Part shown: piece after piece, positions 1 to 64,000 of the stretch
How the letters are laid out: each line of letters begins with the position of its first letter
Position numbering within the stretch: the first letter of the stretch is position 1
Source of the DNA: Bergeyella cardium
GTDB taxonomy: Bacteria > Bacteroidota > Bacteroidia > Flavobacteriales > Weeksellaceae
Direction: 5' to 3'
Length of the DNA stretch: 64,000 bases
Assembly: GCF_003614945.1 (NCBI RefSeq)
Contig: NZ_QYCZ01000001.1
Span: forward strand, 824,001 to 888,000
Position numbers and translations under genes: made by a program
Notes under the pieces: model-generated
The model's database searches: none
What the model was told of the DNA's origin: nothing
Seen by the model: only the letters and a program-made list of their open reading frames with translations

Positions 1-268
1 CCTTGATTTTATTCGTTTGCAAATGCCCAATGAAATGGCTGGTGTGGGGGGTATCTTTCAGGGCTTCGTATTTTTCTTTTACTTCTTGCACTTTATTTTC
101 TGCAATGAGGGTTTGCCCAGCTTGCAGAGCGATTTTTATCCTCTCTGGGTCTACTGTTTTTGTAGCGAGGAGGAGTTTTACTTCGCTTGGGTTTCTTCCT
201 GCTTTCTCACAGGCGTTTTTTATTCGGGTAAGGATAGCTTCGAGGTTGTGTAGTAGGTCTTCTTTCAT
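1..268 (-). CDS. yggS: YggS/PLPBP-family pyridoxal-phosphate homeostasis protein (3' end outside window)
   Basis: This is the N-terminal 89 codons of a minus-strand gene that runs off the left edge, starting at ATG 266-268. The reading has the family order: a helix with NPSEVKLLLATKT, in which the lysine of ATKT is the PLP-binding lysine, then AGQTLIAENKVQE (family G-x-NxVQE) and HFIGHLQTNK (family HFIGxLQxNK). Members are single-domain fold-type III PLP proteins of about 220-230 residues that buffer PLP and have no strong catalytic activity. It starts 7 bp after the stop of the AAA ATPase and is probably co-transcribed with it. Identity is clear; the missing C-terminal part was not seen. Confidence 0.9.
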   Translation of the reverse strand, partial: MKEDLLHNLEAILTRIKNACEKAGRNPSEVKLLLATKTVDPERIKIALQAGQTLIAENKVQEVKEKYEALKDTPHTSHFIGHLQTNKIK

Positions 269-275
269 TGTTTAT

Positions 276-986
276 TTAATTTTTTTCGTTTTCCCATTGG
301 TTGATGAGCAGCCCTTTCACTAAGGTCAGGGTATAATCTTTGGCTTCGGCGTAGGAGATTTTGTATTTCCTCTCAATGTTCTGAAAGTCTTTGGGGAAAG
401 GCTCCAGCAGTGTGTCGTAGTACCGATTTAATAGCTCATCCGAAGGCATTTCAAACTTGATTTTTAGCTGAAATCTCCTCAGCAGGGCTATGTCTATAAT
501 CTCTGGGTGGTTGGTCGCGCAGATGAGCAGAGCCTCTTTCGGGAAGTAGTCTATGAGCTGGATGATGGTATTTACCAATCGCCTCATTTCCCCTACATCT
601 TTATCATCGCTGCCTCTGGCTTTGCCTATTTGGTCAAATTCATCGAGGAAGAGGATAGCCTTTTCCCTCGCTGCTTTGTCAAAAATCTGCTTAATATTCT
701 GGGAAGTCTCCCCAATCCGCGAGCTCACGATATTGCTCAGGTTCAGGATGAGAATCGGTTTATTTGTAGCGGTGGCTATTGCTTTTGCCGTCATCGTTTT
801 TCCGCAGCCTGAGTGCCCAAACAGGAAGATTTTATTATTAATCGGTATGCCGTATTCGCTCAGTTTATCGGCGTATTGGTGCTCCTTAATCAGTTGGTTT
901 ATCGTCTCTTTATTTTTATTGCTAAGGAAGACTTCATCGAGGTCAATCTTCTCCTTATCGTCTATCAGCAGGTTAAAAATATTCAT
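276..986 (-). CDS. Single-domain AAA+ ATPase
   Basis: A 236-residue stand-alone AAA module. Walker A is GHSGCGKT at residues 57-64, Walker B is ILFLDEFD at 111-118, sensor 1 is CATNHPEI and the arginine-finger region is ALLRRF. About 50 residues precede the ATPase core and there is no membrane segment, zinc finger or protease domain. Similar short ATPases elsewhere are often paired with an S8 (subtilisin-like) peptidase gene; no such partner is present here. The downstream gene is yggS, 7 bp away, and the upstream gap holds a 21-bp repeat array. The substrate is unknown; AAA family membership is secure. Confidence 0.85.
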   Translation of the reverse strand: MNIFNLLIDDKEKIDLDEVFLSNKNKETINQLIKEHQYADKLSEYGIPINNKIFLFGHSGCGKTMTAKAIATATNKPILILNLSNIVSSRIGETSQNIKQIFDKAAREKAILFLDEFDQIGKARGSDDKDVGEMRRLVNTIIQLIDYFPKEALLICATNHPEIIDIALLRRFQLKIKFEMPSDELLNRYYDTLLEPFPKDFQNIERKYKISYAEAKDYTLTLVKGLLINQWENEKN

Positions 987-1041
987 TGTTTTGTTTTACT
1001 GCGGGCAATTTACTAAAAAAAGCCCATTAGCCCAATTGAGC

Positions 1042-1146
1042 TTGATAGCCATCGCTCAAATTTTGACCCTCATCGCATTAAATCAGTGCGCCATCGCATT
1101 AAAATAGAGGTCTGAGGCATTAAAATAGAGCGTTATCTTATTAACC
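1042..1146. repeat. Degenerate 21-bp tandem array, five units
   Basis: Five consecutive 21-bp units start at 1042, 1063, 1084, 1105 and 1126. Shared core is atcgcattaaa, degenerating in the first, fourth and last unit; the three bases before it vary (gcc, ctc, gcc, tct, gtt). The preceding 21 bp (1021-1041) may be a sixth, decayed unit. It fills most of the 330-bp divergent gap between the AAA ATPase and the DUF2911 gene, where I see no gene. Confidence 0.75.
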
Positions 1147-1292
1147 TTACTAAGAATTGTAGTGATTTTGATGAAAATCGGTATTAAATACGCCTTTTAT
1201 TTATTAAATTGATACTTTAAGAAGGTGGATTACTCAGCTAAGGCATTAAAGTTTTAATCAGGCCGCCCTTTGGAGGATTTTTGATTATTTAA

Positions 1293-1300
1293 TACCTTTG
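1293..1300 (+). promoter_or_regulatory. Flavobacterial -7 box for the DUF2911 gene
   Basis: TACCTTTG matches the TAnnTTTG -7 element of Bacteroidota sigma factor promoters and lies 16 bp before ATG 1317. No convincing -33 TTG was assigned. Confidence 0.6.
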
Positions 1301-1316
1301 AGGAAAAATTAGATTA

Positions 1317-1919
1317 ATGAAAAAAGCAGCTTTAATAGTCTTCGTGGGGGTGTTTTTATCCCTCTCAAATGCACAGACTTACTCCATTCCCGCAGCCAGC
1401 CCAAGGCAAGTAATAGATCAGCAGTTCTCCATCTCAAAAATAACGGTAGATTACGGTAGACCAGGCGTAAAGGGGAGGAAAATCTTCGGAGATTTAGTGC
1501 CTTACGGCAAAGTTTGGAGGGCAGGAGCCAATTCGTGTACAAAAATCAGCTTCGGGCAGAATGTAATTTTCGGCGGTAAGGAGCTCAAAGCGGGTACTTA
1601 CGGTCTTTACATCATCCCGCAACCCAATCAGTGGCAGGTGGTTCTCAATAAAGATTTCCAAAGCTGGGGTGCTTTCTCCTTTGATGAAAAACTCAATGTA
1701 CTGGAGACTGTCATCCCCGTAGAAATCACAAAAACACCCACCGAGTGGTTTACGATAGACTTCCTACCCAATGGAAAAGAAGGAATGCTGATGCTGATGG
1801 CTTGGGAGAATGCTAAAATTTCTGTCCCGATAAAAGTTTCAAACCCAGAAGTGGTCTCCAAAATAGAGGAGAAGCTCGGTGAAGCCAGAAAAATTGAAAG
1901 AGAAGGCAATAAAAATTAA
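1317..1919 (+). CDS. DUF2911 domain secreted protein
   Basis: A 200-residue protein with a signal peptide (MKKAALIVFVGVFLSLSNAQ) and the DUF2911 pattern: SPRQVIDQQFSISKITVDYGRPGVKGRKIFG near the N-terminus, PYGKVWRAGAN, then KAGTYGLYIIP and the conserved W of QWQVVLNK. DUF2911 proteins are common exported proteins of Bacteroidota of unknown function, probably periplasmic beta-sandwiches. A short charged helix closes the protein. It has its own promoter and is followed by a terminator shared with the convergent esterase. Confidence 0.88.
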   Translation: MKKAALIVFVGVFLSLSNAQTYSIPAASPRQVIDQQFSISKITVDYGRPGVKGRKIFGDLVPYGKVWRAGANSCTKISFGQNVIFGGKELKAGTYGLYIIPQPNQWQVVLNKDFQSWGAFSFDEKLNVLETVIPVEITKTPTEWFTIDFLPNGKEGMLMLMAWENAKISVPIKVSNPEVVSKIEEKLGEARKIEREGNKN

Positions 1920-1929
1920 TGAATACACA

Positions 1930-1965
1930 AAAATACCTCTGAAAATCTCAGAGGTATTTTATTTT
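1930..1965. terminator. Bidirectional intrinsic terminator
   Basis: AAATACCTCTGA (1931-1942) pairs with TCAGAGGTATTT (1948-1958) over a 5-base loop and is followed by a T-rich run. It sits between convergent genes and can serve both. Confidence 0.85.
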
Positions 1966-2604
1966 TTACTTGGCGAAGAACTCCATTAGGTCTATGTAGT
2001 TCTTTTGGTTGATTCCGTGCCCGCTGATGTACTCCCTAAATGTGAAATAGCAGCTGAGGTCGTAGAGCAAATCGGCTCCCTTCCTCGCCCATTCTATGGG
2101 GATTACCGCGTCTTCCGTACCGTGAGACACAAAAAACGAAAGGTGGGCGAATTTCTTTTTGTCCTCCTCTATATTCTTCAGAATTTTGGTCTCTGGATAA
2201 GTGCTCAGGCAGGCGATTTTGGAGAATTTGCTCGGATGTTTCAGGGCAAGGGCATAAGCGAGTACGCCTCCTTGGCTGAATCCACATAAATGGCTCTTCC
2301 CTTCGCCAATGCCGTAGGTATTTTTAATGAGCTGTATACTGCTGAGTATCGCTTCTAATGATTCCTCTGCCTGAGGTATATTGATGAACTTCTCTGCATT
2401 GATAAAGTCTATATCATACCACGCAAAGCCATGGTATGGAGTGTTTCTTGGTGCTCGGAAGCTCACCACGAGCCAGTTTTCTGGTAAATCGGGTACGAAG
2501 GAGAATAAATCCTGTTCATTGCTCCCGTATCCGTGAATGAGAAAGAGTACAGGCGTCTCAGCGTTTATTTTTTCAGGGGCTCTTACGATATAATTCAGTT
2601 CCAT
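1966..2604 (-). CDS. Alpha/beta hydrolase, phospholipase/carboxylesterase family
   Basis: A 212-residue cytoplasmic hydrolase of the small carboxylesterase (YpfH / acyl-protein thioesterase-like) group. The oxyanion region is FLIHGYGSNEQD; the nucleophile elbow is GFSQGG (Ser near residue 110). The acid is in SHGTEDAVIP and the histidine in ISGHGIN. No signal peptide is seen. It probably cleaves short acyl esters; the natural substrate is unknown. The minus-strand neighbour upstream is the truncated haemoglobin, with a 37-bp gap. Confidence 0.85.
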   Translation of the reverse strand: MELNYIVRAPEKINAETPVLFLIHGYGSNEQDLFSFVPDLPENWLVVSFRAPRNTPYHGFAWYDIDFINAEKFINIPQAEESLEAILSSIQLIKNTYGIGEGKSHLCGFSQGGVLAYALALKHPSKFSKIACLSTYPETKILKNIEEDKKKFAHLSFFVSHGTEDAVIPIEWARKGADLLYDLSCYFTFREYISGHGINQKNYIDLMEFFAK

Positions 2605-2641
2605 AATGGTTGGGATTTATGTGTTTCAGGGGTGTTTTTTT

Positions 2642-3031
2642 TTATACCGAGAAGAGTGAGCGCCTTTCTATGTTAACCAGCATTAGCCTTGCAATATTTG
2701 ATGCTCTGGCTCTGGCTTCGTCGGCTACTTCACCCTCGAAAAGCTCGTCTATCGTAGAGAAAAATACTTTTATCCACTCGGTAAATTCTACTTCCGTCAT
2801 TGGGGCAATCTGTGCGAGGTCAATATGCTTTTTCATTGGGTTTCCACTGAAACTCTTCTCGCCAAGAAGTATGCTCGCCCAGAAGGAATACATTACAGGG
2901 AGGTGTTTAGACCAATCTATCTTTGCAATATCATCGAAGATATAACCGAGGATTTCGTTTTTCTTCACTTTATCATAGAAAACATCCACTAGCTTGATGA
3001 TATCCTCCCTTGTTTCAATATCTTTTTTCAT
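2642..3031 (-). CDS. Group III truncated haemoglobin
   Basis: A 129-residue protein of the 2-on-2 haemoglobin fold. It has DIIKLVDVFYDKVKKNEILG at the N-terminus, LPVMYSFWASILLG in the middle and MKKHIDLAQIAPM, whose His is the likely proximal haem ligand. The family binds haem, O2 and NO; roles are inferred to be NO or peroxide handling. I chose the ATG at 3029-3031. A longer open frame reaches 3115 but would encode repeat sequence and overlap the promoter box at 3054-3061. Confidence 0.85.
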   Translation of the reverse strand: MKKDIETREDIIKLVDVFYDKVKKNEILGYIFDDIAKIDWSKHLPVMYSFWASILLGEKSFSGNPMKKHIDLAQIAPMTEVEFTEWIKVFFSTIDELFEGEVADEARARASNIARLMLVNIERRSLFSV

Positions 3032-3053
3032 AAGTTTCTGAATTAATGGGTAG

Positions 3054-3061
3054 CAAAGATA
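3054..3061 (-). promoter_or_regulatory. -7 box for the truncated haemoglobin gene
   Basis: Minus-strand TATCTTTG, 22 bp before ATG 3031; this position also argues against the longer open frame. Confidence 0.6.
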
Positions 3062-3078
3062 AAGATTAATTAATTTAT

Positions 3079-3130
3079 GCTTTAAGCAGCTAATAGCTAT
3101 TAGCCAATAGCTCATTGCTAATTGCTATAT
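3079..3130. repeat. Heptamer minisatellite (GC every 7 bp)
   Basis: Consecutive heptamers gctaata, gctatta, gccaata, gctcatt, gctaatt and gctatat recur with GC every 7 bp (one 3-bp slip). The last unit supplies part of the TATATTTG promoter box of thyA. Confidence 0.75.
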
Positions 3131-3133
3131 TTG
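3126..3133 (+). promoter_or_regulatory. -7 box for thyA
   Basis: TATATTTG, 19 bp before ATG 3153; formed at the end of the heptamer minisatellite. Confidence 0.65.
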
Positions 3134-3152
3134 TGCCTTAATCTTTATTATT

Positions 3153-3947
3153 ATGCAAAATTATTTGGCTCTCTTGCAGCATATATTGGATAATGGCTCG
3201 GATAAAACTGATCGTACAGGTACAGGCACAAGGAGTATCTTCGGATATCAGCTGAGGTATGATTTGTCCAAAGGATTCCCCCTTGTAACGACGAAAAAAG
3301 TACATTTAAAATCCATCATCTACGAGCTGCTTTGGTTTCTAAGAGGTGATACCAATATAAAATACCTAAATGATAACGGCGTAACGATCTGGGACGAGTG
3401 GGCAGATGATAATGGTGACCTCGGGCCGGTCTATGGTGCACAGTGGAGAAGCTGGAAAGGCGCCGATGGTAAAATCATTGACCAAATTTCTGAAGTTATT
3501 GAGCAGATAAAGACTAATCCTGACAGTAGGAGGCTTATCGTCTCCGCTTGGAATACTGCCGAAATCCCTAATATGGCACTTGCTCCCTGCCACACGATGT
3601 TTCAGTTCTATGTAGCCGATGGAAAACTCTCGCTTCAGCTCTATCAGCGCTCTGCAGATGTATTTCTCGGTGTGCCATTTAATATTGCGAGCTATGCCCT
3701 CCTCACAATGATGGTAGCACAGGTCTGTGGCTTGGAGGTGGGAGATTATGTGCATTCCTTCGGAGATGTGCATATCTATAATAACCACTTTGAGCAGGTG
3801 AAAAAGCAACTCGCACGAGAGCCAAAAGTGCTCCCAACAATGAAACTAAACCCAGAGATAAAAGATCTATTTGATTTCAAATACGAGGATTTCTCTTTGG
3901 AGAATTATGAGCCCCATCCTGGCATCAAAGCCCCAGTGGCAGTTTAG
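3153..3947 (+). CDS. thyA: Thymidylate synthase
   Basis: A 264-residue protein, the same length as E. coli ThyA. It methylates dUMP to dTMP with methylenetetrahydrofolate. Arg21 (DRTGTGTRS), the catalytic Cys146 in [11 protein letters not shown], the RRLIVSAWN segment and DVHIYNNH are all present at the expected positions. The start ATG at 3153 is 19 bp behind a TATATTTG box. The next gene, priA, has its own promoter, so transcription is probably monocistronic. No dihydrofolate reductase gene, a frequent neighbour, lies in the window. Confidence 0.97.
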
Positions 3948-3954
3948 TGATTTT

Positions 3955-3962
3955 TATTTTTG
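3955..3962 (+). promoter_or_regulatory. -7 box for priA
   Basis: TATTTTTG, 33 bp before the proposed TTG start at 3996. Confidence 0.55.
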
Positions 3963-3995
3963 CAACCGAAAATCCATATCTAAATCCTATTAGCA

Positions 3996-6440
3996 TTGAC
4001 TTTTGCACAAGTTATTCTTCCATTAAATCTGAAAGGAACTTTTACTTACAAGATTCCCGATGCCCTAGCTGATGAAGTTGAGGAAGGAAAACGCGTCTTA
4101 ATTCCTTTCGGTGGGAAGAAGATTTATACAGGCATTGTGCAGTCATTACACTCAAATGCTCCTGAGGGTTTTATTCCAAAGGAAATCATCAGTGTGCTGG
4201 ATGAGGTTTCGTTGCTCCCACAGGAGCAGCTCCGCTTTTGGGAATGGCTTTCGGGCTACTACCTCTGCAATATAGGGGAGGTCTACCGCTTTGCCTTCCC
4301 CGCATCTCTTAAATTAGAAAGCGAGACTTATCTAAAACTTCGCCCCAATGCAGAGATAGATTATCAGATTTTAGAGGCTAATGAGATTTTCCTCATTCAG
4401 GCTTTGGAAGTGAGGCAAGTCATCAACCTGAAAGAAACCGAAGCATTTATCCCCAAAAAGGAAATTATAAAAACAGTAAAATCCCTCATAGACCTGCAAT
4501 ATATAGAGATAGACGAAAAGGTCTCCGAGAGGTATAGAGCTAAGGAAGTGGCCTATATTAAGATAAAGGAAGGAATTCTAAAAGGCGACCTCACACAGAT
4601 ATTCACCAATTTAAAACGCTCAGCAAAGCAGAGAGAGCTACTGATGCACCTCCTCTCGCTTTATTCTGCAGCGCCAGAAGCTCCTCTCCGCAAATCTGAT
4701 GTTTTGGAGAAAGGAACATTTACTCCTACACATCTAAAAGGGCTTATAGAAAAAGGGCTCGTAGAAGAGTATTACCTTACCAAAGACAGACTCACCTTCT
4801 ACGAAGGGGAAATGGAGAAAGTAGAGCGGCTAAGCCCTACCCAGCAAAGAGCAAAAGATGAAATAGATGATGCCTTTGCAAACCGACAGAATGTACTCTT
4901 GCACGGAGTTACTTCCTCTGGGAAGACGCATATTTTCCTCCAAAAGATAGATGAAGTAGTCTCCAAAGGAGGTACAGCACTCCTCCTCCTCCCCGAAGTC
5001 TCCCTTACAAAACAGATGATACTAAGATTAGAAAAGAAATATGGAAAGGCATTGGGGTATTATCACCAAAAACTTACCGACTTTGAGAAAGTAGAGGTCT
5101 GGAAAAAGGTAAAGAATAATGAGCTTAGCGTAGTCATTGGAACGCGGGCTGCTCTTTTCCTGCCCTTTCAGAGTTTAGGGCTTATCGTGGTAGATGAGGA
5201 GCACGATTCTGCTTTTAAACCGAAAGAAGTCAGCCCCTTTTTTAATGGGAGAGATGCCGCACTTTACCTCTCCTCCCTCTACAATGCTCCAGTTATCCTC
5301 AGCTCGGCTACGCCATCGGTAGAGGCGTATTATCTTAGCCAAATCGGTAAGCTCAAATATGTATTCATCGGAGAGCGATATGCAGAAGTGGCACTTCCCA
5401 AAATGGAGGTCATTAATTACAAGGAAGCTCAGGATTTGAAAAATGTAAGCGGTAATTTCAGTCATCAGCTTCTCGGTGAGATAAAAAAGGTATTGGATGA
5501 AAAGCACCAAGTAATGATACTCCACAACAAGCGAGGCTATTCCAATGTATTGGAATGCGAGGCGTGTGGCTATGTGGCCTACTGCCCAAATTGCGATGTG
5601 GTACTCACTTATCACAAGGCATCTCACGAGATGAAGTGCCACTACTGTGGCAACCGAGCAGCTCGCCCTATCGCTTGCCCCAAGTGTAAATCTAAAAACC
5701 TTAGCGAGCGTGGCATAGGGGTGGAGAAGATGTATGAAGAAATCCAGAAGCATTTCCCCAATGCGGAAGTAGATAGAATGGATACCGATGCTATGCGGAG
5801 GAAATTTGCCTACGAAAAGCTCTACGAAAAGCTCGAGGAAGGCAAGACTGATATTTTAGTCGGTACGCAGATGATTGCTAAGGGGCTGGACTTTGACAAT
5901 ATAGAACTCGTAGCCGTCCCTCGAGCCGACCAGATGCTGCACATACAGGATTTCCGAGCAGAGGAGCGCGCATATCAGCTCATCACCCAAGTATCTGGAA
6001 GGGCTGGCAGGAAGTCGGGACAGGGGCGCATCATTCTTCAAACCTTCAATCCTCAGCAGCCTATTTTTAGGTTGATTAATAAATCCCAACCCTCCGAAAT
6101 CTACCGCTATCTATTGGATGAACGGAAGAAATTCCACTATCCACCTTATACAAAATTGGTTTTAATACAGCTCAAACACCGAAAAGAGGATAAACTCGAG
6201 CGAGCAGCAACCTTTATGGGGAATATCCTAAGAAAATACCTCCCTTCAGAATGTGTTTTTGGCCCCGAAAAGCCTCCCATTTCGCGAATTAATACCTATT
6301 ATCATTACCAAATAATGCTCAAACTTCCTCGTGGCAAAAGCTACAAGCGATATAAACAATTCATAGAGCACAGCCTCCACGAATTCGACCAAGTAAAAGC
6401 CTACCACTCCATAAAACAAACCGTCTTTGTAGACCCTTAG
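3996..6440 (+). CDS. priA: Primosomal replication-restart helicase PriA (TTG start)
   Basis: An 814-residue 3'-5' helicase that reloads the replisome at stalled forks. An N-terminal 3'-DNA-binding domain (TFAQVILPLNLKGTFTYKIP) and winged helix precede the helicase core. Walker A is GVTSSGKT, and the DEAH-type box is VVDEEHD. The zinc domain has the eight cysteines of CEAC..CPNC..CHYC..CPKC, followed by motif V/VI (VGTQMIAKGLD, SGRAGR). The in-frame stop at 3981-3983 leaves only TTG 3996 as a start giving the conserved N-terminus, so a TTG start is likely. Length and motifs are complete. Confidence 0.95.
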   Translation: MTFAQVILPLNLKGTFTYKIPDALADEVEEGKRVLIPFGGKKIYTGIVQSLHSNAPEGFIPKEIISVLDEVSLLPQEQLRFWEWLSGYYLCNIGEVYRFAFPASLKLESETYLKLRPNAEIDYQILEANEIFLIQALEVRQVINLKETEAFIPKKEIIKTVKSLIDLQYIEIDEKVSERYRAKEVAYIKIKEGILKGDLTQIFTNLKRSAKQRELLMHLLSLYSAAPEAPLRKSDVLEKGTFTPTHLKGLIEKGLVEEYYLTKDRLTFYEGEMEKVERLSPTQQRAKDEIDDAFANRQNVLLHGVTSSGKTHIFLQKIDEVVSKGGTALLLLPEVSLTKQMILRLEKKYGKALGYYHQKLTDFEKVEVWKKVKNNELSVVIGTRAALFLPFQSLGLIVVDEEHDSAFKPKEVSPFFNGRDAALYLSSLYNAPVILSSATPSVEAYYLSQIGKLKYVFIGERYAEVALPKMEVINYKEAQDLKNVSGNFSHQLLGEIKKVLDEKHQVMILHNKRGYSNVLECEACGYVAYCPNCDVVLTYHKASHEMKCHYCGNRAARPIACPKCKSKNLSERGIGVEKMYEEIQKHFPNAEVDRMDTDAMRRKFAYEKLYEKLEEGKTDILVGTQMIAKGLDFDNIELVAVPRADQMLHIQDFRAEERAYQLITQVSGRAGRKSGQGRIILQTFNPQQPIFRLINKSQPSEIYRYLLDERKKFHYPPYTKLVLIQLKHRKEDKLERAATFMGNILRKYLPSECVFGPEKPPISRINTYYHYQIMLKLPRGKSYKRYKQFIEHSLHEFDQVKAYHSIKQTVFVDP

Positions 6441-6564
6441 TTGGCAGGTAAGTAGGCTTTAAGTATAAATACTTAGTTTATCAATCGAATATCATAAACT
6501 TATAAGCCTTCCTAAATCTTTCCCAAATTTGTTTATTTCTTTGCATCAGTAAAATTTTATACAA

Positions 6565-7014
6565 ATGAAGACAAGACAAAGTTTAAAAATGATTTTAGCT
6601 GTATTAGCTTTATCAACAGGTGTATTTGCAAAGGCTCAAGATGATGTAGTTATTACTTCCTCTCAGTTGCCAAAGACGGCTCAGGCATTTATTAAAAAGA
6701 ATTTCAGTAGCCCAATTCTTCAAGCAACGAAGGATTATGACTATGGTATCATCTCTGAGTATCAAGTCTATTTAGAAGACGGTACGAAGTTGGATTTCAA
6801 TAGAAGTGGCGTTTGGAAGGAGATAGAGAATAAACATATGGGGATTCCTTTCTCAGCAGTGCCAGCAAAGATAGCTGCTTACATTAAACAGAAATTCCCA
6901 GGTACAAAAGTCTTAGAAATAGATAAAAAGCGCTATGGTTACAGTGTGAAAATTTCTAATGGTTTGGAATTAGAATTTAGCTCAAGCGGAGCTTTTCTAA
7001 GAATTGATGACTAA
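6565..7014 (+). CDS. PepSY-like (DUF2874) periplasmic protein
   Basis: A 149-residue exported protein with a signal peptide ending near FAKAQ. It holds two PepSY-like/DUF2874 repeats. Each has a helix (LPKTAQAFIKKNF; VPAKIAAYIKQKF), then a strand pair in which an acidic LEDGTKLDF or ISNGLELEF hairpin recurs. Proteins of this family are frequent in Bacteroidota, often near two-component or redox genes, and have no established function. It sits alone between priA and a strong terminator. Confidence 0.82.
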   Translation: MKTRQSLKMILAVLALSTGVFAKAQDDVVITSSQLPKTAQAFIKKNFSSPILQATKDYDYGIISEYQVYLEDGTKLDFNRSGVWKEIENKHMGIPFSAVPAKIAAYIKQKFPGTKVLEIDKKRYGYSVKISNGLELEFSSSGAFLRIDD

Positions 7015-7035
7015 AACAAGACTTACCAACAAAAG

Positions 7036-7068
7036 AGTTGAGATACAAAATATCTCAGCTTTTTTATT
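7036..7068 (+). terminator. Intrinsic terminator after the PepSY-like gene
   Basis: TGAGATA (7039-7045) and TATCTCA (7051-7057) form a stem with a 5-base loop, followed by GC and a T run. Confidence 0.85.
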
Positions 7069-7195
7069 TTCCCTTTGGCTATATTTTGAGGTATAAATGT
7101 TAATTCTTTTAACATCTACCTCCTTGTTTTTCTGACAAAATGGCTGAAACCGCGTTAAAAAGTCTAAAAAGTTTTAGTGAACCTCCTCACAGAGA

Positions 7196-7203
7196 TAGCT
7201 TTG
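7196..7203 (+). promoter_or_regulatory. -7 box for the glucosaminidase gene
   Basis: TAGCTTTG, 17 bp before ATG 7221. Confidence 0.5.
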
Positions 7204-7220
7204 CCAGCAAATAATAATGT

Positions 7221-7691
7221 ATGAGACATTTTAAAAATCTTAAAACTGTTGTCATAAGTATTCTTTTGGTTTTGTCTTTCTCCTCAGTAAAGGCACAGAA
7301 AAAACACTCGTATATAGAGAAGCATAAAGAGATTGCAGCTCAGCTCTCTCAGGAATATGGAATCCCCAGCACAGTAATATTGGCAGTAGCCTTTGTAGAA
7401 TCTGGAGGAGGAACGAGTAAAAACTCTCAAATCTTAAACAATCATTTTGGTATTGTGGGAAAAAATACAGTCAATAAATCCAGATACAGAAGTTTTTTAT
7501 CTACTCAGGACAGTTTCAGGGCGTTTTGCGACCTGCTATCGAGAAAGAAGTATTACCAAAGACTAAAAGGCAACGATGACCACTCCGAATGGGTAAAGGC
7601 AATAGCCAAAGCGGGATACTCCACTCAACCACAAGAATGGATGCGAAGGATAAACCTGATGATTAAGAAAATTGAACCACAATTAGACTAA
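7221..7691 (+). CDS. Exported glucosaminidase-domain protein (GH73-like)
   Basis: A 156-residue protein with a signal peptide (cleavage near SVKAQ) and a single mannosyl-glycoprotein endo-beta-N-acetylglucosaminidase-like domain. IAAQLSQEYGIPSTVILAVAFVESG carries the catalytic Glu of the VESG motif. NNHFGI and the YRSFLSTQDSFRAFCDLL segment (family Y-R-x-Y-x-S-x-x-E/D-S-F) follow. It is predicted to cleave peptidoglycan glycan strands in the periplasm. There is no LysM or SH3 anchor, so it is a minimal enzyme. Confidence 0.88.
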   Translation: MRHFKNLKTVVISILLVLSFSSVKAQKKHSYIEKHKEIAAQLSQEYGIPSTVILAVAFVESGGGTSKNSQILNNHFGIVGKNTVNKSRYRSFLSTQDSFRAFCDLLSRKKYYQRLKGNDDHSEWVKAIAKAGYSTQPQEWMRRINLMIKKIEPQLD

Positions 7692-7712
7692 TAATTAATC
7701 TAAAAAAGAAAA

Positions 7713-7740
7713 AGAGACAATGTTGATTGTCTCTTTTTTT
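7713..7740. terminator. Bidirectional intrinsic terminator
   Basis: AGAGACAA (7713-7720) pairs with TTGTCTCT (7727-7734), followed by T7; lies between the convergent glucosaminidase and yciH genes. Confidence 0.88.
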
Positions 7741-7751
7741 ATAATGTGGGC

Positions 7752-8081
7752 TTATCCGCCAACTCTTTTGGTTTTATATCCCATATCTTTTAGAATTTGC
7801 ATTACTTTATCTCGGTTGTCTCCCTGTATAATGATGACGCCATCTTTTTCCGAACCTCCAATTCCCAGCTGGGTTTTGAGTCTTTTTGCAATTGCTTTTA
7901 GTTCATCAGTACTACCTTCAAATCCTTCTATAAGGGTTACGGGCTTTCCATTTCTGCCTTTCTTTTCGTACTTACAGATGAGCGGATTGCGCTGTTCAAA
8001 TACTTCTCTCTCTTCGGGAAGTTCAAAGTCTTCTTCTATATGGTCTGGGAAGAGGTTTTTAAGCTGATCTCTTAAATCCAT
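7752..8081 (-). CDS. yciH: SUI1/eIF1-type translation factor YciH
   Basis: A 109-residue protein with an N-terminal tail and the SUI1 fold: KKGRNGKPVTLIEGF, LKAIAKRLKTQLGIGGS, DGVIIIQGDNRDKVMQIL and a final GYKTKRVGG. YciH homologues bind the 30S subunit and affect start-codon fidelity. It is the last gene of a tight minus-strand cluster (MazG-like, thioredoxin-like, DUF4230, yciH) with gaps of 9, 7 and 2 bp. Confidence 0.92.
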   Translation of the reverse strand: MDLRDQLKNLFPDHIEEDFELPEEREVFEQRNPLICKYEKKGRNGKPVTLIEGFEGSTDELKAIAKRLKTQLGIGGSEKDGVIIIQGDNRDKVMQILKDMGYKTKRVGG

Positions 8082-8083
8082 TG

Positions 8084-8686
8084 TTATAATTTCAAGGTTT
8101 TCGTATCATCTTCTATGCTATATCCGAGGACTTGGGCTAAGACAAATATTTGTTCCAAATTCTCTATAAGCTGCTTTTTACTATTGCTAATGAGCCTTTC
8201 CTGATTCACACTTTTGTAGGCTTTGTCTTTAGCACTTTGGGTAATTTTCTTTATTTCCTCTTCGCTGAAACGGCTGAGGAAAGAATCATCCATCGCTTGT
8301 ATTTCCACACTTGGGAGGATGCGAACCTGTGGCTGTGGGAGCTCGCGAATGATGAGTCGCTTACGAGTAGAATCTACCTCTATATTCATTTTATTGAGGT
8401 CGTAGCTTACCTGCACATTGGTTTTGGTAAAGGTGATGATGGATTTCTCCGTACCTGGGATTGTACCTCCGAAGAGCTCTCGGGTGATTTTTGTGCGTTC
8501 CATAGAGGAGAAATCCTGCTCTACAACCACCATTTTATTCATCTTTTGAATTTGATTGGTGATGAGGTAGTAATCCGATTTTTCATTTTGACCGCCCTTT
8601 ATCGTGAAGAAATAAACCGCAAAGGAGACGAGTACCGAGAGCAGAAAGCCCATCAGTAGCCCGTCTTTAAATCTTACTTCTTTCAT
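8084..8686 (-). CDS. DUF4230 membrane-anchored protein
   Basis: A 200-residue protein with one N-terminal membrane helix (about residues 8-30) and the rest predicted periplasmic. The DUF4230 core is recognisable in KMVVVEQDFSSMERTKI, KSIITFTKTNVQVSYDL, LIIRELPQPQVRILPSVEIQ and a C-terminal helix. Function of the family is unknown. It lies 2 bp before yciH and 7 bp after the thioredoxin-like lipoprotein, so translation is probably coupled. Confidence 0.85.
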   Translation of the reverse strand: MKEVRFKDGLLMGFLLSVLVSFAVYFFTIKGGQNEKSDYYLITNQIQKMNKMVVVEQDFSSMERTKITRELFGGTIPGTEKSIITFTKTNVQVSYDLNKMNIEVDSTRKRLIIRELPQPQVRILPSVEIQAMDDSFLSRFSEEEIKKITQSAKDKAYKSVNQERLISNSKKQLIENLEQIFVLAQVLGYSIEDDTKTLKL

Positions 8687-8693
8687 ACTTTAT

Positions 8694-9233
8694 TTATTTT
8701 TTGTTGAGTACCTGTACTAAATCCTGCTCCAGCAACCCTGTCTTGGGGTTTCCTACCAGCCTTCCGAGTACCTTGTCATATTTTCTAATGATAATCGTAG
8801 GGAGTTGGTGGATGTTATTAGCGGCTTCTTCGCCTGCGGGAGACTCTTTCTTTCGGTTGAGCGCAATGATTTCCAGCTTTGCTTTTGGATATTTCATCAC
8901 ATCTAAAACTTTGATAAGCCTTGAAAACACCCTTTGGCTATCGGTATCCCAAGTACCTATAAATACGCTTATTCGGGTGGAGTTAATCCCTGCTTTTTTT
9001 AATGATTTAATAGCTTCCGAGTGGGGAGTATAGTCTGAATACTCCTTTGCAAACCAATCTTTAAAAGGCTCTTTGTGGAACTGGTCAAGGGTCTGCCTGC
9101 CGAGGAGTAAAGCTCCGTCTTGCGAAGATTCTACCTGCCGATTCACTACGATTTTCTCACCGAGACAAGAGGTGAGCACCACCGATACGAGCCCTACAAC
9201 TGCGATTGTTAAAAAGCGTTTCTGCCTCATCAT
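8694..9233 (-). CDS. Thioredoxin-fold lipoprotein lacking the CxxC motif
   Basis: A 179-residue protein with a lipoprotein signal ending VLTSC (Cys near residue 23). The body follows a thioredoxin/TlpA-like order: a strand RISVFIGTWDTDSQRVF, a strand-loop AKLEIIALNRKK and a cis-Pro loop QLPTIIIRKYDKVLGRLVG. The usual WCxxC is replaced by TWDTDSQ, so disulphide exchange chemistry is lost. It may be a structural or binding protein. Two consecutive ATGs (9231-9233, 9228-9230) can start it. It is second in the MazG-like to yciH cluster. Confidence 0.75.
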   Translation of the reverse strand: MMRQKRFLTIAVVGLVSVVLTSCLGEKIVVNRQVESSQDGALLLGRQTLDQFHKEPFKDWFAKEYSDYTPHSEAIKSLKKAGINSTRISVFIGTWDTDSQRVFSRLIKVLDVMKYPKAKLEIIALNRKKESPAGEEAANNIHQLPTIIIRKYDKVLGRLVGNPKTGLLEQDLVQVLNKK

Positions 9234-9242
9234 CGGATCTTC

Positions 9243-9707
9243 TTAGCCTAAGAATTTCTTTAAATCTGCTGGCGAGTAGTTAATGCTCTTCAAGACTTTG
9301 TTATCGGCTTTTCGGTGAACATTAAACTTATCTCCCGACTTCTCAGAATAGGCTTCCACGCCTTTATTGGCATAGAATGCTATTGTGGCATCGGCTTCCT
9401 CCTGAGTAGTACAGGCTTTGGACATATTGGAGCGCTGCACTTCATCGAACATCTCTACGAATTTCTCGCCCATCCCAAACTCCAGCACCGCTCCGCTGAG
9501 CACATACTGCAAGTCGCAGAGGGCATCAGCCACCTCCACAAGGTCATTGTTTTCTATTGCGGCTTTCAGCTCGTCCAGCTCCTCTTGGAGGAGCTTCAGT
9601 CTTAGCTCTGCTCTATCAGCAGAGGGGATTTGTGGGGCGTCCAGAATTGGGGCATTAAAGGTCTTGTGAAACGCTGCCACTTGGTTTAGGGCGTCTAATT
9701 TTTCCAT
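9243..9707 (-). CDS. MazG-like / PRA-PH-type nucleotide pyrophosphohydrolase
   Basis: A 154-residue all-alpha NTP pyrophosphohydrolase. The metal-binding signature is LLQEELDELKAAIENNDLVEVADALCDLQYV, i.e. EExxE followed by ADxxxD. N-terminal VAAFHKTFNAP and a C-terminal NVHRKADNKVLKSINYSPADL extension match the phage/bacterial PRA-PH-like group. It is predicted to hydrolyse (d)NTPs to the monophosphate and is not the histidine-pathway HisE. It leads the four-gene minus-strand cluster. Confidence 0.87.
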   Translation of the reverse strand: MEKLDALNQVAAFHKTFNAPILDAPQIPSADRAELRLKLLQEELDELKAAIENNDLVEVADALCDLQYVLSGAVLEFGMGEKFVEMFDEVQRSNMSKACTTQEEADATIAFYANKGVEAYSEKSGDKFNVHRKADNKVLKSINYSPADLKKFLG

Positions 9708-9770
9708 CTTTCAATAGGTTGGTTTAATGATAAGAAACCACGCCAGGGTAGCTTCAAGGGGTGTTAATAC

Positions 9771-10106
9771 TTATGCTTTCTTTACAAATTCGGATTTAAG
9801 AGCCATTGCTCCGAAGCCGTCTATTTTGCAGTCTATATTATGGTCGCTATCGGGTCTCAGGCGTATGTTTTTCACTTTCGTGCCTGCTTTCACGGGTTTT
9901 GGGGCTCCTTTTACTGGGAGGTCTTTTACCACGACTACGGAGTCTCCATCTTTCAGTTCGTTTCCGTTAGCGTCAAAGACTTTATCTTCGTTTCCAGCCT
10001 CTGCGGGGTCCCACTCGTGGAAGCATTGGGAGCAGACCATCAGGTGGTCTTGTTCGTAGGTGTAGTCGGAGCCACATTTTGGGCAAGTCATAATCGTTTC
10101 GCTCAT
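9771..10106 (-). CDS. yjdM: PhnA/YjdM family zinc-ribbon protein
   Basis: A 111-residue protein. An N-terminal zinc ribbon (CPKCGSDY ... CSQCFHEW, four cysteines) is followed by the SH3-like PhnA domain, [23 protein letters not shown], ending [11 protein letters not shown]. The name PhnA comes from the phosphonate locus, but these proteins are not phosphonoacetate hydrolases and their role is unknown. I use ATG 10104-10106; the longer open frame to 10148 crosses a TACTTTTG promoter box at 10122-10129. Confidence 0.9.
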
Positions 10107-10121
10107 ATTTTTTATTTTTCG

Positions 10122-10129
10122 CAAAAGTA
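10122..10129 (-). promoter_or_regulatory. -7 box for yjdM
   Basis: Minus-strand TACTTTTG followed by C, 15 bp before ATG 10106. Confidence 0.55.
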
Positions 10130-10230
10130 CATTTTTTAATTTTAACATAGAGTTAGCTGTAAGCAGTGTATGCTTAACTTCTGGTTATTGGATTTTAGCT
10201 TACAAACGAATAGCCAATGATGCTTCATCC

Positions 10231-10330
10231 TAAAAGTATTCCCCACGCCAGTGAGTGCCTTATCGGCTATGGTGTGTGGGGAGCATTTAGTAATAATTAT
10301 ATCACCTGCAAGGTGTTTTTGGTGCTAAGG
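10231..10330. repeat. Dispersed GC-rich 21-bp-type units
   Basis: About four 21-bp blocks. In reverse complement they resemble the units at 45.1 kb: accatagccgataaggca corresponds to caccgtagccggtgaggca, and a ggcgtgggg segment to the ccac..gtgg unit. They lie just after the polA stop and fill the gap to yjdM. No gene is seen in 10107-10336. Confidence 0.6.
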
Positions 10331-10336
10331 GAGGAA

Positions 10337-13168
10337 TTAGTGGGCTTCGAGCCAGTTGTTGCCAATGCCTACCTCTACGAGGAGGGGTACGGTGGTGCGT
10401 ACGGCGGACTCCATTAGTTGTCTGATGAGGGGAGCTACCACTTCCAGCTCGTCCTCAGGGGCTTCGAAGAGGAGTTCATCGTGTACTTGGAGGAGCATTT
10501 GGGTTCTTAAATTCTGCTCGTGGAGGGCTTTATCGATATTAATCATCGCGATTTTAATAATATCGGCAGCGCTCCCTTGTATCGGTGCGTTTACGGCATT
10601 TCTCTCGGCGTGCCCTCTTACGACGGCATTGTTAGAATTGATATCCTTCAGGTGGCGTCTTCGCCCTAAGATGGTTTCTACGAAACCGTTTTGCCTTGCT
10701 TTGAGGACTTGCTCGTTCATAAACTCCTTCAGCATTGGGTAGGTCTGGTAGTAGGAGTCTATCATTTGTTTGGCTTCGCTGCGGGAGAGCCCAGTTTGCT
10801 CGGATAGGGTGAAGGAGCTTTGCCCGTAGATAATCCCGAAATTGACAGCCTTAGCTTGGCTTCTTTGGGACTTAGTTACATCGGTTATGGGGACTTTGAA
10901 GAGTTTGGAGGCGGTAGATGCGTGGATGTCTTCGCCATTCTGGAAGGCTTTAATCATATTATCCTCGCCAGAAACTTCGGCGATGAGCCTGAGCTCGATT
11001 TGCGAATAATCGGCGGAGATGATTTTCTTGCCCTTATCGGCTACGAAAGCCCCACGAATCTGCTGCCCCCTGAGGGTTCGGATGGGGATGTTTTGGAGAT
11101 TAGGGTTGAGGCTGGCGAGGCGTCCAGTGGCCGCTGTGGTTTGTGAGAAATGGGTGTGCACCCTTCCGTCTTTGGGCTGAATCTCCTGCGGGAGGGCGTC
11201 TACATAGGTAGATTTCAGTTTCTGATAGGTTCGGTACTCGAGGATATGCCCGATGATGGTGTGCTTTCCAGCGAGCTTTTGCAGCACTTCTTCGGAGGTG
11301 GAGTATTGCCCTGTTTTGGTTTTCCTCGCTTTTGGGTCAAGGTGGAGCTTAGCGAAAAGGATATCGCCGAGCTGCTTAGGTGAGTTGATATTAAACTCCT
11401 CCCGAGAGAGGGCGAAAATCTTCTTTTCAAGCACTTGGAGGTCGTTTTCTAAATCGAGGCTCTCTTTGGATAGCCAGTCGGTATCCAATGCTACCCCTGC
11501 GAGCTCCATCTTTGCCAAGACTTTCATCAGGGGCATTTCTACATCGTAGAAGAGGCTTTCGAGGTTTTCTTTTTTGAGCTGTGGGGCGAACTTCTCGTAG
11601 AGCTGAAAAGTGATGTCTGCATCTTCGGCGGCATAGTTGGTTTGCTGCTCGAGGCTCACAGATCTGAGGGTTTTCTGGTTTTTGCCCTTCTTCCCGATGA
11701 GGCTCTCGATGGGGATAGGCGTATAGCTGAGGTAAATCTCCGAGAGGTAATCCATACCGTGCCTGCCGTCAGGGTTTAGGAGGTAGTGGGCAATCATTGT
11801 ATCAAAGCAATTTCCTCTGATGCTGATGCCGTATTGGGTAAGGACTTTTAAATCATACTTGAAGTTATGAGCGATTTTAAGGATATCTTGCTTTTCAAAA
11901 AAAGGTTTGAAGATTTGCAAGGTCTCCAACGCTTTTTCTCTGTCCTCCGCAAGGGGGATATAGTAGGCGAGCCCTTTCTGGTAGGAGAAGCTAAGCCCGA
12001 TGAGCTCTGCTTCCAGCTCGTTGAGCGAAGTGGTTTCGGTATCAAAGACTACCGCCTTTTGCTTGAGGAGATTCTCTACTAATATCTGCTGCGCTTTGGG
12101 CGTATTTACGAACTGATAAAGGTGGTCGGTATTCTCTATCGTAGCTTTATTGGTAATGAGGAATTCCTGCTCTTCGGCTTCAAAATCCGCAAAGAGGTCA
12201 AGCTGTCTTGTGAGCCCCGTAGGTAGTTTTTGTGCGGGTTCTGGGTTTTTAGGTTTAGCCTTCTCCATATTCAAAGGCTCGTTAAATGCTCTGTACAGGT
12301 TTTCGTATAATCGTTTGAATTCAATTTCATCAAATATCTTCTGGATTTCCTCAAAGTTTGGCTTTTCTACATCGTATTTCTCCTGTTCAAAGTCTATTGG
12401 CACATCGCAAATAATCGTTGCTAATTTTTTGGAGAGTAGTCCTTGCTCAGCGCTGGCTTCTATTTTTTGCCTTAGCTTACCCTGAATTTTTGAGGTATTT
12501 GCGATCAGGCTTTCAATAGAACCGAACTGCTGAACAAATTTAAGGGCAGTCTTCTCTCCCACCCCTTGCAGACCAGGGATATTATCCACCGCATCACCCA
12601 TCATTGCGAGAATGTCTATGACTTGTTTAGGATGCTTGATGCCATACTTTGCCTTGACTTCCGCTATGCCGATAATCTCAACATCTCCACCCTTTGATGC
12701 GGGTTTATAGATTTTAATATTATTGGTTACGAGCTGACCAAAATCTTTATCAGGGGTAACCATAAAGACAGTGTAGCCCTCCTTTTCTGCTTTATGGGCG
12801 ACTGTCCCAATCACATCATCTGCCTCATAGCCTTCTACTCCTAGAATGGGGATTTTCATTGCCTCTAAAATTCTCTGGATATAGGGTACACCTATTTTTA
12901 TTGCCTCTGGAGTTTCGCTTCTGTGGGCTTTATACTCGGGGAATTCCTGTGTTCGTATATTCTCTTTTCCTACATCAAAAACTACGGCGAGGTGGCTTGG
13001 CTTCTCTCTTTTGATAAGGTCAATAAGGGAATTTGTAAATCCAAATATCGCTGATACATCGAGCCCTTTGGAGGTGATTCTCGGGTTTCTGATAAGGCCA
13101 TAATAGCCTCGGAAAATCATTGCATACGCATCAATGAGGAAGAGTCTTTTATCGGATGAATTTGCCAT
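10337..13168 (-). CDS. polA: DNA polymerase I
   Basis: A 943-residue three-domain polymerase. The 5' nuclease is residues 1 to about 290 (LFLIDAYAMIFRGYYG; GVEGYEADDVIGT; the MMGDAVDNIPG loop). The 3'-5' exonuclease is about 340-520 with FDTETTSLN intact, so proofreading is likely active. The polymerase domain has motif A DYSQIELRLIAE, motif B RSQAKAVNFGIIYGQ and motif C LLQVHDELLFE. It fills gaps in Okazaki-fragment processing and excision repair. Transcription is from TACCTTTG at 13190-13197; the gene is followed by repeat DNA instead of a neat terminator. Confidence 0.97.
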   Translation of the reverse strand: MANSSDKRLFLIDAYAMIFRGYYGLIRNPRITSKGLDVSAIFGFTNSLIDLIKREKPSHLAVVFDVGKENIRTQEFPEYKAHRSETPEAIKIGVPYIQRILEAMKIPILGVEGYEADDVIGTVAHKAEKEGYTVFMVTPDKDFGQLVTNNIKIYKPASKGGDVEIIGIAEVKAKYGIKHPKQVIDILAMMGDAVDNIPGLQGVGEKTALKFVQQFGSIESLIANTSKIQGKLRQKIEASAEQGLLSKKLATIICDVPIDFEQEKYDVEKPNFEEIQKIFDEIEFKRLYENLYRAFNEPLNMEKAKPKNPEPAQKLPTGLTRQLDLFADFEAEEQEFLITNKATIENTDHLYQFVNTPKAQQILVENLLKQKAVVFDTETTSLNELEAELIGLSFSYQKGLAYYIPLAEDREKALETLQIFKPFFEKQDILKIAHNFKYDLKVLTQYGISIRGNCFDTMIAHYLLNPDGRHGMDYLSEIYLSYTPIPIESLIGKKGKNQKTLRSVSLEQQTNYAAEDADITFQLYEKFAPQLKKENLESLFYDVEMPLMKVLAKMELAGVALDTDWLSKESLDLENDLQVLEKKIFALSREEFNINSPKQLGDILFAKLHLDPKARKTKTGQYSTSEEVLQKLAGKHTIIGHILEYRTYQKLKSTYVDALPQEIQPKDGRVHTHFSQTTAATGRLASLNPNLQNIPIRTLRGQQIRGAFVADKGKKIISADYSQIELRLIAEVSGEDNMIKAFQNGEDIHASTASKLFKVPITDVTKSQRSQAKAVNFGIIYGQSSFTLSEQTGLSRSEAKQMIDSYYQTYPMLKEFMNEQVLKARQNGFVETILGRRRHLKDINSNNAVVRGHAERNAVNAPIQGSAADIIKIAMINIDKALHEQNLRTQMLLQVHDELLFEAPEDELEVVAPLIRQLMESAVRTTVPLLVEVGIGNNWLEAH

Positions 13169-13189
13169 TTTCTCGGTTTAAACAGGGCT

Positions 13190-13197
13190 CAAAGGTA
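13190..13197 (-). promoter_or_regulatory. -7 box for polA
   Basis: Minus-strand TACCTTTG, 21 bp before ATG 13168. Confidence 0.6.
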
Positions 13198-13260
13198 GCA
13201 AAAATTATATCGGAAGTATAAGGATTGCAGATTTTAAAATTTTTCTTTCATCAGTATGGA

Positions 13261-13297
13261 GAAAAGAAAAGTACCAAAGAACTTAATCTTTGATACC
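13261..13297 (-). terminator. Probable terminator after susD
   Basis: On the minus strand GTATCAAAG and CTTTGGTAC form an imperfect stem around an 8-base loop, followed by a T-rich stretch. Confidence 0.6.
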
Positions 13298-13320
13298 TTC
13301 CTAATATGAGGGTTAATTAA

Positions 13321-14766
13321 TTATAAATTAGGGTTGTTATTAACTTCCTGTTGAGGGATTTCAAGAGTGAGCTTGCCATCATTGTGAGCGAATGATGCAC
13401 CGCCATGGAATTGATGATTTCTTGCTCTGGTAATGGTTGCTTTGTTTCGCTTCATAGCTAAGTAACTCTTACCTTCGCCCCAGAATTCAATTCTTGTTTG
13501 GAGATAGATTTCATCTGTAAGCCCGGTTCCTGTGAGACCATCTATATAAGACACATCAGCAATTTTTATGTATTTATCATTGCCATTGTTTAAGAAATTT
13601 TTCAGGATTTGTTTAGCTTGGGCTTCTTTACCCTGTTTAGCAAGAGCTTCGGCAGCTAGCAGGTGAAATTCATCTACACGCATAAATATGTAGTCATCAG
13701 TAACGATTCTTTGTCCACCAATTTTTCTTGCAGCTTTAGCCGCAGTATTATAAAATTTCCCTGTAGCGAAGTACTTGAAGTTTTTATAAGTACCGTTAAA
13801 TTGCTCTTTTCTGATGTCATCGGTACGGATGGAATTATACAAGCCTTCGTCCATAGTTTTAAAATCGCCTACAGAAGCATAGCTATAAGTATAGAGGTCA
13901 ACCTGTCCCCACCAGCTAATGAGGTCTAAACCGTTTTCTGTTGTGATGTCAAAACCCCACATCCAACTTGGATTTGTTGCCAAGTTATTAAATCCACCTA
14001 ATAAATTCTCTCTTGTGGTAATGTTTAATCCACTATTGTTAATGATATCCATAGACAGTTCTTCAACTTTAGCATAATTGCCCATTGCAGCATAGACATA
14101 GGCAAGGAGTCCTTTGGCTACATATTTATCTATCATACCTTTATGTGCTCTATCAAAATTATCAAGCAGGGTAATGGCCTCGGTGAGGTCATCTATAATT
14201 AGTTGATATACCTGTGCTTGGGTAGATTTTGGCTGAGATTCCTGTGCCGGATTTGTATAGATAGGGATTGCCTTTTCGTTAGGAGCATATTCCTTATTAT
14301 AGAGTTGCATTAGATAGAAATAAGCGTAGGCTCTTAGTGCTTTTGTTTGTCCTATAATGTGCTTATCAGTGTCACTATTACCATCTATATTTGTTAAAAT
14401 ATCATTGGCGCCTATAATTACTCTGTAATAATATCTCCAAGGGATATAATTAAAATCATCGGTAAAATCTTCTGTGGCACTGAGATTGGCAAGTCTTAGA
14501 TATCTGTTATAACTATTTTTAGCTAATGCCATATCTGAAGATAGTAAATCCATAATAATATCATTGCCTTTTTGTCCAAAATCTTCGTGTCTGGTTGTAC
14601 CGCCGGTTCTATCCATTACCATCATCACATATAAGCCATTAAGTTTATATTCGTTAGGTGCATTAGGAATTGTTTCTGTAGGTGAAGTATCCAAAAAATC
14701 TTCATTGCAAGATATGAGTGATAAAGTTGTAGCTATTGATAAGGCTACTATTACTAATTTTTTCAT
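13321..14766 (-). CDS. SusD/RagB-family nutrient-binding outer-membrane lipoprotein
   Basis: A 481-residue lipoprotein with signal and lipobox LSLISCNEDFLDTSPTETIP, the typical SusD start. TPR-like helices follow (TKALRAYAYFYLMQLY; RAHKGMIDKYVAKGLLAYVYAAMGNY). The C-terminal half contains DDYIFMRVDEFHLLAAEALAKQGKEAQA and RIEFWGEGKSYLAMKR, both family-typical (RxxEFxxEGxRxxDLxR). It lies 11 bp downstream of the SusC gene, with which it forms the lid-barrel complex. The substrate is not evident: no glycoside hydrolase or peptidase is in the same transcript. Confidence 0.93.
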   Translation of the reverse strand: MKKLVIVALSIATTLSLISCNEDFLDTSPTETIPNAPNEYKLNGLYVMMVMDRTGGTTRHEDFGQKGNDIIMDLLSSDMALAKNSYNRYLRLANLSATEDFTDDFNYIPWRYYYRVIIGANDILTNIDGNSDTDKHIIGQTKALRAYAYFYLMQLYNKEYAPNEKAIPIYTNPAQESQPKSTQAQVYQLIIDDLTEAITLLDNFDRAHKGMIDKYVAKGLLAYVYAAMGNYAKVEELSMDIINNSGLNITTRENLLGGFNNLATNPSWMWGFDITTENGLDLISWWGQVDLYTYSYASVGDFKTMDEGLYNSIRTDDIRKEQFNGTYKNFKYFATGKFYNTAAKAARKIGGQRIVTDDYIFMRVDEFHLLAAEALAKQGKEAQAKQILKNFLNNGNDKYIKIADVSYIDGLTGTGLTDEIYLQTRIEFWGEGKSYLAMKRNKATITRARNHQFHGGASFAHNDGKLTLEIPQQEVNNNPNL

Positions 14767-14777
14767 TTTAATTCATT

Positions 14778-17700
14778 TTAGAAGTTAGCTTTTATTCCTA
14801 TTGTAAAAGTAGATAGAGGTGCATATGCATATCTACTGGATTCTCCATTCTCCGAAGTAGAAGGGTTGAAGCCTTTTCTCTTAGACTTTATCCAAAGATT
14901 ATCACCAGATAAGGATATGGTAAGCCCATCAAGGCCAGTCCCTCTTAGAAAATCTCTATCAAATGTATAAGCTATATTAACATTATTTAGTATGAAATAA
15001 TCTGTTTTTGTAAGGAAACGAGAAGACTGATTAGAGAAATTTCTATCACCACGATTGGAGTTGGACAATCTTGGTACATTAGTGATATCACCGGGTTTTT
15101 GCCATCTGTTATGAATGTCTTTATGCCAGTTTGCATTTCCAGCAGTAGGGTTGGTCATAAAGGTAGCATAGGAGTAGTCTATTGCATAGCCACCAATGCT
15201 GTAAAGCATTTGAGCTCCTAATGAGATATTTTTATATCCTACCGATAGATTAATCCCTCCTCTTAGATCGGGTATTGCAGATTTACCTATGAATTTCTGA
15301 GTGGCATCTGCATAGGACTCAGTAAGGGTTTGACTGATTACAGCGCCAGGATTGTTTTGTTGATATTCATAAAGGGAGTTTATCGCTTCATCTCCTGTAT
15401 CATATACTCCGTTTTTATTTACATCTACATAATGCATCGTCCATTGTGCAGCACCTGTATTGGGGTTTACACCAGCCCATTCTCTTAGATAGTAGTCGTA
15501 TATAGAGTAGCCTTGTGCTCTACCAAACCCAGATTCTGATAAATCAATGACTTTAGGTCTTCCTGTTACAGGGTCAATCGGCATTTTTGTAAGCTTATTT
15601 CTCAAGATTTCTCCATTTACAGATAAATCCAAGTAGAAATCATCTTTTTTAATAATATGCCCAATGAGGTTAAATTCTATACCTTGATTTACGAGTGCTC
15701 CACCATTGGTTTTTTCAATAGCATTACCTTGAGAAGGAGCGAGCCTTCGGTCAAATATTAAGTTATCGGTTGTTTTATTATAATAATCTATACTTCCTTC
15801 TAATCTTTTGTTTTTAAAGATTGAGAAATCCAGACCTGTTTGGAATATTCTCGATTTCTCCCAAGTAAGGTCTTTATATCCTTTTCTATTGTAAGAAGCA
15901 CTTGGTGCGTCCATAAAGTTTCCGATATCATAAACATCATATCCAGGATAGTAGCCTACACCTGCCTGGTCTCCTACGGTACCATAGCTTGCTTTGAGTT
16001 TCATATTAGAGAAGAAAGAGTTCTCTTTCAGGAAATTTTCTCTTGAGAGTACCCAACCTAAACCAAGGGAGTAGAATGTACCCCATTTATGCGTACTAAA
16101 CCTTGATGAACCATCTCGTCTAACAGATGCAGATGCTAAGTATTTGTTTTGATAGTCATAGCTAACAGAACCGAAGAAACTCTCCAGCTTGTAATTTTCT
16201 ATATAAGAGTTAAGCGCAACGGTTTTAATAGCATTATTAAACTCTCCGGTATAAGGGTCTACTAATCCTGTTTTGTCTCCTCCAAGATATTTGTATTCGT
16301 AATCATTAGCCTCGTGAGCTGCGAATGCTTCCAATCCGTGATTTCCGAATTTGTTTTTATATCTTAATAATTGTAGGAAATTCCAGGTAAATGCTTCGTG
16401 CTTTATTTTAGATATTGATCCTCCTGAAGATGCCATACTACCATAGTAAGGGTTTTTATAATTGTCTCTACTATTATTAAAGTATTGACCGCTCAAGCGA
16501 GTTTCAAAGGTTAAATGCTTTGTAATATCTGCTTCTAAATTAAGGCTTGCATTCAGTTCATGCTTAGTATTGGTAAGCTTGTCATAGGTGGCATCTGCTA
16601 TCGCATTGGTACCGAAACCAAAGTTCCTACCATTGTAGCCATAGTCGTATATATATCCTCCTAATGTAGTTTCAGGGATTCTGTTTCCATTGGCGTCCCT
16701 TAAGAAAAGAGGGTAGATGGAAGGAATGCTGTCAGAGAACCAGAATACACTTCCAGAGTCTGAAGTCTGTCCATTGTTTTGAGATTTTGTAAAAGCATAT
16801 CCCATATTATAGGTTCCTCTTAACCAGTTTTTGGGTTGGAATCCTAAATTGAGCCTCGTAGAATATCTCTCAAAATTGGAGTTTATAGAGTAGCCGCCAT
16901 CTTTTAAGTAACCAAAACTTGTATAGTAAGTAGTTTTATCGCTACCACCGCTCATACTAAGATTATGTTCTGTTCTTAGAGCTGGTTTATAAGCATAGTC
17001 TTGCCAGTTTTCTGGAGTGTATTTTCTGGTTACACCGTTTCTTACTTGTCGGGTAACAGGGTCTATTAAATCTTTACCTTCCACATTCCATAGATTATAT
17101 AAAGGTGTTATACCATAATCACTGAATAGGATATTATTAGCATATTCTTCAGCGGTTCTAAAACCATACTGAGCTAATATAGCAGGGTTGATTTTTCCTT
17201 GATTATAAAGACCTTCCCAAACTAATGAAATGTATTCTTCTGGAGATTTTATTACTTCGTAGCGAGGAAGTAAGGAAAGGTTCATCCCTATTTTAGATTC
17301 AAACTGTATGCTTGAGCGATTAGCTCTCCCTTTTTTTGTATTGATAACTACAACACCATTGGCCCCTCTTGCACCGTAGATAGAGGTTGCCGTTGCATCT
17401 TTTAAGATGGTCATAGTAGCAATATCATCTGGATTGATTACAGAGATGTTCCCCTCGTATGGCATACCGTCTAAGATGTAGAGAGGGTCTCTATTACCAT
17501 TTACCGAGCCGAAACCTCTAACCCTAATTTTAGCCGAAGTACCTGGTTGTCCAGTAGTATTAATCACTCTTACCCCTGCTGCTTCTCCAGCAAGAGCCTG
17601 AGAAACGTTAGACACAGCTTTGTTGTCAATAGACTTTGTGTTGATCTGAGTAGCTGTACCCACGAACTCATTTCTGTTCACTTTGCTATACCCTACGAGA

Positions 17701-17813
17701 ACCAATTCATCTATGTCTCTTACGGTATCCTTTTTTACTTTTTGTGCCGTAGCTACTTGGCTCCCGAGGAAGAAAAGCACTCCAGCACTCAGTACATTAA
17801 AATTTAACCTCAT
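14778..17813 (-). CDS. SusC/RagA-family TonB-dependent transporter without the N-terminal carboxypeptidase-like domain
   Basis: A 1011-residue outer-membrane protein. A signal peptide (cleavage near VATAQ) is followed within about 10 residues by the TonB box (DIDELVLVGY) and plug domain (VSQALAGEAAGVRV, IRVRGFGSVNGNRDPLYILDG, ATATSIYGARGANGVVVI). A 22-strand barrel follows, ending in aromatic KANF. The usual CarboxypepD_reg-like domain of SusC proteins is absent; this form is common in Weeksellaceae. It partners with the SusD just downstream. The 477-bp gap upstream is shared with a divergent aminopeptidase, hinting at peptide import, but this is inference. Confidence 0.94.
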   Translation of the reverse strand: MRLNFNVLSAGVLFFLGSQVATAQKVKKDTVRDIDELVLVGYSKVNRNEFVGTATQINTKSIDNKAVSNVSQALAGEAAGVRVINTTGQPGTSAKIRVRGFGSVNGNRDPLYILDGMPYEGNISVINPDDIATMTILKDATATSIYGARGANGVVVINTKKGRANRSSIQFESKIGMNLSLLPRYEVIKSPEEYISLVWEGLYNQGKINPAILAQYGFRTAEEYANNILFSDYGITPLYNLWNVEGKDLIDPVTRQVRNGVTRKYTPENWQDYAYKPALRTEHNLSMSGGSDKTTYYTSFGYLKDGGYSINSNFERYSTRLNLGFQPKNWLRGTYNMGYAFTKSQNNGQTSDSGSVFWFSDSIPSIYPLFLRDANGNRIPETTLGGYIYDYGYNGRNFGFGTNAIADATYDKLTNTKHELNASLNLEADITKHLTFETRLSGQYFNNSRDNYKNPYYGSMASSGGSISKIKHEAFTWNFLQLLRYKNKFGNHGLEAFAAHEANDYEYKYLGGDKTGLVDPYTGEFNNAIKTVALNSYIENYKLESFFGSVSYDYQNKYLASASVRRDGSSRFSTHKWGTFYSLGLGWVLSRENFLKENSFFSNMKLKASYGTVGDQAGVGYYPGYDVYDIGNFMDAPSASYNRKGYKDLTWEKSRIFQTGLDFSIFKNKRLEGSIDYYNKTTDNLIFDRRLAPSQGNAIEKTNGGALVNQGIEFNLIGHIIKKDDFYLDLSVNGEILRNKLTKMPIDPVTGRPKVIDLSESGFGRAQGYSIYDYYLREWAGVNPNTGAAQWTMHYVDVNKNGVYDTGDEAINSLYEYQQNNPGAVISQTLTESYADATQKFIGKSAIPDLRGGINLSVGYKNISLGAQMLYSIGGYAIDYSYATFMTNPTAGNANWHKDIHNRWQKPGDITNVPRLSNSNRGDRNFSNQSSRFLTKTDYFILNNVNIAYTFDRDFLRGTGLDGLTISLSGDNLWIKSKRKGFNPSTSENGESSRYAYAPLSTFTIGIKANF

Positions 17814-18290
17814 ATCAATTAAGTTTTTGTTGTGACAAATATGTTAATAAATATTAAACCTTGCAAGTTTTTATTAAAATATTGTTTATTTAATTAAATA
17901 AATAAGGTAAAAATGTGTATATTTTAATATTTGTGAAAATTTAAAAATATAATGATATTTTTGAGAATAAAGTAAGAGCTCATATAAAAAGGACTTAAGG
18001 TATTCGTAATTTTAATCTATGTATTTTTTGTTTTATTCAAAGGAGAAAAATCTTGTTATAACTAAGATTTTTAACATTTTACTATACTGAAATTTTATTC
18101 TGTTTGAGATGTTTTATGATTTATTCAAGAGATTTTTTTCCAAAAAAAGAGAGATGGATAAAGCAAAATGGAAAATTTTAATTCGGATAGAGGGAAAATA
18201 TAACTTTATATTGATTAGTGAAAAGCTCTGAATGGGAGAAAAATTTAATCCAAATTTCCTTACATTTGCTCGCATTATATATCAAATAGA
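17814..18290. other. AT-rich divergent regulatory gap without a gene
   Basis: A 477-bp very AT-rich gap between divergent susC and the M1 peptidase. Apart from a TACATTTG box at 18261-18268 for the peptidase I see no gene, repeat array or hairpin. A near-match CATATTTG on the minus strand about 40 bp before susC could be its -7 box. Confidence 0.5.
18261..18268 (+). promoter_or_regulatory. -7 box for the M1 peptidase gene
   Basis: TACATTTG, 22 bp before ATG 18291. Confidence 0.6.
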
Positions 18291-20798
18291 ATGAAAAAGA
18301 TTTTTATCACCGTACTGGCACTCGGTGTTTTTTTTAGTGCCAATCATCTGAATGCGCAGACCGAGACTTCAGGGAGAGAGAGCCTATACCGAGCTACACA
18401 CACAAAGACCACAGAGCTGAAACACACAAAGCTGAAAGTAAGTTTTGATTACGAAAAAGAACAGATGAAGGGAGAGGAATGGCTCACCGCATCGCCGTAT
18501 TTCTATCCTGCGGATTCGTTGGTGCTCAATGCAAAAGCAATGCTCATACACGAAGTAGCCCTTGATAAAAAGGGGAAGAAGTCTCCATTGAAATACGATT
18601 ATAAGGATGATATTCTCAAAATCAATCTCGATAAAACCTACAACAGAAATGAGGATTATACTCTATATATAAGATATACCGCCCGCCCGAATGAGGTAAA
18701 AGGTGAGGGAGATGCTGCTATTAAAGATAATAAGGGCTTGTATTTCATCAATGCACAGGGGAAAGATTCTCAGAAGCCCATCCAAATTTGGACGCAGGGA
18801 GAGACCGAAGCCAATTCGGTATGGTTTCCTACTATTGATAAACCCAACCAAAAGACTACACAGGAGCTCTTCATCACTGTGCCAGAGCAGTATGTTACCC
18901 TCTCTAATGGTATCCTGAAATCATCTACCAAAGAAAGTGGTGGGCTTAGGACAGACCATTGGGTAATGGATAAAAAACACGCACCCTACCTCTTCTTTAT
19001 GGGAGTGGGGGACTATGCCGTAGTGAAGGATAAATGGCGAAATATTGATGTGGATTATTATGTGGAGAAAGAGTATGAGCCTTATGCAAAGGATATTTTT
19101 GGGCTTACCCCAGAGATGATTGAGTTTTTCTCTAAGAGGGTGAATTATGACTTCCCTTGGGCGAAGTACTCCCAGATTGTAGGACGAGACTTTGTAAGTG
19201 GTGCAATGGAAAATACCACAGCGGTAATCCACAGTGAGATGGCAAATCAGAAAGAAGGAGACCTGATAGATGAAAACCGTTGGGAAGCAGTGATTGCCCA
19301 CGAGCTCTTCCACCACTGGTTCGGTGACTTGGTAACTACCGAGAGTTGGAGCAACCTTACCGTAAATGAATCCTTTGCCAATTACTCAGAATATCTGTGG
19401 TACGAGTATAAGTATGGGAAAGACAGGGCAGATTACCATTTGATGGATTCCGTAGGAGGCTACATTCACAATCCGACGAATTTTAATAAACATTTGGTTC
19501 GTTTTGATTATAAATCTCGAGGTGATATGTTTGATGCCGTGAGCTACAATAAGGGAGGAGCCATCCTCCATATGCTGAGAGATTACCTTGGCGATGAAGC
19601 TTTCTTTGCCGGCATTACCGATTATCTTAAAACCAATGAATACAGTACTGGGGAGGCACATCAGCTTCGTTTATCTATGGAGAAAATCAGTGGTAAAGAC
19701 CTCAACTGGTTCTTCAATCAGTGGTATTTCGGCAGTGGAAACCCCAAGCTCAGCTACTCCTATTCTTATGAGCCTGTGAAGAAAGAAATCATCGTTAGTA
19801 TTCATCAAAATGAGGAATTGCCTTTTCAGTTCCCTCTCAGCATAGATATCTTTGAAGCTGGGAAGCCTAAGAGGGTTAAAGTCTGGGTAGAAGCAAAGCA
19901 AAAGAACAATTTCTCGTTCTCGGTAACTAAAAAACCAGACTTCCTCAACCTAAACCCTGATGGAATTCTCCTTGCACAGATTACTGAAGATAAAACCCCA
20001 GAACAGTACCTCGCACAATATACCCAAACTAAGGATTTTCATAGTAGATATAATGCAGTGAAGGCAGTGGGTGAGCTATCTACCAAGAATGATGCAGCTT
20101 TAAAGACATTGGCCTCTGCACTCAAAGACCCGTTTTTCAGAATAAGGATGAAGGCGTTATCAAGTCTGGACTTATCCGATGCTAAACAGGCAAAAATCCT
20201 CCTCTCGGAAGTGGAGAAGCTCGCTTCCAAAGACCCTAAAACGCTGGTTCAGGCAGCGGCTATTTCAGCATTGGCTAAAACTAAAAATACTAAATACCTT
20301 CCTCTATTTGAGAAAGGGATAAATGCGGTTTCTAATGCGGTAAAAAGCTCATCACTGGCAGCTATTGCCTCTTTGGAACCCCAAAAAGTAGTAGGTATAT
20401 TAGACAGGGTAGAGCTGACCAATGCCTCTGAGGATACCATTATAAAGCTTCTCCCTATTATCGTGGAGCACAAGGTAGCAAAGCACAGGGAGGCTATCGG
20501 AAGTATGGTTGCTTTTTATCCGTTTATTAAGTTTCAAAATCCAGAGCTTGGGGCCACTGCTGAAGCAGGATTTAACTGGATTATGGAGTCCGATGACTTG
20601 CCTGCTACCCAGTCCATCACCAAAGTCCTCTCCCAGATAAAAGGAGAGATAGATAATCCACAGGTAAAAATGATGATTATCGATATGCTGAAAGAGGGTT
20701 TGCAAAGAAAGATGCAGGTTCTTAGAGCTCATCCGAACAGCCCAACGCTCAATACTCAGATCGATAGCTTAAAGGAGATGATAGAAGCTTATAAATAG
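18291..20798 (+). CDS. Exported M1-family metallo-aminopeptidase with HEAT-like C-terminus
   Basis: An 835-residue protein with a signal peptide (cleavage near LNAQT). The M1 signature is complete: GAMEN at 304-308, zinc site HELFH at 337-341 and the third ligand Glu360 (NESFANYSEYLW), with the standard 18-residue spacing. Residues from about 590 on are helical repeats (AALKTLASALKDPFFRIRMKAL; AAAISALAKTKNTKYLPLF) resembling HEAT repeats. It is predicted to trim N-terminal residues from peptides in the periplasm or at the surface. A terminator follows. Confidence 0.94.
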   Translation: MKKIFITVLALGVFFSANHLNAQTETSGRESLYRATHTKTTELKHTKLKVSFDYEKEQMKGEEWLTASPYFYPADSLVLNAKAMLIHEVALDKKGKKSPLKYDYKDDILKINLDKTYNRNEDYTLYIRYTARPNEVKGEGDAAIKDNKGLYFINAQGKDSQKPIQIWTQGETEANSVWFPTIDKPNQKTTQELFITVPEQYVTLSNGILKSSTKESGGLRTDHWVMDKKHAPYLFFMGVGDYAVVKDKWRNIDVDYYVEKEYEPYAKDIFGLTPEMIEFFSKRVNYDFPWAKYSQIVGRDFVSGAMENTTAVIHSEMANQKEGDLIDENRWEAVIAHELFHHWFGDLVTTESWSNLTVNESFANYSEYLWYEYKYGKDRADYHLMDSVGGYIHNPTNFNKHLVRFDYKSRGDMFDAVSYNKGGAILHMLRDYLGDEAFFAGITDYLKTNEYSTGEAHQLRLSMEKISGKDLNWFFNQWYFGSGNPKLSYSYSYEPVKKEIIVSIHQNEELPFQFPLSIDIFEAGKPKRVKVWVEAKQKNNFSFSVTKKPDFLNLNPDGILLAQITEDKTPEQYLAQYTQTKDFHSRYNAVKAVGELSTKNDAALKTLASALKDPFFRIRMKALSSLDLSDAKQAKILLSEVEKLASKDPKTLVQAAAISALAKTKNTKYLPLFEKGINAVSNAVKSSSLAAIASLEPQKVVGILDRVELTNASEDTIIKLLPIIVEHKVAKHREAIGSMVAFYPFIKFQNPELGATAEAGFNWIMESDDLPATQSITKVLSQIKGEIDNPQVKMMIIDMLKEGLQRKMQVLRAHPNSPTLNTQIDSLKEMIEAYK

Positions 20799-20826
20799 AA
20801 AATCAAGCATCGTAAAAACAATGAAC

Positions 20827-20852
20827 AAACGCCCTGTTAATGGGCGTTTTTT
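20827..20852 (+). terminator. Intrinsic terminator after the M1 peptidase gene
   Basis: AACGCCC and GGGCGTT flank a 7-base loop and run into T6. Confidence 0.88.
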
Positions 20853-20912
20853 AGAATGAAAAAACATTTATCCTTTTTTGTGGTAAAAATTTTTTCGATT
20901 TATCAATTGTTT

Positions 20913-20920
20913 TATATTTG
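20913..20920 (+). promoter_or_regulatory. -7 box for the pRiA4b ORF-3-like gene
   Basis: TATATTTG, 39 bp before ATG 20960. The TTG inside the box opens a longer frame but cannot be the start if this is the promoter. Confidence 0.6.
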
Positions 20921-20959
20921 CACCCAAATCAACCAGAAGAAAAGCAATTAAAGAAGAAG

Positions 20960-21517
20960 ATGGTATATAAGATTCGAGTTATTTTAGATACTAAAGAAGA
21001 CATTTTTAGAGACATTGAGATTAAAGGTAAGCAGACGCTCTGGAATCTGCATTTGGGAATTAAAAGTGCATTCAGTCTGCAAGGTGAGGAGCTCTCTGCT
21101 TTTAATCTTTTGGAGGAAGACGGTACTGTCGTAAAATCTGTTCCGCTTGAAGATATGAGCGATGATGGTGAGGGTGAGATAATGTCTGATATCTATATAG
21201 ATGAGGCATTCGAGCAGGTGGGCGACAAGGCGCAGTTCCAGTACGGTTTCCTCGATCTATGGGAGTTTTTCTGCGAACTTATTGCGATTGAAGACGAAAA
21301 GCCGTCCGTAAATTACCCTATCACCGTGTATAGATTTGGTAATGCACCGCTGAAAGCACCTGCTAAAACAAACTCGGCTAAGAAACCAAAATCCGCAGTC
21401 TTGGAAGATGAGTTCAGTTTTGAGGAGCATTTTACTGCTGATTTTTCAGATGAAGATGATTCTTTTGATGATGATGAAGATACAGGCTACGGAGACGACC
21501 TCTTTGATGACGAATAA
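20960..21517 (+). CDS. Plasmid pRiA4b ORF-3-like protein with acidic tail
   Basis: A 185-residue protein starting MVYKIRVIL behind an aagaagaag purine run. The first about 110 residues fit the pRiA4b ORF-3-like (IS1096 TnpR-like passenger) fold: YKIRVILDTKEDIFRDIEIKG, TLWNLHLGIKSAF and a FQYGFLDLWEFFCEL stretch. A proline/lysine linker (APAKTNSAKKPKS) leads to a 35-residue tail of mostly Asp and Glu. Function is unknown, and no transposase is nearby, so there is no sign of recent mobility. A strong terminator follows. Confidence 0.75.
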   Translation: MVYKIRVILDTKEDIFRDIEIKGKQTLWNLHLGIKSAFSLQGEELSAFNLLEEDGTVVKSVPLEDMSDDGEGEIMSDIYIDEAFEQVGDKAQFQYGFLDLWEFFCELIAIEDEKPSVNYPITVYRFGNAPLKAPAKTNSAKKPKSAVLEDEFSFEEHFTADFSDEDDSFDDDEDTGYGDDLFDDE

Positions 21518-21543
21518 ATTTTAAAAAGATATCTCATAATATG

Positions 21544-21583
21544 GCTTCCGAACCCCAAGATTGGGGTTCGGAAGCTTTTTTTT
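21544..21583 (+). terminator. Strong intrinsic terminator
   Basis: GCTTCCGAACCCC and GGGGTTCGGAAGC (13-bp perfect stem, 6-base loop) followed by T8. Confidence 0.93.
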
Positions 21584-21603
21584 CTGCCTAATTTATCTAT
21601 CAT

Positions 21604-21751
21604 TTGGGTCAGAGACCCCATCGTTTAGGTTAAAAACGCGAACGATTAGGTTAAAAAGCCCGTTGTTTAGGTTGGTTACCGTATTCAATTAGGTTCTTAA
21701 CCTAAAATTTTAGGTTAGGAACCAGGAAATTTAGGTCAATAACCTAAAATA
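21604..21751. repeat. Degenerate 21-bp tandem array of ttaggt units with small palindromes
   Basis: Seven units begin with ttaggt (the first ttgggt) at 21604, 21625, 21646, 21667, 21689, 21710 and 21731, so spacings are 21, 21, 21, 22, 21 and 21. Several units hold an inverted repeat centred in the unit: GGGTC-aga-GACCC, TTAGGTT-ctt-AACCTAA, GGTT-agg-AACC and TTAGGT-caata-ACCTAA. It lies in the 460-bp gap between two plus-strand genes. Confidence 0.8.
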
Positions 21752-21798
21752 TGACAAAAAACAGCTGTTTTTTTTATTAAATTAATAATTTGAGGTGC

Positions 21799-21806
21799 TA
21801 CATTTG
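21799..21806 (+). promoter_or_regulatory. Possible -7 box upstream of the BspA-like gene
   Basis: TACATTTG about 175 bp before ATG 21981; if used, the leader is long. Confidence 0.4.
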
Positions 21807-21980
21807 CCGAGTTTGTGGGCAGAGTTGCTCCTTTTCATTTTTACGAAAAATTCACTTGCTGATTTAAATGAGGAGAGGAGGCTTAGAAAGAGATAGGCTG
21901 TTCTGCTAAAAATAAATTTAACAGGGAGAAAACCGAAAAATCCCAATAAAAACCGAGTAATATTTCTTAAATGATAAATT

Positions 21981-24065
21981 ATGAAAAGAATTTCAATTGT
22001 ATTTGCATTACTAATCTCTCTAATAGTATATGCACAGAGGCCTTTTATAGGCAAGTGGGAAACTACAGATGGTAAAATTATTCTGCCCACAAGAGGAGAT
22101 TTTGATTATACCTATCAGAAAGAGAATGACCCGAGCATTACGGGCTCTGGAAAAGGTACTTATGCTAAAAATGTAATTGATGTAAGCGAAGCCGGGGCGT
22201 ATATTATCTCCATCACACCTAAAATTAGCCTCGCTTTTGATTATGGCAAAAGTAATGTGCTCCCCTCAGAAAGAGCCCAGTTTAAAGAACTAAAACAGTG
22301 GGGAGATGTAGTCTGGATGATGGTTATATTGGGTAGCTTTAGCGGTTGCTCTGAGCTTAAAGTAACTGCTACAGATGTCCCTAACCTCTCTGAGGTAAAC
22401 TTTATGCTTGAAATGTTTAAAAACTGTACCTCCATTACCGAAATCCCGAATCTAAACCAATGGAATCTCAGTACAGTTAGGAATATGAACTTTATGTTTG
22501 AAGGAGCTTCTTCTTTCAACCAAGATATTTCTTAGCTGAATGTGAGCAATGCGAAAGAAATGAATGGACTGCTCAAAGGAGCAACTGCCTTTAATCAAAA
22601 CTTAGGGAGCTGGATAATAAAGGGAGGAGCGCTTCTTAATGATATTTTTAGCGACTCGGGGATGGACTGTGTAAATTATAGTAATACCCTGAAAGGCTGG
22701 GCAGGAAACCCTAAGATGGGGAAAAATGTAAGGCTCTCCTCTAATATTAAGTATGATAAAAGTGCAGCGACTTCTAGAAAAAACCTTATAGATACAAAAG
22801 GTTGGTATATTTCTGATGATATAGAGGTGTCTGACTGCGCACCCATTGCCCTACCTTTCTCAGGTGTATGGCAGGCAACAGCCGATGGGAAGATTACTCT
22901 ACCAACAGATGGTGCAGACTTTACCTATGAGTATAAAAAGATAGGAGACGATACTAAAACAGGCTCTGGAAGTGGGAGCAAAGGCAAAACAATTATAGAT
23001 ACAGGAGATTCGGGCGAATATCTCATCACCATAACTCCTTCCGATGGCTTTGCCTTTTTCTATGGAGATAAGGACATTACCCAAGAGATAAGGGCTCAGT
23101 TTAAGGAATTACGACAATGGGGAGGAGGGAAATGGCTTAGCAATTTGGCAAGTAGCTTTTCTGGGTGTTCTAACCTTAAAATAACAGCTACCGATATCCC
23201 CAACTTCTCTGCTGTAACCAATATGAACCATATGTTCAAAGACTGCTCCTCAATAGAAACTATACCGAATATATACCTATGGGATGTAGGAAGTGTTACT
23301 TCCTTAGCAGGTATGTTTAAAGGAGCTGAGAAATTTAATACCGCACTTTCTAACTGGAATGTGGGTGAAGTCAGCAGTATGAATTCTATGTTTGAAGGAG
23401 CTACTAAATTCAACCAAGATATCTCCAGCTGGGTCGTAAGTGAGGTTACCGATATGGAGTCTATGTTTTCAGGGGCAGCAGCATTTAACCAAGATATTTC
23501 TGGCTGGAATGTGAGCAAGGTTAGCGATATGCAGTATATGTTCTCCAATGCTACTGCCTTTAATCAAAACTTAGGCGCTTGGCTTATAAAAGAAGATGAT
23601 GCCTCCCTTACGGATATTTTTACAAACTCAGGAATGGACTGTAAGAATTACAGCAATACCCTAAAAGGCTGGGCAGAGAATCCTAACATAGGTCAATATG
23701 TTAGCCTCTCGTCTAATCGTAAATACGGTGTAGGAGCAGAGGTGTATAGAGATAAACTTATGAATGATAAGAAATGGAGCATCTCTGGCGATACCTTTGA
23801 CCCATCTTGCAATCCAGGTCTCTCCACAGAGGATATCACTCGGGCTAAAACAAAAATCTTTGTCCTCAATCCTGTAAAAGACCATCTGCATATCCAAGGT
23901 CTTTCAGGTATTACCAGCATAGAGGTGTATAACCTCAGCGGTCAGCTTGTGAAAATCCTCTTCCATACGGATAGAGACCTCACCGACCTCACCAAAGGAA
24001 CCTATATCCTTAAAATCAATACTCCCAATGTGAGCATTACAGAGAAGATAATTGTAGGCTTCTAG
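21981..24065 (+). pseudogene. BspA-like (DUF285) surface protein with T9SS sorting domain, interrupted by an in-frame TAG
   Basis: One ancestral frame of 695 codons is cut by TAG at 22533-22535. The 5' part has a signal peptide (cleavage near VYAQR), a beta-domain (PFIGKWETTDGKIILPT) and BspA-type 25-residue repeats with MFEGASSFNQDIS. After the stop the same frame continues with the rest of the repeats, then a second copy of the whole module (beta-domain GVWQATADGKITLPTDG plus repeats of the FNQDISGWNVSKV type). It closes with a roughly 75-residue type IX sorting domain (VLNPVKDHLHIQGL ... LTKGTYILKI). At the lesion tcttagctgaat replaces the expected tctagctggaat, i.e. one T gained and one G lost within 8 bases. 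The 5' fragment alone would be exported but not anchored. Confidence 0.85.
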
Positions 24066-24106
24066 CTTATGGCTATTAGCTATTAGCCAGAAGCTAAAAG
24101 CTAGAA
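24064..24106. repeat. Heptamer minisatellite
   Basis: GC recurs every 7 bp through ggctatt, agctatt, agccaga, agctaaa and agctaga; directly follows the BspA-like stop codon. Confidence 0.7.
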
Positions 24107-24139
24107 AGGCTGTCTTTACAACAAAGACAGCCTTTTTTA
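24106..24139 (+). terminator. Intrinsic terminator after the BspA-like gene
   Basis: AAGGCTGTCTTT (24106-24117) pairs with AAAGACAGCCTT (24123-24134) and continues into a T run. Confidence 0.88.
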
Positions 24140-24480
24140 TTGGTAAAAGCCACTAGCATGGCAGCCACAGCTACCAGCTGACGGACTTAGCCATAGGATT
24201 ATAAGTACACTGTAGTCAATAAGGCAATTATCCTATTGGGACGCCCCGACAGGGCAATTCACTACCTAACTGAGGTGTCGACATATGACGACGGGGCAGT
24301 TTGGCACTAAATGTTAAAATTCCGATATCGGAATAGGATAAAAAACCACTTTTCGGAGGGAGATAAGTCCGTCAGCTGGAAGCTGGCTAATAGCCAGAAG
24401 CCAAAAGCTAGAAGCCAGCTACGGTGCCCACTAGCGTGGGGAGCAATTATTTCCTAAGAGCCTCACCGGCTACGGTGCTA
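24140..24480. repeat. Repeat island with dispersed GC-rich units and an inverted 16-mer
   Basis: TAAGTCCGTCAGCTGG occurs at 24364-24379 and as its exact reverse complement at 24174-24189; the same 16-mer is at 38461-38476. Unit gcctcaccggctacggtg is at 24460-24477 and a cccactagcgtggg unit at about 24427-24440. A second heptamer stretch (agctgg, agccaga, agccaaa, agctaga) fills 24374-24420. A palindrome attccgatatcggaat lies at 24319-24334. No gene is seen in this 400-bp gap. Confidence 0.75.
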
Positions 24481-25405
24481 CGGTGTATTGGGTGAGGAGG
24501 TTTTGGAAGACTTGTTTTACGGGGAGGATTTCATTGATAAGAGCGGAGGATTGCCCGATTTCGAGCTCGCCATTGTCTAAATCTCCTTCAAACATTCCTT
24601 TTTTTGCTCTTGCTCTGCCGAGGAGCTGGTCTAGGGCTTCGGCATCTCGCCCTTTGTTGTAGAGTTCTTCGAGTTCGTAGAAGAATTTATTTTTTACGAG
24701 GCGTGCAGGTGCGAGCTCTTTTAGGGTGAGGAAGGTATCTCCTTCTTGTAGGGTGGTGATTTTTTGTTTCCAGTTTTCATCAGCGCTAGCTTCTGTGGTG
24801 GCAGCGAAGAGGGAACCGATTTGTACTCCTTCGGCGCCGAGAACCATTACGGCCTTCATTTGTGAGCCAAGGGCTATTCCTCCTGCGGCTATCAGGGGTT
24901 TAGAGGTATGTTTTCTCACATTGGGGATCAGGCAGAGGGTGGTAGTTTCGTCTCTACCGTTGTGCCCACCGGCTTCAAAGCCTTCGGCAACTATGGCATC
25001 TACGCCTGCTTCTTCGCATTTTATAGCAAATTTGGTTGAAGAGACCACATGAGCTACGGTTATCCCTTCCTTTTGGAGCATCTCGGTGTAGAGTTTTGGG
25101 CTTCCTGCGGAGGTGAAGACGATTTTTACCTTTTCTTCTAATATAATGTTGATGAGCTCCTGTATATCGGGGTAGAACATTGGGATATTCACTCCGAAAG
25201 GTTTTTGTGTAGCGGCTTTGCACTTCTGTACTTGTTCTCGGAATACATCGGGGTACATACTGCCGGCACCCAAGAGCCCGAGCCCACCGTTATTAGACAC
25301 TGCGGATGCCAGTTGCCACCCCGAATGCCAGACCATTCCGCCTTGTATGATGGGGTATTTTATCCCGAAGAGTTGGGAAACTCTGCTTTGTTCTAATGCT
25401 TGCAT
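24470..25405 (-). CDS. Nitronate monooxygenase-like flavoenzyme
   Basis: A 311-residue TIM-barrel FMN enzyme of the 2-nitropropane dioxygenase/FabK superfamily. Diagnostic parts are PIIQGGMVWHSGWQLASAVSNNGGLGLLG, FGVNIPMFYP, a VAEGFEAGGHNG segment with the conserved His, AAGGIALGSQMKAVMVLGAEGVQIGSLF for the phosphate grip, and a C-terminal helical part. It could oxidise nitronates; FabK-type enoyl-ACP reductases share the fold and cannot be fully excluded. The last residues (TVAP) and the stop at 24470-24472 lie in the dispersed repeat unit. Confidence 0.85.
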   Translation of the reverse strand: MQALEQSRVSQLFGIKYPIIQGGMVWHSGWQLASAVSNNGGLGLLGAGSMYPDVFREQVQKCKAATQKPFGVNIPMFYPDIQELINIILEEKVKIVFTSAGSPKLYTEMLQKEGITVAHVVSSTKFAIKCEEAGVDAIVAEGFEAGGHNGRDETTTLCLIPNVRKHTSKPLIAAGGIALGSQMKAVMVLGAEGVQIGSLFAATTEASADENWKQKITTLQEGDTFLTLKELAPARLVKNKFFYELEELYNKGRDAEALDQLLGRARAKKGMFEGDLDNGELEIGQSSALINEILPVKQVFQNLLTQYTVAP

Positions 25406-25463
25406 ATTCTTAATTTTAGGGGTAAAGATAGGTATTTATTTCTATTGGTAGTCGTCTTTTCAT

Positions 25464-25471
25464 TACCTTTG
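25464..25471 (+). promoter_or_regulatory. -7 box for the nucleoid-associated protein gene
   Basis: TACCTTTG, 20 bp before ATG 25492. Confidence 0.6.
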
Positions 25472-25491
25472 TCTGCCTTAATAAATAGATT

Positions 25492-26505
25492 ATGTTTTCA
25501 AAGATTATTGCACATAAAGTGGGGAATAAAGTCAATCAAGATTCCCTGATTCTCTCTCAAGATGAAATCAAGCTCTCGGAAGATATGAATGAGCTGCTGA
25601 CGGATTATCTGCTCAAGTCTTTTAAGTCTCCCGAGCAGTTTCAGTTTTACAGCGAGTCTTACCTTGCGAATAATCCAGTCTATGCTTCGGTTGCAGAGAT
25701 TTTTGAGGATAATTCTAAGTTCGTACAAGAGTCTGAGAATATTGCTAAGCACCTCTATGAGATTACCGAGAACCCAAGAATACCCAATGGAGAGCTCTTT
25801 ATCGTCTATATAGAAGGGGAGGAGACCGAGTTTGGGAAGATTGACCAAATTGGGATTTTCAAGACCGAGAGAAAGGAGCCTTTCCTTAAAATATATCCAG
25901 AGGGCACGAGTATGGAGCTGGAAAAGGACTATGGCATCGGGCTTTCAAAGATTGATAAAGCAGCACTCATCTACAATAATAATAAGGAGGAAGGCTATGT
26001 GGTATCCGTAGTAGATAATAATAAAAACGGTGATTTGTACTATTGGTTTGAGGACTTCCTAAAAGTGAAACAAAGGGAAGATGATTACTTCCAGACTCAG
26101 GAAACGCTCTCTCTGTATAAGGATTTCATCACCAATGAGCTTCCGAAGGAGTTTCAGGTTTCAAAAGCTGACCAAGCGGATTTCCTCAACCGCTCGATTA
26201 ATTTCTTTAAGGAGAAAGACCAGTTTAACCTCGATCAGTTTACGAATGAAGTGCTGGAAGATGCTAATGTGATAGAGAATTTCATCAATTATAAAACCGA
26301 TTGGGAGCAGGATATGCAGGTGTCCATAGCAGAGGAATTTCCCATTAGTGAGCCTGCCGTAAAAAAGCAGAGCCGAGGTTTTAAGAGCATCATCAAGCTC
26401 GATAAAAACTTCCATATCTACATCCACGGAGACCGGCAGAAAATAGAGCAGGGCGAAGATGATAAAGGGAAATTCTACCGTCTCTATTATGATGATGAGA
26501 GGTAA
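25492..26505 (+). CDS. NdpA/YejK-type 37-kDa nucleoid-associated protein
   Basis: A 337-residue protein matching the nucleoid-associated protein family. It has an N-terminal KIIAHKVGNKVNQD, a long acidic-helical middle, the segment LSKIDKAALIYNNN, YYWFEDFLKVK and a C-terminal FKSIIKLDKNFHIYIHGDRQKIEQG. Homologues bind DNA and RNA; the cellular role is unclear. It is followed after 24 bp by trpB and both are likely transcribed from the TACCTTTG box upstream. Confidence 0.88.
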   Translation: MFSKIIAHKVGNKVNQDSLILSQDEIKLSEDMNELLTDYLLKSFKSPEQFQFYSESYLANNPVYASVAEIFEDNSKFVQESENIAKHLYEITENPRIPNGELFIVYIEGEETEFGKIDQIGIFKTERKEPFLKIYPEGTSMELEKDYGIGLSKIDKAALIYNNNKEEGYVVSVVDNNKNGDLYYWFEDFLKVKQREDDYFQTQETLSLYKDFITNELPKEFQVSKADQADFLNRSINFFKEKDQFNLDQFTNEVLEDANVIENFINYKTDWEQDMQVSIAEEFPISEPAVKKQSRGFKSIIKLDKNFHIYIHGDRQKIEQGEDDKGKFYRLYYDDER

Positions 26506-26529
26506 ATCCGATAATAAAAAAATAATGAT

Positions 26530-27717
26530 ATGAATTTTCAACATCCTGATGAAAACGGCTACTATGGTGAGTTCGGTGGAGCATTCGTTCCAGAGGCACT
26601 TTACCCCAATATACAGGAACTCCAGCAGATATATTTAGAAATTATGGAGTCTGTGGACTTTCAAAAAGAATTTCAGAAGCTATTAAAAAACTATGTAGGG
26701 AGAGAAACGCCGCTCTACTACGCCGAGAACCTGAGTAAGAAATACAGTACGAATATCTATCTGAAAAGAGAAGACCTTAATCATACAGGGGCTCATAAGA
26801 TTAATAATGCCATTGGGCAGGCACTTATCGCGAAGAAATTAGGTAAAAAGCGAGTAATAGCAGAAACAGGAGCAGGGCAGCACGGTGTGGCTACAGCTAC
26901 AGCTTGTGCATTGCTTGGCTTAGACTGTACCATCTATATGGGAGAGGTAGATATGAAAAGGCAAGCTCTAAATGTTGCGCGAATGAAAATGCTCGGAGCA
27001 GAGGTGATACCTGCAACATCTGGTTCTAAAACCTTGACAGATGCCGTAAATGAAGCTTTGGAGGCTTGGATTAACCATTCACAGACTACCCATTATCTCA
27101 TAGGAAGTGCTGTAGGTCCTCATCCTTATCCGGATATGGTAACCCGATTTCAGTCCGTTATCTCTAAGGAGATAAAGCAGCAGCTCTATGAGCAGACAGG
27201 TAGAGAAAATCCAAATTATCTTATTGCCTGCATAGGTGGAGGGAGTAATGCTGGAGGAGCATTTTACCATTTTCTGAATGAACCGGAAGTTAAAATCATC
27301 GCTGCCGAAGGAGGTGGCTTGGGCGTGAGTTCCGGTAAAACTGCGGCAACTACTGCTTTGGGGAGCCTCAGTATCTTGCATGGGAGCCAAAGTCTCGTTA
27401 TCTTAGATGATGAGGGGAAGGTGATAGAGCCTTATTCTATTTCTGCAGGTTTAGATTATCCTGGTATCGGTCCTCTCCACGCTCATTTGTTTAAAAAGGG
27501 AAGGGCAGAGTTTCTTAGCATTAATGATGATGAAGCCCTGAAAGCAGCTTTCCAACTTGCCCAAATAGAAGGGATTATTCCAGCATTGGAATCGGCGCAT
27601 GCTCTTGCTGTATTAGATAAAAAAACATTTTTGGAGAGAGATGTGGTAGTTCTCTGCCTAAGTGGTAGAGGAGATAAGGATATGGAAACCTACCTCGCAA
27701 ATATGAATAGTCAATAG
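26530..27717 (+). CDS. trpB: Tryptophan synthase beta chain
   Basis: A 395-residue PLP enzyme joining indole and serine to tryptophan. Schiff-base Lys90 is in HTGAHKIN, Glu112 in AETGAGQHG, the phosphate cup is GGGSNAGG, and the C-terminus has CLSGRGDKD. This is the trpB1 type, which normally pairs with TrpA. No trpA, trpC or other trp gene lies in the window; the neighbour is a nucleoid protein. It could salvage indole or partner with TrpA encoded elsewhere. A hairpin terminator follows. Confidence 0.96.
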   Translation: MNFQHPDENGYYGEFGGAFVPEALYPNIQELQQIYLEIMESVDFQKEFQKLLKNYVGRETPLYYAENLSKKYSTNIYLKREDLNHTGAHKINNAIGQALIAKKLGKKRVIAETGAGQHGVATATACALLGLDCTIYMGEVDMKRQALNVARMKMLGAEVIPATSGSKTLTDAVNEALEAWINHSQTTHYLIGSAVGPHPYPDMVTRFQSVISKEIKQQLYEQTGRENPNYLIACIGGGSNAGGAFYHFLNEPEVKIIAAEGGGLGVSSGKTAATTALGSLSILHGSQSLVILDDEGKVIEPYSISAGLDYPGIGPLHAHLFKKGRAEFLSINDDEALKAAFQLAQIEGIIPALESAHALAVLDKKTFLERDVVVLCLSGRGDKDMETYLANMNSQ

Positions 27718-27731
27718 AATTGATAGACCTG

Positions 27732-27770
27732 AAAAAGGCTATTCAGAAATTCTGGATAGCCTTTGATTTA
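27732..27770. terminator. Hairpin between convergent trpB and ppa
   Basis: AAAGGCTATTCAG (27734-27746) and CTGGATAGCCTTT (27752-27764) form a long stem with a 5-base loop and one G-T pair; the T run is short. Confidence 0.7.
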
Positions 27771-27786
27771 TGACAAAGCAGGGAGA

Positions 27787-28398
27787 TTATTCCCCATACT
27801 TGTTGTGATAATCTTTTTGAGATGCAGCGATTACTTTCTTCGCGTGTTCTACACCATATACCTCTTGTATTCTGCATTTGGCAGGCTCCGTAGGCAGGTT
27901 TTTATAGGTCAGGAAGTAGTGCATCAGTCTTTTTACTTCGGCTTCTGGCAGGTCAGCAATATCTCGGATATGCCCAAAAGCGTGGTCGCCCACCAGTACT
28001 GCGATGATTTTATCATCCGCTTCGCCTTTATCAATCATTTTAAATCCACCGATAGGAATAGCTTCGAGGAGTATCCCTCCCATTGGGATGTTGTGAGAGC
28101 TGAGTACGCAGATATCCAGTGGGTCATTATCTCCCATTGTAACATCATCGGCACCCATTTCTACTGCTAATTTCTTCACTTCCTCATCACAATAGGTTCT
28201 CGGTATAAATCCATAAAGCGCTGGGATAATATTTGAGAATACTTGTGGACGGTCAATCATCAAATGCCCTGTCTCTTTATCGATTTCATATTTAATCGTG
28301 TCTGATGGTACGATTTCCACAAATACATTTACCTTCTCTGGAGCATTCTCCCCAGCAGATATTCCGTGCCAAGGATGTGCTTGAAATGTTGGTTTCAT
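27787..28398 (-). CDS. ppa: Inorganic pyrophosphatase, family I
   Basis: A 203-residue soluble pyrophosphatase that drives biosynthetic reactions by hydrolysing PPi. The metal-binding signature GDNDPLDICVLS is intact, and FIPRTYC, PIGGFKMIDKGEADDKIIAV and the C-terminal KNYKNLP-like HYFLTYKNLP segment agree with family I. The N-terminal FQAHPWHGIS is typical of Bacteroidota enzymes. It has its own TATCTTTG box and lies downstream of the sulfonolipid-type genes on the same strand, separated by a terminator. Confidence 0.95.
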   Translation of the reverse strand: MKPTFQAHPWHGISAGENAPEKVNVFVEIVPSDTIKYEIDKETGHLMIDRPQVFSNIIPALYGFIPRTYCDEEVKKLAVEMGADDVTMGDNDPLDICVLSSHNIPMGGILLEAIPIGGFKMIDKGEADDKIIAVLVGDHAFGHIRDIADLPEAEVKRLMHYFLTYKNLPTEPAKCRIQEVYGVEHAKKVIAASQKDYHNKYGE

Positions 28399-28436
28399 TC
28401 TATTATTGTTTTATTAATTATTAAATTTAAGGACGC

Positions 28437-28444
28437 CAAAGATA
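28437..28444 (-). promoter_or_regulatory. -7 box for ppa
   Basis: Minus-strand TATCTTTG, 38 bp before ATG 28398. Confidence 0.55.
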
Positions 28445-28539
28445 TGAAATAAAAAATTAAGCGGTAGGTAGGTTTTAAGCAATAAGCAGTGTTTGTTATT
28501 AGAATAAGAGGAGAATGTTTAATCCAGAAGCTATAAAAA

Positions 28540-28583
28540 ATACAAAAAAAGAAAGACCTCCTACTTCATTACGAAGTAGGAGG
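28540..28583 (-). terminator. Intrinsic terminator after the cysteate acyltransferase-like gene
   Basis: CCTCCTACTTC and GAAGTAGGAGG pair (28557-28583); on the minus strand they are followed by a T-rich run of about 15 bases. Confidence 0.88.
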
Positions 28584-28624
28584 CGCCCTCTTAAAATTAA
28601 TCTATATGAAAACAAAAATTTACT

Positions 28625-29899
28625 CTAAATTTCTTTAAAAGCCAAACCTTGCTCGGCGAGGAGTTTTTCGGCTGCTTTTTTATACTCACCGGAAACGAGC
28701 TTTTCGTGGATTGCCTCAAATGCGGCGAGGGTTTCATTAATCTCTGCATCGGTGTGAGAAGCGGTAGGAATGAGCCTAAGGAGAATCATACCTTTTGGAA
28801 TTACGGGATAAACCACTACGGAGGTGAAAATACCGAAATTCTCACGGAGGTCTTTCACCAGAAGCGTTGCTTCTACAGGGCTACCCTCCATAAATACGGG
28901 CGTTACGCAAGTATTGGTATCCCCGAGATTGAAGCCTCTTTCACGGAGACCCGATTGGAGTTTATTCACATTCTCCCAGAGCTTGGCTTTTATCTCTGGT
29001 CGGCTTCTTAGGAGTTCCAATCTCTTCAGCCCACCAATAACCATAGGCATTGTGAGGGACTTTGCAAAGATTTGAGAACGGAGGTTAAACTTCAGATATC
29101 GGATAATCTCTTTATTCCCCGCTACGAATGCTCCAAAGCCTGCCATAGACTTGGCAAAAGTAGAAAAATAGACATCTATCTGGTCTTGGCAACCTTGCTC
29201 TTCGCCAGCACCGGCACCCGTTTTACCGAGCGTACCAAAGCCGTGGGCATCATCTACCAAGAGCCTGAAATCGTATTTCTTTTTAAGTTCGCATATTTCT
29301 TTTAGCTTGCCCTGCTGACCTCTCATTCCGAAAACTCCTTCGGTAATGACGAGGATACCGCCACCGTTTTCCTCCGCTACTTTGGTTGCTCTTTGGAGGT
29401 TCTTTTCAAGGCTTTCAATATCATTATGTCTGTAGGTAAATCTCTTCCCAGAGTGCAGGCGAACGCCATCTACGATACAGGCGTGGGAATCTACATCGTA
29501 TACAATCACATCATTTCTGCTTACCAAAGCATCGATGATGGAAAGCATTCCTTGGTACCCAAAGTTAAGGAGATAGGCAGCCTCTTTTTGGACAAATTCT
29601 GCCAATTCTCTTTCCAATTGAAGGTGGGCATCGGTCTCGCCAGACATTGCGCGCGCACCCATTGGGTAAAACATACCGTACTCAGCCGCTGCTTTGGCAT
29701 CTGCTTCCTTTACTTCTGGGTGGTTGCAGAGACCTAAATAGTCGTTAGCCGACCAGAATACTACTTCTTTCCCTTGGAATTTCATTCTTGGACCGATAGG
29801 ACCTTCTAATCTTGGGAAAATAAAATACCCCTCGCCATAGTCTGCAAACTGACCTAATGGACCAGGGTTTTCTTTAATTCTATCAAAAATATCTACCAT
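28625..29899 (-). CDS. AONS-family PLP acyltransferase, probable cysteate fatty-acyltransferase
   Basis: A 424-residue alpha-oxoamine synthase. His139 (VDSHACIVDG) stacks on PLP, Asp217 and His219 lie in VDDAHGFG, and Lys250 in STFAKSMAG is the Schiff-base residue. The N-terminus (MVDIFDRIKENPGPLGQFAD ... EGYFIFPRLEGPIGPRMKF) is that of the flavobacterial branch to which the cysteate acyltransferase of Flavobacterium johnsoniae belongs. That enzyme condenses cysteate with an acyl thioester in sulfonolipid (capnine) synthesis. Serine palmitoyltransferase or 2-amino-3-ketobutyrate ligase are alternatives. The upstream cysteine-synthase-like gene favours the cysteate reading. It has its own TACATTTG box. 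Confidence 0.8.
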   Translation of the reverse strand: MVDIFDRIKENPGPLGQFADYGEGYFIFPRLEGPIGPRMKFQGKEVVFWSANDYLGLCNHPEVKEADAKAAAEYGMFYPMGARAMSGETDAHLQLERELAEFVQKEAAYLLNFGYQGMLSIIDALVSRNDVIVYDVDSHACIVDGVRLHSGKRFTYRHNDIESLEKNLQRATKVAEENGGGILVITEGVFGMRGQQGKLKEICELKKKYDFRLLVDDAHGFGTLGKTGAGAGEEQGCQDQIDVYFSTFAKSMAGFGAFVAGNKEIIRYLKFNLRSQIFAKSLTMPMVIGGLKRLELLRSRPEIKAKLWENVNKLQSGLRERGFNLGDTNTCVTPVFMEGSPVEATLLVKDLRENFGIFTSVVVYPVIPKGMILLRLIPTASHTDAEINETLAAFEAIHEKLVSGEYKKAAEKLLAEQGLAFKEI

Positions 29900-29931
29900 T
29901 TTATGATACTGATTTTATTATTTAATGGTTG

Positions 29932-29939
29932 CAAATGTA
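29932..29939 (-). promoter_or_regulatory. -7 box for the cysteate acyltransferase-like gene
   Basis: Minus-strand TACATTTG, 32 bp before ATG 29899; indicates separate expression from the upstream PLP gene. Confidence 0.6.
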
Positions 29940-29991
29940 ATTAAAATAATAGAACCTCCTGCATAAAACAGGAGGCTATCTCAATATATCT

Positions 29992-30993
29992 TTATTCTTT
30001 ATGAGATGGGAGGAAGCCTTGCTCTTGCATCCACTGGTCGCTATAGACTTTGGAGATGTACCGAGAGCCGTGGTCTGGGAAGATGAGCACCGCTAAGTCA
30101 TCCTTGCTGAGAGGGTTCTTTTCTACATATTGTAAAAAGCCTTGCATTACTGCACCTGTGGTATATCCGCCGAAAATAGCTTCGCTCAGAGCTATTTCCC
30201 TCACCCTTAGGGCTGCATCTTTGTCATTCACTCGCTCGTATTCATCTATCAGGTCAAAGAGCAAAGCGGAAGGGATTAAATTCTTACCCATCCCCTCAAT
30301 CTGATAAGGGTGGATGTCTTCTTTATTGATTTTTCCTGTATCAAAATAGCCTTTGAGAATGGAGCCATCGGCATCTACACCTATAACTTTGATGTTTGGA
30401 TTTTTCTCTTTGAGGAACTTCGCTGTGCCAGAAATCGTACCTCCAGTTCCTGTACAGGCAAACAGATGGGTAATCTTTCCTTCGGTTTGTTCCCAGATTT
30501 CCCTGCCTGTGCTTTGGTAATGAGCATCGATGTTCAGTTCATTAAAATACTGATTGATGTATATGGCATTAGGGGTTTCTTGGGCTATTCGTTTTGCGGT
30601 TTCGTAGTAGGACCTTGGGTCGTCTGGCTCTACATTGGCAGGGCATATATGCACTTCTGCACCGAGAGCTTTTAGATAAGACATTTTCTCTGGCTTGGTT
30701 TTATCGCTAACGGCAAGTATGCACTTATAGCCCTTAATAATGGCAACCATTGCAAGTGCAAAACCCGTATTCCCAGAGGTGGTTTCTACGATAACGGAAT
30801 CTGGGTTAAGGAGCCCTTTCTTCTCTGCATTCTCTACAATGTGCAGCGCGATTCTGTCTTTTGCGGAATGACCAGGGTTAAAGCATTCTAACTTGGCATA
30901 TACCTTTGCAGGAGTGTTTCCTACCGTTTTATTGAGCTTTACAAGGGGAGTATTCCCTATAAGTTCAAGAATATTATCGTGAACATTCTTCAT
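29992..30993 (-). CDS. Cysteine-synthase-family PLP enzyme, probable cysteate synthase
   Basis: A 333-residue fold-type II PLP enzyme. Lys45 in PGHSAKDR binds PLP, TSGNTG (72-77) is the substrate loop and GTGGTISG (182-189) the phosphate cup. In place of the common CysK NPxGSVKDR it has NPGHSAKDR, and no CBS domains follow. Its place next to an AONS-family acyltransferase, same strand, 92 bp apart, matches the pair in sulfonolipid producers where this enzyme makes cysteate from phosphoserine and sulfite. An ordinary O-acetylserine sulfhydrylase or cystathionine beta-synthase remains possible. Confidence 0.75.
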   Translation of the reverse strand: MKNVHDNILELIGNTPLVKLNKTVGNTPAKVYAKLECFNPGHSAKDRIALHIVENAEKKGLLNPDSVIVETTSGNTGFALAMVAIIKGYKCILAVSDKTKPEKMSYLKALGAEVHICPANVEPDDPRSYYETAKRIAQETPNAIYINQYFNELNIDAHYQSTGREIWEQTEGKITHLFACTGTGGTISGTAKFLKEKNPNIKVIGVDADGSILKGYFDTGKINKEDIHPYQIEGMGKNLIPSALLFDLIDEYERVNDKDAALRVREIALSEAIFGGYTTGAVMQGFLQYVEKNPLSKDDLAVLIFPDHGSRYISKVYSDQWMQEQGFLPSHKE

Positions 30994-31015
30994 TTCTATA
31001 TCTTTTTATGGTTTG

Positions 31016-31023
31016 CAAATATA
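31016..31023 (-). promoter_or_regulatory. -7 box for the cysteate synthase-like gene
   Basis: Minus-strand TATATTTG, 22 bp before ATG 30993. Confidence 0.6.
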
Positions 31024-31044
31024 TTATATTATCTAAGGAGCGTT

Positions 31045-33003
31045 TTAGTTCAGCTGGCTCCCCAAGTATTCCCATTCTTGAAGGGCTAAATCCAGTTCCT
31101 CTTTTTTGGCGTTATAGGTTTCTAATGCCTCTTCTGAGGGGTTAGACTTGGAGAAATCCACTTCAAAAGCTTCTATTTCGAGTTCGAGCTGGGAGATTTT
31201 CTCTTCCACTTTTTTTATCTTGTTCTGCAAAGCCTTTTGCTCTTTGCTTACGAAGGTATTTTTTGTAGTTGTAACCTCTGTTTTAGCTGAAGTCTCAGAG
31301 CTTTTATCTCTATTTTGATGAGTGTGTTCCTGCTTTGGGGAGGTTCTGGAGCTTTCCAGTTTTGCTTTCTCCATAGAGACTTCACGGAGGCTTTCCTTTT
31401 GTCTGTATTCGAGGTATTCATCTATATTGCCGAGGAATTCTTTCATCTTTCCGTTTCGGAATTCAAAGATTTTATCAGCAAGCCCTTGGAGGAATTCCCT
31501 GTCGTGCGAGATAACGATGAGCGTACCCTCAAACTTATTTAATGCGAGCTTGATAATCTCCTTAGACTGTATGTCTAAGTGGTTGGTAGGCTCGTCCATA
31601 ATCAGCGTATTGAATGGTCGCAGGAGGAGTTTGCAGAGGGCTAATCGGTTTCTCTCGCCTCCCGAGAGTACTTTGGTCTTTTTATCTACATCTTCACCAG
31701 AGAAGAGGAAGCTCCCGAGCAGGTCTCTTACTCTTGGTCTGGTTTCTTCGGTGGCAGCATCTTCAGCTTCTTGGAGTACGGTTTTATTCGGGTCTAATAC
31801 CTCTTCTTGGTTCTGTGCAAAGTAGCCGATATTTACATTATGACCGAGCGACCAGCTTCCTGTATAATCGGTGATTACACCTGACAGAATCTTTGCAAGG
31901 GTAGTTTTCCCCTGACCGTTTTGCCCGAGAAGAGCTATCCTGTCGCCTCTTTCCACGAAGAAATTTACACCATCAAAGACTTTTTTATCTCCGTAGGATT
32001 TACCGAGGTTTTCGGCTTCAAAAATAACTTTACCTGGTATGATGGATTGCTCAAATCGGATATTAAACTTGGAGACATCTTCATTATCTATCTCTATCCG
32101 CTCAATCTTTTCCAACTTCTTGATGAGCGACTGTGCAAAGCTCGCCTTAGTAGCAGATGCACGGAATTTATTGATGTTATCTTCCATTTGCTTTATCTCT
32201 GCATCCTGATTTTTCTTTGCCTGCATCAGTTTTTCTCGTCTTTCTTTCCTTAGCTCAAGGTATTTTGAGTAGTTGGCTTTGTAGTCATCAATCTTTTTAT
32301 TATTCACATCAAAGGTTCTGTTGCACACGGAGGTCATAAACTGCTTATCGTGGCTTACGAGGACAATTGCCCCTGTGTAGTCCTTTAAAAAGTTTTCTAA
32401 CCAGATGATGGACTCCATATCCAAGTGGTTGGTAGGCTCGTCCAGCAGCAGAAGGTCATTATTTTGGAGGAGGAGTTTTGCGAGTTCTATCCTCATCCGC
32501 CAGCCTCCAGAGAAGGTATCGGTGATTTTATTAAAGTCATCTGCCTTGAATCCGAGCCCGAGAAGGACTTTTTCCACATCGCCTTCCAGATTATAGGCAT
32601 CGTGGTGCTGGAGTATATCATTGAGGTCGGTCATTCTTTGGATGAGGTTGGCATAGTCGTCAGACTCGTAATCTGTACGCGTAGTGAGCTGCTCATTAAC
32701 CTCTTCCAGCTCGGCTTTCCATTGATTAATCTGCTCAAAAGCCTGTAGAGTTTCCTCCCAGACTGTTCGCCCTTTTACAAAATCAAGGTCTTGTTTTAGA
32801 ATTCCGATGGTGATATTCCCTTCTGGAACTACATTTCCCTCATAGAAATTAATTTCATTAGAGAGGATTTTCAGCAGTGTAGATTTCCCTGCTCCATTTT
32901 TACCGACTAAACCGATTTTATCTGCTCTTTTTATGGTGAAATTTACATCTCGGAATAAATAATTCCCCGAATGGTGCAGACCTAAACCCTGAACTGATAG
33001 CAT
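31045..33003 (-). CDS. ABC-F family ATPase
   Basis: A 652-residue protein with two ABC domains and no membrane segments. Domain 1 has Walker A LVGKNGAGKST, signature FSGGWRMRIELA and Walker B LLLLDEPTNHLD. Domain 2 has LLGQNGQGKTT, LSGGERNRLALC and LIMDEPTNHLD. A charged linker lies between them and a coiled-coil tail at the end (QNKIKKVEEKISQLELEIEAF), as in Uup and YheS. ABC-F proteins act on the ribosome; the tail points to a Uup/YheS-like housekeeping type over an antibiotic-resistance type. Confidence 0.92.
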   Translation of the reverse strand: MLSVQGLGLHHSGNYLFRDVNFTIKRADKIGLVGKNGAGKSTLLKILSNEINFYEGNVVPEGNITIGILKQDLDFVKGRTVWEETLQAFEQINQWKAELEEVNEQLTTRTDYESDDYANLIQRMTDLNDILQHHDAYNLEGDVEKVLLGLGFKADDFNKITDTFSGGWRMRIELAKLLLQNNDLLLLDEPTNHLDMESIIWLENFLKDYTGAIVLVSHDKQFMTSVCNRTFDVNNKKIDDYKANYSKYLELRKERREKLMQAKKNQDAEIKQMEDNINKFRASATKASFAQSLIKKLEKIERIEIDNEDVSKFNIRFEQSIIPGKVIFEAENLGKSYGDKKVFDGVNFFVERGDRIALLGQNGQGKTTLAKILSGVITDYTGSWSLGHNVNIGYFAQNQEEVLDPNKTVLQEAEDAATEETRPRVRDLLGSFLFSGEDVDKKTKVLSGGERNRLALCKLLLRPFNTLIMDEPTNHLDIQSKEIIKLALNKFEGTLIVISHDREFLQGLADKIFEFRNGKMKEFLGNIDEYLEYRQKESLREVSMEKAKLESSRTSPKQEHTHQNRDKSSETSAKTEVTTTKNTFVSKEQKALQNKIKKVEEKISQLELEIEAFEVDFSKSNPSEEALETYNAKKEELDLALQEWEYLGSQLN

Positions 33004-33033
33004 TTCCTTAATAAAAGATTAAAATTAAGCCCG

Positions 33034-33041
33034 CAAAGATA
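33034..33041 (-). promoter_or_regulatory. -7 box for the ABC-F gene
   Basis: Minus-strand TATCTTTG, 30 bp before ATG 33003. Confidence 0.55.
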
Positions 33042-33049
33042 ATGTTTTT

Positions 33050-33120
33050 AGCGGTTAGCACTATAGTTGGTGAGTACAGTATAGCTTGTGAGGCTCTTAT
33101 CCACAGCACTGCAGGTATTT
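33050..33120. repeat. Decayed copies of the dispersed GC-rich units
   Basis: cactatagttggtgagtac and agtatagcttgtgaggctc are diverged forms of caccgtagccggtgaggca; ccacagcactgcaggtattta parallels ccacagcgtggcaggcattta at 45.3 kb. Confidence 0.55.
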
Positions 33121-33124
33121 ATCA

Positions 33125-33176
33125 CTAAAAGCCATTAGCCAGCTGCCAAAAGCTAAAAGCTAAAAGCTAATAGCCC
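33125..33176. repeat. Heptamer minisatellite upstream of uvrC
   Basis: aaaagct repeats three times in a row, preceded by agccatt and agccagc and followed by aatagcc; it runs into the uvrC promoter box. Confidence 0.75.
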
Positions 33177-33184
33177 TATATTTG
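33177..33184 (+). promoter_or_regulatory. -7 box for uvrC, only 5 bp before the start codon
   Basis: TATATTTG ends 5 bp before ATG 33190, so transcription should begin at or within a base or two of the ATG. Confidence 0.65.
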
Positions 33185-33189
33185 CACCT

Positions 33190-34986
33190 ATGAATTCCGA
33201 GCTTGAATTACAACTTAAGACTTTGCCCACAGAGCCTGGGGTGTATAGATATTACGATAAAAACAATCAGCTACTGTATGTAGGAAAAGCAAAAAACCTG
33301 AAAAAAAGGGTGATGTCCTATTTCAATAAAAAACTCTCAGGGTACAAGACCAAGATTATGGTAGGCAAGATTCATCATTTGGAAACCACCATTGTACCCA
33401 GTGAATACGATGCACTCATCCTTGAAAATAACCTGATAAAAGAATACCAGCCCTTCTACAATGTAATGATGAAGGACGATAAATCTTACCCCTGGCTATG
33501 TATTAAAAATGAGCATTTCCCAAGAATCTTCCTCACCCGAAAGAGAATAAAGGACGGCTCCGAATACTATGGACCTTATGCCAAGATAAAACCCGCGAGA
33601 GTACTCTTAGAGACCATTAAACAGATTTATAAAATCCGCTCCTGTGGTCTTAATTTATCCCCAGAAAAGATTGCCGAAGGCAAGTACAGAGTATGTTTGG
33701 AATACCATATAAAGAACTGCGAAGGTCCTTGCGAAGGCTTGGAACTCGAAGAGGAGTATAATAAAAAAATAGATGCCATCAGGGGAATCGTAAAAGGGGA
33801 TTTCAGGCTGGCAAAAAAGTACCTGACCGAGCAAATGCTCCACTACGCAGGGAGATTAGAATTTGAAAAAGCACAAGCCGAAAAAGAAAAACTCACCCTC
33901 CTCGAAGATTACCAAGCAAAGCACACCGTAACCAATCCGAATATAGACGATGTAGATGTCTTTGGAATGACAAGCGATGAGGTAGCAGTCTATATCAACT
34001 TCTTTAAAATTCGAAATGGAAACATCATACAGAGCTACACCACTGAGATAAAACGAATTTTAGAGGAAACCGATGAGGAAATATTAGAGGAGGCATTGAT
34101 AGAAATCCGCCAGAAGTTCAGATCGGATTCTAAGGAAATCCTCCTCCCTTTCCACCTTAGCGTAGAAATCCCCAACACTAAGATCTTCGTGCCCAGAGCA
34201 GGAGATAAGAAACGAATCGTAGAGCTCTCCGAAAAGAATGCAAAAGAATACCGCATAGAAAAGCTGAAACAAACCCAGATTTTAGACCCTGAAAGGCATA
34301 CCAACCGCATAATGGCAGAGATGAAAACCCTCCTCAGAATGCCCGTAGAGCCCCGCCATATAGAGGGATTCGATAATTCTAACATACAAGGGACAAACCC
34401 CGTATCTGCCTGTGTAGTCTTTAAAAATGGCAAGCCCAGCAAGGAGGATTACCGCATCTTTCATCCCAAAACAGTGCAGGGGGCAAATGATTTTGCCACA
34501 ATGGAAGAAGTCATCTACCGCCGTTATAAGCGGATTTTAGATGAAGACCGAGAACTCCCACAATTGATATTAATAGATGGTGGAAAGGGCCAACTCTCAT
34601 CGGCGGTAAAAAGCCTGAAACTTCTCGGTTTGTATGGTAAAATCACCATTATCGGGATAGCTAAAAGATTGGAAGAACTCTACTTCCCCGAAGATTCCAT
34701 CCCGCTTTATTTAGACAAAAAATCTGAGACGCTGAAAATCCTCCAACAGGTGAGGGACGAGTCTCACCGCTTTGGAGTGAGGCACCACAGAATCCGCAGG
34801 AAAAATACCACCATCAAGTCCGAGCTTCAAGAAATACCGGGCATTGGTGAGAAAAGCATCACCCTCCTCCTCTCCAAGCTCAAATCGGTAAAACGAATAA
34901 AAGAATCCCCCCTCGAAACCCTCGAAGAAATCCTCGGCAAAGCCAAAGCAAAACTCATCTGGGAGTATTTTCACCGTACTCAATAA
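33190..34986 (+). CDS. uvrC: Excinuclease ABC subunit C
   Basis: A 598-residue nuclease of nucleotide excision repair. The GIY-YIG domain is at residues 15-95 (GVYRYYDKNNQLLYVGKAKN). A UVR motif is near residue 210 (AGRLEFEKAQAEKEKLTLL), the RNase H-like 5'-incision domain follows (HIEGFDNSNIQGTNPVSACVV; LILIDGGKGQLSSAV), and two helix-hairpin-helix motifs close it (EIPGIGEKSITLLL). Complete length. It makes both incisions around UvrAB-marked lesions; uvrA starts at the right end of the window. Its mRNA is probably leaderless. Confidence 0.97.
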   Translation: MNSELELQLKTLPTEPGVYRYYDKNNQLLYVGKAKNLKKRVMSYFNKKLSGYKTKIMVGKIHHLETTIVPSEYDALILENNLIKEYQPFYNVMMKDDKSYPWLCIKNEHFPRIFLTRKRIKDGSEYYGPYAKIKPARVLLETIKQIYKIRSCGLNLSPEKIAEGKYRVCLEYHIKNCEGPCEGLELEEEYNKKIDAIRGIVKGDFRLAKKYLTEQMLHYAGRLEFEKAQAEKEKLTLLEDYQAKHTVTNPNIDDVDVFGMTSDEVAVYINFFKIRNGNIIQSYTTEIKRILEETDEEILEEALIEIRQKFRSDSKEILLPFHLSVEIPNTKIFVPRAGDKKRIVELSEKNAKEYRIEKLKQTQILDPERHTNRIMAEMKTLLRMPVEPRHIEGFDNSNIQGTNPVSACVVFKNGKPSKEDYRIFHPKTVQGANDFATMEEVIYRRYKRILDEDRELPQLILIDGGKGQLSSAVKSLKLLGLYGKITIIGIAKRLEELYFPEDSIPLYLDKKSETLKILQQVRDESHRFGVRHHRIRRKNTTIKSELQEIPGIGEKSITLLLSKLKSVKRIKESPLETLEEILGKAKAKLIWEYFHRTQ

Positions 34987-35005
34987 ACCAGCCATTTAGT
35001 CAAAA

Positions 35006-35092
35006 GGTCTAAAGTTGACCCCTACAGGATCTGAAATTGACCCCATTGGGTATTAAAACAGACCCTACAGGGTATTAAGAGAGCCAGAATTC
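35006..35092. repeat. Degenerate 21-22-bp tandem array between convergent uvrC and hemerythrin genes
   Basis: Four units start ggtcta, ggatct, ggtatt and ggtatt at 35006, 35027, 35049 and 35071 and carry gacccc/gaccct/gagcc at a fixed offset. Units 1 and 3 contain separated palindromic arms (GGTC..GACC; GGGT..ACCC). The array extends into the last codons of the hemerythrin gene. Confidence 0.7.
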
Positions 35093-35530
35093 ATCATTGT
35101 AGGGGATTTCCTCATCGTTGTGGATGGAGTCTAATTGAGCTCCGACTTCCAAAAGCTGTTCGGGGGTGAGGGCTTGCTCCAAATAAGGGAAAAGGATGCG
35201 CTCCTCGAAGCGGATATGTGCCGTTACTTTATCAGCAAAGAGGGTAAGGAGTTGCTCTTCCTCTACTTGGTTAATCGCTTGAATGATTTCTCTAATCTCC
35301 TCGTGCTCACGGATGGCCTGCTGGGTATGCTCATTATCGGAATAAGGGAAGAGGATGCGCTCTTCTTCGTCAAAATGCTGCTTTTGGTGAGTCTCCCAAT
35401 GGAAATTCACAAATCGGCGAATCCTGTCGTAGGAGATTCCTTTTTTCAATCCTTGGCGAATCTTCCAGCCTGCGAGCAGACCGAAGTGGTGGTCTCTGGA
35501 GAGGGGCACTATATTTTTATCTCTTTTCAT
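35075..35530 (-). CDS. Hemerythrin-like domain protein
   Basis: A 151-residue four-helix protein. Candidate di-iron ligands are in LSRDHHFGLL, NFHWETHQKQHFDEEERILFPY, IREHEEIREII and VTAHIRFEERILFPYLE; the paired HFxxEE-ILFPY elements are typical of hemerythrin/HHE domains. It may bind O2 or NO or sense redox state. It starts 42 bp after a methyltransferase gene on the same strand. Its 3' end overlaps the 21-22-bp array. Confidence 0.87.
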   Translation of the reverse strand: MKRDKNIVPLSRDHHFGLLAGWKIRQGLKKGISYDRIRRFVNFHWETHQKQHFDEEERILFPYSDNEHTQQAIREHEEIREIIQAINQVEEEQLLTLFADKVTAHIRFEERILFPYLEQALTPEQLLEVGAQLDSIHNDEEIPYNDEFWLS

Positions 35531-35572
35531 AATTCGTGGACTTTTTTTGCAGACGAAGTTAAGGCTTTTTCA

Positions 35573-36283
35573 TCATTCCGCCTTATTGGTAAGCCTTGTG
35601 AGGAAAGAATATTCTTCTTGTGCTATTTTCTCAACCTTGAAACCATTGTTCTCAGCTGCTTTTCTCAGGGTTTCATAGTCCAGATAGAGCCATTTGAGGG
35701 GTTGCTCGGTATCCTGCTTATAGTGGATGAAGTAATCTACCTCGCCGTAGTACCGCCCTGCGGGGATATAGATACCACCATCTACATCCCGGTCATACAT
35801 ATAGATAATATCGGTACTGTCGATAAGGATTTGTCCGCCACTTGCCAGCAGGGTTCTCAGCTTTTGGAGATAGATATCTAGGGTATTTAAGCTCTGAAAA
35901 ATCCCCGTACCATTCATCAGGAGGAGGAGGGTATCAAATTTCTCTGTGGGGAGGTTGAGGATATCTGCGCAGATGGTATTCTTAATGCCTCTTAGCTTGC
36001 AGACCTCTATGGAAAGAGGGGAAAAATCCAATGCACAAACGCTGAGCCCGCGATTATTTTGGAGGAAAAGGCTATGAGAGCCCGCTCCTGCCCCTATATC
36101 TAATACCTTTCCGAAGGACAGCTGGAGGGCTTTCTGCTCTAAGGTATTCATCTCATCAAAATCTCGGAAGAGATAGGCTACAGGGAGCTCATCTATATCT
36201 GAAATAGAGGTTTCTGTGAGGATATCCGCAGGTTTTTGGGTGTGGTAATAGTCCCAAATTGCCATTCCCATTAAGTCTTTCAT
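35573..36283 (-). CDS. Class I SAM-dependent methyltransferase
   Basis: A 236-residue Rossmann-fold methyltransferase. Motif I is VLDIGAGAGSHSLFL (near residue 60), the acidic residue of motif II is ALDFSPLSIEVC, and FDTLLLLMNGTGIF corresponds to motif IV. The C-terminus includes WLYLDYETLRKAAENNGFKVE. Substrate is unknown. Its promoter box lies in the loop of a perfect 12-bp inverted repeat upstream (36304-36335). Confidence 0.87.
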   Translation of the reverse strand: MKDLMGMAIWDYYHTQKPADILTETSISDIDELPVAYLFRDFDEMNTLEQKALQLSFGKVLDIGAGAGSHSLFLQNNRGLSVCALDFSPLSIEVCKLRGIKNTICADILNLPTEKFDTLLLLMNGTGIFQSLNTLDIYLQKLRTLLASGGQILIDSTDIIYMYDRDVDGGIYIPAGRYYGEVDYFIHYKQDTEQPLKWLYLDYETLRKAAENNGFKVEKIAQEEYSFLTRLTNKAE

Positions 36284-36303
36284 AAGAGTTTTGGTTTAAA
36301 TTA

Positions 36304-36335
36304 AAAAGTACAATGCAAAAATACATTGTACTTTT
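36304..36335 (-). terminator. Perfect 12-bp inverted repeat: terminator of nnrDE holding the next gene's -7 box in its loop
   Basis: AAAAGTACAATG (36304-36315) and CATTGTACTTTT (36324-36335) are exact complements; the 8-base loop, read on the minus strand, is TATTTTTG, a -7 box for the methyltransferase gene at 36283. On the minus strand the stem runs into a T-rich tail. Confidence 0.75.
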
Positions 36336-36357
36336 ATCTATTATGGTTAATAAACAA

Positions 36358-37863
36358 TTATTTATTCAGAAGTTTGAATACTTCGCCCAACTGATGTATT
36401 AAATCTGATGGGAGGAAGGATTCTTTTGAATGTGCTTCTGCTGCGAAATCTCCTGCTTTACCGTGCATCCACACACCGAGGAGTGCTGCTTGCAGGCTGG
36501 TGTAGCCCTGCGCAAGGAGGGAAGTGATAATCCCTGTAAGGACATCACCACTGCCGCCTTTTGCCATTCCTGAGTTGCCCGTAATATTATAATATACCTT
36601 GCCTTCTGGGGTTATAATCTGGGTTCTGTGATCTTTCAGTACAATATAAATCTTGAGCTCTTCGGCGAGTTTTTTAGCTTCATCCAATCGCTCAAAAGAG
36701 TTTTTAAACTGTCCGAACAATCTCTCAAACTCACCAATATGCGGTGTGATGATACTCCCTTCTGGGATATGTTTTAGCAGCTTATGATTCTGAGCAATGA
36801 TATTCAGCGCATCGGCATCCATCACCAAGGGCTTGTTGTAGGATTTCAGGAAGTTTGCAAAAGCCTCCTGCGTCTGAGGCTCGGTACCCAAACCAGGACC
36901 AATGCCTATGGTATATTCATCATCAGTAATGGTAATGGTATCGATGAAGTCATTACCTCCTTTTCTGAACATCGCCTCGGGGTTGTTGGTCTGCATAATG
37001 TGGTAGCCGGAATCCACAGACACCGAATAGACCAGGCCGCTACCCGTCCTAAGCGCAGCAGCAACGGAGAGCACCGCAGCCCCCATTTTACCATAGCTCC
37101 CGGCAATGAGTGCCGACTTCCCGAAGCGCCCCTTATGAGTAAATGCCTCTCTTCTTCGGAAGAAGCTGTTGATTTTTGCATCATCACTGATGAAATGCTC
37201 CACCTCTACCTCATCGATATAATTCTTATTAAGCCCGATATCCAAAATATGGACTTGACCGCAATACATACCGCTCTCTGGGTGCAGGAAAGCCTTCTTC
37301 CAGAACTGATAGCTGAGGGTATGGTCTGCCTTGAAAATAGCTGTGCCCTCTGGATACATATCATTAATATAGAGCCCGGACGGGATGTCTAACGATACTT
37401 TGTGGACATTCTCCAAACCATTGAGAAAATCGATGATTTTAATGAAGTCTGGGTCGTCTATCTTGCCTTTAAGCCCCATACCGAAGAGGGCGTCTATTAC
37501 GCAGGAGTTTTCCTCAAACTTGAGTTCATAGGCTTTCTCAAAGCTAAGGAGCTCGATATCTCCCAGCTCACGAAGTCTCTTATGATTTTTCGCAGCCTCT
37601 GGTGGCAGCTCTTTCGGATTAAAGCTGAAAACTTTTACATAAAAGCCCTTTGCTTTCAAGATTCTTGCAATGGCATATCCATCACCAGCATTATTGCCCT
37701 TTCCACAGAAGATATTAAACCTTTTTACCTGGTAGAGATTTTTGGTAATCCACTCCGCACAGGCATTGGCAGCTCTCTCCATCAGGTTTACAGAAGGCAT
37801 ATCTTCCTCCTTAATGGTGAGTTCTTCACATTTTCTAATTTGTTCTAATGCTAATATTTTCAT
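36358..37863 (-). CDS. nnr: Bifunctional NAD(P)H-hydrate epimerase / ADP-dependent dehydratase
   Basis: A 501-residue fusion that repairs hydrated NAD(P)H. The epimerase (YjeF_N) half spans about 1-210, with MERAANACAEWI, FCGKGNNAGDGYAIARIL and the ALFGMGLKG segment. The dehydratase half (about 225-500, ribokinase-like) has HKGRFGKSALIAGSYGKMGAAVLS, IGIGPGLGT, MDADALNIIA and the catalytic GNSGMAKGGSGDVLTGII. Start ATG is 24 bp behind TATATTTG (37887-37894). Confidence 0.94.
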   Translation of the reverse strand: MKILALEQIRKCEELTIKEEDMPSVNLMERAANACAEWITKNLYQVKRFNIFCGKGNNAGDGYAIARILKAKGFYVKVFSFNPKELPPEAAKNHKRLRELGDIELLSFEKAYELKFEENSCVIDALFGMGLKGKIDDPDFIKIIDFLNGLENVHKVSLDIPSGLYINDMYPEGTAIFKADHTLSYQFWKKAFLHPESGMYCGQVHILDIGLNKNYIDEVEVEHFISDDAKINSFFRRREAFTHKGRFGKSALIAGSYGKMGAAVLSVAAALRTGSGLVYSVSVDSGYHIMQTNNPEAMFRKGGNDFIDTITITDDEYTIGIGPGLGTEPQTQEAFANFLKSYNKPLVMDADALNIIAQNHKLLKHIPEGSIITPHIGEFERLFGQFKNSFERLDEAKKLAEELKIYIVLKDHRTQIITPEGKVYYNITGNSGMAKGGSGDVLTGIITSLLAQGYTSLQAALLGVWMHGKAGDFAAEAHSKESFLPSDLIHQLGEVFKLLNK

Positions 37864-37886
37864 AACGATTTCCTAAAAATATCCCG

Positions 37887-37894
37887 CAAATATA
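37887..37894 (-). promoter_or_regulatory. -7 box for nnr
   Basis: Minus-strand TATATTTG, 23 bp before ATG 37863. Confidence 0.6.
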
Positions 37895-37956
37895 ATCAAT
37901 TTGTAAATATTTTTACGGTATGAAGAATATTTAGTTCTAATATGAAAAGTACTTAT

Positions 37957-38365
37957 TTAAAATTTTTCTTTTATTTTAAATCCTATTAAGACGCCTAAGA
38001 AGTTTAGGAGGATATCATCTACATCAAAAATTCCGAGACGAGTGAAATATTGGCAGGCTTCTATTATGAATATTGCAGTGAGAAAGTCCAGTACTAATCT
38101 ATGCAGTTGATTATATCGTGAGGACCACCAACCGAGAAATCCGAAAGGTATAAACATTACTATATTGCCAATGAGATTAATTGCTATACTGAGATAATTA
38201 TGGTTGAGAAACTACTCTTTTACAAATAAGCCAGTGGAAACAATGGGTATAACTCGCACGATATGGAAATCCATTGGCTTTCTGCTAAATCCGAGAAACA
38301 TTAAGTAGAGTATCAGGAGGGTATAGGGTAGAAGAAGAGTTTTGTAAAGTTTTTTTTATTAGCAT
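37957..38365 (-). pseudogene. VanZ-family membrane protein with two disabling lesions
   Basis: The region encodes a whole VanZ-like protein when read across two defects. From ATG 38363-38365 the frame meets an A8 run (T8 at 38350-38357 on the plus strand); seven As would keep the frame and give LYKTLLLPYTLLILYLM. The frame then meets TAG at 38212-38214 after STGLFVKE and continues FLNHNYLSIAINLIGNIV into an open 66-codon tail (MFIPFGFLGWWS ... DDILLNFLGVLIGF). The tail alone lacks the first two membrane helices. A TACCTTTG box precedes the original ATG by 4 bp. Confidence 0.8.
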
Positions 38366-38369
38366 TGTG

Positions 38370-38377
38370 CAAAGGTA
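38370..38377 (-). promoter_or_regulatory. -7 box of the vanZ pseudogene
   Basis: Minus-strand TACCTTTG ending 4 bp before the inferred original ATG (38365). Confidence 0.5.
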
Positions 38378-38420
38378 TCATAATAAAGAGAGGGACTAAT
38401 AAAAAAAACGCAAAGTTTGG

Positions 38421-38520
38421 GAGCAATTATTTTTAAGCGCCTCACTGGCTACGGTGTGGCTAAGTCCGTCAGCTGGTGGCTGTGCCCGCCACGCTGTGGC
38501 TGCTTCACCGGCTACGGTGT
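38421..38520. repeat. Dispersed GC-rich repeat units upstream of lnt
   Basis: Two copies of cactggctacggtg / caccggctacggtg, the 16-mer TAAGTCCGTCAGCTGG (38461-38476) and a gcccgccacgctgtggc unit. The same units occur at 24.2-24.5 kb and 45.1-45.6 kb. An open frame through this DNA extends lnt but is not coding. Confidence 0.75.
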
Positions 38521-38537
38521 GTTTGGGCGGTTATTAT

Positions 38538-38545
38538 TACATTTG
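38538..38545 (+). promoter_or_regulatory. -7 box for lnt
   Basis: TACATTTG, 38 bp before ATG 38584. Confidence 0.6.
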
Positions 38546-38583
38546 CAGGCATCTTGTGGTATAATTGTCGCAGGTGGGTTTAT

Positions 38584-40224
38584 ATGAAGTATATTTTTTT
38601 GTCCTTAATATCGGCATTATTGTTATCGGTTTCGTGGCCAGTGTATGGAGTGCCGTTTTTTATTTTTATAGCGCTTGTTCCGCTTTTGGTATTGGAGCAC
38701 GATATCATAAAATTTAGTAAGATAAAGCACAAAGGCTGGGCAGTATTTGGGCTTTCATACTTGTGTTTTGTGGTGTGGAATATCATTAGTACAGGTTGGC
38801 TCTATGGTTCTAAGAACCCTGATGGCTCACAGTCTTTGCAGGCGGTGGCTTTTCCAGTTTTGGTTAATTCCCTGCTTTATGCCATCGTATTTCAGCTGTA
38901 TTCTGTTTATAAAAAGGTGCAGGGGACTTATTGGGGATTGGCTTTCTTTGTAGCGATATGGCTGAGTTTTGAGAAATTCCACCTCAGTTGGGAGCTTAGC
39001 TGGCCTTGGCTGAATTTGGGAAATGTATTCTCGGAATATCCAAAACTCATACAGTGGTACGATACCGTTGGTGCTACGGGGGGGAGTTTATGGATACTGA
39101 AGGTAAATGTCCTTGTATTCTATGCCCTCAGGATTTGGGAAGCAGGGCGAAGCAGGAAGGCACTCGTAAAGCATCTTGCAATCTTGGGGGTACTGATAAG
39201 TGTGCCTGTGGTAGTGTCTTTATTCAAGTATTATTCATTTGATGAAAAGCCCGTTGGTGAGGTAAAGGTAGTGATGATACAGCCCGCCCTTGACCCTTAT
39301 ACTGAGAAATACACGAAGGATAGCCTTAGTATTCTAAAAGATATAATGGAACTCGCCCATACGGCGGATGCTGCTAAGGTGGATTATTACCTTGCACCAG
39401 AGACGGCAGTGCCAGGTTATGGCTCGCTTTCGGAGAAGGGGTTTCATCAATCAAGGCTCATAGGTGAGATTAAAGGCTTCTTGGAGACTCACTCACATTC
39501 GGCTTTTGTGAGCGGAGCATCTACTCATCAATTCTTCTTTTCTAATGAAAATTTGCCACCCTCTGCTTATCAAATACAGGCTCAGCCCGAAGTTTGGGTG
39601 GAGAATTATAATACTGCACTTCAAATTATCCCAAAGGAAGAGGTGCAGACTTATCACAAAGCTAAACTGGTGCCTGGTGTTGAGATTTTTCCTTATATGA
39701 AAACCCTTAAACCCCTGCTGGGCGATGCTATGCTGAATCTCGGAGGAACTGTAGCCTCTCTGGGAACAGATGAAAAGCGAAAGGTCTTCCGAAACCCATA
39801 TAATAAAGGTGCAATAGCCCCTGTTATCTGCTATGAGAGCATTTATGGAGAGTTTGTAACGGATTATGTGAAAAACGGAGCTAACTTCCTCGGAATACTG
39901 ACCAATGACTCTTGGTGGGGCGAAACACAAGGGTATAAGCAACTCCTTTCCTATGCAAGGCTGAGAGCTATAGAAACCCGTAGAGAGATTGCAAGAGCGG
40001 CTAATTCTGGTGTATCTGCGCATATCAATGCCCTTGGTGAAATTGAGGAAAGTACTTTCTATGGGGATAAAACGGCTTTGTATTCTGCTATTAAATTGTA
40101 TCAGGGAGAGACTTTCTATACTCGTGCTGGAGATTTTATTTCCAGAATAGCGATATTCAGTATTGGCTTTCTTGTGTTCTATACGCTATTAGATAAGTAT
40201 CAGAACAGGAAAAAGAAGAAGTAA
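38584..40224 (+). CDS. lnt: Apolipoprotein N-acyltransferase
   Basis: A 546-residue inner-membrane enzyme adding the third acyl chain to lipoproteins. About six N-terminal membrane helices (LISALLLSVSWPVYGVPFFIFIALVPLLVL onward, written in part) precede a nitrilase-like domain from about residue 220. Its triad is Glu in YLAPETAVPG, Lys in YHKAKLVPG and Cys in APVICYESIYGE. I start at ATG 38584, just before the first membrane helix and 38 bp after TACATTTG; the longer frame from 38476 is repeat DNA. A last membrane helix is at the C-terminus. Confidence 0.93.
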   Translation: MKYIFLSLISALLLSVSWPVYGVPFFIFIALVPLLVLEHDIIKFSKIKHKGWAVFGLSYLCFVVWNIISTGWLYGSKNPDGSQSLQAVAFPVLVNSLLYAIVFQLYSVYKKVQGTYWGLAFFVAIWLSFEKFHLSWELSWPWLNLGNVFSEYPKLIQWYDTVGATGGSLWILKVNVLVFYALRIWEAGRSRKALVKHLAILGVLISVPVVVSLFKYYSFDEKPVGEVKVVMIQPALDPYTEKYTKDSLSILKDIMELAHTADAAKVDYYLAPETAVPGYGSLSEKGFHQSRLIGEIKGFLETHSHSAFVSGASTHQFFFSNENLPPSAYQIQAQPEVWVENYNTALQIIPKEEVQTYHKAKLVPGVEIFPYMKTLKPLLGDAMLNLGGTVASLGTDEKRKVFRNPYNKGAIAPVICYESIYGEFVTDYVKNGANFLGILTNDSWWGETQGYKQLLSYARLRAIETRREIARAANSGVSAHINALGEIEESTFYGDKTALYSAIKLYQGETFYTRAGDFISRIAIFSIGFLVFYTLLDKYQNRKKKK

Positions 40225-40266
40225 TGAATAAGTGATAATAATATTAGGAATAAGAAAAGAGGGCAG

Positions 40267-41274
40267 TTAAGCTCTCTTTCTGGCTTTGGTGAGCATTGGT
40301 ATAGAGATGATGCCCATTACGAGCATTATAACCAATTGTACAGAATGAGAAAGAAAGGCATAAGACAGCCCAATTCTTGCACCTTCATCTGCATCTCTAC
40401 CCATAGAGAGGAAAAGAGCCGATATACCGAGTTTCAATGCGAAGTGATAAGCACCTATCCCCCCCGAAGCAGGAATCATCATCCCCAGAGTACCCACTAC
40501 TACGATAAAGAATCCATCGGTAATGCTAAAATCAGCAGTCTCTGGCAAAGCAAAACACGCCATATAAGTAGCCATATAATAGCATAACCATATCCCAAGA
40601 CTCTCAATGATGAATAGCACCTTTTTTTTGAGCCTGAATATGGAGAGAAGTCCATCAAATATTCCCTCTATAAAGCCGATGATTTTACCGATAAACCTAA
40701 GTTTTTTAAGTCTTTCTTTTAAGATGAAAAATAGAATACTCCCGATAAGACCCATTAAAACTATTCCTATAATAAGTGCAGGGTTGATACTGATGCCCGA
40801 CTGAGCGTAGAAACTGTAAATAGCACCAGCTTTAAAGACCAGACTAAGCCCCAGAAACAGGAGCATACATACTAAATCTACAACCCGTTCTAATACAATC
40901 GTACCAAAAGATTTATCTACGGGTACTTTTTCTACACTGTAAAGTGCTGTGGAGCGGGCAATCTCCCCACTGCGGGGAATGGTAAGGTTCATTAAATATC
41001 CAAATGACAGAGACCATAAAGAATTTGCAGATGAAATGCTGTATCCCAAAGGCTCGAGCAATAGATTCCAGCGGATGGCTCTTATCCAGTATGCCATTAG
41101 CCCAAATACTACAGAAATGAATATCCACCAGTAATTCGCCTGCGAGAGACTCTCTCTAATGGCTTTAAACTCCAGCCCACGCAAAGCCAGCCACATAAAT
41201 ACAGCAGCAAAGCAAAGTGAAATAATAATGATAAGTGTATTTTTAAGAATAGAAGATTGAGTATTCTGGCTCAT
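40267..41274 (-). CDS. LPG-synthase transmembrane-region family protein (YbhN/UPF0104)
   Basis: A 335-residue polytopic membrane protein with about eight helices. Typical segments are AVFMWLALRGLEF, NYWWIFISVVFGLMAYWIRAIRW, FGYLMNLTIPRSGEIARSTAL, FGTIVLERVVDLVCML and IPASGGIGAYHFAL. Only the membrane half of lysylphosphatidylglycerol synthase is present, so lysyl transfer is not implied; it may move lipids. It follows panD by 19 bp and is probably co-transcribed with it. Confidence 0.9.
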   Translation of the reverse strand: MSQNTQSSILKNTLIIIISLCFAAVFMWLALRGLEFKAIRESLSQANYWWIFISVVFGLMAYWIRAIRWNLLLEPLGYSISSANSLWSLSFGYLMNLTIPRSGEIARSTALYSVEKVPVDKSFGTIVLERVVDLVCMLLFLGLSLVFKAGAIYSFYAQSGISINPALIIGIVLMGLIGSILFFILKERLKKLRFIGKIIGFIEGIFDGLLSIFRLKKKVLFIIESLGIWLCYYMATYMACFALPETADFSITDGFFIVVVGTLGMMIPASGGIGAYHFALKLGISALFLSMGRDADEGARIGLSYAFLSHSVQLVIMLVMGIISIPMLTKARKRA

Positions 41275-41293
41275 AGATTAGCGTGCTGACTGC

Positions 41294-41641
41294 TTAGAGC
41301 AGGTTGGTCTTTTCATTTGGGAAAACTATTTTCGGTTGGAAGCCCTCTGCTTCCTCAGGAGTCATCTGTGCATACGCAATAATAATAATGATATCTCCTT
41401 TCTGAACCTTTCTTGCTGCAGGACCATTTAGGCAGACTTCTCCAGATTTTCTTTTGCCTTTTATTACATAGGTATCAAAGCGCTCACCGTTATTTACATT
41501 TACAATATAGACTCTTTCACCTACAATTAAGCCAGCAGCATCCATCAGATCTTCATCAATTGTGATACTTCCTATATAATTAAGATCGGATTCTGTAACA
41601 CTTACCCGATGGATTTTAGATTTAAATACTTCAATAAACAT
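41294..41641 (-). CDS. panD: Aspartate 1-decarboxylase
   Basis: A 115-residue pyruvoyl enzyme making beta-alanine for pantothenate/CoA. The self-cleavage site Gly24-Ser25 is in [53 protein letters not shown] completes the fold. The TACATTTG box (41647-41654) ends 5 bp before the ATG, so the transcript is likely leaderless. First gene of a two-gene unit with the YbhN-like gene. Confidence 0.95.
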
Positions 41642-41646
41642 GGCGG

Positions 41647-41654
41647 CAAATGTA
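41647..41654 (-). promoter_or_regulatory. -7 box for panD, 5 bp before the start codon
   Basis: Minus-strand TACATTTG followed by ccgcc and ATG 41641. Confidence 0.6.
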
Positions 41655-41882
41655 AGTATTAATTTTAATGTGATAAATTTTCGTATAATTTCAGATGCTT
41701 TGAAAGAAGTATAGTGTATTGCTAATCAATGATAACTACTACATCTCTCTCTATTATTAAGCATTAAAATGCCAAAAAAAATTCATTAATCTTATAAAAT
41801 GGTATTACAATTGCTAATATCCTTATTAGGTACAGATTATATGATTTTTGACAGGTTTACTTGCGTGTGTAGAAAAACTTTA

Positions 41883-41890
41883 TATATTTG
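41883..41890 (+). promoter_or_regulatory. -7 box for the HU gene
   Basis: TATATTTG with an upstream TTG (in ttgcgtg) about 22 bp before it as a plausible -33 element; 52 bp before ATG 41943. Confidence 0.6.
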
Positions 41891-41942
41891 TTACCCAATA
41901 AATCAAAGCGTAAGAATCTTAACTTTTTAAATAAATTAAATT

Positions 41943-42233
41943 ATGAACAAAACAGAGTTAATTGAAGCTATGGCTAAGGATGCAGGGATTTCCAAAGTAG
42001 CAGCAAAAGCAGCTTTGGAATCTTTTCTTTCTAATGTAACCACTACACTTACAAAGAAAGATGGCAGAGTGTCTCTTATCGGATTTGGGACATTTTTTGT
42101 GGCAGAGAGATCTGCAAGATCAGGTATAAACCCTGCCACTAAGAAACCAATTAAAATTGCTGCTAAGAAAGTAGCGAGATTTAAACCAGGAGCAACACTT
42201 GTGAATGCTGTAGCTGGTGTTAAGAAAAAATAA
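41943..42233 (+). CDS. HU-family DNA-binding protein
   Basis: A 96-residue histone-like protein. MNKTELIEAMAKDAGISKVAA, RVSLIGFGTFFVAERSARSGINPATKKPI and KVARFKPGATL match the HU/IHF fold, including the proline of the DNA-intercalating arm (INPAT). It bends and compacts DNA and is a candidate partner for any architectural role of the intergenic repeats, though nothing links them directly. A hairpin terminator follows. Confidence 0.95.
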   Translation: MNKTELIEAMAKDAGISKVAAKAALESFLSNVTTTLTKKDGRVSLIGFGTFFVAERSARSGINPATKKPIKIAAKKVARFKPGATLVNAVAGVKKK

Positions 42234-42256
42234 TTGTTTTTATTTTCTCATCCATT

Positions 42257-42292
42257 TAAAGAAGCTAAACCTCGTGTATAGCTTCTTTTTAT
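42257..42292 (+). terminator. Intrinsic terminator after the HU gene
   Basis: AAGAAGCTA (42259-42267) and TAGCTTCTT (42279-42287) pair, followed by T-rich sequence. Confidence 0.85.
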
Positions 42293-42337
42293 TTGTGATT
42301 ATTTTTATACTTTCGCGCTGTTTTTGTTTCCATAGCT

Positions 42338-42964
42338 ATGCAGCATATAGAGAATATCAGTAAACTTTTCAGTAGAGATTTTGTAGAAAATCCAATGATA
42401 GAGTCTTTTGAGGCAGGAGTAATCAGTTTGGTGAGTGGTAGGCTGGTAGCTTGCGACCCTTTAATTACTAATGATATGAAGCCTTTCAAAGTCTCTTTCC
42501 CAAAGGGAGATTTTACTGTTATCGTTCATAAGGAGAGAGAAACGGGTTGTATTGCTTATGTGGAGATTATTTTCGGTAAAGAGACCGTCACTCACTGGGA
42601 AATGGCTACTACCGATGGACAAAATATAGCCGATTTAAACGATAATGAAATCTTCGGCTATCCCGTTCAGAGCGGTATGGGCTGTTTTATGGATGTTGAT
42701 ACTCAGGATAAATTAAATCTTTTAGAACGGGAGATTTATAATAAGAAAGGCGACTTATTTATGGGGATTTATGAAGAGTTTTTTCATCAATATTTCTCTG
42801 GAGGCGAGCAATATGCCTTTTTAAATCCCGATGAATCTAATACAGGGAATATTTTTGCTTTTGAAGCTGGCTTTGGAGAAGGTTTTTATGCGAGTTATAT
42901 CGGGTTTAATGCCGAGTCTAAGCCAGTGAAAATCATTACAGAATTTATAGAGGTAGCAGGATAA
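42338..42964 (+). CDS. DUF4241 domain protein
   Basis: A 208-residue cytoplasmic protein fitting DUF4241: GVISLVSGRLVACDPL, VSFPKGDFTVIVHK, YVEIIFG, WEMATTDGQNI, FGYPVQSGMGCFMDVD, and a C-terminal FEAGFGEGFYASYIGF. The family has no proven function and is found scattered in bacteria, sometimes as immunity-type proteins in toxin loci; no toxin is seen here. It heads an apparent operon with the HD hydrolase and truA (9-bp gaps). Confidence 0.85.
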   Translation: MQHIENISKLFSRDFVENPMIESFEAGVISLVSGRLVACDPLITNDMKPFKVSFPKGDFTVIVHKERETGCIAYVEIIFGKETVTHWEMATTDGQNIADLNDNEIFGYPVQSGMGCFMDVDTQDKLNLLEREIYNKKGDLFMGIYEEFFHQYFSGGEQYAFLNPDESNTGNIFAFEAGFGEGFYASYIGFNAESKPVKIITEFIEVAG

Positions 42965-42973
42965 GGCGTTTAG

Positions 42974-43621
42974 ATGATGGAAATCATACAAAATACCATT
43001 CAGTTTGTAAAGGAAATGCTTAAAGATGCCGAAGCGGGGCACGATTGGTTCCATACCGAGAGGGTCTGGAAGCTCGCACAGAAAATCGCCCTTAAAGAGG
43101 GGGGAGATTCACTGATTATTCAGCTCGGAGCACTCCTCCACGATATAGCAGACCCCAAATTCCATAATGGTGATGAAACCCTTGCCCTCCGTATAGCAAA
43201 TGATTTCCTCCAAACTCAGAATTTAGATTCTCAGCAGATTGAGCAGGTGCTTTTCATCATTAAAAATATCTCTTTCAAGAACCGAAATGAAGCTCCAACT
43301 CATAAAAATATTGAACTTCAAATAGTGCAAGATGCCGACAGGTTAGATGCTATCGGTGCTTTGGGAATTGCGCGAACATTCAATTTCGGAGGTTTTAAAA
43401 ACAATCTGATGTATCACCCTGAAATCCCTCCCAGAATCAATCTCAGCAAGGAGGACTACAAAAAATCCAATGGCACTACCATTAACCATTTCTACGAAAA
43501 ACTTTTGCTCTTGAGGGACTTGATGAATACTCCCACCGCCTACCAAATGGCAGAGGAGAGGCATAATTTTATGCTTATCTTTTTGGAGCAGTTTTATAAA
43601 GAGTGGAATCTAACCGAATAA
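42974..43621 (+). CDS. HD-domain phosphohydrolase (YedJ-like)
   Basis: A 215-residue HD protein. The metal ligands are in GHDWFHTERVWKLA (first His), LGALLHDIAD (His-Asp) and VQDADRLDAIGALGIAR (last Asp), the order seen in YedJ/YpgQ-type nucleotide phosphohydrolases. It probably hydrolyses nucleoside di- or triphosphates. Starts at one of two consecutive ATGs (42974 or 42977). 9 bp separate it from each neighbour. Confidence 0.9.
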   Translation: MMEIIQNTIQFVKEMLKDAEAGHDWFHTERVWKLAQKIALKEGGDSLIIQLGALLHDIADPKFHNGDETLALRIANDFLQTQNLDSQQIEQVLFIIKNISFKNRNEAPTHKNIELQIVQDADRLDAIGALGIARTFNFGGFKNNLMYHPEIPPRINLSKEDYKKSNGTTINHFYEKLLLLRDLMNTPTAYQMAEERHNFMLIFLEQFYKEWNLTE

Positions 43622-43630
43622 ATCCCCACA

Positions 43631-44365
43631 ATGAGATATTTCATAGAGTTTTCATACAATGGTAAGAACTATTTCGGTTACCAAGTGCAGCCTAATCAGA
43701 TCTCGGTTCAGGAGGCTTTGGAGACCGCTCTTTCCACGATTCTAAGGGAGAAAATAAAGACCACAGGAGCTGGGCGTACCGATACGGGCGTACACGCCAA
43801 AAAGATTTTTGCTCATTTTGATACCGAGAAAAACCTTCCTCCTCAGCTTAGCGAGAGGCTCAATGCCTTCCTCCCTCCTGATATCAGCATCCACCGCATT
43901 TTTTCTGTTCCCGATGAGCTCCACGCCCGTTTCAGTGCCATTTATCGCACTTATGAGTACTATATTTATCAAGGGAAAAGCCCTTTTCATACCGATTTTT
44001 CGTGGCAACTGAGAAAAAAAAAATTAGATGTAGATAAGATGAACGAAGCCTGCAAAATCCTTCTTGAGTATGAGGACTTCAGTAGCTTTGCTAAGGTCGG
44101 GGGTGATAATAAAACCAATCTCTGCAACCTCTATAAAGCAGAGTGGGAGGTAGTGGGCGACCAGCTTAAGTTCACTATTTCTGCCAACCGATTCCTCCGA
44201 AATATGGTGCGTGCTATTGTGGGTACTATGGTGGATGTAGGTCTTGGCAAGCTACACCCTACCGACCTCCGAGCCATCATAGAAAACAAAAACCGAAACT
44301 CCGCAGGCTCCTCCGCTCCTCCGCAAGGGCTCTTCCTCGTAGATGTAGGCTATCCCCACTTTTAG
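43631..44365 (+). CDS. truA: tRNA pseudouridine(38-40) synthase
   Basis: A 244-residue enzyme modifying the anticodon arm of many tRNAs. The catalytic Asp51 is in GAGRTDTGVHA. RYFIEFSYNGKNYFGYQVQ at the start, the YRTYEYYIY strand and ANRFLRNMVRAIVGTMVDVG near the C-terminus agree with TruA. Third gene of the DUF4241-HD-truA unit. The convergent lipoprotein gene begins its stop 34 bp later, after a small GCTAAT/TTAGC hairpin. Confidence 0.96.
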   Translation: MRYFIEFSYNGKNYFGYQVQPNQISVQEALETALSTILREKIKTTGAGRTDTGVHAKKIFAHFDTEKNLPPQLSERLNAFLPPDISIHRIFSVPDELHARFSAIYRTYEYYIYQGKSPFHTDFSWQLRKKKLDVDKMNEACKILLEYEDFSSFAKVGGDNKTNLCNLYKAEWEVVGDQLKFTISANRFLRNMVRAIVGTMVDVGLGKLHPTDLRAIIENKNRNSAGSSAPPQGLFLVDVGYPHF

Positions 44366-44398
44366 GCTAATGTCTGTTAGCTAAAACTCCTCAACCTT

Positions 44399-45052
44399 CT
44401 AGGCTTCGCACAAGGCATCATTGATGAAGGCGAATTTCCATCCTTTGGGGGTAAGAACGAAATACAGCCCTACGGGATTGTTAAAATTATCAGGCACATA
44501 AACGGCGCGTATTTTGGCTTTAGGATAGGGGAGGACAACGGGCTTCGTCTTGATGTTTTCCACATCGGCATTTACTACGGCTTCGGGCAGTTTTTTGAGT
44601 GTTTCGTAAAATACTTCACTGTTGTTTTTAAACTCGAGCTCGCATACGCTCATTTTAGCCGAAAGTTTTGTTAGGATAATTTCGCCAGAAGGCTCTGGGA
44701 GGAAGCTAAAATCATCATAGTCCTGGAAGCCATAATGCTCATCGGCCCCTGCCAAATAAGCAAACGCCCCTGGTGCATAGTAGCGCCTCACGCCCATTTT
44801 CGGGTCTATATAAGGTTTCAGGCGGGGGTCATTATCACGAATCAGTCGGTTCAGATTATTCTCATAGAAGCATACATCTAAGAAATCAAATACGAAGTCT
44901 GTAAAGTCATCTGCTTTTTGCTCATCTTCCCGCTCTAAGTGCGGATGATGAAGGCTCGCCTCTTCATTACTTCCCATTTGTTTTTTATGGTCTATACAAG
45001 CGCAAGAAATCATTACGAGACCTATAACTAATAGGGGTGTTTTTATATTCAT
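44399..45052 (-). CDS. Hypothetical lipoprotein
   Basis: A 217-residue protein with a lipoprotein signal MNIKTPLLVIGLVMISC. A polar, acidic linker follows, then a compact domain with VRRYYAPGAFAYLAG, YDDFSFLPEPSGEIILTKL and FVLTPKGWKFAFINDAL. I do not recognise the family; the closing strand pair resembles small periplasmic NTF2/SRPBCC-like proteins, but this is a guess. Start: a TATCTTTG box at 45101-45108 rules out the most upstream ATG (45103), and the ATG at 45052 gives a clean lipobox. Confidence 0.7.
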   Translation of the reverse strand: MNIKTPLLVIGLVMISCACIDHKKQMGSNEEASLHHPHLEREDEQKADDFTDFVFDFLDVCFYENNLNRLIRDNDPRLKPYIDPKMGVRRYYAPGAFAYLAGADEHYGFQDYDDFSFLPEPSGEIILTKLSAKMSVCELEFKNNSEVFYETLKKLPEAVVNADVENIKTKPVVLPYPKAKIRAVYVPDNFNNPVGLYFVLTPKGWKFAFINDALCEA

Positions 45053-45100
45053 CTTTTTATATTTATTAGGGTTTATTTTTCTTTTTTCATTCATCAAGCA

Positions 45101-45108
45101 CAAAGATA
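45101..45108 (-). promoter_or_regulatory. -7 box for the hypothetical lipoprotein gene
   Basis: Minus-strand TATCTTTG, 48 bp before ATG 45052. Confidence 0.55.
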
Positions 45109-45116
45109 ATGTTTTT

Positions 45117-45388
45117 CACCGTAGCCGGTGAGGCAACCACGAGCGTGGCGAGCACTTAGACCGTAGTCTATAAGATACTTAGATATATATCCCCGACAGA
45201 TGTAGGGGCTTCCCCGATAAGTGTCGGAGCCACAGCGTGGCAGGCACTTATATCCTTACAATATGTCGGAACTCTTCCTCCATCGGGAGGAACTCTTCCT
45301 TCTGGTGTAGGAAACCCTCCTACGGGTGTAGGAGCCACAGCGTGGCAGGCATTTATCTTCCTACAGGTGTAGGAACTTCTCCTTCAAC
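45117..45388. repeat. Long 21-bp-periodic array, about 13 units
   Basis: Unit starts at 45117, 45138, 45159, 45180, 45201, 45222, 45243, 45264, 45285, 45306, 45327 and 45348 keep 21-bp spacing; the last full step is 20. Early units are the GC-rich dispersed types (caccgtagccggtg; ccacgagcgtgg). Later units begin tgtNgg and carry palindromes such as GGGG-ctt-CCCC, CCAC-agc-GTGG and GTAGGA-aaccc-TCCTAC. It fills half of the 600-bp divergent gap between the lipoprotein gene and lysS; 45389-45540 holds nothing I recognise. Confidence 0.82.
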
Positions 45389-45540
45389 TTTTTTTTCATT
45401 CTCTACTTATTGATTTTAATAGGTTTCTGCCCAAAAATTATTTCAAACCGATAACTGATGAAACCCTACCTGCTACGGAACAAAAAAGAGAGGCTTTTTA
45501 TCATAAAAACCATCTTTCGGGTTTCTTATTTTTAATTGAA

Positions 45541-45621
45541 GCGCTCGTCAGGCTCGTGGCTACCTCACCGGCTACGGTGTGTGGAGGAAACTTATTTCTA
45601 AGTGCCTCACCGGCTACGGTG
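45541..45621. repeat. Dispersed GC-rich units abutting the lysS promoter
   Basis: Two copies of cctcaccggctacggtg (45563-45579 and 45605-45621) with a ggctcgtggc segment before them; the second ends 9 bp before the TATCTTTG box of lysS. Confidence 0.78.
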
Positions 45622-45629
45622 AAAAATAT

Positions 45630-45637
45630 TATCTTTG
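45630..45637 (+). promoter_or_regulatory. -7 box for lysS
   Basis: TATCTTTG, 18 bp before ATG 45656. The TTG inside it opens a longer frame that cannot be the start. Confidence 0.65.
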
Positions 45638-45655
45638 CCGTCTAAATTTAAATCA

Positions 45656-47347
45656 ATGTCATTATCAGAACAGGAAATTATTCGTCGCGAGAAGTTGCAG
45701 AGGCTTACGGATATGGGGATTAATGCCTTCCCAGCAGATGAGTACCCACTTACGCATACTACACAATCGATAAAGGAAAACTTCAAGGAGGGGCAGCCAG
45801 TTAACATCGCGGGCAGGCTAATGTCGCGAAGGATTCAGGGCAAGGCGAGCTTTGCCGAACTTCAAGACAGCACGGGGAAGATTCAAGTTTATTTTAATAG
45901 AGACGAAATCTGTGTGGGGGAGGACAAAACCCTCTACAACGAGGTTTATAAACACCTTTTGGACATCGGGGATATCATCGGAATCGAGGGGGAATTGTTT
46001 AAAACCCAAGTGGGGGAAATGACGGTTATGGTGAAGAACTTTACCCTCCTCACAAAGGCGCTTCGCCCGCTCCCACTACCGAAAGTAGATGCTGAGGGCA
46101 AGGTCTATGATGGCTTTACCGACCCTGAGCTCAGGTACCGACAGCGCTATGCCGACCTCATCGTAAATCCGCAAGTGAAAGAGACTTTTGTGAAGCGAAC
46201 AAAACTCTTTAACGCAATGCGCCAGTTCTTCAACGATGCTGGTTACCTCGAGGTGGAGACCCCAATCCTCCAATCCATTCCTGGTGGTGCTGCGGCGCGC
46301 CCATTCATCACGCATCATAATGCTTTGGACATCCCTCTTTATCTCAGAATTGCCAATGAGCTTTACCTCAAAAGGCTTATCGTAGGGGGCTTTGATGGCG
46401 TTTATGAATTTGCGAAAAACTTCCGTAATGAAGGGATGGACAGAACCCACAACCCCGAGTTTTCGGCAATGGAAATCTATGTGGCGTATAAGGATTATAA
46501 CTGGATGATGGACTTCACCGAGCGACTCCTCGAACACTGCGCCATCGCTGTAAATGGTAGTACTAAAGCGAAGTTTGGCGAGTATGAAGTAGATTGGAAA
46601 GCACCCTATGAAAGGATTTCAATGACCGATGCTATCCTTAAATTCACGGGCTACGATATCACGGGCAAGACTGAAGAAGAATTAAGAGCCTTTGCACAGT
46701 CCATCGGTATTGCCGTAGATGAAACAATGGGTAAAGGAAAGCTCATCGACGAGATTTTTGGAGAAAAATGTGAGGGCAATTTTATTCAGCCGACCTTCAT
46801 TACCGATTACCCCGTTGAGATGTCTCCACTCACCAAGAAGCACAGGAGCAAGGAGGGGCTTACCGAAAGGTTTGAGCTGATGGTTTGCGGTAAGGAGATT
46901 GCGAATGCTTATTCCGAGCTCAATGACCCGATAGATCAGCGCGAGAGATTTGAGGAGCAGATGAAGCTTTCCGAAAAGGGCGACGATGAAGCGATGTTCA
47001 TAGACCAGGACTTCCTCCGCGCATTGGAGTACGGTATGCCGCCAACTTCGGGATTAGGTATCGGGATGGACAGGCTTATGATGTTCCTTACCGATAATCA
47101 ATCCATCCAAGAAGTACTCTTCTTCCCTCAAATGAGACCCGAGAAACAAGCCCCATCTATAGAACTCGGAGATGACGAGAAGGCAATCCTCTCCCTCCTC
47201 TCCGATGAGGCAAAACCTCTGCAAGAAGTGAAAGATAAATCTCAGCTTTCAGGTAAGAAATGGGATAAGGCAACCAAAAACCTTAGCAAACACAACTTGA
47301 TTAAGGTTGAGAAAATAGATGACCATCTTATCATAAGATTAGCATAA
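45656..47347 (+). CDS. lysS: Lysine-tRNA ligase, class II, with C-terminal extension
   Basis: A 563-residue synthetase. The OB-fold anticodon domain (VNIAGRLMSRRIQGKASFAELQDS, quoted in part) spans about 55-150. The class II core has motif 1 around GYLEVETPILQSIPGGAAARPF, motif 2 KNFRNEGMDRTHNPEF and motif 3 GLGIGMDRLMMFL. About 60 residues beyond the usual end (DDEKAILSLLSDEAKPLQEVKD ...) look like a winged-helix tail, seen in Bacteroidota LysRS. Start is ATG 45656. Confidence 0.96.
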   Translation: MSLSEQEIIRREKLQRLTDMGINAFPADEYPLTHTTQSIKENFKEGQPVNIAGRLMSRRIQGKASFAELQDSTGKIQVYFNRDEICVGEDKTLYNEVYKHLLDIGDIIGIEGELFKTQVGEMTVMVKNFTLLTKALRPLPLPKVDAEGKVYDGFTDPELRYRQRYADLIVNPQVKETFVKRTKLFNAMRQFFNDAGYLEVETPILQSIPGGAAARPFITHHNALDIPLYLRIANELYLKRLIVGGFDGVYEFAKNFRNEGMDRTHNPEFSAMEIYVAYKDYNWMMDFTERLLEHCAIAVNGSTKAKFGEYEVDWKAPYERISMTDAILKFTGYDITGKTEEELRAFAQSIGIAVDETMGKGKLIDEIFGEKCEGNFIQPTFITDYPVEMSPLTKKHRSKEGLTERFELMVCGKEIANAYSELNDPIDQRERFEEQMKLSEKGDDEAMFIDQDFLRALEYGMPPTSGLGIGMDRLMMFLTDNQSIQEVLFFPQMRPEKQAPSIELGDDEKAILSLLSDEAKPLQEVKDKSQLSGKKWDKATKNLSKHNLIKVEKIDDHLIIRLA

Positions 47348-47350
47348 ACC

Positions 47351-47385
47351 AAGTGGGGCACATCAGCTGCCTCACTTTTATTTTT
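47351..47385 (+). terminator. Intrinsic terminator after lysS
   Basis: AAGTGGGGCA and TGCCTCACTT form a stem (one mismatch-type pair) and are followed by T-rich sequence. Confidence 0.8.
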
Positions 47386-47425
47386 CAATTAGTATCCTAG
47401 GCAAGAAATTAAAGATAAAATAACT

Positions 47426-47433
47426 TAGTTTTG
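47426..47433 (+). promoter_or_regulatory. -7 box for metH
   Basis: TAGTTTTG, 22 bp before ATG 47456. The 108-bp upstream gap is too short and lacks the conserved boxes for a cobalamin riboswitch. Confidence 0.5.
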
Positions 47434-47455
47434 TGCGCATAATTTATTCAATAAG

Positions 47456-50131
47456 ATGAATACTCCTACGAAATATCTCAAACTCTCGGGCCTCGAGCCA
47501 CTTGTCATTACTCCAGAATCCAATTTCGTAAATGTTGGTGAGCGAACCAATGTTGCAGGTTCTAAAAAGTTTCTGAGACTTATCAATGAAGGTAAATTTG
47601 CAGAAGCCTTAGACATTGCCAGAAATCAAGTAGAGGGCGGTGCACAAATCCTCGATGTAAATATGGACGATGGGCTTTTGGACGGTAGAGAATCAATGAT
47701 AAAGTTCCTCAACCTTATCGCCTCCGAGCCAGACATCGCCAGAGTACCGATAATGATAGACTCCTCGCGCTGGGAAATCTTAGAAGCAGGTTTGCAGGTT
47801 GTGCAGGGGAAGTCCGTCGTTAATTCCATTAGTTTAAAGAATGGGGAAGCGGAGTTCATAGAGCAGGCAAAAATCATTAAGAGATATGGTGCTGCTGTTA
47901 TCGTAATGGCTTTTGATGAGGTAAGTCAGGCGGATAATTACCAGAGGAGGATAGAGATTGCTGAGCGTTCGTACAGGATTTTGGTGGATAAAGTTGATTT
48001 CCCACCAGAAGACATCATTTTTGATTTGAATATCTTCCCTGTGGCTACGGGTATGGAGGAGCACAGGCGAAATGCCATTGATTTTATAGAGGCTACTCGC
48101 TGGGTTAGAGAAAACCTCCCTTTCGTTTCGGTGAGTGGTGGGGTTTCCAATGTCTCCTTTTCATTTCGGGGGAATGATACTGTGCGAGAGGCGATGCACT
48201 CCGTATTTCTCTACCACGCAATAAAGGCAGGAATGAATATGGGCATCGTAAATCCTACAATGCTCGAGGTCTATGATGAAATCCCCTCTGAACTTTTAGA
48301 ACTCGTAGAAGATGTTATCCTCGACCGAAGAGATGACGCTACCGAGCGCCTTTTGGACTATTCCGAAAAGGTGAAATTCGTAAAAAAAGAAAAAACAGAA
48401 GATCTCTCTTGGCGTGAGCAGCCCCTCCAGGAGCGAATTACTCATTCTCTCGTAAAGGGGATTGATAGGTTTATAGAAGAAGATATGGCTGCGGCATTGC
48501 AAGAAGCTACTCGCCCTTTGGATGTGATAGAAATCAACCTGATGACGGGTATGAGTGTAGTGGGAGACCTTTTCGGGAGTGGTAAAATGTTCCTCCCTCA
48601 AGTTGTGAAATCCGCAAGGGTAATGAAACGAGCTGTTGCCTACTTAGAACCTTTCATCGAAGCTGAAAAAGATGCTACCAAACCGAGCAATGGTAAAATT
48701 TTACTGGCGACCGTGAAAGGAGATGTGCACGATATAGGAAAAAACATTGTGGGCGTAGTCCTTGCCTGCAACAATTACGAGATAATAGACCTTGGCGTAA
48801 TGGTTCCCTGTGAGAAAATCATACAAACCGCAATAGAAGAGAAAGTGGATATTATAGGGCTTAGCGGGCTCATCACTCCAAGCCTTGATGAGATGGAATA
48901 TGTAGCTTCCGAGCTGGACAGGCAGAATTTGGATTTCCCACTTCTCATCGGAGGGGCTACCACTTCAAAGGCGCATACCGCAGTGAAAATCGCTCCGAAG
49001 TACAAAAACACCGTAGTACACGGTGGAGATGCTTCCCGAACGGTGAATATCGTCAATTCTCTCCTTAGCCCTGATAAATCTTCTGATTATAAAAAGGAGC
49101 TCAAAGCCGAGTATACCGAGTTTAGAGAGAAATTCCTCGCAAGACAAACCGATAAAGAGTATATCTCAATAGAAGAAGCTCGCCAGAAAAGATTTACAAT
49201 CGATTGGAAAAACGAGCGTATCATTCCACCGAAAAAGCTCGGCATTACGGTGATAGAAGATCAGGATTTGAGGGAATTACTTCCGTTTGTGGACTGGTCT
49301 CCTTTCTTCCGAAGCTGGGATTTACACGGCAGATTTCCCAATATATTAAATGATGAAAAAGTCGGAGAGCAGGCGAGGGAACTCTGGGCAGATGCACAGA
49401 TCATCCTCAACCGAATTTTAGATGAAAAACTCCTTAAAGCAAAGGCGGTATTTGGGCTCTTCCCTGCAAATTCCAACGATAGAGATGATATTATCGTGGA
49501 TAAAGATGGCGAAAAGTTTGTGTTTAGAACCCTTCGCCAGCAACTTAAAAAATCTGAGGGTAAGGAATATTTTGCCTTGTCGGACTTCATTGCTCCAGAA
49601 CAATCAGGGGTGCAGGACTATATCGGGGCTTTTGCTGTTACCGCAGGCATTGGCACAGATGAGCTCGTGGATTATTATAAGCAGAAAAATGATGATTATT
49701 CCACCATTATGGCAAAAGCTTTAGCCGACCGATTTGCAGAGGCTTTTGCAGAATATCTCCACTGGAGAGTGAGGAAGGAATACTGGGGCTATGCCTCTGA
49801 TGAAAATTTGACCAATGATGAGCTGATAGACGAAGAATACAAGGGTATACGGCCAGCTCCAGGCTATCCCGCTTGTCCAGACCATTTGGAACGGGCAACC
49901 ATCTGGGAACTGCTCAAAGTAAAAGAAAATACAGGCATAGAGCTGATGGATGCTGGTCTTGCGATGTATCCTACGGCTGCCGTATCTGGCTATTATATAG
50001 GTAACCCCAATGCGAAATACTTCGGTGTAGGCAAGATTGGGAATGACCAACTCCGCGACTATGCCGAGAGAAAAGGAGTGGATTTAGATTTTGCTACAAA
50101 ATGGCTTAGACCTAATTTAATAGGGAGGTAA
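47456..50131 (+). CDS. metH: Cobalamin-dependent methionine synthase, without homocysteine-binding domain
   Basis: An 891-residue protein with the last domains of MetH: the pterin-binding barrel ([28 protein letters not shown]), the cap, the B12 domain with axial-ligand motif [10 protein letters not shown] and [12 protein letters not shown], and the AdoMet-reactivation domain ([14 protein letters not shown]). The N-terminal homocysteine/zinc domain (about 340 residues) is absent. In many Bacteroidota it is a separate gene next door; here the neighbour is lysS, so the partner must be elsewhere. The stop codon abuts that of galE. Confidence 0.93.
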
Positions 50132-50145
50132 TTAACCTCCCTTTC
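50122..50145. terminator. Hairpin built on the abutting stop codons of metH and galE
   Basis: AGGGAGGT (50122-50129) and ACCTCCCT (50135-50142) form a perfect stem; the loop holds the TAA of metH (50129-50131) joined to the TTA (reverse TAA, 50132-50134) of galE. Confidence 0.8.
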
Positions 50146-51157
50146 TTGTTTCTAAATATTTTTGCCATTGCCAAGTGGTACGCAGGGCTTCTTCTAAGGT
50201 AGTTTCTGCTTTCCAGCCGAGTTCTTTTTCTGCTTTTTCGGCGTTAGCAAAGGCTATCGTAATATCTCCTGCTCTTCGCTCGCAAATCTGATAAGGTACT
50301 GCTACGCTATTCGCCCTCTCGAATGCTTTTACTACTTCCAGCACCGAAGACCCTTTGCCTGTTCCGAGATTGTAGATGTCTATCAGACTTTCCTTTTCTT
50401 CGGAGAGAAGTTTTTTTAATGCTTGTAAATGCGCTTTGGCAAGATCTGAAACATAAATATAATCCCTTATTGCTGTACCGTCTGGGGTAGGGTAGTCATC
50501 ACCCCAAATACTAAGCTTCTCCCTTATGCCTGCTGCAGTTTGAGTTACATAAGGCACCAGGTTGTTTGGTATGCCAATCGGTAATTCGCCCAATTTCCCT
50601 GATGAATGCGCCCCAATTGGGTTAAAATACCTTAGCAGAGAAATCTTTTTCTTATGTGCTGTAGCAAAATCTCTTAAAATCTCTTCACCCATTTGCTTGG
50701 TTCTTCCATAGGCACTTTCCGCAGCTTTTAGTGGAGTAGTTTCGGTTATTGGCATTTCATCTGCCTGCCCATAAACGGTGCAAGATGATGAAAAGATAAA
50801 GTTAGAAATACCCCTCTCCTTAAATTCTTGAAGGAGGTTGATAAGCGTAAAAAGGTTGTTTTCGTAATAATCTACGGGCTTTTCTTGGCTTTCACCCACA
50901 GCTTTGAAAGCAGCGAAATGGATACACCCATTGATTTGATGAGCATCAAATACCTGAGTGAGTAACTCTCTTCGTTTTAGGTCAAATGGGTAGAAATAAG
51001 GTTTTTTACCTGTGATTTCCTCTATATTGTTGAGAATGAATTTTTCGGAATTTGACATATCATCTACGATGACTACCTCAAAACCACCATTTAGGAGTTC
51101 TACTACCGTATGAGAGCCTATATACCCGAGCCCACCTGTTACCAGAATTGTTTTCAT
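50132..51157 (-). CDS. galE: UDP-glucose 4-epimerase
   Basis: A 341-residue extended SDR. GGLGYIGSH near the N-terminus binds NAD, and SSSCTVYG with the catalytic Ser/Thr is followed by YGRTKQMGE with the Tyr-Lys pair. RYFNPIGAHSSG and the GTGKGSSVLEV segment complete it. It interconverts UDP-Glc and UDP-Gal for envelope polysaccharide. It lies 99 bp after a DegT-type sugar aminotransferase on the same strand. Confidence 0.95.
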   Translation of the reverse strand: MKTILVTGGLGYIGSHTVVELLNGGFEVVIVDDMSNSEKFILNNIEEITGKKPYFYPFDLKRRELLTQVFDAHQINGCIHFAAFKAVGESQEKPVDYYENNLFTLINLLQEFKERGISNFIFSSSCTVYGQADEMPITETTPLKAAESAYGRTKQMGEEILRDFATAHKKKISLLRYFNPIGAHSSGKLGELPIGIPNNLVPYVTQTAAGIREKLSIWGDDYPTPDGTAIRDYIYVSDLAKAHLQALKKLLSEEKESLIDIYNLGTGKGSSVLEVVKAFERANSVAVPYQICERRAGDITIAFANAEKAEKELGWKAETTLEEALRTTWQWQKYLETRKGG

Positions 51158-51256
51158 CAGTTATTTTTTATTTGTCATTAATAATACCCATCATAGCACA
51201 GAAAGCAATTGGATTAAGATGCCCTTGCTTCATAGATGTGAAAAAGTTAATAATTG

Positions 51257-52387
51257 TTAGCTTTTGTTTACAAATTCCAGAACGGATTCTGTAATGTATT
51301 TTAGTTGTTCCTCATCCAGCTCGGTGTGCATTGGCAGAGAAATTACTTCGTTCAAGAGCTTATCGGTATTGATGAAGTCTGCATCATTGCTTTCTTGGTA
51401 ATATGCCTTCTGCTTCCTTAGTGCTACGGGGTAGTAAATCATTGCAGGGATTTCCTTCTCTGCAAGGTAGCTTTGGAGCTCATTTCTCTTGCCATTGAGT
51501 ATCCTGAGAGTGTACTGATGATAGGCGTGGGTGGTATATTCGGCTTGTTTTGGGGTGAGGATAAGAGGATGGTTGCTAAATGCCTCATTGTAATAGTTTG
51601 CCGCCTTTGCACGGGCTTCGTTATACGCATTCAGGTGAGGGAGTTTCTTCCTTAGAACCGCTGCTTGGATGCTGTCTAACCTCGAATTTACCCCCACTTC
51701 ATCGTGGTAATACCGCTCATACATTCCGTGATTTACAATTCCTCTCAACCTGTGGGCAAGGTCATCATCATCGGTGAAAATAGCTCCGCCATCACCATAG
51801 CAACCCAAATTTTTAGACGGGAAGAATGAAGTAGTCCCTACCGTACCCATAGTACCGGATTTCTTCACTCTGCCGTCGCTGAAAGTATATTCCGCACCTA
51901 TCGCCTGAGCATTATCCTCTATCACGAAAAGGTTATGTTCTTTGGCAATCTTTAAAATCTCCTCCATATTAGCACATTGCCCAAAGAGATGAACAGGGAT
52001 AATTGCCTTTGTCTTTGGGGTAATCGCTTGCCGAATTCGATCTGGACTGATGGTAAAGGTATCATAATCCACATCTACAAGTACAGCTTTGAGTTTTAAT
52101 AAATGGATAACCTCCACTGTTGCTGCAAAGGTAAAATCAGCAGTGATGACTTCATCGCCTTCTTCCAAGTCCAATGCCATTAGTGCAATTTGCAGGGCAT
52201 CTGTACCGTTGGCACAAGGGATTACATTTTTCACTCCGAGGTATTCTTCCAACTCTTTTTGGAAGAATTTTACCTCTTGACCATTAATGAATTGTGCCGA
52301 CTCCATTACATTGAGTACGGCATTATCTACTTCATTTTTTATTTTGAAATATTGACTTTGCAAGTCAACCATCTGAATCTTTTTCAT
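51257..52387 (-). CDS. DegT/DnrJ/EryC1-family sugar aminotransferase
   Basis: A 376-residue PLP aminotransferase. MVDLQSQYFKIKNEVD at the start and CANGTDALQIALMAL precede the active-site Lys in SFFPSKNLGCYGDGGA; NSRLDSIQAAVLRKKLP and YHQYTLRI follow the family order. It transfers an amino group to a nucleotide-linked keto-sugar, probably for LPS or capsule sugars together with the adjacent galE. The exact sugar is not deducible. Upstream, 71 bp away, is tag. Confidence 0.93.
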   Translation of the reverse strand: MKKIQMVDLQSQYFKIKNEVDNAVLNVMESAQFINGQEVKFFQKELEEYLGVKNVIPCANGTDALQIALMALDLEEGDEVITADFTFAATVEVIHLLKLKAVLVDVDYDTFTISPDRIRQAITPKTKAIIPVHLFGQCANMEEILKIAKEHNLFVIEDNAQAIGAEYTFSDGRVKKSGTMGTVGTTSFFPSKNLGCYGDGGAIFTDDDDLAHRLRGIVNHGMYERYYHDEVGVNSRLDSIQAAVLRKKLPHLNAYNEARAKAANYYNEAFSNHPLILTPKQAEYTTHAYHQYTLRILNGKRNELQSYLAEKEIPAMIYYPVALRKQKAYYQESNDADFINTDKLLNEVISLPMHTELDEEQLKYITESVLEFVNKS

Positions 52388-52458
52388 ATAAAAAATTTGC
52401 GTAAAATTAAGACTTTCTACCGAATTGGAAGGATTTTTAAGTGAGATTTTAGCAGAAA

Positions 52459-53025
52459 CTAACCTCTCTCTCTTGTGAAGCAGTTGGCTATATGGTCATT
52501 TACCATCCCTACAGCCTGCATAAAGGCATAAATAGTCGTAGAGCCTAAAAACTTAAAGCCCCTTTTCTTCAAATCTTTAGAAATTTTATCAGAAATAGCC
52601 GTAGTTGCTGGGATATCTTTTAACTCTTTCGGATGATTATCTATCGGCTGCCCACCTATAAATGCCCAGATATAGTTTGAGAAACTCCCGAAGTCTTTTT
52701 GCACCTCTATAAATTTTTGAGCATTATTTATTGTAGCGAAGATTTTGAGTCTGTTTTTTACAATCCGAGAATCATTGAGGAGTTCTTCTACTTTTTGCTC
52801 GCTGTATTTCGCGATTTTATGATAATTGAAGTTATCAAAAGCCTCTCGAAAGCCTTCTCTTTTCACGAGGATTGTGTACCAGCTAAGCCCCGCTTGGAAG
52901 CTCTCAAGGGTGAGAAACTCGAAGAGGGTTTCATCATTATAAACGGGTTTGCCCCATTCGTTGTCGTGATAGTTTCGGTAGAGATGGTCTTTCTCGCACC
53001 ATTGGCAGCGTATTTTCTTTTCCAA
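52459..53025 (-). CDS. tag: DNA-3-methyladenine glycosylase I (TTG start)
   Basis: A 188-residue HhH-fold glycosylase that removes 3-methyladenine. Zn-binding residues are in KIRCQWCEKDH and near HIANCF; YHDNEWGKPVYND and ESFQAGLSWYTIL are family hallmarks. The conserved N-terminal cysteine is only 6 residues in, so the TTG at 53023-53025 must be the start. It begins 8 bp after the stop of the DUF4298 gene, and translation is probably coupled to that gene. Confidence 0.92.
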   Translation of the reverse strand: MEKKIRCQWCEKDHLYRNYHDNEWGKPVYNDETLFEFLTLESFQAGLSWYTILVKREGFREAFDNFNYHKIAKYSEQKVEELLNDSRIVKNRLKIFATINNAQKFIEVQKDFGSFSNYIWAFIGGQPIDNHPKELKDIPATTAISDKISKDLKKRGFKFLGSTTIYAFMQAVGMVNDHIANCFTRERG

Positions 53026-53033
53026 AGTTTGAT

Positions 53034-53348
53034 TTATTTCGTTAGTATATCTGCTGAAAGTTTTATGGCATCAAGGGCGGCAGAGTGCTGGCTACTCACA
53101 AGGTCAAAAACAGCATCTTCGCTAAGCACTCCACAGGGGAAATCCTGAGGGAAAAGCCCTTCTTCATAAGCCTCATAGTCCGCTTGCCACTGTTCACCTT
53201 CGTAATAGTTGAGCAATTTCTCAAAATTGGGTTGAGCATCTTTCCACTCTTGGTGCAGGGTTTCTAATCGGCTCATTAAGTCATTCATTTTATTGAGAAT
53301 ATTTTCCATTTCTGTAATATTCTCCATCCTTTCGTTAAGGTTTTGCAT
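53034..53348 (-). CDS. DUF4298 protein
   Basis: A 104-residue acidic, mostly helical protein. NITEMENILNKMNDLMSRLE, a coiled-coil-like start, is followed by PNFEKLLNYYEGEQWQADYEAYEEGLFP and GVLSEDAVFDLVS, the DUF4298 pattern. Unknown function. It is positioned between the Rieske-like lipoprotein (12 bp) and tag (8 bp). Confidence 0.88.
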   Translation of the reverse strand: MQNLNERMENITEMENILNKMNDLMSRLETLHQEWKDAQPNFEKLLNYYEGEQWQADYEAYEEGLFPQDFPCGVLSEDAVFDLVSSQHSAALDAIKLSADILTK

Positions 53349-53360
53349 TTTTTTATTCCT

Positions 53361-53816
53361 TTAATTATAGACTGTTAGTATATTATTTTCAAAAGTATAT
53401 CGGTAAGTCTTGGGAGGGACTTGTGTGTTTTTTAATGGTTCGCCAGTCTCTAAAAGCCATTCTGAATTATCTTTTTTGCAATGGATTTTATTAAAACCCG
53501 ATGAATCTCGAATCACTTCTAATGTGGTATTTTCATCTGGGCAGAGGTGAGGAGCATTGCGGTCATAGATTTTAAACTCTGTACCTTTATTGTAGATAAT
53601 AACACCTTTTGTACCACTACCATCTATATCTATATAAAGCCAATTCCCCGCGTGCTGAAGGGAATTATAGCTGGGGAAGTTTAAATCCAGATTGAAATTA
53701 ATATACTGTTTTGGGAAGCAACTCACGGTACCATCTCTGTCTTTGCACGAATGAAGGCTGAAAGTACAAAATATAAGACTTATAAAAAAGAGAATTAGAG
53801 AGGAATGTCTTTTCAT
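53361..53816 (-). CDS. Rieske-fold-like lipoprotein with degenerate cluster site
   Basis: A 151-residue lipoprotein (lipobox LHSC, Cys near residue 24). The body is like flavobacterial exported Rieske-type proteins: INFNLDLNFPSYNSLQHAGN, GVIIYNKG, IYDRNAPHLCPDEN, IHCKKDNSEWLLETGEPL and a YRYTFENNILTVY end. The standard CxH...CxxH ligand set is not intact (HLC and HCKK remain), so an iron-sulphur cluster is doubtful. I use ATG 53816; the TTG two codons upstream is less likely. Family assignment is moderate. Confidence 0.65.
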   Translation of the reverse strand: MKRHSSLILFFISLIFCTFSLHSCKDRDGTVSCFPKQYINFNLDLNFPSYNSLQHAGNWLYIDIDGSGTKGVIIYNKGTEFKIYDRNAPHLCPDENTTLEVIRDSSGFNKIHCKKDNSEWLLETGEPLKNTQVPPKTYRYTFENNILTVYN

Positions 53817-53831
53817 ATTCAAAAAATATTA

Positions 53832-53839
53832 TATATTTG
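53832..53839 (+). promoter_or_regulatory. -7 box for greA, divergent from the lipoprotein gene
   Basis: TATATTTG 80 bp before ATG 53920 and only 16 bp from the divergent lipoprotein start, so the two promoters must overlap. Confidence 0.55.
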
Positions 53840-53919
53840 CATAACGAAAATCATATACAAACATTGTCCGGCAAATGTCGGATTATTTTTTTATATTCAT
53901 TGTTAAAATTAACTTTATT

Positions 53920-54390
53920 ATGGCAACATATGTAACTAAAGAAGGCTTAGAGAAAATGAAAGCCGAATTGGAACATTTGGAAAGTGTTGAGAGACCTAAA
54001 ATAACTCAACAGATTGCAGAAGCAAGAGACAAGGGAGACCTCTCTGAAAATGCGGAGTACGATGCTGCAAAGGAGGCACAAGGTATGCTGGAAATGAAAA
54101 TCTCCAAGCTGAAAGATGCCATTGCAACTTCAAAAGTGATAGATGAGTCTCAGCTGGATACCTCCAAAGTATCTATACTGATGACCGTAAGATTGAAGAA
54201 TAATGCTACAAAACAGGAGCAGAAATTCACCCTTGTTCCCGATAATGAAAGCGATCTGAAAGCGGGCAAAATATCTGTGAATACTCCTATCGCAAAAGGC
54301 TTGCTCGGTAAGGAAGTAGGGGAGACGGCAGAAATTCTCCTCCCTAATGGCAATAAACTCTCCTTTGAGGTATTAGAAATTACACTTTAG
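53920..54390 (+). CDS. greA: Transcription elongation factor GreA
   Basis: A 156-residue factor that stimulates RNA polymerase to cleave backtracked transcripts. The N-terminal coiled coil (ATYVTKEGLEKMKAELEHLE) carries the acidic tip GDLSENAEYDAAKEAQ; the C-terminal FKBP-like domain ends NTPIAKGLLGKEVGE. ATG 53920 gives the standard MATYVTKEG start; an in-frame ATG 45 bp upstream would add a non-conserved hydrophobic stretch. Followed by the HIT gene after 84 bp. Confidence 0.95.
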   Translation: MATYVTKEGLEKMKAELEHLESVERPKITQQIAEARDKGDLSENAEYDAAKEAQGMLEMKISKLKDAIATSKVIDESQLDTSKVSILMTVRLKNNATKQEQKFTLVPDNESDLKAGKISVNTPIAKGLLGKEVGETAEILLPNGNKLSFEVLEITL

Positions 54391-54474
54391 TCTGTTTTTT
54401 TTGAAAACTTATTGCTAAAAGAATAAGGTTTTCAAGTATTAAAACAAGGTTTTTAAATATTAAAAAGAATCGTT

Positions 54475-54864
54475 ATGAGTTCAATATTCACTAAAATTGT
54501 AAGAGGAGAAATACTGTCTTACAAGGTAGCCGAAGATGGCGAATTTCTATCCTTTTTGGATGCTATGCCTTTGGTAGAGGGGCATACGCTCGTTATTCCG
54601 AAGGAGGAAATAGACTTTATCTTTGATTTGGATACCGAAAAGCATCAGAGGCTTTGGGCGTTTGCTCAGCAGGTAGCAAAGAAATTAGAGAAAACCTATC
54701 CAGGGAAGCGCATTGCTGTAGCTGTAGTGGGCATAGAAGTGCCACACGCGCATATTCATTTGGTTCCGATAAGCGAGATGGACGACCTTAATTTTAGCAA
54801 TAAAAGGTTGAAATTCACACCAGAGGAATATACAGCAATTGCCGAAAAGATTAAAAATAATTAG
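54475..54864 (+). CDS. HIT-family nucleotide-binding protein
   Basis: A 129-residue histidine-triad hydrolase. The triad is His91, His93 and His95 in VPHAHIHLVP; FTKIVRGEILSYKVAED at the start and FLDAMPLVEGHTLVIPK are typical of the HINT group. It probably hydrolyses AMP-linked compounds. It lies between greA and clpX (11 bp to clpX). Confidence 0.94.
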   Translation: MSSIFTKIVRGEILSYKVAEDGEFLSFLDAMPLVEGHTLVIPKEEIDFIFDLDTEKHQRLWAFAQQVAKKLEKTYPGKRIAVAVVGIEVPHAHIHLVPISEMDDLNFSNKRLKFTPEEYTAIAEKIKNN

Positions 54865-54875
54865 TCAGTAAGTTT

Positions 54876-56057
54876 ATGAATCCAAACCAATGTTCGTTCT
54901 GCGGGAGGCATAGAGAGCAGGTGAAAATGCTCATCTCTGGGCAGAATGGTTATATCTGTGAGAATTGTATAGAGCAGGCGCATTCTATCGTGAAGGAAAA
55001 TGCGGTTCAAAATTCTGCAGAATCAGCGCAAATCCTTGAAAATCTTAAAAAACCTAAGGAAATAAAGGCGTTTTTAGACCAATATGTCATCGGGCAAGAC
55101 CAAGCAAAGAAGCAGCTCTCAATAGCTGTGTATAATCATTATAAGAGGCTTTTACACGCTCAGAATGAGGACCGAGAAGTGGAAATTGAAAAGTCTAACA
55201 TCATAATGATTGGCGAAACGGGAACAGGGAAAACCCTCCTTGCGAAGACGATTGCTCGCGAGCTCAATGTGCCATTCTGTATAGTAGATGCCACTATACT
55301 CACAGAGGCAGGGTATGTAGGGGAGGATGTGGAGAGCATACTCTCTCGCCTACTGATGGTTGCGGATTATGATGTGGAAAAAGCAGAAAGGGGAATTGTT
55401 TTCATCGATGAGATAGATAAAATAGCCAGAAAGTCTGATAATCCGAGCCTTACCCGAGATGTGTCGGGGGAGGGGGTACAGCAAGGGCTCCTAAAACTAT
55501 TGGAAGGCAGCATTGTAAATGTGCCACCTCAGGGGGGCAGGAAGCATCCCGACCAGAAGTACATACAGGTAAACACCCAGAACATACTTTTTATAGCTGG
55601 AGGCGCGTTTGATGGGATACGAGAAATCATTGAACGAAGGCTTAATAAGCAGGCAATAGGTTTTAGTTCTGAGAAGCTAAATGCAGCAGAGGAGGAAGAG
55701 GATATCCTCAGCAAAATCAACGCAATAGATCTGAGGAGCTTTGGGCTTATTCCTGAGCTTTTGGGACGGTTCCCTATTATCACGCACCTCGATAAGCTAA
55801 CGAGAGAAACGATGGTTAGAATTATGAAAGAACCAAAGAACTCTATTGTAAACCAGTTCGTAGAGCTTTTCAGAATGGATGGTATCAACCTAGTGTTTAG
55901 CGATGAAGCGGTAGAATCCATTGTAGATGAAACGATGGAAAAAGGTCTTGGGGCGAGGGGTCTTAGAGGAACGACGGAAAAAGTTTTAGAGGATTATATG
56001 TTTAGCATAGGCGAGCAGAAAGAAATTATACTTACGGGCAATAAAGAAAGCAATTAG
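54876..56057 (+). CDS. clpX: ATP-dependent Clp protease ATP-binding subunit ClpX
   Basis: A 393-residue AAA+ unfoldase that feeds ClpP. The zinc-binding domain has Cys6, Cys9, Cys28 and Cys31. Walker A is [12 protein letters not shown], the pore-loop region is near [10 protein letters not shown], Walker B is [10 protein letters not shown], and the PPQGGRKHP loop and ELLGRFP sensor region are present. The LGF-type ClpP-contact loop is represented by the AIGFSSEK area. No clpP is adjacent. A strong terminator follows. Confidence 0.96.
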
Positions 56058-56089
56058 AAATACTTTAGTTATAAAGTCTGTTTCATTAG

Positions 56090-56122
56090 TGAACCTCTTC
56101 TTGTACAAGAAGAGGTTTTTTA
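56090..56122 (+). terminator. Intrinsic terminator after clpX
   Basis: AACCTCTTCTT (56092-56102) and AAGAAGAGGTT (56107-56117) form a perfect stem with a 4-base loop, then T-rich. Confidence 0.92.
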
Positions 56123-56155
56123 TTGCTCTATTTTTCAGGGATTTTAGTAGAATTA

Positions 56156-56332
56156 TTACAATATGATTTCTTTGTGTTACAATATGATTTTTTAGCGTTA
56201 CAATTCCATTTCTTCGCATTACAATGTCATTTTTTCGCGTTACAATCCCATTTCTTCGCGTTACAATACTGTTTTTTATCGTTACAATCTCGTTTCTTTG
56301 CGTTACAATATGATTTTTTCGCGGTACAATAG
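56156..56332. repeat. 21-bp tandem array, nine units with exact spacing and 42-bp alternation
   Basis: Units start at 56156, 56177, 56198, 56219, 56240, 56261, 56282, 56303 and 56324, every 21 bp without exception. The unit is ttacaat, about four variable bases, then tttYttcgcg. The Y base alternates: C in units 1, 3, 5, 7 and T in units 2, 4, 6, 8. The variable core reads atga, atga, tcca, gtca, ccca, actg, ctcg, atga. Reading frames through it stay open because 21 is a multiple of three. It lies between convergent clpX and the LytTR regulator. Confidence 0.9.
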
Positions 56333-56420
56333 AGCTAACATTCGCTGTGGAAAGAGTTTTGGGTTTAGAGGTAAAAAATATTACTACTAATGAGGATGCC
56401 CGATGGAGAGAAAATAGAAA

Positions 56421-56452
56421 AAGAAATCCCTCTTATGGTGGGGAGGGATTAG
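56421..56452 (-). terminator. Intrinsic terminator overlapping the stop codon of the response regulator
   Basis: AATCCCTC (56425-56432) and GAGGGATT (56443-56450) pair; on the minus strand the stem is followed by TTCTTTTTC. The stem includes part of the TAA stop of the regulator. Confidence 0.8.
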
Positions 56453-57204
56453 CTTTGGGTGAGCCAGTTTTTAAAGTCATTAATTCTATCGCGGCTTATG
56501 GAGAGATGTGGATCGAGGGAGTAGAGCATTTGAACGCTATAAGTAGGCGATGTACAGATGTTTTTAATAAAATGGATATGGATGATAGTCTGCCGATTGA
56601 TTCTGAAAAAGGATGGTGAGGGGAGGTTGTTTTCAAGCTCATCAAGGGAGAAATCTGTAGGGTAGGAGCGCTCTTTCGTTTGCGCATAGACGATTTTGTT
56701 TTCAGAATAGAAAAAAGAGATATCGCTGGTGGGGATTATTTTTAAGTTGGTTCCCGTTTTGGATAAAATCCGCGAGATTTTTGGTGCCTCTGTTGCAATC
56801 ATTGATGAGAAATTAAGGTTCTCATAGTGCTGTGCTTTAGGCGAAAAGCGATGATATTTTTCTATGGCAGTATGGAGCTCTTCTTTGGTTATCGGTTTGA
56901 GGAGATAGTCGACCGAATTGAGTTTGAAGGCTCTTAGGGTGTAATTATCAAACGCCGTAGTGTAGATGATGAAGCTTCGGAGCTCAGTTTTCTCGAAAAT
57001 ATCAAAGGATAGCCCATCTCCAAGCACGATATCGGCAAAGATAAGGTCTGGTTGGCTTTGATTTTTAAGGAAATTGAGACCTTCTTTTACGGAATGTACA
57101 ATCCCGATGAGTTCTATATCTCTCCGCTCGGAAAGCATTCGCGACAGGTGGCGAGCAGCGGGTTTTTCGTCTTCTATAATGAGTGTTTTTGTCTTTTCTT
57201 TCAT
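56449..57204 (-). CDS. LytTR-family response regulator
   Basis: A 251-residue regulator. The receiver domain has acidic EDEKPAAR, phospho-acceptor Asp58 in LIFADIVLGDG, the Thr of IYTTAFDNYTLRAF and Lys in DYLLKPITKEE. The LytTR DNA-binding domain (about 150-251) has DISFFYSENKIVYAQT, PSFFRINRQTIIH and a C-terminal ISRDRINDFKNWL. It is cognate to the histidine kinase next to it. TATTTTTG (57237-57244) gives it a separate promoter. Confidence 0.93.
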   Translation of the reverse strand: MKEKTKTLIIEDEKPAARHLSRMLSERRDIELIGIVHSVKEGLNFLKNQSQPDLIFADIVLGDGLSFDIFEKTELRSFIIYTTAFDNYTLRAFKLNSVDYLLKPITKEELHTAIEKYHRFSPKAQHYENLNFSSMIATEAPKISRILSKTGTNLKIIPTSDISFFYSENKIVYAQTKERSYPTDFSLDELENNLPSPSFFRINRQTIIHIHFIKNICTSPTYSVQMLYSLDPHLSISRDRINDFKNWLTQS

Positions 57205-57236
57205 TGTTTTTACTTTTATAAATGTTTTTTGCTCTC

Positions 57237-57244
57237 CAAAAATA
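57237..57244 (-). promoter_or_regulatory. -7 box for the LytTR regulator gene
   Basis: Minus-strand TATTTTTG, 32 bp before ATG 57204, downstream of the kinase terminator-like hairpin. Confidence 0.5.
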
Positions 57245-57249
57245 AGGAT

Positions 57250-57291
57250 AAAATGAAATACCGAGCCTTTATAAGCTCAGTATTTCATTTG
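57250..57291 (-). terminator. Hairpin between the histidine kinase and the regulator
   Basis: AAATGAAATAC-GAGC and GCTC-GTATTTCATTT form a long interrupted stem (57251-57290) followed on the minus strand by TTTTA, so kinase transcripts may be attenuated before the regulator. Confidence 0.75.
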
Positions 57292-57303
57292 ATAGGGGAG
57301 GAA

Positions 57304-58638
57304 TTAGTGTTTTGGGTGGAGTTTTTCGTCTTCTTTTAGGAATTTTTGCACTTGTTTTTCCTCCCAATTGCTGGTAATATAGAGGGTTTTTACCGCGTGA
57401 ATGGCTAAACCGAGCCCCCAGCCGATGGCTGGCCATACCGCCCACCAATATTTAGGCAATGTAAGCCAATTGATGAGGAACAATGTGGGGATAATGAGGG
57501 CATAGCTGATGAGATTTCCGTAGAAATCAGTGAGAGCGGCGGCTTTTCTCTCTGCTTTTCGTCGCGCTTGGTCTTTGGTTTCAAAATTTTTGTCCATAAT
57601 CTTATTTTTTAGGGTTAGTATCGGGATTTTTACTTTAAAATGCTGTGTATTTCTTTCGATTTGTACGGGTTTATCGGTGAGGATTGCATAGCGTTGGATG
57701 ATGTTTTGTAATCCTATGCCTGTTTTTGATGCATTGGTTGCTCTAGGCTGGAAATTGTTCTCTACGACTAAAAAATTATCGGAGTCTGAGTAGATTTTTA
57801 TGTGTAATGGTGATTGCACAGAGGCATAATTGTGTTTGATGGCGTTTTCTAATAGCAGCTGGAGCGATAGTGGGACGAGTAGGTGGTTTTTTATGCCTTC
57901 CTCGAGCTCGAAAGACAGGCTGATGCTCTCTTCAAACCGCATTTTGAGGAGCTGGCAGTAGGTTTCTGCAAAGCTGAGCTCGTCCCCTACGGAGATAAGG
58001 TCTTTATCCTTCTGTTCTAAGATGTATCGGTAGGTTTTTGAAAGCAAATGGATGAAGTTTTGCGCTTGGCTTGGGTTTTCTTCTACGAGCGAGCTGAGGA
58101 CATTGAGGGAATTAAACAGGAAATGGGGGTCTAGCTGGTTTTTAAGGCTTTGATACCTTGCATCGGCGGAGTGCGCAATGATTTTTTGCTGGCTTAGCTT
58201 TCGCTCTACCCGATGTTTTAGGCTTTTGAGGTAATCAAATCCGTGATAGAAAAGGGCGATGATGGTGATTCCCCAGATGCAAAGCAGATTGAAGCGGTTA
58301 AGGTTGAATATATCCTCCGCGCTACCCCCTTTATAAAGAACGAGATACGAAAAATGAAGGGCATAGGTGATAAAAGTATTGACGATGATGATGCTGATGA
58401 TGCTAAGAAGGAATCTTAGCTGAAAACGAGGGCTCCAAGGGTGTTTTTCATCTAAAAAATTGTAGAGGAGGGCGTTTGCAAAGGTATATCCCACAGAATA
58501 TATCGCGGTAAGATAGAAAGATTCCGAGTGTGGTATGCCTAAAAAGAGGTTCGGGAGCATATAATAGAGGAAAATACTGCTAATGCTAAGGAAAAACAGG
58601 GAAAATGAGAGTGTTTTGTTGGGATAAGAGCGGTTCAT
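57304..58638 (-). CDS. LytS-type sensor histidine kinase fused to a 2TM domain
   Basis: A 444-residue membrane kinase. Four N-terminal membrane helices precede the His_kinase domain, with phospho-acceptor His172 in LDPHFLFNSLNVL, N box LLLENAIKHNY and G box TGIGLQNI. Right after the ATPase part (PILTLKNKI) comes a 2TM domain of 97 residues: a charged helix, two membrane helices (LISYALIIPTLFLINWL; YWWAVWPAIGWGLGLAIH) and EEKQVQKFLKED. In relatives 2TM is normally a separate gene of this operon. An in-frame ATG at 57595-57597 could start it separately here. I start the kinase at ATG 58638; the TTG upstream is inside the TATCTTTG box. Confidence 0.88.
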   Translation of the reverse strand: MNRSYPNKTLSFSLFFLSISSIFLYYMLPNLFLGIPHSESFYLTAIYSVGYTFANALLYNFLDEKHPWSPRFQLRFLLSIISIIIVNTFITYALHFSYLVLYKGGSAEDIFNLNRFNLLCIWGITIIALFYHGFDYLKSLKHRVERKLSQQKIIAHSADARYQSLKNQLDPHFLFNSLNVLSSLVEENPSQAQNFIHLLSKTYRYILEQKDKDLISVGDELSFAETYCQLLKMRFEESISLSFELEEGIKNHLLVPLSLQLLLENAIKHNYASVQSPLHIKIYSDSDNFLVVENNFQPRATNASKTGIGLQNIIQRYAILTDKPVQIERNTQHFKVKIPILTLKNKIMDKNFETKDQARRKAERKAAALTDFYGNLISYALIIPTLFLINWLTLPKYWWAVWPAIGWGLGLAIHAVKTLYITSNWEEKQVQKFLKEDEKLHPKH

Positions 58639-58665
58639 ACGGTTGGTTTTAATAATTTTATGGTT

Positions 58666-58673
58666 CAAAGATA
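58666..58673 (-). promoter_or_regulatory. -7 box for the histidine kinase gene
   Basis: Minus-strand TATCTTTG, 27 bp before ATG 58638. Confidence 0.6.
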
Positions 58674-58787
58674 GAAACTCCCTGTCGCTATTGGAAAAAT
58701 TATTTACCGAAAGGTAGGTTTTCCTTACTGAAAGGTGGTTTTTGTTGATTAATTAGTGATTTCAAGTGATTTTTAACTGAATATTTT

Positions 58788-58795
58788 TATTTTTG
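58788..58795 (+). promoter_or_regulatory. -7 box for ribD
   Basis: TATTTTTG, 16 bp before ATG 58812. Confidence 0.55.
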
Positions 58796-58811
58796 CCTAG
58801 ATAAATAAGCG

Positions 58812-59843
58812 ATGAAAGACGAAGACTACCTCCGAAGATGTATAGAACTTGCGCAGATTGCTGTGGGAAATACCTACCCGAACCCTTTGGTAGGGAGCGT
58901 GATTGTGCATAATGGGAAAATTATCGGTGAGGGTTTCCATGAAAGGGCGGGAGAGCCGCACGCGGAGATTAACGCCATTCGTTCGGTAAGGGATAAGGGG
59001 CTGCTTCCAGAATCTACCTTGTATGTGTCCTTAGAACCGTGCTCGCATTTTGGTAGAACGCCGCCTTGTGCTGAGGCAATTAAAGAGATAGGCTTTAAAA
59101 GGGTAGTTATTGGTGCGATGGATATTAATGAGCGTGTAAATGGTCGAGGGAAAGCCCTCCTCGAAGCCGCTGGGATAGAGGTTTGTTCCCCCCTTCTCGA
59201 GGCGGAGTGTTGGGAGCTCAATAAAAGGTTCTTTACTTACCATTCCAAGAGGCGCCCGTATATTACTTTAAAGTGGGCGAGCAGTGCAGATGGTTTTTTG
59301 GATAAGGATTATCAGCCGTTTAGTATTAGCAATGGGCTTTCAAAGCAGTGGGTACATCGGATGAGGAGTGAGGAACAAGCGATATTGGTGGGAACTCAGA
59401 CGGCGCTTGGTGATAATCCGAGCCTTACGACTCGCGAGGTTGTTGGGCGTAGTCCGATTCGCCTGCTGATTGACCTTGACCTAAAAGTACCCCGAGACTT
59501 TAATATTTTCAACGATGAAGCAGAGACCATTGTCTTTAACTCCCAAAAAGAAGGCGGGGAAAATAATATTCTCTATGTGCGCATTCAAGATAAAACGAGG
59601 CTTTTGGAGGAGATGATGGAGGCGCTTTATCAGCTGCAAATACAATCCATACTGGTAGAAGGGGGCGGTTTTACTTTGGGCGAGTTTATCTCGCATAACC
59701 TCTGGGATGAGGCTGTGGTGATTAGTAATCCTTCATTATACCTTGATAATGGGACAAAAGCGCCTGATTTTAGCTTTGTACCTTATAAAGAAGAGCGCTT
59801 GAGAGATAATCTCGTACGATTTTATAGAAATCATCATTCGTAG
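58812..59843 (+). CDS. ribD: Bifunctional riboflavin deaminase-reductase
   Basis: A 343-residue enzyme of riboflavin synthesis. The deaminase half has zinc ligands His50 and Glu52 (HAEINAI), Cys77 and Cys86 (PCSHFGRTPPC). The reductase half (about 150-343) has RPYITLKWASSADGFL, AILVGTQTALGDNPSLT and ILVEGGG. Complete. lipB begins 34 bp later and is probably co-transcribed. Confidence 0.95.
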   Translation: MKDEDYLRRCIELAQIAVGNTYPNPLVGSVIVHNGKIIGEGFHERAGEPHAEINAIRSVRDKGLLPESTLYVSLEPCSHFGRTPPCAEAIKEIGFKRVVIGAMDINERVNGRGKALLEAAGIEVCSPLLEAECWELNKRFFTYHSKRRPYITLKWASSADGFLDKDYQPFSISNGLSKQWVHRMRSEEQAILVGTQTALGDNPSLTTREVVGRSPIRLLIDLDLKVPRDFNIFNDEAETIVFNSQKEGGENNILYVRIQDKTRLLEEMMEALYQLQIQSILVEGGGFTLGEFISHNLWDEAVVISNPSLYLDNGTKAPDFSFVPYKEERLRDNLVRFYRNHHS

Positions 59844-59877
59844 ATTGATTTAATTTGTAGATTTGATGCCTTAAATT

Positions 59878-60606
59878 ATGCCTATGTCAGTGATTCAAAA
59901 TAAAAAAGTTCAGTTTAAAGACTTGGGAATAATGGATTATGCGGAGGCATTCTCCTACCAAGAAAACCTAATGCAGGGGATTATAGACCTGAAAATAAAA
60001 AATAGAGATAGAGAAGAGCGCGCTCGTATTCAAACACCGAACCACCTCCTCTTTGTGGAGCACCCCCATATCTATACCCTCGGGAAATCAGGAGATGAGC
60101 AGAATATGCTCGCTAATGAGGAGAAACTGAAGGAGATTAACGCTTCCTATGTGAAGACGAACAGAGGCGGAGATATTACTTACCACGGCTATGGGCAGAT
60201 TGTGGGCTATCCTATCTTGGATTTGGATAATTTTAAGTCAGATATCCATCTTTATATGAGAAATCTGGAAGAAGTTATCATTAAAACCATTGCCGAGTAT
60301 GGCTTGAAAGGCGAGAGGAGCAAAGGAGAGACGGGAGTATGGCTGGATGTCGGTAAGCCGTACGCTCGTAAGATTTGCGCAATGGGAGTGAAGGCGTCAA
60401 GATGGGTTACAATGCACGGCTTTGCCCTTAATGTGAATACCGATTTAAAGTATTTTGAGTACATTATTCCGTGTGGGATAAAAGATAAGGCGGTGGCATC
60501 GCTCCATCGTGAGCTGGGTGGAATTCTTTCCTCAGAAGAGGTTGCGGGCGTGAAAAATCACATCAAAAGGCATTTTGAAGAGGTCTTTGATGCCGAAATT
60601 ATCTAA
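59878..60606 (+). CDS. lipB: Octanoyl-[ACP]:protein N-octanoyltransferase
   Basis: A 242-residue transferase that moves octanoate from ACP to lipoyl domains. NHLLFVEHPHIYTLGKSGD, the NRGGDITYHGYGQIVGYPI loop, the Lys in KICAMGVK and the thioester Cys in IIPCGIKDKAVASL are all present. The TAA stop at 60604-60606 overlaps the TAG stop of the convergent glycosyltransferase by two bases (CTAA), so there is no intergenic space. Confidence 0.95.
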   Translation: MPMSVIQNKKVQFKDLGIMDYAEAFSYQENLMQGIIDLKIKNRDREERARIQTPNHLLFVEHPHIYTLGKSGDEQNMLANEEKLKEINASYVKTNRGGDITYHGYGQIVGYPILDLDNFKSDIHLYMRNLEEVIIKTIAEYGLKGERSKGETGVWLDVGKPYARKICAMGVKASRWVTMHGFALNVNTDLKYFEYIIPCGIKDKAVASLHRELGGILSSEEVAGVKNHIKRHFEEVFDAEII

Positions 60607-61568
60607 AACTTTTTCTTAAATATGAGCCATTTCGTTTGGTAGTAGTTCGCCGTTTGGTGTTTCCCCCTCCGCTTGATTGTATTTATAGCCTCTGCATAGA
60701 AAGCAAAGTGCGCCCTTATGACCGCCCAAGTGTGAGAAAAGCCGATTTTAATCCCGAGATAAAGACCTGCAATGCCATCTAAGCAAAGCCTGAGGAAAAT
60801 GACCCAAAGGAGCTTTGGGAAAGGAAGATTTTTGAGCAAGGTGCTAAGATTATTCCTGAAATTGAGATAAGTTTTGTGCGGATTCTCTTTGGCAAGGGTA
60901 GCGCCTCCTATGTGATAGACCACAGATTTATAGGTGTAGAATATCTTTTTTCCAGAGTTGATAATTCTCCAGCAGAGGTCTATTTCTTCTTGGTGAGCGA
61001 AGTATCTTTCATCAAAGCCTTGTTGTTGCTCCCAGAATACATCTGCACGGATGAAAAAAGCACAGCCCGATGCCCAAAATATCTCGGAAATATCATCATA
61101 CTGACCGTTATCTTTCTCTGTTTTGTCAAATATTCGCCCTCGGCAGTAGGGATAGCCAAGGTTATCCATTAAACCACCTGCTCCGCCAGCAAATTCAAAA
61201 CTGTCTCGCTCGTAATAAGACAGTATTTTAGGCTGTACGACAGCAATATTCTCATCAGATTGAAAAACTTCCAGCACCGAATCTATCCACCCTTCTGTAA
61301 CCTCCACATCAGAGTTGAGCAGACAGTATATCTCAGCATCAATCTGCTTTAATCCTTCGTTATATCCCTTTGCAAAGCCGTAATTGGCAGCATTGATAAT
61401 GATTTTCACCTCTGGGAAATGCTCTTTTACGAAATCTACAGAGTTATCATTAGATTGATTGTCTATAACATAGACCTCATACCCGTGCGAGTGCTTTATT
61501 ACAGTGGGTAGGAAGGTTTCCAGCCAGTTTTTTCCATTATAGTTGAGTATTGCTACGGCAGTTTTCAT
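60603..61568 (-). CDS. Glycosyltransferase family 2
   Basis: A 321-residue GT2 of the WbbL/rhamnosyltransferase-like type. VAILNYNGKNWLETFLP and VIDNQSNDNSV start the GT-A fold, LLNSDVEV is the DxD-type metal site, and WASGCAFFIRADVF with HQEEIDLCWRI contains the likely catalytic acids. A short hydrophobic stretch (LLWVIFLRLCLDGIAGLYLG) near the C-terminus may touch the membrane. It follows the lpxL-like gene by 21 bp, suggesting LPS or surface-glycan assembly. Confidence 0.92.
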   Translation of the reverse strand: MKTAVAILNYNGKNWLETFLPTVIKHSHGYEVYVIDNQSNDNSVDFVKEHFPEVKIIINAANYGFAKGYNEGLKQIDAEIYCLLNSDVEVTEGWIDSVLEVFQSDENIAVVQPKILSYYERDSFEFAGGAGGLMDNLGYPYCRGRIFDKTEKDNGQYDDISEIFWASGCAFFIRADVFWEQQQGFDERYFAHQEEIDLCWRIINSGKKIFYTYKSVVYHIGGATLAKENPHKTYLNFRNNLSTLLKNLPFPKLLWVIFLRLCLDGIAGLYLGIKIGFSHTWAVIRAHFAFYAEAINTIKRRGKHQTANYYQTKWLIFKKKF

Positions 61569-61589
61569 TTTCGGAGGGAGGTTTTAGGG

Positions 61590-62462
61590 TTAAATAATCC
61601 TTTTAATGGCGTGCGCATACTTCCAGCGCTTGTGAGACCAGAGATAATTGTCGGGGTTTTTCTTTATTGTCTCTTCCAATAGGATGTGGAATTTCTTCAC
61701 GACTTCCAGCTCGGTGAATTTCTCCTCATCAGGGTAGATTCTATAATAATTCACTTGGTAAAAACCTCTCTTTACCTTCTTCATATCGCAGTAGATAAAG
61801 GCGAGATTCATTTTTGTGGAGAGCCTGTCGTACCCAATAAATACAGGAGTTTTCTGATGAAGGAAAATCGTTCCTACATCTACATTTGCCACAAAAGGAG
61901 ATTGGTCGGCAACGAACATATAGGCGGTATTTCCATCATTTGGGGTGCGCAGAATATTTCTCAGCACATCATTCGTTTCTAAGGATTGGTTTCCGAACTT
62001 GTTCCTAATCTTCACCATCTGCTCTTCCCAGAAACTATTATTGATTTTCTTATAAACAGGATGGCAATTCTTCTGCGGAATCACCGATGCAAGAGCAATA
62101 ATCCATTCCCAATTAAAAATATGCCCTGTAAGGAGGATGATGTTTCTCTTCTCATCAAGAGCCTCATAAAATACTTCCTGATTAATGTGCTGTACCCTTA
62201 CCCTAAGCTCCGTTTCGCTAATGGTCATCGCTTTTAAGGTCTCCACGATATAGTCTGAGAAGTTGCGGAAGAACTGTTTTCGTATCGCTTTTATTTCGGC
62301 TTCGGTCTTTTCGGGAAACGAGTTCCTCAGATTGTCTAGCACCACCTTTTTTCTATAACCGATGATATAATAATTCAGAAAAAAGATGATATCCGAAAAT
62401 ACATAAAGCACTCGAAGAGGGAGTCTTGATATCAGTCGTAGAAGTATTAGGATAAGTTTCAT
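61590..62462 (-). CDS. LpxL/HtrB-family lipid A late acyltransferase
   Basis: A 290-residue inner-membrane acyltransferase. An N-terminal membrane anchor (LRVLYVFSDIIFFLNYYIIG) is followed by KVVLDNLRNSFPEKTEAE and the HX4E active site in LTGHIFNWEW. DQSPF and the FHILLEETIKKNPDNYLWSHKRWK end are typical. It adds a secondary acyl chain to lipid A or a related lipid. TACTTTTG (62470-62477) ends 7 bp before the ATG. Confidence 0.92.
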   Translation of the reverse strand: MKLILILLRLISRLPLRVLYVFSDIIFFLNYYIIGYRKKVVLDNLRNSFPEKTEAEIKAIRKQFFRNFSDYIVETLKAMTISETELRVRVQHINQEVFYEALDEKRNIILLTGHIFNWEWIIALASVIPQKNCHPVYKKINNSFWEEQMVKIRNKFGNQSLETNDVLRNILRTPNDGNTAYMFVADQSPFVANVDVGTIFLHQKTPVFIGYDRLSTKMNLAFIYCDMKKVKRGFYQVNYYRIYPDEEKFTELEVVKKFHILLEETIKKNPDNYLWSHKRWKYAHAIKRII

Positions 62463-62469
62463 TTCGGTG

Positions 62470-62477
62470 CAAAAGTA
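62470..62477 (-). promoter_or_regulatory. -7 box for the lpxL-like gene, 7 bp before the start codon
   Basis: Minus-strand TACTTTTG; predicted transcript starts at or near ATG 62462. Confidence 0.55.
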
Positions 62478-62521
62478 AAAATAATATCATCGGTTAAAAA
62501 CTTTCTTTAGGGTGATTTCTT

Positions 62522-62529
62522 TATATTTG
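62522..62529 (+). promoter_or_regulatory. -7 box for the thioredoxin-family gene
   Basis: TATATTTG, 17 bp before ATG 62547. Confidence 0.6.
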
Positions 62530-62546
62530 GCGCAAATTTTAATGAG

Positions 62547-63083
62547 ATGAGTATAAATATTCTTAAAACCTCAGTTGCTGCTTTCCTCCTTTTTGCAGGG
62601 GCTTCTTTCTCTTTTGCACAGATTAAAGACGGGGCTAAAGACCCATCCACTTCTCAGAAACAGCAGAAATTCGATAAGCCTTACAATCCTAATGAAAATG
62701 CTAAGCAGAAAATCGCAGCGCTGGTAAAGAAAGCCAAAACCGAAAACAAGAACATTCTGATTCAGGGCGGTGGCAATTGGTGTATCTGGTGCCTGAGGTT
62801 TCATCAATACATACAAAACAATCCCGAGCTGAAAAAACTGGTAGATGAAAACTACCTCTACTATCATTTGAACTATTCTCGCGAGAATAAAAATGCTGAT
62901 ATCTTTGCCTCCTACGGCAATCCTCAGGATAAATACGGCTTCCCTGTTTTCATTATTTTAGATAAATACGGTAAGCTAATCCACATTCAAGACAGCTCCG
63001 TACTTGAGGATGGTGCCAATAGCTACGATTTCGAGAAGGTAAAAGACTTTCTTTTGCAGTATGCTATAGGCAGTACGCGGTAG
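62547..63083 (+). CDS. Exported thioredoxin-family protein
   Basis: A 178-residue periplasmic thioredoxin-fold protein with a signal peptide (cleavage near SFAQI). The redox motif is GGNWCIWCLRF, so CxxC is intact, preceded by a strand KNILIQGGG and followed by YGFPVFIILDKYGKLIH with the cis-Pro. It resembles DUF255/YyaL-less thioredoxin_7-type proteins. Probably reduces or isomerises exported disulphides. The start is the second of two nearby ATGs; the first (62542) meets a stop after one codon. Confidence 0.88.
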   Translation: MSINILKTSVAAFLLFAGASFSFAQIKDGAKDPSTSQKQQKFDKPYNPNENAKQKIAALVKKAKTENKNILIQGGGNWCIWCLRFHQYIQNNPELKKLVDENYLYYHLNYSRENKNADIFASYGNPQDKYGFPVFIILDKYGKLIHIQDSSVLEDGANSYDFEKVKDFLLQYAIGSTR

Positions 63084-63412
63084 GCAATACTACCGCTTTT
63101 TCCCCATATAATTGAGCATAAGCTCTCCCCTTAGGTGGTTTTACTAAACTGAGAAAACATCGTAGCCGGTGAGGTACCTACTCGCATGGGGAGTACTTAC
63201 ACCGTAGCTGGCGAGGTATTTTTTTCTACAAAAGTCAGATAAGCTGTGCAGAGTTTCGGAGCGGTATAATTGCTTGTCCGAGACCAAAAACACTTCAGTG
63301 GAGAATTTTAAACCTTATTTTGAGTACTAAGAGCCTCATCAGCTATGATGCTTATTATTTTTCTGTAATTTTGCAGGGTTTTTATTCCAAATAGAAGGAA
63401 TAAAGATTTTTT
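63084..63412. repeat. Gap with dispersed GC-rich 21-bp-type units before uvrA
   Basis: cgtagccggtgagg (63161-63174), an actcgcatggggagt unit and accgtagctggcgagg (about 63200-63215) are three consecutive 21-bp blocks related to those at 45.1 kb. A decayed reverse copy (gcctcatcagctatgatg) is at 63332-63349, just before the uvrA promoter. No gene is seen. Confidence 0.7.
63366..63373 (+). promoter_or_regulatory. -7 box for uvrA
   Basis: TAATTTTG, 39 bp before ATG 63413. Confidence 0.5.
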
Positions 63413-64000
63413 ATGAGTCAGGAAAGAGAGATAGATATCAGGAAAGAGATTTTTGTGAAGAATGCACATCTTAACAACTTAAAGAATATAGATGTGAGGA
63501 TTCCGAAGAATAAATTGGTCGTTATTACGGGCGTTTCGGGGAGTGGCAAGTCTTCATTGGCATTTGATACGGTTTATGCTGAGGGGCAGAGGCGCTATGT
63601 GGAGAGCCTTAGCTCCTACGCTCGGCAGTTTCTCGGGAAGCTGGAAAAGCCGAAGGTAGATGATATTAAGGGATTGGCTCCGTCTATCGCCATTCAGCAG
63701 AAGGTAATTTCCTCCAATCCGCGTTCTACGGTGGGTACTTCTACTGAGGTGTATGATTACCTCAAGCTCCTCTTTGCGAGGATTGGCAGAACCTACTCGC
63801 CAATTTCTGGGGAGGAAGTGAAGAAGGACAGCGTAAGCGATGTGATAGACTTCATAAAAGCCTCTCCTAAAAACACCTCTTTTCTTCTCCGCAGCCCTTT
63901 GGAGTATAGTGTTGATGGCTTTAAAGAGATGCTCAACACGCTGAAAATATCGGGATTCACCCGCTTGGAGGTTAGCGGTAATATTGCTGGGATAGAAGAT
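63413..64000 (+). CDS. uvrA: Excinuclease ABC subunit A (3' end outside window)
   Basis: The first 196 codons of a gene leaving the right edge. KEIFVKNAHLNNLKNIDVRIPKNKLVVITG, quoted in parts as IFVKNAHLNNLKN and the Walker A GVSGSGKSS, then YVESLSSYARQFLGK and PSIAIQQK are diagnostic for UvrA. The zinc and second ATPase domains lie beyond the window. It recognises DNA lesions with UvrB; uvrC is 30 kb away in this window. Confidence 0.97.
   Translation, partial: MSQEREIDIRKEIFVKNAHLNNLKNIDVRIPKNKLVVITGVSGSGKSSLAFDTVYAEGQRRYVESLSSYARQFLGKLEKPKVDDIKGLAPSIAIQQKVISSNPRSTVGTSTEVYDYLKLLFARIGRTYSPISGEEVKKDSVSDVIDFIKASPKNTSFLLRSPLEYSVDGFKEMLNTLKISGFTRLEVSGNIAGIED

Follow-up and report, generated by a model that had tools for sequence, protein, structure and literature searches.

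Tandem repeats in which the size of the unit is constant (20-21 or 52 nt) while its sequence is variable have been described for bacteria by Subirana and Messeguer (PMC8161180), who required a minimum of four repeats in their search, with equal length in at least 60% of these, and report unit sizes of 20-23 nt in many bacterial groups. According to the sections of that publication drawn on here, several such families occur per species, they are in general non-coding, and they exhibit a characteristic short signal; the families, which are those of Bacillus, are called species-specific with one exception. The authors equate 20-21 nt with two helical turns and suggest an involvement of nucleoid proteins or of small RNAs, the function being left unexplained in these sections. 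For the 52-nt arrays, transcription is reported in Bacillus coagulans (PMC8161180; PMC8625621).

The array considered here is situated in Bergeyella cardium, within a stretch of 64,000 nucleotides (the window, i.e., the whole stretch of DNA that was analysed), and it matches a member of these constant-length repeats of 20-21 nt in five of the six features tested. Concerning unit length, 26 of the 50 tandem arrays in a 22% sample of the genome have a period of 21, 42, or 63 bp, and one has a period of 20 bp. Several families of different sequence share the same length within the genome, the window array itself consists of eight full units, all of 21 bp, it carries a short signal (TTACAAT and TTT), and it appears to be non-coding by the absence of both a Pfam match and a frame open in all 17 arrays of its motif (see below). 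An earlier note on this DNA, made from the sequence alone, had stated that no named family has this form; this has to be qualified, since repeats of constant length (20-21 nt) and variable sequence are published, whereas the function that the note left open is, in the cited sections, still unexplained (PMC8161180).

Structure and setting of the window array

The earlier note had claimed nine units with an exact spacing of 21 bp and without a single indel. The spacing is borne out: TTACAAT starts at positions 56156, 56177, 56198, 56219, 56240, 56261, 56282, and 56303, there are no indels, and TRF reports a period of 21 with 8.4 copies, 78% matches, and 0% indels (periods 42 and 63 are scored as well, and 2% indels appear at period 42 only). 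Concerning the number of units, eight are full, whereas the ninth, which starts at 56324 with GTACAAT, is partial and breaks off after 9 bases. The autocorrelation proposed for the gap between clpX and the LytTR gene likewise proved it periodic, the best self-match being 52 of 60 at lag 42, compared to a maximum of 36 over 300 mononucleotide shuffles. As the units abut without spacers, a CRISPR array is ruled out.

Across the eight full units, columns 1-7, 12-14, and 16-17 are invariant, and these include the TTACAAT and the TTT of the short signal. Four core bases had been described as varying almost freely, which holds for column 8, with four letters, and for column 10, with three; columns 9 and 11 possess two letters each, so that the wording is slightly too strong. 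The strict odd-even alternation of C and T in one flank base is real; it is found in column 15 in eight of eight units (P = 0.029 for that column alone, the column having been picked post hoc). From this alternation it had been concluded that 42-bp dimers were once the unit of amplification, for which the window array offers no significant support: Mean identity amounts to 0.802 at lag 42 versus 0.776 at lag 21, a difference without significance by permutation (P = 0.21), and if column 15 is left out, the excess is reversed, with 0.792 at lag 42 and 0.814 at lag 21. Because the excess is slight and is reversed in this way, the alternation does not demonstrate dimer amplification. Higher-order repeats are present in arrays of the Riemerella genus, namely of 42 bp in the genome G001 and of 63 bp in G051 and G033.

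The array's setting past the clpX terminator and between convergent genes is as claimed, both genes being identified by Pfam and the hairpin, situated between clpX and the array, being terminator-like (Table 1); in the terminator scan overall, three hairpins were found versus 3.3 in shuffles. None of the 29 relatives examined possesses the array behind clpX (58 were searched, and the count refers to the loci listed), and in 28 of these 29 the gene following clpX is co-directional. The window array is therefore lineage-specific, as far as seen.

Table 1. Features of the window that are referred to in the text (positions are those of the window)
Feature	Position	Strand	Remarks
21-bp array	56156-56332	+	Eight units TTACAATNNNRTTTYTTNNNR, most ending GCG, then partial ninth (GTACAATAG)
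clpX, left convergent neighbour	54876-56057	+	Pfam zf-C4_ClpX and AAA_2
Terminator-like hairpin, then T run	56091-56118	+	12 pairs, loop 4; consensus match only
LytTR-type response regulator, right convergent neighbour	56449-57204	-	Pfam Response_reg and LytTR
Open frame of 69 codons, TTG start, spans array	56123-56332	+	Judged non-gene
21-bp array, unrelated sequence	54425-54465		TRF, 2.0 copies
21-bp array, unrelated sequence	58704-58742		TRF, 1.9 copies, 5% indels
21-bp array	45264-45333		TRF, 3.3 copies, 6% indels; short inverted repeats in units by eye
Two adjoining 21-bp arrays, GGTYARARACC-like family	21615-21750		TRF; one shared register

Arrays of the same period and the motif in other genomes

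Similar arrays are present elsewhere in the genome; their absence had been named in the earlier note as a refutation. The genome sample comprises 424 kb, i.e., the window and 18 further stretches, and was evaluated for non-redundant TRF arrays with a score of at least 50; the 26 arrays mentioned above consist of 18 with period 21, seven with period 42, and one with period 63, while none has a period of 22 and five have a period of 23 bp. The units of period 21 are many unrelated sequences, forming several families that share their length. Samples of 100 kb from each of four further genera (G007, G020, G059, and G070) of the same family contain 22 arrays, two of which have a period of 21, 42, or 63 bp (Fisher P = 0.0005 for B. 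cardium versus these four), and in the Riemerella-genus genome G001 (240 kb) the proportion is five of 13 (P = 0.0034 if G001 is pooled with the four). Exact 8-mer repeats in intergenic regions of B. cardium exhibit peaks at lags of 21 bp (19 regions), 42 (16), 63 (9), 84 (7), 105 (5), and 126 (7), and a second series is found at 23 (8 regions), 46 (6), 69 (5), and 92 (5), with a mean of 1.5 over all lags. No such series of 21 or 23 bp is found in the lag counts of the four other genera, and the counts in G001 at lags 21 to 84 are weak (4, 3, 3, and 3).

Some indels are reported by TRF for ten of the 26 arrays, so that the strictness of phase found in the window array cannot be extended to the genome's other sequence families, and many of the other arrays contain fewer than four units. 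Concerning gene context, which was counted for 33 arrays (TRF cut-off 45; periods 20-23, 42, 46, or 63), 11 are situated in tandem, seven in convergent, and six in divergent gaps, a further seven inside open frames and two at the ends of stretches; with tandem, convergent, and divergent gaps making up 56, 21, and 23% of the intergenic length, no preference exists among these contexts. Predicted curvature, as calculated from wedge parameters, is ordinary in six TTACAAT-type arrays compared to column-permuted copies (P = 0.10 to 0.50); among five other arrays of the genome, two GGTYARARACC-like ones are strongly curved (P = 0.010 and P below 0.0025).

Several other repeats were observed in passing. 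The arrays with 23-bp units are situated at L093:5824-5905, L094:15619-15694, L095:7277-7339, L095:16277-16418, and L086:15733-15776, one of them being scored as 46, and by eye most of these units contain a short inverted repeat. Short palindromic interspersed modules, e.g., ACCGGCTACGGT, are found in 12 separate non-coding 300-bp bins of the sample, and a 40-base repeat starting with AAGTTGGAACTGCCC, possibly a CRISPR array, in several such bins. At positions 23378-23542 of the window, there is a tandem repeat of 75 bp, a multiple of three, which perhaps encodes a repeat protein.

For the motif search, the pattern TTRCANTNNNNTTTNNNNNNNTTRCANTNNNNTTT (TTRCAnT-N4-TTT, 21-bp spacing) was applied to 120 genomes of the family, 12 of which match; the reversed pattern, as a control, gave one match in the 120 genomes. 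The genome of B. cardium contains 13 matches in four arrays and besides these a fifth, weaker array, the five being located near 320.8, 880.2, 1019.7, 1148.0, and 1597.6 kb. The motif is also found in five of six genomes of the Riemerella genus (g2; 6 to 25 matches each) and in three of four genomes of a third genus (g29; 6 to 9 matches each); three further genomes with one or two matches may be due to chance. The stricter TTACAAT form was found in one of 395 genomes of the phylum, i.e., in B. cardium itself, from a draw that contained no Riemerella-genus genomes. A loose pattern, TTACAAT-N13-15-TTACAAT, was rejected: It matched 183 of 296 family genomes, mostly as single occurrences among the matches listed, and its reversed control also matched many genomes, so that longer patterns were used.

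Furthermore, one form of the unit pair, written for the opposite strand, was scanned as an exact pattern over a genome collection of 84,980 species and yielded nine stretches. Tandem units are visible at four of them, in Riemerella, in a Spirochaetes bacterium (13 copies), in a MAG of the Chitinophagaceae, and in Vibrio penaeicida (about three units). A contig of Riemerella anatipestifer CCUG25054 bears the same array as the genome G065 of the Riemerella genus; the arrays of the Spirochaetes bacterium, the Chitinophagaceae, and V. penaeicida are either related or convergent. The remaining five stretches, four from Marinifilum in the same gene-like context and one from an uncultured bacterium, are not array-like by eye and resemble chance or coding matches.

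In four of the six Riemerella-genus genomes (G001, G033, G065, and G076), the array is situated upstream of the same gene, and this applies also to G064 of the third genus; in the two remaining Riemerella-genus genomes, the relatives found of this neighbour gene were more distant ones. The array of G065 differs from that of G076 at 8 of 315 bases, without any indel. The array-adjacent genes of G064 and G001 are identical in their first 45 residues, a likeness of sequence that hints at a recent transfer between the genera.

Three of the B. cardium arrays (G000:C1 near 320.8, 1148.0, and 1597.6 kb; L246, L245, and L231) are copies of one dispersed intergenic element of roughly 260 bp, in which a five-unit 21-bp array is enclosed by conserved arms; the flanking genes differ from copy to copy, and a weaker match to the left arm exists near 1723.9 kb. 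By eye, the order of units in these three copies of equal unit count suggests that single units are gained and lost whole. Concerning column conservation, the window array and the others agree with a Spearman coefficient of 0.46 (P = 0.04), and a register shift of one base gives 0.49; a first comparison, also with 0.49, was dropped, as it was equalled by a shift of 12.

Conservation of the spacing and its possible causes

The earlier note had suggested that the sequence is of less importance than the period, and this is supported by the recurrence of period 21 in unrelated sequences of the same genome and by the arrays of related genera, in which the 21-bp phase is kept with one exception. The phase set comprises 17 arrays, for which 159 units are listed; 146 with a near-complete core were kept and 13 dropped. 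Within each of the 17 arrays the pattern matches are in phase, and a scan of all phases around them yielded 138 in-phase and 10 out-of-phase cores, with 8.5 predicted by background density; two of these ten, both in G049, are the true continuation of an array, shifted by 1 bp. Since some of the 17 arrays are copies or orthologues of others, 12 were taken as non-redundant, and an indel test made earlier with all 17 (at least 297 substitutions) was replaced because related copies had been counted more than once in it.

In the 12 non-redundant arrays, the number of substitutions over 104 units is at least 195, or 282 if counted on spanning trees, and there is one phase shift of 1 bp. If one indel is assumed for every 20 substitutions, no more than one indel has a probability of 0.0006, and if one is assumed for every 30, of 0.011; these values apply to arrays collected by an in-phase pattern, a sampling that favours intact phase. 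As a yardstick, intergenic DNA of G065 versus G076 contains, in 1664 aligned bases, 50 indels (43 of 1 bp and seven longer ones) compared to 124 substitutions, where the 1-bp indels may partly be sequencing error and where coding DNA also exhibits 61 indels.

The length is kept across genera while unrelated sequences drift, and therefore selection on the spacing fits. As the best explanation, with a probability of about 0.45, we propose that selection keeps the 21-bp spacing and that the array is a ladder of putative protein sites two helical turns apart. Each unit would constitute a site for a candidate DNA-binding protein, for example one of nucleoid type; 21 bp being two turns of B-DNA, all sites would come to lie on one face of the helix and might form a cooperative ladder. 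With a helical repeat of 10.5 bp, 21 bp is the first multiple that is a whole number, from which 42 and 63 would follow, and gain and loss of whole units by slippage or recombination would explain the higher-order repeats of 42 and 63 bp. The position of arrays upstream of the same gene in several genomes of two genera speaks for the ladder. Against it stand the second class, of period 23 (five of the 50 arrays), which does not correspond to two turns, as well as the ordinary predicted curvature, the unbiased gene context, and the lack of the array behind clpX in the relatives.

Ranked close behind the protein ladder, and quite conceivable, is a neutral minisatellite, which would owe both its origin and its growth to slippage or unequal recombination, and in which 21 bp would represent a mutational ruler without selection. 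A ruler of this kind agrees with a length common to many unrelated sequences, with the array missing behind clpX in the 29 relatives, and with the unbiased gene context. Decay in such a minisatellite, however, should break the phase, whereas one 1-bp shift is opposed to the at least 195 substitutions, and one motif is common to three genera. This explanation stays close to the ladder because of the 23-bp class, which would be a second ruler in the same genome, the indels in the genome's other families, the weak agreement of the columns, and the candidate status of the binding protein.

It is improbable that the array is transcribed and, as a small or an untranslated RNA in which motifs recur, acts as a sponge or as protein-binding RNA. 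There is a parallel in the transcribed 52-nt arrays of Bacillus coagulans (PMC8161180, PMC8625621), but the predicted folding of the window array is no better than that of shuffles on either strand (z = 0.89 and 1.80), a search of positions 55500-57000 gave no Rfam match at or near the gathering score, and the array is situated past the terminator-like hairpin, so that the structured RNA considered in the earlier note receives little support.

The same is true of the reading of 21 bp as seven codons, i.e., of a coding heptad repeat (LQxxFFA in the window), which we consider very improbable. The 69-codon frame is open over the array, and the LQxxFFA frame is free of stops in nine of the 17 arrays of the TTRCAnT-N4-TTT family, but two other frames are stop-free equally often, and the LQxxFFA frame contains stops in the remaining eight arrays (in the window array, the stop is confined to the partial ninth unit), such that no reading frame is open throughout all 17. 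Variation in this frame is greatest at third positions, though not significantly so (P = 0.22 in the window array and 0.11 in the others); the 69-codon frame has neither an ATG start nor a Pfam match, and the 23-bp arrays are no multiple of a codon.

Least credible is a derivation from iterons that the chromosome would have retained from the replication origin of a plasmid or phage: Iterons are direct repeats of about 21 bp, to which the unit length corresponds, but the window array has no match in the plasmid search and two weak partial matches in the phage search, an array of the Riemerella genus gave four short partial matches in each of the two collections, and the arrays are found at five separate places on one contig.

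Within the reading preferred here, i.e., a ladder of protein sites with selected spacing, a narrower version is doubtful: The TTRCAnT-N4-TTT arrays might be helically phased ladders for a nucleoid-type protein, kept across genera, transferred laterally along with the genes beside them, and one sequence dialect among several under one 21-bp ruler. If this were true, such ladders would constitute a handle on what keeps the unit length of bacterial satellites constant; for the published satellites of constant length, neither function nor ruler is known. As the motif can be traced across three genera and, for one location, in more than one genome, the question of selection versus ruler would be decidable by strain comparison together with a DNA pull-down.

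Comparison with described repeat systems

The loci used for MLVA typing (VNTR or minisatellite loci) consist of tandem units whose copy number changes by whole units, and the arrays studied here are similar to them in this regard; a single unit length common to sequences without mutual relationship is not known from MLVA loci. The STAR elements of Staphylococcus are likewise interspersed intergenic direct repeats with expanding and contracting loci, but they are described with internal spacer sequences (PMC3532100), whereas the units of the window array abut.

The organization of the arrays is most similar to that of the repeats of Subirana and Messeguer, with which they have in common the fixed length, the presence of several families per genome, the short conserved signal, and the mostly non-coding nature. 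There are, however, differences from these repeats as they are described in the cited sections (PMC8161180): The published families are those of Bacillus and, with one exception, species-specific, whereas the motif described here extends over three genera, which belong to another phylum, and arrays of 23 bp accompany those of 21 bp. To the published class, the present arrays thus add a motif that three genera have in common, a tally of the breaks in phase, and a class of 23 bp next to that of 21 bp.
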